A stretch of DNA of 27,870 nucleotides from a virus. Below the pieces are notes generated by a model that was given only the letters and a program-made list of their open reading frames with translations, made no database searches and was not told the origin of the DNA. This document shows, one piece after another, positions 1 through 27,870 of the stretch (position 1 is the first letter of the stretch; the number at the start of each line of letters is the position of its first letter). The stretch covers positions 1 through 27,870 of IMG/VR virus record IMGVR_UViG_3300035187_000277, one strand, 5' to 3'. The position numbers were made by a program, and so were the translations under genes.

Positions 1-5
1 CAGAG

Positions 6-359
6 ATGCTGATGGAAACAGGCGATAAAAATTACTACATCGAAGCCATTGCCGTTTTACGCCAAGCACTTGTCGATGCCGACGACACATCACAAGAACG
101 TGTTGATGAAATCGTAAAAGATGAACAGGAGCCGGTGGCGTGGTTTTCTACATCACCTGACGGAAAACTATCAAACAAATTTGCTTGTAAACCAACGGAA
201 GGTAATTGGGTTGAACCGCTTTACACCGCACCACAAAAGAAAGAATGGGTTGGGCTGACGGATGAGGAGATTCTTGCTGAAATTCCTATAACCACTATCA
301 GACCTGCAACAACATTTGCAAGAGCAATCGAAGCCAAGCTGAAGGAGAAGAACACATGA
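6..359 (+). CDS. Phage hypothetical protein, probably 5'-truncated
   Basis: Small protein of unknown function, 117 residues from the first ATG. The frame stays open to the left edge, so the true start may lie outside the window. The middle (about residues 42-80) holds the string EPVAWF, then EPLYTAP and WVGLTDEEI, and the end reads FARAIEAKLKEKN. From memory this pattern (EPVA..., PLYTAP, WVGLTDEEI, ARAIEAKLKE) recurs in many uncharacterised phage proteins, which supports a real gene. No catalytic motif, signal peptide or membrane segment is seen. Its stop overlaps the next ATG (ATGA), implying translational coupling within the early operon. Function unknown. Confidence 0.8.
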   Translation: MLMETGDKNYYIEAIAVLRQALVDADDTSQERVDEIVKDEQEPVAWFSTSPDGKLSNKFACKPTEGNWVEPLYTAPQKKEWVGLTDEEILAEIPITTIRPATTFARAIEAKLKEKNT

Positions 360-631
360 CTGAGGATTATCAAATGACCCAAGATGAAATTGTCAAGATG
401 GCGCGGGAAGCGGGGTTTCGTGTTGGCCCGTCCCGAGATGGGCCTGATGATGTGTGGGGCATTGGTGTAAACCTTGAACGCTTCGCTGCCCTTGTTGCCG
501 CTGCCGAGCGTGAGGCGTGTGCAAAAGTTTGCGCAGATATTGCAATGCACAGAGAGGTTGGGTCGTATGGCATGTTGGTTGCGCACAGTTGCGCTAACGA
601 GATTTTGGCAAGGGGTGAAAAATTAACCTAA
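356..631 (+). CDS. Phage hypothetical protein, 91 aa
   Basis: Unknown function. The start is the ATG at 356, with AAGGAG at 342-347 eight bases upstream, and it overlaps the previous stop by four bases. The N-terminal part (MTQDEIVKMAREAGF) is followed by ERFAALVAAAEREACAKVC and a Cys-containing C-terminus ending ARGEKL. This arrangement matches a recurring phage hypothetical type that I remember by its 'FAALVAAAERE' stretch. It is predicted to be mostly helical, cytoplasmic and without membrane segments. Its 3' end carries the AAGGGG that appears to be the ribosome binding site of the polymerase gene, which begins inside this gene in another frame. Confidence 0.8.
   Translation: MTEDYQMTQDEIVKMAREAGFRVGPSRDGPDDVWGIGVNLERFAALVAAAEREACAKVCADIAMHREVGSYGMLVAHSCANEILARGEKLT
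610..624 (+). promoter_or_regulatory. Ribosome binding site and probable ATT start of polA
   Basis: AAGGGG at 610-615 is followed after six bases by ATT at 622-624. The polymerase frame is open from the TGA at 616-618 and contains no ATG, GTG or TTG before 784. The first exonuclease motif (D-L-E) is encoded at 640-648, so translation must begin upstream of 784. ATT at 622 has the best spacing to the purine-rich site; ATA at 631 is the only other near-cognate choice close by. A -1 frameshift on the run of five A at 618-622, fusing the preceding gene to the polymerase, is a less likely alternative. Confidence 0.6.
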
Positions 632-2493
632 TAACATTAGACCTAGAAACTTTTTACAGTCAAGAAGTTTCACTGACCCGACTGACGACGGAGGAGTACG
701 TCCGTCACCCTGAATTTGAAGTTATCGGTATCGGGGTCAAGATCAACGATGCCCCTGCTTATTGGATTTCAGGGTCGCGTGAAATGTTAAACAAGCATCT
801 GAGATCCCTGCCTTGGCGGGACTCCATGCTCCTGTGCCACAACACGATGTTCGATGGCTCCGTGCTCGCCTGGACATTACAAATCTCTCCACAAAAATAT
901 CTTGACACACTGTGTATGGCTCGCGCCTTGCACGGTGTGGACGCAGGGGGCAGTCTCAAAGTCTTGGCCGAGCGGTATCAGATCGGGGTGAAAGGCGAAG
1001 AAGTTATTCATGCCAAGGGTAAGCGCAAAGCTGATTTTACGCCCGAGGAGCTTGCACGTTACGGTGAGTATTGTGTCAACGATGTCGAGTTGACTTACAA
1101 ATTGTTTGGGTGCATGGCCCACAAGTTTCCTGAGTCTGAGCTAGACCTCATAAACTTAACCTTAAGAATGTACATTCACCCTGTGTTTACCGTGGATGAG
1201 AACCTTTTATTAGAAAGGCTAGAGGATGTGCGGGCGGAGAAGTCTGAACTTCTTGGTTCGCTAAAAGAAAAGCTGGGGTGCAATACCGAGGAAGAGGTAA
1301 GGAAAAAACTGGCATCAAATAAGCAGTTTGCGGAACTCCTAAAATCTTTTGGCGTAGAGCCGCCGATCAAAGAAAGCCCGACCACGGGCAAGCCCACGTT
1401 CGCACTGGCTAAGAACGATGAAGGGTTCCTTGCGCTCACTGAACATGAAGACCCGTTTATTCAGCAACTCTGTGCTGTGCGTCTAGGCACGAAGTCAACT
1501 ATCGAAGAGTCCCGCATCGAGCGGTTCATCGACATTGGTAAGCGTAATCAACGCCGCTTGCCGATCCCGCTAAAATATTATGGCGCACATACTGGACGCT
1601 GGGCGGGCCAAGACAAGGTCAACTTCCAGAACCTACCTAGCCGCGACAAGAAGAAAAAGACTTTAAAGAATGCCGTTGTGCCATACCCCGGCCACTTCGT
1701 CATCAACTCAGACTCATCGCAGATCGAAGCTCGCATACTTGCATGGCTGGCTGGGCAGACTGATGTGGTGGATGCCTTTGCCCAAGGCAGAGATGTGTAC
1801 TCTGAGTTTGCAACGAAAGTCTATGGGCGCCCCATATCAAAAGAGAATCCTATAGAACGTTTTGTTGGAAAAACATGTATACTAGGACTCGGGTACGGGA
1901 CAGGTGCGGCCAAGCTCCAGCATACTTTAAAGACTCAGCCGCCGGGGGCCATCGTTGATGATGATGAGGCCAAGCGCATCGTTGATTTGTATCGATCAGA
2001 GAACGACAAGATCATTGACCTGTGGGCTGACTGTGATGACTTTCTTGAGAATCTTATAAGCTGGCCTAAAAACAAGAAGGACTACTACATAGGGGTTCAC
2101 GACTGCGTGACCGCTTGTCCAGAGGGCATACTTCTGCCCAACGGCTTTTATCTGCACTACCCCGAGATCACCCGCGATACATCCGAAGCTAAATCTAGAA
2201 TTGTTTATAAATCGCGTAGAGGCCCAGTGTCTGTCTGGGGCGGCTCAATTGTTGAGAACATTGTTCAAGCATTAGCACGGTGCGTCATCGGCGAGCAGAT
2301 GCTTTTGATCAGCGAAAGATACCGACCAGCACTGACTGTGCATGATGCTGTTGTAGTTGTTGTACCAGAAGATGAACTGGATGAAGCTCTTGCCTATGTC
2401 ATAGAATGTATGAACACTAGACCAAGCTGGGCACCTGGACTGCCTATCACATGTGAGGCCAAATATGGTTTATCCTACGGAGCGTGTGGATAG
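622..2493 (+). CDS. polA: DNA polymerase family A with 3'-5' exonuclease
   Basis: Replicative phage DNA polymerase, 623 residues from the inferred ATT start. The proofreading DEDD exonuclease is visible: Exo I D7-L-E9, Exo II N74 to D78 (HNTMFD), and Exo III Y150 to D154 (YCVND). The polymerase part has motif A at D364 (DSSQIEARILAWLAG), the O-helix R413-x3-K417-x7-Y425-G (motif B), and motif C H574-D575-A576 (TVHDAVVVVVP). The O-helix residue equivalent to E. coli Phe762 is Leu421. Motif C has Ala where HDE is usual, but both metal-binding Asp are present, so activity is expected. There is no 5' nuclease domain, which is normal for phage PolA. It lies first in the replication block; its stop is 11 bases before the nuclease gene's ATG. 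Taking the first ATG (784) would delete Exo I. Confidence 0.95.
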   Translation: MNLITLDLETFYSQEVSLTRLTTEEYVRHPEFEVIGIGVKINDAPAYWISGSREMLNKHLRSLPWRDSMLLCHNTMFDGSVLAWTLQISPQKYLDTLCMARALHGVDAGGSLKVLAERYQIGVKGEEVIHAKGKRKADFTPEELARYGEYCVNDVELTYKLFGCMAHKFPESELDLINLTLRMYIHPVFTVDENLLLERLEDVRAEKSELLGSLKEKLGCNTEEEVRKKLASNKQFAELLKSFGVEPPIKESPTTGKPTFALAKNDEGFLALTEHEDPFIQQLCAVRLGTKSTIEESRIERFIDIGKRNQRRLPIPLKYYGAHTGRWAGQDKVNFQNLPSRDKKKKTLKNAVVPYPGHFVINSDSSQIEARILAWLAGQTDVVDAFAQGRDVYSEFATKVYGRPISKENPIERFVGKTCILGLGYGTGAAKLQHTLKTQPPGAIVDDDEAKRIVDLYRSENDKIIDLWADCDDFLENLISWPKNKKDYYIGVHDCVTACPEGILLPNGFYLHYPEITRDTSEAKSRIVYKSRRGPVSVWGGSIVENIVQALARCVIGEQMLLISERYRPALTVHDAVVVVVPEDELDEALAYVIECMNTRPSWAPGLPITCEAKYGLSYGACG

Positions 2494-2504
2494 GAGAAAT
2501 TAGT

Positions 2505-3164
2505 ATGGAATCAGTTATCAATTGGTCTTACTCTCGTTTAAAAGATTTCATGGGTTGCCCACGTAGACACTACGAAACCCAAATCGCAAAGAACTTTCAA
2601 CAGCCCTACACGCAAGCTCTACGCTACGGTAATGCAGTCCACAAAGCTCTGGAGAAGTACGCTGTAGACGGCACACCTCTTCCAAACAATTACAAGCGAT
2701 ACCAAGGCTATGTCGATGGTATCCTGGAGATCGATGGCAACAAGTACCCTGAATACAAGATGGGGCTGCTACCTAACCGCAAGGCTTGTGACTACGAGGA
2801 TAAGAATCGGTGGGTACGTGGTATCGCTGACATGATCATCGTTGATGGTGACACGGCGCACATCGTGGACTACAAGACTGGCAAGGCCAACTACCCCGAT
2901 CCCATGCAGTTGAAGCTCATGGGCTTGATGGTGTTTGCCCACTTCCCAGAAGTGCTGAATATCAAGGCCGCGTTGTTCTTCATCATGCACAACGTCATAG
3001 TTGACGAAGCCTACACAAGAGATCAAACTGACGATCTGTGGGCACACTTCACCCCTCACCTTGCTCGGTGGGAAGCGGCTCACGCAACCAATGAATGGTT
3101 AGCTAACCCGACTGTGCTGTGCGGCTACTGTGCCGTGCGAACCTGTGAGTTCAATAGGAGTTGA
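2505..3164 (+). CDS. PD-(D/E)XK nuclease, Cas4/RecB-like
   Basis: Probable DNA exonuclease of the PD-(D/E)XK superfamily, 219 residues, acting in replication or recombination. Visible motifs: SRLKDFMGCPRRHY at 10-23, GNAVHKALEKY with H46, GIADMI with D109, the core D122-Y-K124-T-G-K, and Q135-L. Four cysteines, C18 plus C206-x2-C209-x4-C214, fit the [4Fe-4S] clamp of Cas4 and AddB-type nucleases. The start is the ATG at 2505, placed by AGGAG at 2492-2496 eight bases upstream; a GTG at 2484 is in frame but has no such site. It follows polA directly and its own 3' end supplies the AGGAG for the next gene. Polarity and iron-sulfur binding are inferred from the motifs only. Confidence 0.88.
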   Translation: MESVINWSYSRLKDFMGCPRRHYETQIAKNFQQPYTQALRYGNAVHKALEKYAVDGTPLPNNYKRYQGYVDGILEIDGNKYPEYKMGLLPNRKACDYEDKNRWVRGIADMIIVDGDTAHIVDYKTGKANYPDPMQLKLMGLMVFAHFPEVLNIKAALFFIMHNVIVDEAYTRDQTDDLWAHFTPHLARWEAAHATNEWLANPTVLCGYCAVRTCEFNRS

Positions 3165-3165
3165 C

Positions 3166-3480
3166 ATGCCTTACGTTAACAAACCAAGGCCATACAAAAA
3201 AGAGTATCAGCAACAAAAAGCTAGAGGTGAACATGCAAACCGCATGGAGCGACAACGAGCTAGACGAGCTGTTGACAAGCGCGGTAAGGATGCTGATCAC
3301 GATGGTACGGCAGACGCAAGAGAAGGTAAGGATATCGCTCATCGACGCGCCCTATCAAAGGGAGGTACGAATGGAGATGGATACACAATACAATCTCCAA
3401 GTGCGAATAGATCCTTTCGCCGTAACTCCAAACGACAATTAGTTTCGGAAGTTAGCAAAAGAGAGAGAAAAAAGGGTTGA
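3166..3480 (+). CDS. Small HNH-endonuclease-like protein with EF-hand-like loop
   Basis: A basic 104-residue protein. Residues 54-87 (GKDIAH..ALSKGGTN..., then SANRSFRRN) follow the layout of small phage HNH-type proteins in which D/H, an LSKGGTN loop and a final N/R block make the beta-beta-alpha metal site. H59, N69 and N81 or N87 are the candidate metal and catalytic residues. Just before it, residues 42-53 read DADHDGTADARE, a textbook EF-hand spacing. The N-terminus (1-40) is rich in Arg, Lys and Gln, suiting nucleic acid contact. The start is the ATG at 3166 with AGGAG five bases upstream; the gene begins one base after the nuclease stop. Its last bases form the -35 box of a promoter. 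Whether it cuts DNA is not shown by sequence. Confidence 0.75.
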   Translation: MPYVNKPRPYKKEYQQQKARGEHANRMERQRARRAVDKRGKDADHDGTADAREGKDIAHRRALSKGGTNGDGYTIQSPSANRSFRRNSKRQLVSEVSKRERKKG

Positions 3481-3504
3481 CATATTCAATGTAGCCCTTA
3501 TAAT
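3477..3504 (+). promoter_or_regulatory. Consensus sigma-70 promoter
   Basis: A perfect -35 box TTGACA at 3477-3482 and a perfect -10 box TATAAT at 3499-3504 are separated by 16 bases, one shorter than the optimum. Transcription would begin near 3510-3512 and run rightward toward the SNF2 helicase. The -35 box overlaps the stop codon of the HNH-like gene. This is the only fully consensus pair I found. It implies use of the host's housekeeping RNA polymerase. Confidence 0.85.
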
Positions 3505-3709
3505 TTACATGTGATCCAGACGGGGGGCGTTTCTCGGCAGTTGGAACGTCATAGTCGTTAGGTGTGAGTGGACACCCCAATAAACCGCATCAACTAGGCA
3601 GCGTTTACAGCTTTACATAGTGGAGCCTCCTGGCGTGTTAGGTCTAGTCGCATCGTCGGGGATTTTCCCCGACGCGTGCGTGACAAGTTAATTTAGTTAT
3701 GGATAAGTT
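3505..3709 (+). other. Non-coding leader or candidate small RNA region
   Basis: About 205 bases with no convincing reading frame lie between the promoter and the helicase gene. It holds a small hairpin (GGTGT at 3561-3565 with ACACC at 3572-3576), a possible bulged stem pairing the AAACCGC around 3582-3589 with GCGTTT near 3601-3606, and a strong GC-rich hairpin at 3650-3679. The heptamer GTTAGGT occurs twice, at 3557-3563 and 3637-3643. I do not recognise a tRNA, tmRNA, 6S RNA or known ribozyme. It could be a structured 5' leader of the helicase mRNA, a separate small RNA, or part of a replication origin; the sequence does not decide between these. Confidence 0.5.
3650..3679 (+). other. Strong GC-rich hairpin upstream of the helicase gene
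   Basis: CGTCGGGG at 3654-3661 pairs perfectly with CCCCGACG at 3667-3674 across an ATTTT loop. The stem can be lengthened by GCAT (3650-3653) with GTGC (3676-3679) across one bulged C, with one G-T wobble. There is no following T-run, so it is not a classical intrinsic terminator in this direction. It ends 31 bases before the helicase ATG and should be present in any transcript from the consensus promoter. Confidence 0.75.
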
Positions 3710-5092
3710 ATGCAAGACTATAGCTGGCCCGGAATGTTCAAGCCGTTTGATCACCAGAAGACGACGGCACAATTTCTAACTGACAACCCACGGGCTTTCT
3801 GCTTCAACGAAGCAGGTACGGGCAAAACGTCATCGGTCATATGGGCCTGTGACTATCTGATGAACCAAGGCATCCTCAAGCGTGTGCTAATCATCTGCCC
3901 ACTATCAATTATGTATTCAGCATGGCAGGCAGACCTATTTAAGACTGCTATGCACCGTAGAACAGCCGTGGCTTATGGATCGGCGACCAAGCGGTCAAAG
4001 GTTATCAACGGTGGTTACGAGTTCGTCATCATCAACTATGATGGTGTAAATATTGTAGCTAAAGATATTTATAACGCTGGGTTTGATCTCATCGTAGTTG
4101 ATGAAGCCAACGCTTACAAGACCTCAACAACATTACGTTGGAAAACACTCAAGGCTTTAGTCCTACCATACACAGGGTTGTGGATGCTGACAGGCACTCC
4201 TGCTTCTCAGTCGCCTGTGGATGCGTACGGGCTTGCCAAGCTAGTCTGCCCAGAGAATGTACCAAAATTTTTTGGAGCATGGCGCGACAGGGTGATGTTC
4301 CCCGTTACTAAATTTAAGTGGATGCCCCGCCCCGGTGCTAGAGAGGTGGTCTATAAAGTATTACAACCTGCGATCAGGTTCACTAAAGATGAGTGCTTAG
4401 ATCTGCCAGAGGTCATGTATCAGTACCGTAGCGCCCCGATGACTGGGCAACAGCAGAAATATTATCTATCACTCAAGAATGAACTGCTGATCAAAGCAGC
4501 GGGTGAGAAGGTCAGTGCAGTCAATGCCGCCGCTATGCTTACTAAATTGTTACAAATTTCTGGTGGGGCTGTTTACACAGACAGCGGAGAAGTGTTAGAG
4601 TTTGACGTATCGCATCGCTTGCGTGTGCTTGAAGAAGTGATGGTTGAGACTGAGCGCAAAGTTATAGTCTTCGTACCATACACGCACACGATTGAGCTTG
4701 TTCATAAACATCTTATCAAAGGAGGTTACACAGCAGAGATTGTCAACGGTCAAGTCAGCGCGGGCGAACGTGCTGCTATATTTTCTAGATTCCAAACAAC
4801 GGATCATCCACGGGTGCTTGTTGTACAACCTCAAGCAGCGTCGCATGGCATCACACTTACAGCAGCAGATACGATTGTGTTTTGGTCGCCTGTCATGTCA
4901 GTGGAAACGTATATACAGTGTGTAGCCCGTATTGATAGAGTGGGCCAGCAGAACAAGATGACTGTGATTCATCTTGAAGGTTCAGAAGTAGAGAGAAAGA
5001 TGTACCGCATGTTGGAAAACAAAATTGATTTACATGAGAAGTTAGTTGAGTTGTATTCATCTGAAATGGAGGCTGATAATGAATCTGAATGA
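3710..5092 (+). CDS. SNF2-type DEAD/DEAH-box helicase (superfamily 2)
   Basis: ATP-dependent DNA translocase or helicase, 460 residues, probably acting in phage replication, recombination or fork repair. Motifs in order: F-x2-HQ near residues 13-16 (Q-like motif), Walker A GTGKT with K39, Walker B D131-E-A-N, LTGTP (motif III), VFVPYTHT (motif IV), and the C-terminal RecA lobe with ASHGITLTAADTIVFWSP and QCVARIDRVGQ, giving arginine fingers R407 and R410. This is the SNF2/Rad54-like layout but minimal, without added chromatin or HNH domains. The ATG at 3710 has only weak ribosome-site similarity (GGATAAG); an internal ATG at 3734 is an alternative. The 3' end overlaps the next gene by 14 bases. 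Confidence 0.92.
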   Translation: MQDYSWPGMFKPFDHQKTTAQFLTDNPRAFCFNEAGTGKTSSVIWACDYLMNQGILKRVLIICPLSIMYSAWQADLFKTAMHRRTAVAYGSATKRSKVINGGYEFVIINYDGVNIVAKDIYNAGFDLIVVDEANAYKTSTTLRWKTLKALVLPYTGLWMLTGTPASQSPVDAYGLAKLVCPENVPKFFGAWRDRVMFPVTKFKWMPRPGAREVVYKVLQPAIRFTKDECLDLPEVMYQYRSAPMTGQQQKYYLSLKNELLIKAAGEKVSAVNAAAMLTKLLQISGGAVYTDSGEVLEFDVSHRLRVLEEVMVETERKVIVFVPYTHTIELVHKHLIKGGYTAEIVNGQVSAGERAAIFSRFQTTDHPRVLVVQPQAASHGITLTAADTIVFWSPVMSVETYIQCVARIDRVGQQNKMTVIHLEGSEVERKMYRMLENKIDLHEKLVELYSSEMEADNESE

Positions 5093-5516
5093 CATCGTCA
5101 GTGCATTTATGAACATTCGTGGTGAGCGGGAGAAGTTGGCCGCTACGTTCAAATCCACGGACGAGGCACTGAAGGCACAGCAAGTCGTGCTTGAGCAAGA
5201 GATGTTGAAGTTATGTGCTGAACAAGGTGCGGATAGCATCCGTACTCAAAGCGGTACTATTAGTCGTAAAGTTAAGTCACGGTTCCACGTCACTGACTGG
5301 AATAATTTTTATGAATTCGTGATTGAGCAGAAAGCGCCACAACTGCTTCAGAAGCGTGTCCATGAAACAAACTTTGAAGAATTTATGGTGGGGCGTGAGA
5401 AAGACGGTTTACCCCCAGGCATAAATGTAGCCCGTGAGTACACTGTGACTGTGTACAAACCGTCAAGCAGGGACGCAGTAATCACTGTTCCCAATTATGA
5501 GTTGTTAACCCAGTAG
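5079..5516 (+). CDS. Phage protein with N-terminal coiled coil, unknown function
   Basis: 145 residues. The ATG at 5079 is chosen because TGGAGG (5067-5072) lies six bases upstream; it overlaps the helicase end by 14 bases. Residues 1-50 look like an amphipathic coiled coil (NIRGEREKLAATF...LEQEMLKLCAEQG). Then comes GADSIRTQSGTISRKVKS, an aromatic helix (VTDWNNFYEFVIEQKAP), and PPGINVAREYTVTVYKPS near the end. The plan, coiled coil followed by a 'targets this sequence once' beta segment, resembles phage Gp157-like or host-nuclease-inhibitor-like proteins in outline, but I cannot assign it. Its neighbours argue for a role near replication or recombination. Confidence 0.8.
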   Translation: MNLNDIVSAFMNIRGEREKLAATFKSTDEALKAQQVVLEQEMLKLCAEQGADSIRTQSGTISRKVKSRFHVTDWNNFYEFVIEQKAPQLLQKRVHETNFEEFMVGREKDGLPPGINVAREYTVTVYKPSSRDAVITVPNYELLTQ

Positions 5517-5528
5517 GAGTTTAGTCAA

Positions 5529-6353
5529 ATGAGTAACGATCTCGCAGTAGTACTTCAGCAAGCCGCCATCGTAACCAAGGGTCTCGATGACGATACCAAA
5601 GCAGTTGCCGGTGGTATGCAGAACTTTAGGATTTCCATCGCTGGTGGAACCTTCCGTATGATTGTCAACGGTAAAGAGCAAGCCTCGATTGAAGATCGAA
5701 GCATGGGCGTGATCTTTGTAAAGATGGCCCACAACCCGTCCCGTACCTATTACGAAGGTGCATACAAGGAAGGCCAAAAATCTTCTCCCGTATGCTGGTC
5801 AACCGATTCCAAGACGCCTGACGCAGAAGTTCAAAACCCTGTGTCGCCTACCTGTGCCGCGTGTCCTAACGCGATCAAGGGTTCAGGCCAAGGTGGTACG
5901 GGCGCAGCTTGCCGCATGTCTTGGCGTACTGCGGTTGTCCTGCCTAAACAGGTTGATGGCCCTGTGTATCAGTTGGTGCTTCCTGCAACATCTTCTTTTG
6001 GAGAGGAAGAAAATGGTCGTTGGCCCTTCCGTCCGTATGTACAGATGCTTGCGTCCCATAACGTCAGTGCTGGGGCGGTGGTTACCAAGATGCAATTTGA
6101 TACGAAGGCTAAGGTTCCGCGTGTACTGTTTTCACCTCAAGGCGCGGTCGATACGAATGACCTTGAAACGATCCGCAAGCAAGGGCAAGCCCCAGCCGCC
6201 ATCAATGCAGTTAAGATGACGGTTTATCAGGGCGAGAAGAACGATGACAGTGAACCCACTAAACGTGAGAGCACCCAACGTGCCGAGGTCGCGGCTACTA
6301 GCGATGGCACTGCGTCTGATCTTGTGAAGAAGTGGGCTAAGAAAAGTGCCTAG
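5529..6353 (+). CDS. Putative zinc-binding ssDNA-binding protein
   Basis: 274 residues. Four cysteines, C89-x19-C109-x2-C112-x15-C128, form a likely zinc site inside a predicted beta-rich region: FRISIAGGTFRMIV (33-46), RTAVVLP, then YQLVLPATSSFG and VVTKMQFDTKAKVPRVLF. The alternating beta strands fit an OB-like or similar nucleic-acid-binding fold. From memory, proteins with the pattern 'CWS...TCAxCP...IKGSGQG...CR...R' recur beside phage replication genes. I infer ssDNA binding from this context, not from a catalytic motif. The C-terminal 50 residues are polar and Lys/Ser/Thr-rich and end WAKKSA, unlike the acidic tail of classical SSBs. TAGGAG just upstream of the ATG is a good ribosome site, and it follows the preceding stop by 12 bases. 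Confidence 0.65.
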   Translation: MSNDLAVVLQQAAIVTKGLDDDTKAVAGGMQNFRISIAGGTFRMIVNGKEQASIEDRSMGVIFVKMAHNPSRTYYEGAYKEGQKSSPVCWSTDSKTPDAEVQNPVSPTCAACPNAIKGSGQGGTGAACRMSWRTAVVLPKQVDGPVYQLVLPATSSFGEEENGRWPFRPYVQMLASHNVSAGAVVTKMQFDTKAKVPRVLFSPQGAVDTNDLETIRKQGQAPAAINAVKMTVYQGEKNDDSEPTKRESTQRAEVAATSDGTASDLVKKWAKKSA

Positions 6354-6660
6354 AAGCTATACAGCGGAGTTCATTAAGGATCTGGATACCAAGACCGTCA
6401 AGGATGGTATCCAGATTCTGCTTGCCAAACGATGTGTTAAAGCAAAGTTACATACAACGCTCGTGGCTAAGTTAATGAACGTCAGTCGTATGACTGTGCA
6501 TAGTTGGTTTCGTGGGAAGCCTATGAAAGAGGACAAAGTCCCATTAGCTCAAGCTCTCATAAAAATCATCGATGAAGATTTAGCAAAAGGAGTGCTACCG
6601 ATCAAGGACTACAAGTCCTCAATTACATACTATAAAAGTCTGACATCTGGCCCCAATTAA
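6346..6660 (+). CDS. Small helix-turn-helix DNA-binding protein
   Basis: 104 residues from a GTG start at 6346, overlapping the previous gene by eight bases (GTGCCTAG). Residues 38-58 (TLVAKLMNVSRMTVHSWFRGK) form a clear helix-turn-helix: an AKLMNVS turn followed by a recognition helix with R48, T50 and W54. The remaining sequence is helical and basic. It is probably a transcriptional regulator or replication accessory protein. A terminator-like hairpin follows it, so it may close a transcription unit. The exact family is not identified. Confidence 0.75.
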   Translation: MPRSYTAEFIKDLDTKTVKDGIQILLAKRCVKAKLHTTLVAKLMNVSRMTVHSWFRGKPMKEDKVPLAQALIKIIDEDLAKGVLPIKDYKSSITYYKSLTSGPN

Positions 6661-6675
6661 CTTGGGATTGTCTAC

Positions 6676-6707
6676 GGGCAGGGCTGGTCCCTGCCCTTAT
6701 TGTCTCT
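6676..6707 (+). terminator. Intrinsic terminator-like hairpin between HTH gene and primase
   Basis: GGGCAGGG (6676-6683) and CCCTGCCC (6689-6696) make a perfect 8-bp stem with loop CTGGT, followed by TTATTGTCTCT. The tract is moderately T-rich, so termination may be partial. It lies 18 bases before the primase ATG, which has no visible Shine-Dalgarno site, so the hairpin may also modulate how much primase is made. Confidence 0.7.
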
Positions 6708-6713
6708 ACTGCC

Positions 6714-9593
6714 ATGTACGAAAAATTTCTTGAGGCAATACTGCCTAGCCAAGGCAACTATTGTTTGTGCTCCATGAGTGAGCCTAGCAGGATGCGGCAA
6801 AGGTTTACTGAAAACGCATCTTTAGAAGAGTTGTATAAGTTAATTGAAAAAGCAAAGAAGGAGGCCCACACTAATGTTTGGTTTGCGTTGTCGTCGTTTG
6901 AAACAGCTTACTCACGGGCAGCAGACGACTCCCTCTATATCAAGAGTTTCTTTCTAGATATTGACGTAGGTAAAGAGAAGAATAGCTACGCAACAAAGGA
7001 TGAAGCACAAGATGCGGTGATAAGTTGGGTCGAGAAGATGGGGTTGCCTGAGCCGACTGTGGTTGATTCAGGTAATGGCTTTCATATCTATTGGATTCTC
7101 AAAGAAGAGATACCGACTAAAGAGTGGTTACCCTACGCACAGAAACTCAAGCAATTATGCGTTGATCATGGATTGGTGATCGACCCTGCTGTGCCAGCCG
7201 ACAGAGCAAGGATCTTGCGGGTTCCGGGCACTTACAACTATGGCAAGAATTGTGATGCAGTTGAACCGCCACTAGCTGAAGTCATCACGGACATCAACTT
7301 GTACTCACTGGATGAGATCGTATCTTGTCTCGGTGAGGTCGCTAAACCTGTGGCTGAATTTGACCTCGCTCAAGTCAAACGTGGACTTGATGAGGATACT
7401 AAAAAACTTCTTGGCTATGACGACTATGAATTTGAATTTAGAGAACTTGCAGAAAAATCTCTCGCAGGAAACGGATGTAACCAAATCCGATGGATCATCG
7501 AAAACACAGCTACTTGTCAGGAGCCGATGTGGTACGCTGGAATATCTGTCGCCATTAGGTGTGTTGATGCTGATACAGCAATCCATCTCCTCTCTGAGGG
7601 GCATCCAAAGTACACTCCAGAAGAAACCGAGCGAAAAGCTCAACAAAGTCTTGCCGAAGCAAGATGGGCACACGGCTGCGAAGCATTTGAAGGTCTCAAC
7701 CCCGGCGGTTGTGATGGATGTCCGTACAAAGGTAAAGTCAGATCAAACTCACCAATCGGCATCGTTGCCAGACTTAAGTTGGCAGAGCAAAGTCCTGATG
7801 ATTCCTCAGACTCAACCGACTCAGAAGAAAAAGGCAGCGAAGTTATACCGAAGGAATTTTTAAAGTTCCCTCCTGACTTGTTCCCCTTCATGCGGCCAGC
7901 CAACGGTGGCATCTATTTTCAGCCAGCCCCAGACAAGAACGGCATCCAACAAGCACCGTATCAAGTCTACCCCTACGACATCATTCCTATCAAACGGCTA
8001 ACAAGTCCTTTTGAAGGAGAGTCACTGCAACTGATGATCAGAATGCCGCAAGACGGTGACACGCAGCATATCTTGCCGCTTCGATATCTGGGTATGCCTG
8101 ACAAGTACAAGGAGTTTTTGTACAGCAACGGGATCATGGTCAACGACAAGGGTGTTGCATTACTCAAGGAATATTTTATGAAATGGGCTTCACACTTCAT
8201 CCACAGAAGAAAAGCAGAAAACATGCGGATTCAGATGGGCTGGACTTCACCAAGCTATGAATCCTTTGTGTCAGGCGGCATCGAGATCACACCGAAGGGA
8301 GACTTTGAGTGCCCTGTCTCACCGTCATTACGCAACGTGTCACCTCACATTAGACCAAACGGAACATACGGTGGATGGCGCACGGCTGCTGAAGAATTTC
8401 TTAGGCCAGGGTTTGAACTGCACAGGCTATCTTTACTGACTGGCTTTGGATCGATACTTGTGCCGATGACAAATATCGGCGGGCTTATTATCAGCTTGTC
8501 AGGTGAAAAGGGGTCAGGAAAGACAGGTGCTCTGCAAGCTGGCTTGAGTGTGTTCGGTGATCCTATAAAACAAAAAATTACAACCCAAGACGGCGCGACT
8601 ACTAACGGTATCTTTCAGAGAGCTACGACACTACGCAATCTTTTAGTAGGTATCGACGAGACATCAAACTTCAAGCCGCAGGTCATATCGGATGCCATAT
8701 TTAAGCTACCAATGAACGAGCAACCAAAGATCAGGCTACAGACTTCATACAACTTAGAGCGCAAGGTGTCGGACGGTTCAAGTCAGCTTGTGCTTATGAC
8801 AACCAACCAGTCGAACAAACAAAAACTCTTTGCCACAGGCAAGGCCAACCCAGAAGGTGAGCTTCGCCGCTTACTAGAGTTTCATATCAACAAGCCACCG
8901 GGATTAACAGAGAGCGAAGGTCAGCACCTGTTCAATCCATTCAAGGAACACTTTGGTCATGCAGGGCCAATGTTCGTCAAAGCGCTGTACGACTACAACA
9001 TCGACAACGCTAAAAAGACAGTCACTGACTGGAAGCTACGTATCCTCAAAGACTTTGTTGATGACACAGGCTACAGCTACTGGACGGGAGGATTAGCGGC
9101 AATTCTTGCCGCTGGTGAGATAGCTATTAAGAGCAAGATCCTTGACTATGATCTTGAGGACTTATATCGGTTCGTACTCAAAGAGATGTGGGACATGCAT
9201 TACCAAGAGCGTAGGACTAAGAAGTCTTACGAGGACATCATCAATGAGTTCATCATCAACCACATGAATTCAATACTGATGATTAATGATGGCAAAGTGG
9301 TGATGGAGCCGAAGGGCGACAAACTGTTAATCCGCACCGAAGTTCATACAGGTAGGGTGTTCATATCTTCATCTGCCATGAAAGAACACCTTGATAAGTT
9401 GCAGATCAATATCACAGCCTTTGAAGGCGAGCTATTGCACAAGGGCATCCTCAAGAAGGGCGGCAAGAACATGACCGCGCCCTACAAGCTGCGGTTCGGC
9501 GCAGGGTGGAAGTTCAACGTAGCCAACATCCAAGGCTACGAGTTCAGACTGGATGTGTCTGACCTCTTTGATGAGGACTTGTCCAGTGATTGA
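6714..9593 (+). CDS. Primase-helicase: AEP primase fused to DUF927-like ATPase
   Basis: 959 residues, the likely replicative primase and helicase. The N-terminal archaeo-eukaryotic-type primase domain (about 1-210) shows the metal motif FFLDIDVG (D82, D84), SGNGFHIYW with H124, D157, and the RARILRVPGTYNYG block (164-176). A cysteine-containing linker (CEAFEGLNPGGCDGCPYKGK) may bind zinc. The C-terminal ATPase has Walker A GEKGSGKT (597-604), Walker B GIDET (D648, E649) and the LVLMTTNQS sensor strand, matching DUF927-type helicases of phages and plasmids. An acidic Ser/Asp linker (DDSSDSTDSEEKG) separates them. The ATG at 6714 lacks a ribosome site, and a hairpin lies just before it. The stop overlaps the next gene by eight bases. 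Confidence 0.93.
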   Translation: MYEKFLEAILPSQGNYCLCSMSEPSRMRQRFTENASLEELYKLIEKAKKEAHTNVWFALSSFETAYSRAADDSLYIKSFFLDIDVGKEKNSYATKDEAQDAVISWVEKMGLPEPTVVDSGNGFHIYWILKEEIPTKEWLPYAQKLKQLCVDHGLVIDPAVPADRARILRVPGTYNYGKNCDAVEPPLAEVITDINLYSLDEIVSCLGEVAKPVAEFDLAQVKRGLDEDTKKLLGYDDYEFEFRELAEKSLAGNGCNQIRWIIENTATCQEPMWYAGISVAIRCVDADTAIHLLSEGHPKYTPEETERKAQQSLAEARWAHGCEAFEGLNPGGCDGCPYKGKVRSNSPIGIVARLKLAEQSPDDSSDSTDSEEKGSEVIPKEFLKFPPDLFPFMRPANGGIYFQPAPDKNGIQQAPYQVYPYDIIPIKRLTSPFEGESLQLMIRMPQDGDTQHILPLRYLGMPDKYKEFLYSNGIMVNDKGVALLKEYFMKWASHFIHRRKAENMRIQMGWTSPSYESFVSGGIEITPKGDFECPVSPSLRNVSPHIRPNGTYGGWRTAAEEFLRPGFELHRLSLLTGFGSILVPMTNIGGLIISLSGEKGSGKTGALQAGLSVFGDPIKQKITTQDGATTNGIFQRATTLRNLLVGIDETSNFKPQVISDAIFKLPMNEQPKIRLQTSYNLERKVSDGSSQLVLMTTNQSNKQKLFATGKANPEGELRRLLEFHINKPPGLTESEGQHLFNPFKEHFGHAGPMFVKALYDYNIDNAKKTVTDWKLRILKDFVDDTGYSYWTGGLAAILAAGEIAIKSKILDYDLEDLYRFVLKEMWDMHYQERRTKKSYEDIINEFIINHMNSILMINDGKVVMEPKGDKLLIRTEVHTGRVFISSSAMKEHLDKLQINITAFEGELLHKGILKKGGKNMTAPYKLRFGAGWKFNVANIQGYEFRLDVSDLFDEDLSSD

Positions 9594-9780
9594 GGAACCA
9601 GAGTGGATTCTGCCCTACGAGTTCATGGAGGTAGGTGAAAGCTTTTTTATACCTACCGTCCACATCGCTAACACCCACCATGTCATTGACGAAACATCTA
9701 AGCGGGCAGGTGTACGAGTGAAGTGCTACACCATCGTAGAAGATGGTGTGCTGGGGGTACGATGTTGGCGGCTGGCTTAG
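9586..9780 (+). CDS. Small phage hypothetical protein, 64 aa
   Basis: The GTG start at 9586 is preferred over an in-frame ATG at 9553, since GAGGA (9573-9577) lies eight bases upstream and the overlap with the preceding stop (GTGATTGA) is eight bases. The protein reads FMEVGESFFIPT near the start and VRVKCYTIVEDGVLGVRCW at the end. I remember this 'VGESFF(V/I)P...GVR.WR' plan from many short, unannotated phage proteins; function unknown. Its stop overlaps that of the converging late operon. Confidence 0.78.
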   Translation: MIEEPEWILPYEFMEVGESFFIPTVHIANTHHVIDETSKRAGVRVKCYTIVEDGVLGVRCWRLA

Positions 9781-12700
9781 TCTGGCTCAATGCCGTACGC
9801 GGCAACGGACTGCACAAAAGCTGACTTCATCTTATTTTGGTTATCAATCAAAACACGGACTTGGTCTTGCCTCTCTTTGATCGTGAGGTTTGTATTAGTC
9901 CTTGTCTTGTTGGCAAGTTCGCGCAATTTGTTTAGCTGTCCGTTGAACTTATTGTAGTAGTCGATGACTGACTTGTCGTAAGGATGTTCTTGGAAATAGT
10001 CAGCTATCCTTTCTGCATCGCCGCTTGAAGTATAGGCACGGTAGCGCCGCTCCAGGTTCTTGATTTCTTTCTCAACTTCACTGAACTGCCGTGCATCGTA
10101 GTTAGATGGGGCCTTCAGATAGGCATCAAGCAAGAGCGTATCAGTTTTGAAGTCGAAGTCTCGGTTACCGGCAATCGTATGCGCCGTGTTGTAGCTCCAT
10201 GATGCAAGTCGTGACACACCATCAAGATAGTTATTGGAGAAGAAGTACATCGTGTTGGGAGACACATCGATCTTGCCATCTGACATGTTGTACAACAAAC
10301 GAGCAGCATCTTTGAAAAACTCTGGGATGTTATCTCCACCTGTGTAGGCGTCATTGTTTCGTGACTGCCTGTTGTTGTAGATCTCGCGGCCAAGGCCATC
10401 CATGTTCATCGCCCACTCAAAGAGAGGCTTCAATGCACTGGGAAGTACAGAGTCAAGAGCAGCTTCTACAGGATGCTCAAACTTGTTGATCTTGGAGATC
10501 GGGATAGGCATGAAGGATTCAGCACCAGCATCCAAGACGTTGTTGATGAACTGACCGAACGACTGCGAACCTGACGCAAAGGCTGCGATCTGAGCACCCA
10601 CTGATGCAAAAGCGCCAGGGCCAAAACCCCAAGGTATCTGCAAAACAATATCTTTGCCGCCTGACTGTAGGCCAGTATTGAATCGAGCATTACGCACCCA
10701 CCGTGCAGTATCGTCGGTCAATACTTTGTTCCTACCTTCATCATCGTCGCCAGCCATAGCTGCTGCCATCATGAACGTTGCCGCGCCGACACCGAACAGA
10801 GTAGCTGACACAGTAGCAGCACTCTTAGTTCTGTTGCGATATTCTTTGACAAGCTTGTTGATGTCAGCGTCGGTTAGCTTACCAACATCCTCGGCTTCTT
10901 TCTTAACTATCTTTTTGAGTTCTTCGTCGGATTTGAAATAGTCAAGGGCTGGGGACAAGGCTTCGTAAGCGCGTACTGCACCTGTGGCTGCTGGCCTGAA
11001 AAACATGAAGAACGCGCCAAGTTCTTTACCCCTGATGCCTGTCTTTTCAAAGTTAGCAAGGTTTTTAGCGTAAGCAACAGCTTCAATTTTTGCTTGTTCA
11101 ATCGGCATACCTTCGGCTACAAACTGATCCCGCATCGTACGGTAAGCGGCAATGCGAGTAGACATCTCAAACATGTCGAGCCAAGCATCAAAGAATTTAT
11201 TTGCCCCGCTCAAAGACTTGATGACACCATTTTGGTCTGCCGAGTTGACTGCATCAGTAAGATTATCTTTGATGGTTATGCCTTGCAGGTATGCCACTCG
11301 ACCGCCTAGTTCGTAATACTCTCTAAGGTCTTTATAGAAAGGGTCGGTCTTGGCAAGACGAGCCATCTCAGCTTCATTACCACGACTAAATGCAAGCGAG
11401 TATTTGGCAGTTTTAGTAAAACCGTTCTTGGCTAAGATACTAGCCATTTCAGTCATTACCTGAAACCCACGCTTACCAGAAGTCTCAGCACCAAGCACCC
11501 CTGCATAGGTGAATAAGTTACGCAGAAAGTCCATCGGGGCAAACGCTGGGTTAAAGCGGGTGTGCATCTGCCCAAACATGCTGGTGGCTTTGCCTAGGCT
11601 ATCAACAAACCAATTGTCATCACGTAACGGGCGTTTGATAGCCTCAAGCATTTGCCTATCGTTGATTTCATAAATTTGAATTTTACCGTCGGGCAAATAA
11701 TGGAATATATTTTTTACACCACGTTTAAGTTCTTCATTAAGTTTGTTGTCAAATCTCTGTTCAAACGAAACTGTCTTTACAGGCTTACCACTGATTATTT
11801 TTGAGTCTATTAGGTTTTTAATTGAAAGCGTAACCCCAGCCTCATGCCTACCAAGCCGCATGGCGGATTTGCTAGCTTCATTAAGAACATTCAGGATTGG
11901 GTTATCTGCGTCAGTGATACGACCATCAAAAGCTTCTTGTTTGTCTTGAAGATCCCCACCAACGTTTTGCCCAAAGTAATCTAATTGATAGTCAGAAGGC
12001 CCAGTATCAGGTCTACCCTTAAACGGGAAGTAAAACTTAAAGTCATAGAAATCAACTAAGTTCTGTACTGGCGGTGAAAAGTAGTTTGATTTTTTGTTAA
12101 GGTCAATCGTTGTCTGTTCAATCTTTTGAAGTATGTCTATAAGTTTTTCAGCTTTAGTTTTATTGTCGCCGCTAAACGCACGACCAAATGCCTCTATTTG
12201 ATCTAAGCTATACGGGCCTAGTGTGTTGTAGGCTTCGTTGTTCATATCAAATAGTGGAGAAGTCTTAACCCCCTTTGCCGCCACAAGTGCTTCCAACTTT
12301 GCAAGCAGTTTTTGAGCTTCTTGTTTAGCCGCAGCGTCGCCCAATTTATTTCGGTCTATTTTAATTACGTCTTTTATGATGCTGTCACGATCCCTAACTG
12401 CTTGGTTATCAGTAAGGGGTACTTCCCGCAGGTATTTAATTTTTCTACGTTCTGGGTCATGCAAGTGAATTGCATACATGTGTAAGCGAGCTAAAGCATC
12501 TTGTACCGTAATACCCATAGACTTAGCTAAATCGGCCAACATGTCGTTGGCCTTACTGATGTCTGTATAAAAATGCTTTTGGTATGCGTTTTCCGCACGG
12601 CCTGCTGATGTAGCTAAGGCCGTACCCAAGTTGTTTTGGTCTTTGCCAAACGATATTAATTTACCAACTCTACGTAAAATATTATTTATACGATCAACTC

Positions 12701-15700
12701 TATACCTATAGTTTTGTGCTTGCTCAATAATTCTTGTACGACCATCTTTATTAAAAGCGTCTTTAAGCGCACGAGTTTTTGTGGCAAGTGTTGGCTTTTC
12801 AGCTTCCATCTTTGACACAAGACGATTACCCGTTTCTTTGATAGTTTTTTGAGCCTCGGCATCAGTTATTTGTAAAGACTTATCAAACTCTGGTATGGCT
12901 TCTGGCGCACTAAGAATTTGTTCAAAGTTTGCCATGAGGTCAAACAGAGCGTTTTGTTCATTTAGTTCTACACTAGCTACGTCAGTCTGCACAGCAGAAG
13001 TGTCACCTCTGCCAGCAATGATGGCAGCATCCACAAGACGATTTATTCTTGATTCATATTCTTGTTTAGATATTTTTTGTGGCTTTTCGCTAGGACGTTT
13101 CTCTCCTTTTTTGCGCCCACTTTTACCGTATTCAATCTGTTCGATTTCTATGTCTGGTATTTGATACTCTTCCTCTGCAATTGCTTCTAATTCTTCAAGT
13201 GCTTCTACGTTTTCTAGAGTAGGCTCAACTCTTTCTTCGACAGTATCCCGCAAAGCCTGAATACTGTCATACAACTCACGTTTTCTAGTAGGTACAAATT
13301 CTTTTGGCGTTATACGTAGGGTTTTTAAAAGCCCTTTTATACCCAACAAGTCCGCTATCCTATCAACCAAAGTACTCCATGTACTTGGTAATTTTGCTGT
13401 AGGCATGGGCGAAGGCATCTTACGTAAGACGGTCTGCATATTAGGATCAGACAATCCGTAAGATATAAACTCATACACGTTTTCAAACGCGTTTGGAAAA
13501 CTACCTTTTATACCAGGGTTTCTTTTTGCCGCGTTGTATATTTTAATTATGTCTTGAGCAGCTTGTTTTTGAGTATCTGACATCCCCGCTCTATTACCCG
13601 TAAGATATTTATACATCATCTTAACGGTGACAGCATGAACAAGTTCATGCATCAGGGCGGTTTCATTTAATGCCCTATCAGTAATAGTAAGAGTATCTGT
13701 GCGTGGGTCGTATTCCGCAATAAATGTGCTGGCTTTGCCTTCAGATCTCAAAAGACGCGCTGCCTCTGCGCGAGTAGATGGGTCTTTAGATAGTGTGGGT
13801 ATATATCTAAGTTTTGTGTCGATACCACCTAAGTCACGTATAAGTGAAGCAATACCTCTATTAATAGCACCGGATAACCGAGTACCTCCAGTAACAGCTT
13901 GTAAAAACGAAGTGCCTGTATACGGTTGCTTTTTCTGATAACCTTTAGCTAAATTAGCTAAGTAATCAATTACTGTTTTTAAATTACCCTGTTTAGCTGC
14001 TTCTGAAATATCAGTAGGTAATTCAGTACCAGCCATACCAAGTTTTTCTGCTTGGATCTCACGTTGAGCTTTACCGTATGCAGTTTCTGCTTTACCTTCA
14101 TCTAATTCTTCTTTAGTTACTTCTTCAGTACCTAAAGATTCATTATAGTTTTGTATCGCATCAAAACCTTTTATTACTTGCTCGCCCGTTACTTTACCTT
14201 TAAGAGGGGCTTCGCCAAGATAGGCTTGTTGTTCATCTTCAGTGAGTTCAACAAACGAAGGTAAATTTAATTTACGTAGTTTTGATTCAATCCTACGATT
14301 TATTTCGTAAGCTGCTATTGAATTAGCTACTATATCTGCTCGCGCCCCTGCTTCATCAGTAAAAGATTTTTTCTTGTCGCGGTAGTCAGATAATTTAGCT
14401 AAGGCTTTGGTAGCGCCTGCTGGGGTCAGATCTTTACCCAAGGCATCCACAAAAACTTCACGTTCATCAGCCGTTAATTTGCCACCCTTTTCTTCGCCAG
14501 CTTTTATTTCTTCAGTCGTTAAATCGCGGAACAGTTTAGGCAACCCACGAGTTTTTAAACTCTTAGATCCTCTTGCGGCAGCGTCTTCATAAAGGGCTGC
14601 TATGCGATCTTGTTGCTGAGCGTATCTTGTCTGGTCAAACGGTCTTAGTATTTCTGACGCAAAATTAAAATCTTCTGGGTCTATTGGTTTGTTTTGCCTT
14701 AATTCATCTCTTACTGAATTAACAAAATCTAGCTCTTCTTCAGACAGGGTCTCTTCAATTTCTTTTAAGCGAGCTTCTTCATTAGCTCCAATTGAAACAG
14801 CACCTTTATTTTTTGCAGCTTTTTTTCTAGCTTCAAGCGCAGCTTTAGCCGCAGCTCTTTTATCGCTTAAGTCTTTTGGTTTAGTTTCAACAACGGGTTC
14901 GGTTGTGGTTGCAGCGGCACCTGCCACTGCTGCTCCTTGAGCAGGCGCTTCTTCTCTTGCTTCTTCTTTTTGCTGGGCTTCAGGGGACGTAACGACACTG
15001 AGGGTTCCTTGTTGAGTTGCAGGGGCTTGTTGTTGGGCTAATGCAATGTCAGGTTGTTGCGCTCCCACTCCAACCTGCTGAGAAGCATCTGTAGCACTCC
15101 CCATTCCGTCGGTAGAAGGTGGTGCAGCTCTTCCGGTAGTGGTTTCACCTCCGGGTCTGACAGATAGATCAGTGCCTGTTCCACTTGGCTGTTGGTCAAC
15201 TTGGTCAAGTTGCTCACCTTGTTTCTCCTCTGTAGCTGGTTTAGGCGTCAAAAATTTAGTCAGCGCATTGACTAATTCTTGGTTATTTTTGGCGCGTAAA
15301 AAACCTTTAACTTGCGTTTCAGGCAAGCCTAAAAGACGAAGACTATTCTTGATCTCATTCTTAACGCCCCTTTCTTTTAGGGCTTCTGGGTCAATAGTGA
15401 ACCTTTCTAAGTCTTTGAGTGTAGTTTGAACTTGTGCAGGATCAAGATCTTCAAGCTTTAACTTCTTAGCTTTCTTCTGGGCTTCGTCAGTTTCTTCAGT
15501 CGTCGTTTCTTGTTCTTGGTCTTTTAACGTACGACGAAACTCTTCAGCTTGTTGGTCACGCGGCGTAGTCCCAGGCAATGCACCCAACCCTGCACCTAGT
15601 CCTGCACCTGCCAAACCTTCAAGGGCTGCTTGCCCTGCAACCCCTCTAAACGTAGGAACGTCAAAGCCTGCGCGTTGCAGTGCAACATTCTCAGCTAATT

Positions 15701-16607
15701 GTTCTTGACCAGCCTGCGCCATTTCAGGCACAGCTTCAGTAGCCCCTGCGGTAGCCGAACGACGTAATAACCCAGGTGCCGCAGCCTCAACTCCTTCTTG
15801 AGCTGCCTTCTGAGTAAAGCGTTTTAGGAGAAGATCTTCAACACCGATCTTACCGGCTATACCACCAAGCACCGTACCCGCTAAAACTTGGCCCCAGTTT
15901 TCTCCTGTGTAGGACTGAGCTTCACGAGCTTTACGCTCGGCAACTTTGGGATCTTCTCCAGAATCTGTGAGCGCACTTTTAACAGCTTCGTAAATCGTGC
16001 CTTTGACAGTACCTGCACCCATCGCCGCGCCGAGTCCAGTCTGTACTGCGCCAATACCCGTTGCTCCTAACCTAGCTACTGAACCAAGAAGACCGCCAGC
16101 AACAATCGGTGCGGCAGTGCCAAGAGCTTGGGAGAGCATATCAACAGGCGCAGTAGCAAAGGCTTGGACTGCGGCAACAAGCTGATCACCGATGCCTTTA
16201 TCCTCGGCATCTTTCATGATCTGGGCTATCTTCTTCTGGTCATTCTTAGCCTGTGCCGAGTACAGCTCACCAAGCATATCCTCCATGCCACGGTAGGCTT
16301 GCGATACAACATTATCAGGTCCAAAAGCATCCGCAATCATGCGGATACCCTGTGCGGCACCGCGTGCTATACCAATAGGTACGTCTGCTACTTGACGTAG
16401 AACAGATTGTTTTTCTGGTTTTGGCTCTGCCGCTGGTTGTTCTTTAGGTTTATGAAGCTCATCATAAACACGTTGGGCCTCTGCAAGAGAATCGGTTGGT
16501 TGCCCTCTCAAAGACCTATAGGCATTCGCAACTGTTTCAAAATCAGAGGTGCCTTTTTTATCTTCGTTTTCAATCAACCATTTTGCATAAGCAGATAGCC
16601 GATCCAT
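9777..16607 (-). CDS. Giant polyvalent virion protein with HExxH metallopeptidase
   Basis: 2276 residues, last gene of the late operon, most likely an internal protein ejected into the host. It starts with a short WLIENEDKKGTSDFETVANAY segment, continues with a Gly/Ala-rich hydrophobic region (about 155-350) and long Pro/Gln/Glu linkers. At 983-992 it has ALMHELVHAV; H987, E988 and H991 form a zinc-peptidase site, with E1046 in NVYEFISYGL as the likely third ligand. Around 1685 comes TRFNPAFAPMDFLRNLF and around 1872 GAFFMFFRPAATGAVRAYE, typical of C-terminal domains of phage 'large polyvalent proteins' (LPD38-like, by memory). A hydrophobic stretch near 1937-1960 may enter a membrane. Its size and place parallel T7 gp16. 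The middle (roughly 11650-14850) is markedly AT-rich. Confidence 0.85.
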   Translation of the reverse strand: MDRLSAYAKWLIENEDKKGTSDFETVANAYRSLRGQPTDSLAEAQRVYDELHKPKEQPAAEPKPEKQSVLRQVADVPIGIARGAAQGIRMIADAFGPDNVVSQAYRGMEDMLGELYSAQAKNDQKKIAQIMKDAEDKGIGDQLVAAVQAFATAPVDMLSQALGTAAPIVAGGLLGSVARLGATGIGAVQTGLGAAMGAGTVKGTIYEAVKSALTDSGEDPKVAERKAREAQSYTGENWGQVLAGTVLGGIAGKIGVEDLLLKRFTQKAAQEGVEAAAPGLLRRSATAGATEAVPEMAQAGQEQLAENVALQRAGFDVPTFRGVAGQAALEGLAGAGLGAGLGALPGTTPRDQQAEEFRRTLKDQEQETTTEETDEAQKKAKKLKLEDLDPAQVQTTLKDLERFTIDPEALKERGVKNEIKNSLRLLGLPETQVKGFLRAKNNQELVNALTKFLTPKPATEEKQGEQLDQVDQQPSGTGTDLSVRPGGETTTGRAAPPSTDGMGSATDASQQVGVGAQQPDIALAQQQAPATQQGTLSVVTSPEAQQKEEAREEAPAQGAAVAGAAATTTEPVVETKPKDLSDKRAAAKAALEARKKAAKNKGAVSIGANEEARLKEIEETLSEEELDFVNSVRDELRQNKPIDPEDFNFASEILRPFDQTRYAQQQDRIAALYEDAAARGSKSLKTRGLPKLFRDLTTEEIKAGEEKGGKLTADEREVFVDALGKDLTPAGATKALAKLSDYRDKKKSFTDEAGARADIVANSIAAYEINRRIESKLRKLNLPSFVELTEDEQQAYLGEAPLKGKVTGEQVIKGFDAIQNYNESLGTEEVTKEELDEGKAETAYGKAQREIQAEKLGMAGTELPTDISEAAKQGNLKTVIDYLANLAKGYQKKQPYTGTSFLQAVTGGTRLSGAINRGIASLIRDLGGIDTKLRYIPTLSKDPSTRAEAARLLRSEGKASTFIAEYDPRTDTLTITDRALNETALMHELVHAVTVKMMYKYLTGNRAGMSDTQKQAAQDIIKIYNAAKRNPGIKGSFPNAFENVYEFISYGLSDPNMQTVLRKMPSPMPTAKLPSTWSTLVDRIADLLGIKGLLKTLRITPKEFVPTRKRELYDSIQALRDTVEERVEPTLENVEALEELEAIAEEEYQIPDIEIEQIEYGKSGRKKGEKRPSEKPQKISKQEYESRINRLVDAAIIAGRGDTSAVQTDVASVELNEQNALFDLMANFEQILSAPEAIPEFDKSLQITDAEAQKTIKETGNRLVSKMEAEKPTLATKTRALKDAFNKDGRTRIIEQAQNYRYRVDRINNILRRVGKLISFGKDQNNLGTALATSAGRAENAYQKHFYTDISKANDMLADLAKSMGITVQDALARLHMYAIHLHDPERRKIKYLREVPLTDNQAVRDRDSIIKDVIKIDRNKLGDAAAKQEAQKLLAKLEALVAAKGVKTSPLFDMNNEAYNTLGPYSLDQIEAFGRAFSGDNKTKAEKLIDILQKIEQTTIDLNKKSNYFSPPVQNLVDFYDFKFYFPFKGRPDTGPSDYQLDYFGQNVGGDLQDKQEAFDGRITDADNPILNVLNEASKSAMRLGRHEAGVTLSIKNLIDSKIISGKPVKTVSFEQRFDNKLNEELKRGVKNIFHYLPDGKIQIYEINDRQMLEAIKRPLRDDNWFVDSLGKATSMFGQMHTRFNPAFAPMDFLRNLFTYAGVLGAETSGKRGFQVMTEMASILAKNGFTKTAKYSLAFSRGNEAEMARLAKTDPFYKDLREYYELGGRVAYLQGITIKDNLTDAVNSADQNGVIKSLSGANKFFDAWLDMFEMSTRIAAYRTMRDQFVAEGMPIEQAKIEAVAYAKNLANFEKTGIRGKELGAFFMFFRPAATGAVRAYEALSPALDYFKSDEELKKIVKKEAEDVGKLTDADINKLVKEYRNRTKSAATVSATLFGVGAATFMMAAAMAGDDDEGRNKVLTDDTARWVRNARFNTGLQSGGKDIVLQIPWGFGPGAFASVGAQIAAFASGSQSFGQFINNVLDAGAESFMPIPISKINKFEHPVEAALDSVLPSALKPLFEWAMNMDGLGREIYNNRQSRNNDAYTGGDNIPEFFKDAARLLYNMSDGKIDVSPNTMYFFSNNYLDGVSRLASWSYNTAHTIAGNRDFDFKTDTLLLDAYLKAPSNYDARQFSEVEKEIKNLERRYRAYTSSGDAERIADYFQEHPYDKSVIDYYNKFNGQLNKLRELANKTRTNTNLTIKERQDQVRVLIDNQNKMKSAFVQSVAAYGIEPD

Positions 16608-16608
16608 T

Positions 16609-18483
16609 TTATCTTCCTATCCCAGCAATTCTATCGGCAGCAGATAAAGCGGCGTTGTTCTGTGACGGTCTACCGGTTCTATAATCATTTATGTATCTTT
16701 CTCTAGCAAGTTTCGCAGCGGCTGCTCTTTGAGCAATAAGTTGGTCAAGTTTATTTTGCTGAGAGGTTAAAAAGTCAGGAGTGAGTGCTGCTGTTTGATT
16801 ACTCATAGCTGTTTCCACAGCTTTAATACGAGCATCATACGAATCAGTCGCGGCTTTTTCTGCTCTTGTTAACCCTTCAACATATTTTTGATCCGCTAAC
16901 AAACCTTTAGCTTCAAGTCTAGCTTCTCTTTCCTCTGCTATACGTCTGTCAGATTGGGCTAGCTGCGCTTTAACTTCATCTCTTCTAGCTTGCAACTGGG
17001 CCATAGCAATATTTTCACCACTGGTTCTACTTCTAGCTTTTTCATCAAGGTTATAGAACGAGTTAACAGCAGTTGAATAAAGCTCGGCTTCTTTAGTTTT
17101 GGCAGCATCCACTTTGTCTTGCCTACGCTCAACCATACTAAGAGCAGTTGCAGATTTTGTACGAGCTGCTGTTTGCTCGGCAGACTTGAGTTCCATCTCA
17201 GATTTATCAAGTTCCCGACGGGCTTTTTGATAATCCTTAAGATCTTGCCCAAATCCTTTAACAGCTTCAGAAGCGCCCTTACCAATATTGACAAAAGCAT
17301 AAGGCGAAGACCCGCCAAGTATGCCAAGACCAGCCTCAAGAAGCCGCATGTTAGCTGCCTCTTTTTTATCTGTCTTAGCCTCTTCCCTCATTGTGTCTAT
17401 GCGGCTTTGTATCTTTTCAAAAAATTTAGGGTCAACCCCAGATTTTTCTTCGATTGTTTTTATTCGTTCTAAAGCAGCTTCATCAGTCAAAGCTTCTGGC
17501 TTTGGTAGCCCAGCCACATTTACAAGGCTTCTAGCCCTTTCTTCTGGAGATGCAGCAAAGTCACCAGTCTGGCCTGATCCCACAAAAGGTAATGAAGGCA
17601 CAGTTGAAGAAAGACCTGTAGTTGCCACAGCTTGTTTAACAGCGTCTTTGTTTGCTTGAGTCTGTCCCTGATCTGCTGTCCTATTAGCAAACGGATCAAT
17701 CTTGGGTCTACCCGTAGCATCGGCTCCAGGAGGAGCTGTCATTGTGCCGCGCTGTCCTTGTTCATACTGCTGCAAATATTTCTGCATATCAGCGGACATA
17801 TTTTGCGGCATAGCTCCACGTTGTGGTTGACCGGCTCTTTCTATGAATTCACTATAGGTAATATATTCCCCTGTATTAGGATCACGTTTCTTACGTTGAT
17901 TCATTGGACGAGAGAACAACTCAGTAATCCCACGGGTCATAGGGCCGTACATACCACTATCTTCAACAGGTAGTTGATCCCAAGTAAATCCCGCTAGTCG
18001 TAAATCGCTAGGCTGTCCAAGTTTTACTGCCCCTTGATTCTGAAACCGCTGCACGTCCCCACCACCAGCAAATGCAACCATGCCGCCATCAGCATAGTCA
18101 AACATGTTGTCAGGTACGGGTAGGCCGGAGATGCCACGCTCCATCGCAGGTGACGGCACTTGGTTATTACTGACAGCAACTTGACCGCCGTAGGCCATAC
18201 CGACTGGAGCTTGTTGCGGTGCAGCAGGCGGAGGCATAGCGGGTTGTGGGGGCGGTGCCATTCCAGTGTCTTGAGCGACTGTCGTACCGGATGGTGGTTG
18301 AGTGTTTGCAGCGACAATCCGTTGGATCGTCATCATCGCCATGAGTGCAGTCGTGGGGTCAATCTTTCCCGCAGCAGCGTCCATCTTCAGGCGTTGCACG
18401 TTAGATCCGTAAGTGGCAACAATGTCACCAACCGTACGATCTGCGGTCCTATTAACCGCTTTTTCTAGTGTCCGAAGGCTCAT
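16609..18483 (-). CDS. Internal/ejection-type virion protein with coiled coils, 624 aa
   Basis: Unknown enzymatic role; probably a structural internal protein. The N-terminus (1-60) is helical. Residues 65-150 are Pro/Gln/Gly-rich and include GMAYGG, then DYADGGMVAFAGGG. The second half is a long charged helix set (about 370-600) with repeated Glu/Lys/Arg/Ala, a predicted coiled coil. No membrane segment or catalytic motif is obvious. The start overlaps the upstream stop (ATGA), and the gene ends one base before the next gene's ATG, so the three genes 388-624-2276 are tightly coupled. This rising size order recalls T7 gp14-gp15-gp16, which supports an ejection role by analogy only. Confidence 0.75.
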   Translation of the reverse strand: MSLRTLEKAVNRTADRTVGDIVATYGSNVQRLKMDAAAGKIDPTTALMAMMTIQRIVAANTQPPSGTTVAQDTGMAPPPQPAMPPPAAPQQAPVGMAYGGQVAVSNNQVPSPAMERGISGLPVPDNMFDYADGGMVAFAGGGDVQRFQNQGAVKLGQPSDLRLAGFTWDQLPVEDSGMYGPMTRGITELFSRPMNQRKKRDPNTGEYITYSEFIERAGQPQRGAMPQNMSADMQKYLQQYEQGQRGTMTAPPGADATGRPKIDPFANRTADQGQTQANKDAVKQAVATTGLSSTVPSLPFVGSGQTGDFAASPEERARSLVNVAGLPKPEALTDEAALERIKTIEEKSGVDPKFFEKIQSRIDTMREEAKTDKKEAANMRLLEAGLGILGGSSPYAFVNIGKGASEAVKGFGQDLKDYQKARRELDKSEMELKSAEQTAARTKSATALSMVERRQDKVDAAKTKEAELYSTAVNSFYNLDEKARSRTSGENIAMAQLQARRDEVKAQLAQSDRRIAEEREARLEAKGLLADQKYVEGLTRAEKAATDSYDARIKAVETAMSNQTAALTPDFLTSQQNKLDQLIAQRAAAAKLARERYINDYRTGRPSQNNAALSAADRIAGIGR

Positions 18484-19646
18484 CCTTTACCCCCGCCAAG
18501 CATGTTATACAGCCCAATCCCTGTCAAGCCCAAGCCGGTTAACTGACTAGCAAAGCTCGGTGGGGGTGTAGTTGCCGTTTGTGTGGAACCCTGCATCGGG
18601 ATACCCCGCAACAGATTAGAGAGTTGACCCACTTGAGTCATACCATATTGTGCTTGATCTGTAAGTTGTTGACGCTGAGCATCCATTTTCTGCTGCTCAA
18701 TAGCACGTTGTAAATCACCAAACGCACCTTGTGTCTTGAGTACGTCAAGCTGACCAGCAAGTTGTTGTGTACCAAGCTGACCGAACGTACCTGCTAGCCC
18801 ACCAAGTCCTTGGGCCGCACCCAGCCTAGTTTGTGCAGCCTGCTGCTGTGCTGCCTGATTTGCTAATTGCGCCTGAAGATCTTGCCCTGCACCGAGCTGC
18901 TGAACCCCAAGTGCTGCTTGCAGGTTCTGACTACCGATACCCATTTGTGCTGCACGATCCCGCTCAAACTGAGCTTGAGCATTTTCAAACGCAGACTGTA
19001 GACCTTTAGCTTGAATATCCGCCAGTGTTGATTGAAGTCCTGCTTCTCTTGAACCTTGGAGTAGTGTTTGCCTAGCACCACCATAAGTGCCTTGACGCGC
19101 CGCAGCAAGATTCTGTCCTAACTGTGCTTCTCTAGCTGATTTAAGTGCCGCCGCCTGTTGACGATCCACAACCGACTGCATGTACGGCGACATGTAATTC
19201 TGAACTTCGGCGGCGCTGAACTGCCTAGCGGGGTCAAGTTGATAAGTAGTTAGCTGTGGCCCAGCTACGCCTAGCCCCTGATAGTTTTGGAGTGCTTGCA
19301 GTCCTGATGCCGCTGCTTGCCCAGCCTGTGTACCTAGTTGATATTGCCCAGGCGTACCCATCGTACCGAGCTGTTGTCCAACCGCTTGTTGGAAAGGCGA
19401 AAGATCAGCAACGCTGCCTCTGCCCATTAGCCCTGCTTGGAACAGTGGAGCATATTGCTCTTGATAAGCAGCTTGGCCTGTTAGCCCTTGAGGTCTTTCC
19501 CCGGTTATTCTAAAAATTTCAGATACACCACGACCAATTAGTCCTGGTTTGTAGCCTGTTTCGCCTTCTTTGCCGGTTCCTAGATAAAACTGCTCTAGGA
19601 CTTTTGGTATCTCGGCTGCGGTGGTAATTGTTTGCGTAGTGCTCAT
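18480..19646 (-). CDS. Ala/Gln-rich virion protein (T7 gp14-like by position)
   Basis: 388 residues, strongly enriched in Gln, Ala and Gly. Residues about 150-250 contain YMSPYMQSVVDRQQAAALKS followed by RQGTYGGARQTLL and DIQAKGLQSAFENAQAQFERD. I remember these as conserved in many environmental phage virion proteins. Most of the protein should be helical; the last 25 residues (LTGLGLTGIGLYNMLGGGKG) are hydrophobic. GAGG lies a short distance upstream of the ATG at 19646. The gene sits between the 1031-residue protein and the 624-residue protein, fitting an ejection set. Function is inferred. Confidence 0.78.
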   Translation of the reverse strand: MSTTQTITTAAEIPKVLEQFYLGTGKEGETGYKPGLIGRGVSEIFRITGERPQGLTGQAAYQEQYAPLFQAGLMGRGSVADLSPFQQAVGQQLGTMGTPGQYQLGTQAGQAAASGLQALQNYQGLGVAGPQLTTYQLDPARQFSAAEVQNYMSPYMQSVVDRQQAAALKSAREAQLGQNLAAARQGTYGGARQTLLQGSREAGLQSTLADIQAKGLQSAFENAQAQFERDRAAQMGIGSQNLQAALGVQQLGAGQDLQAQLANQAAQQQAAQTRLGAAQGLGGLAGTFGQLGTQQLAGQLDVLKTQGAFGDLQRAIEQQKMDAQRQQLTDQAQYGMTQVGQLSNLLRGIPMQGSTQTATTPPPSFASQLTGLGLTGIGLYNMLGGGKG

Positions 19647-19656
19647 AGTTATTTCC

Positions 19657-22600
19657 TCAAGCAGGCATCAAACGACCCGTGTCTACTTCGGGCGGTTGTT
19701 CTGTGGTGCCATGTCGTGCTTTTCTAACTCGATCCATCATGGCGTAAAGTTTCTTAGACCCAGCGTTACTGGAGCCGTTACCTAGATCTGCAACAACATC
19801 GGCAGGGATCACAAACTCTCCATCGGCAAGACGCGCCTCTTGAACACCCTCGATGGTAGCAGGCACACTATCACTCATGCCATCCCCTGCGCCATTTATT
19901 GTGCGTGGTTCGTTAGCAGGCCCAGTGGCACCCCCCGCAGCAAGTGCGCCAAGCCCAGCCATACCACCTGAAGCTGCACGGAACGGCACACGTCCAAGTG
20001 TTTCGGCAAACAAATCTGCCCCACGGCGTTTTTTACGTTCTTCTTCCTCTTCTTGTGCGGCCATAGCCTGTGCGTACTTGTCACCTTCAGACACCATACC
20101 GGCTGCACTAATTGCCATCGGCACCGCATACAATGTGCTTATGGGTTGATCTGCCACTGATTGAAATTTTTCAAATCCAGCAACTGCTTTGTCTTTAATG
20201 GTGTCTAGCGCAGAAGGTTGAGTAACTGGGGGTGTGCCAGGAGAAGCATTGAAAGCACCTAAATCAGCCGTAGGCATACTCGGAGTCATTATTTCTTTTG
20301 CAAAGTCAGTAGGTACTGTGGATATTTCTGGGGCAACAGGTAACGTAGAAGGACCACCAAACATCACACTATTCCCTACATTTCCAGCCATAAGATTTGG
20401 ATCTGTAAACCGACTAGCCGTATCAATAGCTGCCTGTGGTGCTGCTCCTGCACCTGTGGGTGCGGCTCCGCTTGTAAGCCCAAGATTTTGTGCGGCACTG
20501 CCAATGCCATAAGACATCAAGCCTGACATCAGACCGCGTTTAAAGTCAAAACCTTTCTCGCCGCCAAGACCGCCAGCAACACCAGAAATTAGTGCTTTAG
20601 TAGCAAGTCCTAACCCAGGGATAAACGGCGCTATGAACGGAGCAACTTTACCTACAGTCTTTAATACTTTCCTCCAACTGAAGTACTCAGGCAGGCCAGT
20701 CTGTGGATTTATAGTACCCGCACCACCTGCGGCTTGTAGCATCTGAGCTTCTTCGGGGCTAATGTGAGCTAGCATTGTGTCGCCAAACCGACCCTTTTGT
20801 GCCATCTCTTGAGCGTAGCCTTTCATGGCAATACTGCCTAGACCACGACCGACACCACCGCCTTCGGCGTATTGATAAAGCCCTCGAATACCGCTTGTAG
20901 CTGGAGCTACTGACTTAAACATGGTTGCTGGGAAGTATTCAGCACCGGTCCGTCCTTGTCTAAGCATCAAATGACGTAACGCCGCTTCTTGGTCGGCAGG
21001 ACTCATGTTTGCACGCGCAGCAGCTTCTAGTCCTTTAAGCTCAGGGCCAAATAAAACATTACGCGGCACATCAAAAACACCCTGCTTACGCGCTAGTTCT
21101 ACCGTAGCGGGAGTAAGCCCAAAGTCTTCAAACGAGAACTTCTTCTCCCCAGCCATTTCTGTTTTGCCACCTTCGGCAAGGGCTATTGGTCCGCCAGCGT
21201 AAGTTTGCACTACATCATCTGCAAAAGGGTCTTCTTTTGTTGGTGGAGTTCCCCCACCTCCTGGAGGTGTGTCTGGAGTACCCGCTTCTCTAATAGGCGC
21301 GTCCGGTCCTTCACGTTCTCCAAACAATATCCCAGGTATATCTAAATACCCTAAGTCAAAATAATCTTTATCTACTCCGCCAGTTGTAGTACCGCCAGCA
21401 TCACTTACACCACCTACGCCACCACCAACACCTATACCACCACCAACACCTATACCGCCTGCGCCACCACCGATAAACGAAGATCCTTCCCCGCCAACCG
21501 TATTACCTGCACCACCAACCGTATTACCCGCACCGCCAACCGTACTACCTGCGCCTCCCGTATTTGTTCCTACAGAACTAGGTGCCCCACCATAAGTTAA
21601 CGAAGGGGCAGCTAACGCATTAACCTGCGGTGGTGCAACTTGTTTTGCAGCGTTTATAGCCGCCGTTCTTTCTGCGGCTAATTGTTTTTGAGCAAAGAAC
21701 TGTGTAGGTGTCAAACCAATAGCGGCTTGGATATCAGTCTCTGGGATGTTGTACCGAGACATTTCATACGCAACAGACTGCGGTGTTATCGATGGGTTTG
21801 CAAAGTAGTTAGCAATATTTTTAAAGTACTGAGACTCTCCAATACCGCCCGGACGAGTTGCATAAGACAATCCTGCGGAGGGCTGCTCCGTTAGCGTCCC
21901 CATACCACTAGGCCCAATAGAACGAGTCATCGTTCTTAAGTTGGGTTGCCCTACATATTCCGATACAAGCCGACCTAGCCCACGCGACGGAGCTAGTTGT
22001 GTTGGCGCTTGATAAGGCGCATTAAAACCTGTCGGCACTGGGCTTGTAGGCGCACCTGCTGGTAACCCCAAAAGCTGAAAAGCTGCATCTGTAGCATTTG
22101 CCGGATCGTTGTATTTAATAATGGACTTAATCTGGTCCGGGGTGTACATCTTCAACAGATTCTGAACATATCCACGTTTGGTGTCTAAGCTAGCACCACT
22201 GTTCCACTGCAACCCACCGATGTTGTAGATTCTGCTTGAGGTTGGTATATCTGCGGCAACCGCACTAAGAGCCGCACCAAGCCCAGTATTTGTAGTAGTT
22301 GTGGGGATTGTAGTAGTTGTAGTGTTTGTCGTCCCAGTGTTTGTGGTGTTTCCAGTGTTTGTGGTGTTTGTGGTGTTTGTGGTGTTTGTAGTCCCAGTGT
22401 TTGGTTGGGCCAAAGCTGCTATTTGGGTATCGTTAAAACCTTGATTAACTCTGGCGGCAACCGTGGATTTCGCAAGTCCTGTAGCAGTTGCTAAAGCATT
22501 AATTCTAGCGGTGTACGCATCGTTAGCCTGTGAGTAAAGATCTTGGGCTATATCTGCGGTAACCGCACTTTCTTGCGTTGCACTGGGCTTTTTATTTAGC

Positions 22601-22752
22601 CCGTTAGCAAGCATCCAAGTAATGGTACCTTCGTCAATACCAGCACTCTCTAAATCTTTTGCTGTTATATCGTTGGCGTTAAACCAATTAATTTTTTTCT
22701 GAGCGTCGTATTTTGTTGGGTCCGCCCAATCAGCAGGAAGTGTAAGTGCCAT
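19657..22752 (-). CDS. Gly/Thr-rich virion protein, 1031 aa
   Basis: Probable virion component. Order of features: helical N-terminus (1-135); Thr/Asn repeats (about 120-152); variable middle; Gly-Val repeats (about 395-445); QTYAGGPIALAEGG; a segment with GDTMLAHISPEEAQMLQAAG and GTINPQTGLPEYF (about 660-700); a hydrophobic run of about 40 residues (VGKVAPFIAPFIPGLGLATK and following); and at the end SDSVPATIEGVQEARLADGE and FVIPADVVADLGNGSSNAG, then KLYAMMDRVRKARHG. These last blocks recur in phage proteins I remember as structural, without a firm function. Short YA-x-GG motifs are shared with the 624-residue neighbour. No enzymatic site is visible. The DNA repeats could change length by slippage. 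Confidence 0.78.
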   Translation of the reverse strand: MALTLPADWADPTKYDAQKKINWFNANDITAKDLESAGIDEGTITWMLANGLNKKPSATQESAVTADIAQDLYSQANDAYTARINALATATGLAKSTVAARVNQGFNDTQIAALAQPNTGTTNTTNTTNTTNTGNTTNTGTTNTTTTTIPTTTTNTGLGAALSAVAADIPTSSRIYNIGGLQWNSGASLDTKRGYVQNLLKMYTPDQIKSIIKYNDPANATDAAFQLLGLPAGAPTSPVPTGFNAPYQAPTQLAPSRGLGRLVSEYVGQPNLRTMTRSIGPSGMGTLTEQPSAGLSYATRPGGIGESQYFKNIANYFANPSITPQSVAYEMSRYNIPETDIQAAIGLTPTQFFAQKQLAAERTAAINAAKQVAPPQVNALAAPSLTYGGAPSSVGTNTGGAGSTVGGAGNTVGGAGNTVGGEGSSFIGGGAGGIGVGGGIGVGGGVGGVSDAGGTTTGGVDKDYFDLGYLDIPGILFGEREGPDAPIREAGTPDTPPGGGGTPPTKEDPFADDVVQTYAGGPIALAEGGKTEMAGEKKFSFEDFGLTPATVELARKQGVFDVPRNVLFGPELKGLEAAARANMSPADQEAALRHLMLRQGRTGAEYFPATMFKSVAPATSGIRGLYQYAEGGGVGRGLGSIAMKGYAQEMAQKGRFGDTMLAHISPEEAQMLQAAGGAGTINPQTGLPEYFSWRKVLKTVGKVAPFIAPFIPGLGLATKALISGVAGGLGGEKGFDFKRGLMSGLMSYGIGSAAQNLGLTSGAAPTGAGAAPQAAIDTASRFTDPNLMAGNVGNSVMFGGPSTLPVAPEISTVPTDFAKEIMTPSMPTADLGAFNASPGTPPVTQPSALDTIKDKAVAGFEKFQSVADQPISTLYAVPMAISAAGMVSEGDKYAQAMAAQEEEEERKKRRGADLFAETLGRVPFRAASGGMAGLGALAAGGATGPANEPRTINGAGDGMSDSVPATIEGVQEARLADGEFVIPADVVADLGNGSSNAGSKKLYAMMDRVRKARHGTTEQPPEVDTGRLMPA
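21421..21456 (-). repeat. Perfect 18-bp tandem repeat (two copies)
   Basis: ACCACCAACACCTATACC occurs back to back at 21421-21438 and 21439-21456. On the coding strand each copy encodes GIGVGG, keeping the reading frame. It lies in the glycine-rich stretch of the 1031-residue virion protein. Confidence 0.9.
21494..21556 (-). repeat. 21-bp tandem repeat, about three copies
   Basis: CCAACCGTA recurs at 21494, 21515 and 21536, a period of 21 bases with a few substitutions. Each unit encodes the heptad TVGGAGN. The period is a multiple of three, so gain or loss of units keeps the frame. Confidence 0.88.
22313..22404 (-). repeat. 9-bp GTGTTTGTG tandem repeats
   Basis: Four consecutive copies of GTGTTTGTG (last ending in A) cover 22355-22390, flanked by degenerate copies and two copies of GTCCCAGTGTTTG. 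On the coding strand this encodes the Thr/Asn run TNTTNTTNT, a low-complexity linker of the 1031-residue virion protein. Confidence 0.88.
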
Positions 22753-22760
22753 TATTTATC

Positions 22761-23528
22761 TCACGCAATAGTTACAGTTGGCGCATAACCAGCTAGTGTA
22801 AGAGACTTTGTTGGGTTAATTACGAATCGGTTAGGAATAGCAGAAACCCATGACAGCGTTGCAATTACAGAAGGAATGGCTGGTCTACTTGGACTAGACG
22901 AGGTAGGTAACGTTTGGATACTAACAGCGACATCGTCAGTTTTCCACATGATTTCTACGTAGTCTCTGGCGTTTAACTCTGTAAAAAAATTAAGTGCGGC
23001 AATTAAGTGCCCATCTACACCACCATGACTGTTTGGCACGGAGTATCTAGAATTTGAATTCGCTATGTTTGTACCGTTTTTTCTAAACCAAATATCTATG
23101 TCATGAATTTGCGCATCAGTATTAACGAGTTGAATACTAAATTGAAGATTATATAACCCGCTTACATAAGGAGTAATTCTTGAACTATTCTCAACAAAAA
23201 CTCCGTTTGAATAATCAGTCGTGTTGTACGTTACTGGATAAGCAGTTGTTGTATTCGCAGCAATTTGATCAGTGCTATCTTGAAACGCGCCGTAGGGTAC
23301 AACCAGTCCAGATCCAAACCCCGAAAGCGTGCTTGCGGTTACACTGCCTCCACTAAATGATCCACCAATAAATTGATTCGCACGATAAGACTGTGCCTCG
23401 TTAGGAGACAACGAATCCAAACGGTTAAAGTACAAACGCAACGCACGAATAAACTCGTTTTGCTGACGTACGTCATACTGTGGAGGCGGTAGCGGTAGCG
23501 CAGGTGCCCTGAACCCAACAAGCGCCAT
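22761..23528 (-). CDS. C1q-like receptor-binding or fibre protein
   Basis: 255 residues. Residues 1-55 (ALPLPPPQYDVRQQNEFIRALRLYFNRLDS region) are an N-terminal anchor that recurs on phage fibre-like proteins. Residues 50-75 are a Gly/Ser link. Residues 79-228 follow the C1q/TNF jelly-roll pattern: PYGAFQDS, then AYPVTYNTTDYSNGVFVEN, ITPYVSGLYNLQFSIQL, DIDIWFRKNGTNI, and FFTELNARDYVEIMWKTDD. C1q-like folds are trimeric and are used in phage head or tail fibres for host contact. The gene lies just after the gp10-like tail gene and starts two bases after its stop. Exact virion place is unknown. Confidence 0.8.
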   Translation of the reverse strand: MALVGFRAPALPLPPPQYDVRQQNEFIRALRLYFNRLDSLSPNEAQSYRANQFIGGSFSGGSVTASTLSGFGSGLVVPYGAFQDSTDQIAANTTTAYPVTYNTTDYSNGVFVENSSRITPYVSGLYNLQFSIQLVNTDAQIHDIDIWFRKNGTNIANSNSRYSVPNSHGGVDGHLIAALNFFTELNARDYVEIMWKTDDVAVSIQTLPTSSSPSRPAIPSVIATLSWVSAIPNRFVINPTKSLTLAGYAPTVTIA

Positions 23529-23530
23529 GA

Positions 23531-25453
23531 CTATCTCTTACCATCCGGGCGTACGTCAAGACGAAGCGAACCTAGCTGCCATTGCACTCCTAACTCGGTG
23601 GACTCTACCTTTAACGCCATCTGCCTACCACGGGCACGAATAAACACCTGATCTGTGTACTGGTCAATCGTTGCGCTACTAGAAATAACACTCTGAGTAT
23701 CCGACGCAGTGTTTGCGTAAGCACTTCCTGAGAACCTCTTAGGACGCATGGTCATCGTTACGGTCGGTGAAGCGGCTGTCGATTCCGTAAAGTTAAGGTC
23801 AGGCAGTAACCGTCTAGTCAGCATAAACTGCTCTCCGTCACCCAAGTCAAAATCAGAAGACTGGATGTAAGAAGTCATGGGAGCGCCGTCGTCGTTGACT
23901 CCATCTTCGTGCGCGTATACGTAACCTATATCTTCATTTTCACCTGTTTTACAAGCAATTGGGTTACCACGGAGCGCGGTATCTAGCCAAGCTGTACGAA
24001 CGATTTCGCCGTAGTACCAAGCGTTTTCTAAATGATTAAAGATGACGTAACGGTTATTCCACGTTGACTCTGCGCTTGGATAAAACCACCAAATCTCGGT
24101 AAACCCTTCGTTACTCCCGCAGACAATTTGGTCTGATTGGTTTAAATTTATATCTTGAAAGACGTATTGACGCAAGGTACAAGGCAGCGTCTGCACCTGA
24201 CCTGTATATACATAGAACTTATCCTGCCCCATCCAATACGTGACGTTGTTTGCTGTAGCTACTGCACGCGGCCCAATAATAGAGATGTTGTCAGCTAATT
24301 CTTGCAGCCCAAACACATCGGTCGTGCCCAGATACTGCATCGAATAAAGACTGGAGTTTGTCCAAATCAAAATCTCTTGGCGCGTCGCTAACGCACGGAC
24401 AATTTCCGAGCCTCTAGAAACCCGGATAAATCCAGCAGAATTAGATGTTGACGGAGTCCAATTTTGCGGCTCGTCTTGATTAGCCCAACGAATAAGCAAG
24501 GGATCAAAATCAGTCACCGCCCCACCATAAGGTTGACAACCAAAAGCCAAAAGATGTTTGTCGTTCTGAGACACTAAAGTCTGCATAGCAGTAGTAGGCA
24601 CGCCACTAGCACCTGTAAGGCTAGACAGAGGAACTGCGCGAGTATCTAGAACTGTCGATGGGTTTGGTAATGTCCCCCGCTCCCAGTAATAGATCGCTCC
24701 ATTACGGATATTCATTACGAGGTCGTTGTCAAAATTATCAAACCACCAATCTCGCTGTTGTAGAACAATAGGCGCGTTGCTTCCGTACCCCCAGCTAAAA
24801 GATCCATAACCTCCAGTACCCCAACCATATCCATAAGTGGTTACGGTATAGCCAGAAGAGATGGCATATTTAGCAGTGACCGCACCTCCACCGGTTCCAG
24901 AGTCCGAACTATTGGCTACTACAGGAACAACAGCATTTAAATTTGAAGACCTTGCCGATATTTTGTAAGACGTTGCGCTTACTATTTCTGTTATTTCATA
25001 ATCTTGGTCAAGCACTGCGGCTGTTATATTTCCGCCAAGACTAGCCGCTCCGCTAAACGTAACAAAATCGCCTATTGCGCGATTTGCTGGGCAGCTACTG
25101 TCTACAACCGTAATGATGGAAGATCCGTTTGTAACCGTAAACGTTGTGGTATTTGTTGTCGTACCGGCAGTTTCTAGGGGGGTTATATTGTAATAATAAC
25201 CACCAGCTTCTATGTAAACGTGGCTATCTGTACCTAGAGCAAGTAAATTATCACTGTAGGAAGTGATCCAGTTAAATAACTGCCTACAAACACCAAAGAA
25301 AAAATAAGTACTAGCTTTTTCCCAACCACCTATTTTTTGTGGGTAGCCTGAAAAGAATCGAATCTTGTCGCACTCATACCAACCACCTTCGCCGGAATAG
25401 CTCGTTTGGTCGCGGTTGACCCCTGGTCTAAAATTCAGTTTGAGGAATGGCAT
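23531..25453 (-). CDS. P22 gp10-like tail/DNA-stabilisation protein
   Basis: 640 residues. The N-terminus MPFLKLNFRPGVNRDQTSYS followed by GEGGWYECDKIRFFSGYPQK and IGGWEK is the hallmark start of a family found in many aquatic podoviruses and related to P22 gp10-type tail accessory proteins. The rest is rich in Trp, Tyr and Gly with repeated beta-strand pairs (DPLLIRWANQDEPQNWTP, YWMGQDKFYVYTGQ, IWWFYPSAEST, YAHEDGVNDDGAPMTSYIQS), fitting a beta-propeller-like tail protein that closes the portal channel. SD-like GAGGTGAT lies just upstream of the ATG at 25453. It directly follows the lysozyme gene. Confidence 0.85.
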   Translation of the reverse strand: MPFLKLNFRPGVNRDQTSYSGEGGWYECDKIRFFSGYPQKIGGWEKASTYFFFGVCRQLFNWITSYSDNLLALGTDSHVYIEAGGYYYNITPLETAGTTTNTTTFTVTNGSSIITVVDSSCPANRAIGDFVTFSGAASLGGNITAAVLDQDYEITEIVSATSYKISARSSNLNAVVPVVANSSDSGTGGGAVTAKYAISSGYTVTTYGYGWGTGGYGSFSWGYGSNAPIVLQQRDWWFDNFDNDLVMNIRNGAIYYWERGTLPNPSTVLDTRAVPLSSLTGASGVPTTAMQTLVSQNDKHLLAFGCQPYGGAVTDFDPLLIRWANQDEPQNWTPSTSNSAGFIRVSRGSEIVRALATRQEILIWTNSSLYSMQYLGTTDVFGLQELADNISIIGPRAVATANNVTYWMGQDKFYVYTGQVQTLPCTLRQYVFQDINLNQSDQIVCGSNEGFTEIWWFYPSAESTWNNRYVIFNHLENAWYYGEIVRTAWLDTALRGNPIACKTGENEDIGYVYAHEDGVNDDGAPMTSYIQSSDFDLGDGEQFMLTRRLLPDLNFTESTAASPTVTMTMRPKRFSGSAYANTASDTQSVISSSATIDQYTDQVFIRARGRQMALKVESTELGVQWQLGSLRLDVRPDGKR

Positions 25454-25456
25454 CGA

Positions 25457-25924
25457 TCACCTCATTAAGGCAGCTTCTGCCGCACGGCGACGGGTAAGGC
25501 CGGGAAGAACTCGACCGGCAGCTTTATTCCAGAGCATACATTGGTCTGCTGCACCATCCCAGTCCCCTGCATCAATACGTTTCTTGAACGTGGAAACCCG
25601 ATAGTTCCCTAAGCCACAATTGTAAGCCCAGCTTGTCACGGCGGCAATGCGTCTTGGTAATGCAGTCTGAAGTTTGGGAGACATCTTAAAAAGCCCCCTG
25701 ACAAAGTACTCAACGTGATGATCCAGCGCATCTTCACACTGCTCAATCGTCCAGATCGTGCCGGGATTAATTTCAGGGCCAGTTGCACCCCAGCCGATTG
25801 TCCAAGGATGTCCACGGGTTCCGGGGTCGGGATAAGCTGTTACACGTCCGTCAGGCAAACGCTTTGCCAGCCCTTCAAAAGGCTTAATTAATACATCCTT
25901 GCAAAGCTTCTTAGCCTCATTCAC
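25457..25924 (-). CDS. GH24 lysozyme (endolysin)
   Basis: Peptidoglycan muramidase of T4-lysozyme type, 155 residues from the GTG at 25924. Motifs: KPFEGL with catalytic E17, AYPDPG with D33, PWTIGWG with T42, then WAYNCGLGNYRVSTF and WNKAAGRVLPGLTRRRAAE, matching the GH24 plan. The gap between E17 and D33 is a few residues longer than in the simplest members. No signal peptide, so it should be cytoplasmic and released by the holin. GTG 25924 is chosen because it has GAGA upstream and an 8-base overlap with the previous stop; a TTG at 25939 in frame has no ribosome site. It follows the small membrane proteins in a lysis cassette. Confidence 0.93.
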   Translation of the reverse strand: MNEAKKLCKDVLIKPFEGLAKRLPDGRVTAYPDPGTRGHPWTIGWGATGPEINPGTIWTIEQCEDALDHHVEYFVRGLFKMSPKLQTALPRRIAAVTSWAYNCGLGNYRVSTFKKRIDAGDWDGAADQCMLWNKAAGRVLPGLTRRRAAEAALMR

Positions 25925-26099
25925 CAGATTTCTCAGCAATCAATCGGTTGACGTGTTCCCAAAGCGCGTGAATCTGCCTATCGTGGTCCTTCTCCAAGTA
26001 ATCAAGCCGAGTCTTAATGGTCACGGCATAAACGGCCACGCCAACAAGCGCAACCCCCAAGAACCAAACCCTTGCGAGGGAATCGATCAAGGCTTCCAC
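25917..26099 (-). CDS. Small one-TM lysis-cassette membrane protein, 60 aa
   Basis: Residues 10-28 (RVWFLGVALVGVAVYAVTI) form one membrane segment, followed by a charged helix (KTRLDYLEKDHDRQIHALWE) likely to be a coiled coil. It starts at GTG 26099 two bases after the upstream stop; AGGTGG is upstream. It sits between a 3-TM holin-like protein and lysozyme, so a role in lysis (holin, antiholin or spanin-like) is inferred. No lipoprotein box or Cys seen, so it is not a two-component o-spanin. Confidence 0.65.
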   Translation of the reverse strand: MEALIDSLARVWFLGVALVGVAVYAVTIKTRLDYLEKDHDRQIHALWEHVNRLIAEKSGE

Positions 26100-26101
26100 G
26101 A

Positions 26102-26590
26102 CTACCCACCTTTGTTGTACTTCTCAATTGATCGTCCTACAAACCAGAACGTAAGCATCATGTTCAGCATGGCAAAGTCGTCCTCGTCATAGGACTTGGT
26201 TAAGACCTCGGCCCAGTTCGCGTTGGTCTGGAAGGCAATCGTTAACCCCGCGACTTTAACAGCCACGTATACGCCAAATGCAATCCAAGTAAGACCGGGG
26301 CGTGTAATAGCAGTAATGAAACTTGCAAGCCATCCTGCCTCTTTAGCAGTCTGAGCCTGTTCTTTAAAAGCCTCTTTAATCGTGTCCATCTGCTGAATGG
26401 AGTAGTCAACATACTTCTCCTCCATCTTGAATTCACCGCGCATCTTCTCCAGATCGGTCTGAAGTTGGAACATGCTGAGTTCATGCTGACGTTCGTTCTT
26501 TTTGTCCAAGAACTTCAAAACCTCGGGGGCAAGCCGAAAGATGCCGCCGAAGATGGAGCCTAAAAGACCGCCGCTAAGTAGCTCAAACAT
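26102..26590 (-). CDS. Putative holin (3-TM, gene-transfer-agent type)
   Basis: 162 residues. N-terminal MFELLSGGLLGSIFGGIFRL is hydrophobic and Gly-rich (to about 27), then a long charged helix (28-85), a hydrophobic pair around 87-120 (WLASFITAITRPGLTWIAFG, then VYVAVKVAGLTIAF), and a last segment at 139-152 (FAMLNMMLTFWFVG). This matches the plan of the '3TM holin' family seen in gene transfer agents and phages, as I remember it. It would form pores releasing lysozyme. AAGGGG lies just upstream of the ATG. Confidence 0.75.
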   Translation of the reverse strand: MFELLSGGLLGSIFGGIFRLAPEVLKFLDKKNERQHELSMFQLQTDLEKMRGEFKMEEKYVDYSIQQMDTIKEAFKEQAQTAKEAGWLASFITAITRPGLTWIAFGVYVAVKVAGLTIAFQTNANWAEVLTKSYDEDDFAMLNMMLTFWFVGRSIEKYNKGG

Positions 26591-26592
26591 AA

Positions 26593-27009
26593 TTACCCCT
26601 TAGCCGTTACGATGTCGGCACCTTTCTTGACCGTTACCTTGCTGCCTTCAACATCAACTTGCATGGGTGGCTCGGCACGATCAAGCTTGTCCAAACGTGT
26701 AATGAGATCCTTGATGACTTCAAACTCAGGCTTTTCCTGCTTCGGTGCAGTACCTGCGATCCCATTCAGCATTTGAATAAGTGCAGTAAGTGAAGCACCA
26801 AGAAGACCCATTACAGCGGCAATTTTCTCGCCATCAAGGAAAAGAGATGCACCAACACCCACGAGCACGATTAAGAAAATATAAAGCAGCCCATCTTCGC
26901 CAATGGCTTTTCCTGCTACTTCTTTGGCCGAGTCTTGTGCTTTAAGCTCTTCAAGCCGAATCTTAGCCTGCGCTTTGAGTACAGCTAGCTCGTGGGTTTT
27001 GTCGTCCAT
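26593..27009 (-). CDS. Two-TM membrane protein, holin-like, 138 aa
   Basis: Unknown. N-terminus (1-35) is a charged helix; residues 41-58 (LLYIFLIVLVGVGASLFL) and 62-84 (KIAAVMGLLGASLTALIQML) are two membrane segments; residues 95-138 are polar, with a helix (EFEVIKDLITRLDKLDRAEP). Its place directly upstream of the 3-TM protein suggests a holin/antiholin or a membrane accessory factor. The ATG at 27009 is adjacent to the previous stop. Confidence 0.65.
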   Translation of the reverse strand: MDDKTHELAVLKAQAKIRLEELKAQDSAKEVAGKAIGEDGLLYIFLIVLVGVGASLFLDGEKIAAVMGLLGASLTALIQMLNGIAGTAPKQEKPEFEVIKDLITRLDKLDRAEPPMQVDVEGSKVTVKKGADIVTAKG

Positions 27010-27171
27010 CTACTCTTCCGCTTTTACTTCAGAGGCTACTTGAAGTTGTGGCGCTACTTGCTCTTGAATGGCTTGTACGATCTGAAACACTTCACCATAA
27101 GGCCGTGTGCCTAGATACCCGATGATGTTGTTCATCAGGGAAAGTTTTACGGTTACGTCTTGGTCGTTCAT
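27010..27171 (-). CDS. Small phage protein, 53 aa
   Basis: Starts with ATG at 27171 overlapping the upstream stop (ATGA) and ends with TAG one base before the next gene's ATG; a GGAG lies upstream. The protein (MNDQDVTVKLSLMNNIIGYL then GTRPYGEVFQIVQAIQEQV, ending VASEVKAEE) is helical and acidic at the end, with no membrane segment. It is a complete, snugly fitted gene in the late operon. I recognise similar short proteins next to phage lysis genes but no function. Confidence 0.8.
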   Translation of the reverse strand: MNDQDVTVKLSLMNNIIGYLGTRPYGEVFQIVQAIQEQVAPQLQVASEVKAEE

Positions 27172-27491
27172 GCTTGGCTCCAAGGAAGTGGTGGGGTAAC
27201 GATAGGTGGGTTAATTTGATTTTCAATCTGCTGCGCTACTGCGGCCTCAGTTGCGTCTTTATCCACACCATTAGCCCATATCCAACCAAGCACTTGATTG
27301 AGCGTCAAGTCAGCATAAGGTGTAAAGCTTGTTTTGCTCTCCACTGGGAATGAGCAAGTGCTGTATACCTGACCTGTGTAAGCGCCATCAGCGCCTGTAC
27401 ATTGCCAGTGCGCCGTAACCACATAATCTTGCCCCTCAGCGGTTTGCGGGATGCAGTTGAGCGCAGAGATTGTCCAAGTAAAAGTTGTCAT
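27168..27491 (-). CDS. Phage hypothetical protein, 107 aa
   Basis: Begins MTTFTWTISALNCIPQTAEG, with AHWQCTGADGAYTGQVYST and LTLNQVLGWIWANGVDKDAT, ending in Pro-rich PIVTPPLPW. I remember this beta-rich 'TWTI...AHWQCT..DG' plan in many phage genomes, usually among late genes near tail and lysis genes. No catalytic motif or membrane segment. GGAG lies eight bases before the ATG; the gene overlaps the upstream stop by four bases (ATGA). Function unknown. Confidence 0.85.
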   Translation of the reverse strand: MTTFTWTISALNCIPQTAEGQDYVVTAHWQCTGADGAYTGQVYSTCSFPVESKTSFTPYADLTLNQVLGWIWANGVDKDATEAAVAQQIENQINPPIVTPPLPWSQA

Positions 27492-27742
27492 GGCTGAACT
27501 CCGATTTGATTTTGCTGCGCTGCTTCATAGGCTGCTACAACCTCTGGTGTCCACGCTGTTTGAGCAATCGCTACCACCTTCTCTGGTTGCCCTGTGAGGT
27601 CTTGTCCTGGTGTTAGGGATGTGCGGTGATAGGTCTTTGTGAGTTCCTTACCGTCTTCCATGATGCGAGTGGCTTCCCGATACAGGATGATGCCGTTCTC
27701 TTGAACGGTAATCTGGTCTATTACTGTTTGTTTCGTAATCAT
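27488..27742 (-). CDS. Phage hypothetical protein, 84 aa
   Basis: Contains VIDQITVQENGIILYREATR, TYHRTSLTPGQDL and AQTAWTPEVVAAYEAAQQNQ. It looks beta-strand rich and lacks membrane or catalytic motifs. Pairs of this and the 107-residue protein recur in phage late regions as I remember. AAAGGAA is six bases upstream of the ATG at 27742, giving the best ribosome site in this part. Function unknown. Confidence 0.8.
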   Translation of the reverse strand: MITKQTVIDQITVQENGIILYREATRIMEDGKELTKTYHRTSLTPGQDLTGQPEKVVAIAQTAWTPEVVAAYEAAQQNQIGVQP

Positions 27743-27764
27743 TTAAGTTCCTTTCGTTAGTCCG

Positions 27765-27785
27765 ATCACACTAATCTGGTGTGAT
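27765..27785. other. Perfect 7-bp inverted repeat at gene boundary
   Basis: ATCACAC (27765-27771) and GTGTGAT (27779-27785) form a perfect 7-bp stem with a 7-base loop TAATCTG. It overlaps the last base of the upstream gene's stop codon and lies in the 42-base gap before the 84-residue protein. There is no T-run on the minus strand after it, so it is a weak terminator candidate; an operator or mRNA-stability hairpin is also possible. Confidence 0.6.
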
Positions 27786-27870
27786 TAAGTGAAATACCTC
27801 AAAATAAATTGAGTTTCTTTCGTTGAAAATGTTGAATTGACAACAGCCCCGCCAGCATTGGTATAAAAAG
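27785..27870 (-). CDS. C-terminal end of an upstream late protein (partial)
   Basis: Only the last 28 complete codons lie in the window, ending NSTFSTKETQFILRYFT then TAA at 27787-27785; the gene continues past the right edge. The frame is open to the edge. The Ser/Thr/Gly-rich, aromatic-ended sequence fits the tail of a structural (possibly tail fibre) protein. It is the gene upstream of the 84-residue protein in the late operon. Product not identified. Confidence 0.6.
   Translation of the reverse strand, partial: FYTNAGGAVVNSTFSTKETQFILRYFT

Follow-up and report, generated by a model that had tools for sequence, protein, structure and literature searches.

What does a phage encode in a stretch that holds no gene, begins with a strong promoter, and leads straight into a helicase gene? 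We addressed this question for the noncoding gap between position 3442, where a 93-residue ORF ends, and position 3710, where a helicase gene starts, in a window of viral DNA (the whole stretch of 27,870 bases analyzed here). The original prediction, made from the letters of the window, had described a consensus promoter followed by a gene-free, hairpin-bearing region and had offered three readings of it: a phage small RNA, a regulated leader for the helicase, or the replication origin. Both the promoter and the gene-free stretch were confirmed. The exact TTGACA-N16-TATAAT sequence occurs once on the two strands of the window and in none of 100 dinucleotide shuffles, and the boundaries of the flanking genes leave the stretch noncoding, although an alternative overlapping frame runs to 3480. 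No tRNA or tmRNA was found in the 27,870 bases. Judging from the geometry of the promoter, transcription of the window RNA would begin near position 3511 (∼3510). The same promoter was found in five relatives (L001–L005), and among 122 motif copies, 17% had a promoter with at least 10 of 12 matches in the 117 bases preceding the loop, compared with 0.8% of control windows. In several phages with a strong promoter, transcription would be expected to start at P1, the first helix of the structure described below, or close to it. RNA copies that abut the previous gene must be co-transcribed with it or use another promoter.

The gap, as judged from its predicted pairings and their conservation, encodes a compact structured RNA composed of a hairpin (P1), a pseudoknot, a P4/P5 stem with a conserved bulge, and a final hairpin (P6), the positions of which are given in Table 1. 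P1 has 3 bp in this phage and up to 7 bp in relatives. In L005, substitutions within the additional 5' hairpin P0 preserve its pairs in an alignment judged by eye. The 12-bp hairpin originally placed at 3650–3679 proved to be real but to differ in detail: P6 has a core of nine perfect pairs, CGTCGGGGA/TCCCCGACG (3654–3662/3666–3674), and extends to 14 pairs with a 1-nt bulge over 3649–3680. Similarly, both occurrences of the repeated GTTAGGT exist, but they belong to separate structural elements, one to the start of the P1 loop (3557–3563) and the other to the P5/P4 bulge (3637–3643), where most relatives have GACAGG. Segment 3550–3680, comprising the core and P6, is unusually stable (z −2.9, with 1 of 200 shuffles equally stable).

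Table 1. Features of the noncoding gap and its flanking genes in the window
Feature	Position	Strand	Evidence or comment
Upstream 93-aa ORF, function unassigned	3161–3442	+	Similar small ORF upstream of the RNA in relatives read
Sigma-70-type promoter TTGACA-N16-TATAAT	3477–3504	+	12/12 matches to consensus
5' hairpin P0 (3526–3533 pairs with 3543–3550)	3526–3550	+	Predicted fold; present in closest relatives
P1 hairpin (3550–3556; loop GTTAGGTGTGAGTG, 3557–3570; 3571–3573)	3550–3573	+	7/7 P1 pairs with compensatory changes in relatives
Pseudoknot strand 1, GGTGTG in P1 loop	3561–3566	+	Partner 3586–3591
Pseudoknot strand 2, CGCATC, preceded by conserved AAC	3586–3591	+	Covariation
P4 5' strand ACTAGGC	3593–3599	+	7/7 P4 pairs covary
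P5 5' strand GCGT	3601–3604	+	4/4 P5 pairs covary
P5 apical loop with pyrimidine motif CCTCCT (3626–3631), anti-Shine-Dalgarno-like	3605–3632	+	CUCC enriched in loop
P5 3' strand GCGT	3633–3636	+	Covariation
Conserved 5-nt bulge GTTAG	3637–3641	+	GACAG or GTCAG in most relatives
P4 3' strand GTCTAGT	3642–3648	+	Covariation
P6 hairpin, 14 pairs, one bulge	3649–3680	+	Most relatives have a shorter hairpin with loop CGTAA
SNF2-like DNA helicase gene, directly 3' of the RNA	3710–5092	+	PHROG 62, E 3.7e-100

A protein search with the helicase provided 80 IMG/VR loci as relatives. The upstream regions of many of them share the words GTTAGG..GAGTG, AACC..TCAG, and GACAGG, from which we derived the structure, with its 14-nt P1 loop and a pseudoknot pairing GGYRYG in that loop with YRYRUC downstream. 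In the first 21 copies, 97.5% of cells were paired, and 21 of 24 pairs had changed on both sides. Because retrieval by motif pattern favors certain pseudoknot letters and thus biases its covariation, the count was repeated on 39 copies, the window and helicase-derived loci, chosen independently of the RNA motif. Here, 96.2% of pair cells held standard pairs, 23 of 24 pairs showed compensatory changes, and none of 500 shuffles reached either the pairing or the covariation score; in a control in which the partner was slid by one to three columns, pairing fell to 25–41%. A set of 98 copies agreed with this result. The alignment model contained P1, P4, and P5, so the figures for these helices lean toward it; the pseudoknot lay outside the model, and 98.3% of its cells were paired, with five of its six pairs changed on both sides. 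Its variants include AACATG/CATGTT (L039), GGTATG/CATACC (L051), and GGCGTA/TGCGTC (L006). The fold is precise and open to test, its 6-bp pseudoknot being one that can be broken and restored. The unpaired bases of the core are highly conserved, to the point of being near-invariant. Compensatory changes in the hairpin stem, which the original prediction had named as a check, were present in the P6 of L005, the nearest relative to show differences, the helicase of which is 90% identical: two pairs are changed from G-C to A-U.

Such changes point to a function at the level of RNA, and by its covariation the region qualifies as a structured noncoding RNA. That it is instead a promoter and 5' untranslated region of the usual kind, its hairpins arising by chance, is hardly credible: the folding stability of the full 230-nt stretch (3511–3740) is ordinary (z −1.1), as this explanation would have it, but chance hairpins do not account for compensatory changes in 23 of 24 pairs when slid controls pair at 25–41%. 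A coding role for the core was also considered and rejected, as the helices covary, loop lengths vary, and the window copy is without the ATG found in others. Signs that the RNA would be transcribed come from the promoter geometry and from the terminator-like ends described below.

We next turn to where the RNA is found. In whole-record searches of 45 phage records, 26 had a strong match, with one copy apiece, 4 had weak matches only, and 15 had none; the weak matches (E 0.005–0.05) fell in four records of an RNA-less clade and were excluded, one of them being judged antisense to coding sequence from its coordinates. A weak model match in phage KPP25 (E 0.007) was likewise dismissed, the motif being absent there by eye. 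The helicase lies downstream of the RNA in 119 of 135 pattern-defined copies. In seven phages (L155, L168, L202, L219, L232, L245, and L249), the RNA is found just after a DnaB-type gene, with a long GC hairpin directly 3' of it; the first nine tail bases include five or six T in L168, L202, L219, and L232 and four T in L155, L245, and L249. In further phages (L147, L215, L221, L312, L347, L352, and more), it stands before unrelated genes or alone. A small ORF follows the RNA in L347, L353, L385, and L409, where a short inverted repeat lies immediately upstream. The RNA is missing from one large sister clade and from two further lineages and is therefore dispensable in some phages. Many members of the sister clade keep the promoter, and in six of them (L029, L041, L043, L057, L062, and L074) a TTGACA promoter precedes the helicase with no RNA between. 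In the helicase tree, the RNA-less phages fall in three places, consistent with three losses of the RNA.

Homologues also occur in bacterial chromosomes. When 84,980 species genomes were scanned with a motif pattern, four chromosomal copies emerged (L190–L193), all betaproteobacterial and two of them in genomes named Polynucleobacter, each with a stem and a T tract after the core. Over the bacterial family (398 genomes), the phage-form model hit nothing beyond the starting genome; in the genus-level group, it led to a second, more divergent subtype (B), which shows covariation of its own in eight sequences, in which its pseudoknot pairs barely vary. A model of subtype B matched 13 of 151 Polynucleobacter-group genomes and 5 of 399 genomes of the order, and one P. 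kasalickyi genome (G047) carries both subtypes at separate loci (L256 and L257). Fifteen viral contigs also carry subtype B, for the most part in the exonuclease–RNA–helicase slot that the other subtype uses, and one phage copy (L305, 381–525) scored 95 bits with the chromosomal-form model. Because of these viral occurrences and this score, the sequences are best described as one RNA family with two subtypes, common to phages and bacteria, and the L305 score suggests exchange between phage and host. Freshwater phages that form a large uncultured group carry the RNA in this one slot, and an abundant freshwater bacterium has close relatives of it in its chromosomes.

In the eight chromosomal loci that were read, ∼30 to 100 nt separate the RNA from the genes before it, which are either a pair of MTAQ type or MerR plus VIT/VWA. 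The gene that follows most closely in the Polynucleobacter loci read is usually on the opposite strand. A fixed association of the chromosomal RNA with a single protein partner was rejected, as the neighbor is either the MTAQ pair or MerR plus VWA, and both also occur without the RNA. The MTAQ-type pair (L293, 6310–7382; no Pfam match in the copies scanned) and the MerR-like plus VWA genes (L290, 4641–7369) are patchy in the genus.

What follows the core differs among these contexts. A hairpin comes directly after it in 90 of 98 copies compared with 13 of 98 shuffled tails. In phage copies that precede the helicase, this is mostly a P6 with the loop CGTAA, and 62 of 73 such tails have fewer than five T in the first nine bases. 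In the operon-end copies and many of the chromosomal ones, the hairpin at the place of P6 resembles an intrinsic terminator; within subtype B, T runs are present in L261, L262, L264, and L268 and weak or absent in L257, L266, and L267. The P5 loop carries CUCC in 72 of 98 aligned copies, compared with 16 ± 3 in shuffled loops, and about a quarter of copies are without it. This CUCC loop resembles an anti-Shine-Dalgarno sequence. Small RNAs with C-rich anti-Shine-Dalgarno loops include RsaE/RoxS and the alpha-proteobacterial CCUCCUCCC RNAs. The likeness is one of the loop, an exposed CUCC-type sequence that could pair with Shine-Dalgarno sequences, and we claim no homology; small RNAs of this kind are not known to contain a conserved pseudoknotted core. 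In L006 and L007, a hairpin loop 5' of P1 holds a CCCCTCTCCTTC stretch, a second pyrimidine-rich loop.

Consistent with the original statement that no known RNA family was recognized, none of the 4227 Rfam 15 models credibly matched the window (E up to 5), five type A phage loci (E up to 3), or the chromosomal loci L190, L191, and L193 together with eight type B loci (E up to 5); the hits returned lay outside the RNA and far below the family cut-offs. BLASTN found nothing similar to the window region, L016, or L128 among cultured phages and nothing similar to the L262 copy among plasmids. The manA and wcaG motif RNAs, which are likely 5'-UTR regulators of metabolic genes, are comparable in being structured RNAs common to phages and bacteria and largely metagenomic (PMC2864571), but no Rfam family matches the RNA described here. 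Nearest in the literature is the HRC-28-1 motif, likewise an orphan structured RNA, found mostly in Polynucleobacter, that ends in an intrinsic terminator and has been proposed to be a 3'-UTR element; its reported site is flanked by rpiA and by PRK05408, a gene for oxidative damage protection (Brewer et al. 2021, PMC8632094). Unlike for the phage RNA here, the part of that source describing the motif names neither a phage nor a pseudoknot (PMC8632094). The contexts of our chromosomal copies also differ from the HRC-28-1 site as it is described there. Using Pfam PF04362 (Iron_traffic), which we take to be a marker for PRK05408, we searched six such loci from Polynucleobacter-group genomes with the phage-form model only and obtained no match (best 9.4 bits, E 0.12). 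Compared by description and by the phage-form model, the two RNAs are probably distinct. Within Rfam 15, the BLASTN searches, and the literature searched, the family is therefore undescribed. Phage dark matter has mostly been searched for proteins; here, it contains a strongly covarying RNA family.

As to function, we favor, with a probability of about 0.6, the view that this RNA family, as yet undescribed, is independent of position and works as RNA, probably by binding a host factor or an mRNA, rather than a switch dedicated to the helicase. In the window, the RNA would be the 5' part of a transcript that starts at its own strong host-type promoter and reads on into the helicase. Its core of ∼100–150 nt folds into P1, the loop-to-strand pseudoknot, P4/P5 with its conserved asymmetric bulge, and P6. 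Both the pseudoknotted core and a loop rich in pyrimidines (CUCC or CCUUUC) would most likely be exposed for contact with a host factor or an mRNA. The RNA may act in trans or after excision from the mRNA; we infer both the trans action and a binding partner for the RNA. Among the three readings originally offered, the small RNA is the best supported, because homologous copies occupy operon 3' ends, where terminator-like hairpins follow, and chromosomal loci, where many have terminator-like tails. The helicase leader came through in part: its position fits most phage copies and leaves the operon-end and chromosomal ones unexplained.

That leader is also the main rival, namely a cis-acting element that would regulate how the helicase is transcribed or translated, either in the manner of a riboswitch or by binding the helicase itself or another phage protein. 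The predominance of the helicase among downstream genes would favor it, as would the use of one slot by both subtypes, the placement of P6 just before the ribosome-binding site, the highly conserved unpaired bases of the core, and the scarcity of T-rich tails after P6 in most copies that precede the helicase. Even so, we regard it as unlikely. A riboswitch or leader is expected consistently upstream of the gene it regulates and on the same strand; instead, the RNA of seven phages closes an operon, behind its final gene and ahead of a GC hairpin, others have it before unrelated genes, the gene nearest downstream of the chromosomal RNA usually lies on the other strand, and the sister clade has the promoter and the helicase without the RNA. 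A self-cleaving ribozyme or RNase-processing element, which would cut phage mRNA or trim its ends, could explain why a compact fold with a pseudoknot, in which the helices vary and the unpaired bases hardly do, occurs in both 5' and 3' untranslated positions; it appears improbable to us, as Rfam, ribozyme families included, returned no match and some chromosomal copies resemble stand-alone transcription units.

The RNA could alternatively act while nascent, modifying RNA polymerase to suppress termination or pausing in the manner of HK022 put. Like putL, which lies just behind an early promoter (PMC9378689), the RNA follows a strong host-type promoter in the window and several relatives, although this is true for some copies only, and it lies ahead of replication genes. 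The architecture is another: put RNA comprises ∼70 nt in two stem-loops (PMC9378689), whereas the core here is larger, contains a covarying pseudoknot, and occurs at the ends of operons and in host chromosomes as well, and antitermination makes little sense for copies with terminator-like hairpins and convergent genes directly behind them. We consider this a poor candidate. Still further from the evidence is a replication origin or phage primer RNA, in favor of which stands the location among DNA polymerase, exonuclease, helicase, and primase genes. The GC skew of the 28-kb window has no switch at the RNA (3.5 kb) and changes sign near 9–11 kb, where the coding strand switches; moreover, homologues lie in bacterial chromosomes and at other positions in other phages, and the compensatory changes speak for RNA. 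The origin originally proposed is thus very improbable.

The surroundings of the chromosomal copies raise a further idea. In all four chromosomal loci scanned against a defense library, the neighbors are known defense genes, a figure not controlled for background frequency near other loci: ZorABC (L293), HmaA (L290), a PDC-S37 protein (L292), and MzaB with MzaC (L295). It is conceivable, although we hold it to be rather doubtful, that the RNA takes part in phage–host conflict, with chromosomal copies in defense islands serving as decoys or as defense-cassette RNA against phages that need this RNA, or with phage copies mimicking and disarming a host RNA. Should the link to defense prove causal, an RNA and not a protein would stand at the center of the arms race, which is rare. 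Clades without the RNA, two subtypes in one slot, and chromosomal copies beside defense genes together provide a natural experiment.

Two further observations concern proteins of the window. Its helicase begins at the conserved domain, and those of relatives such as L012 and L016 seem to have an N-terminal extension of ∼70 residues. On the minus strand, positions 9777–16607 encode a 2276-residue protein in which an LPD38 domain lies close to the end.
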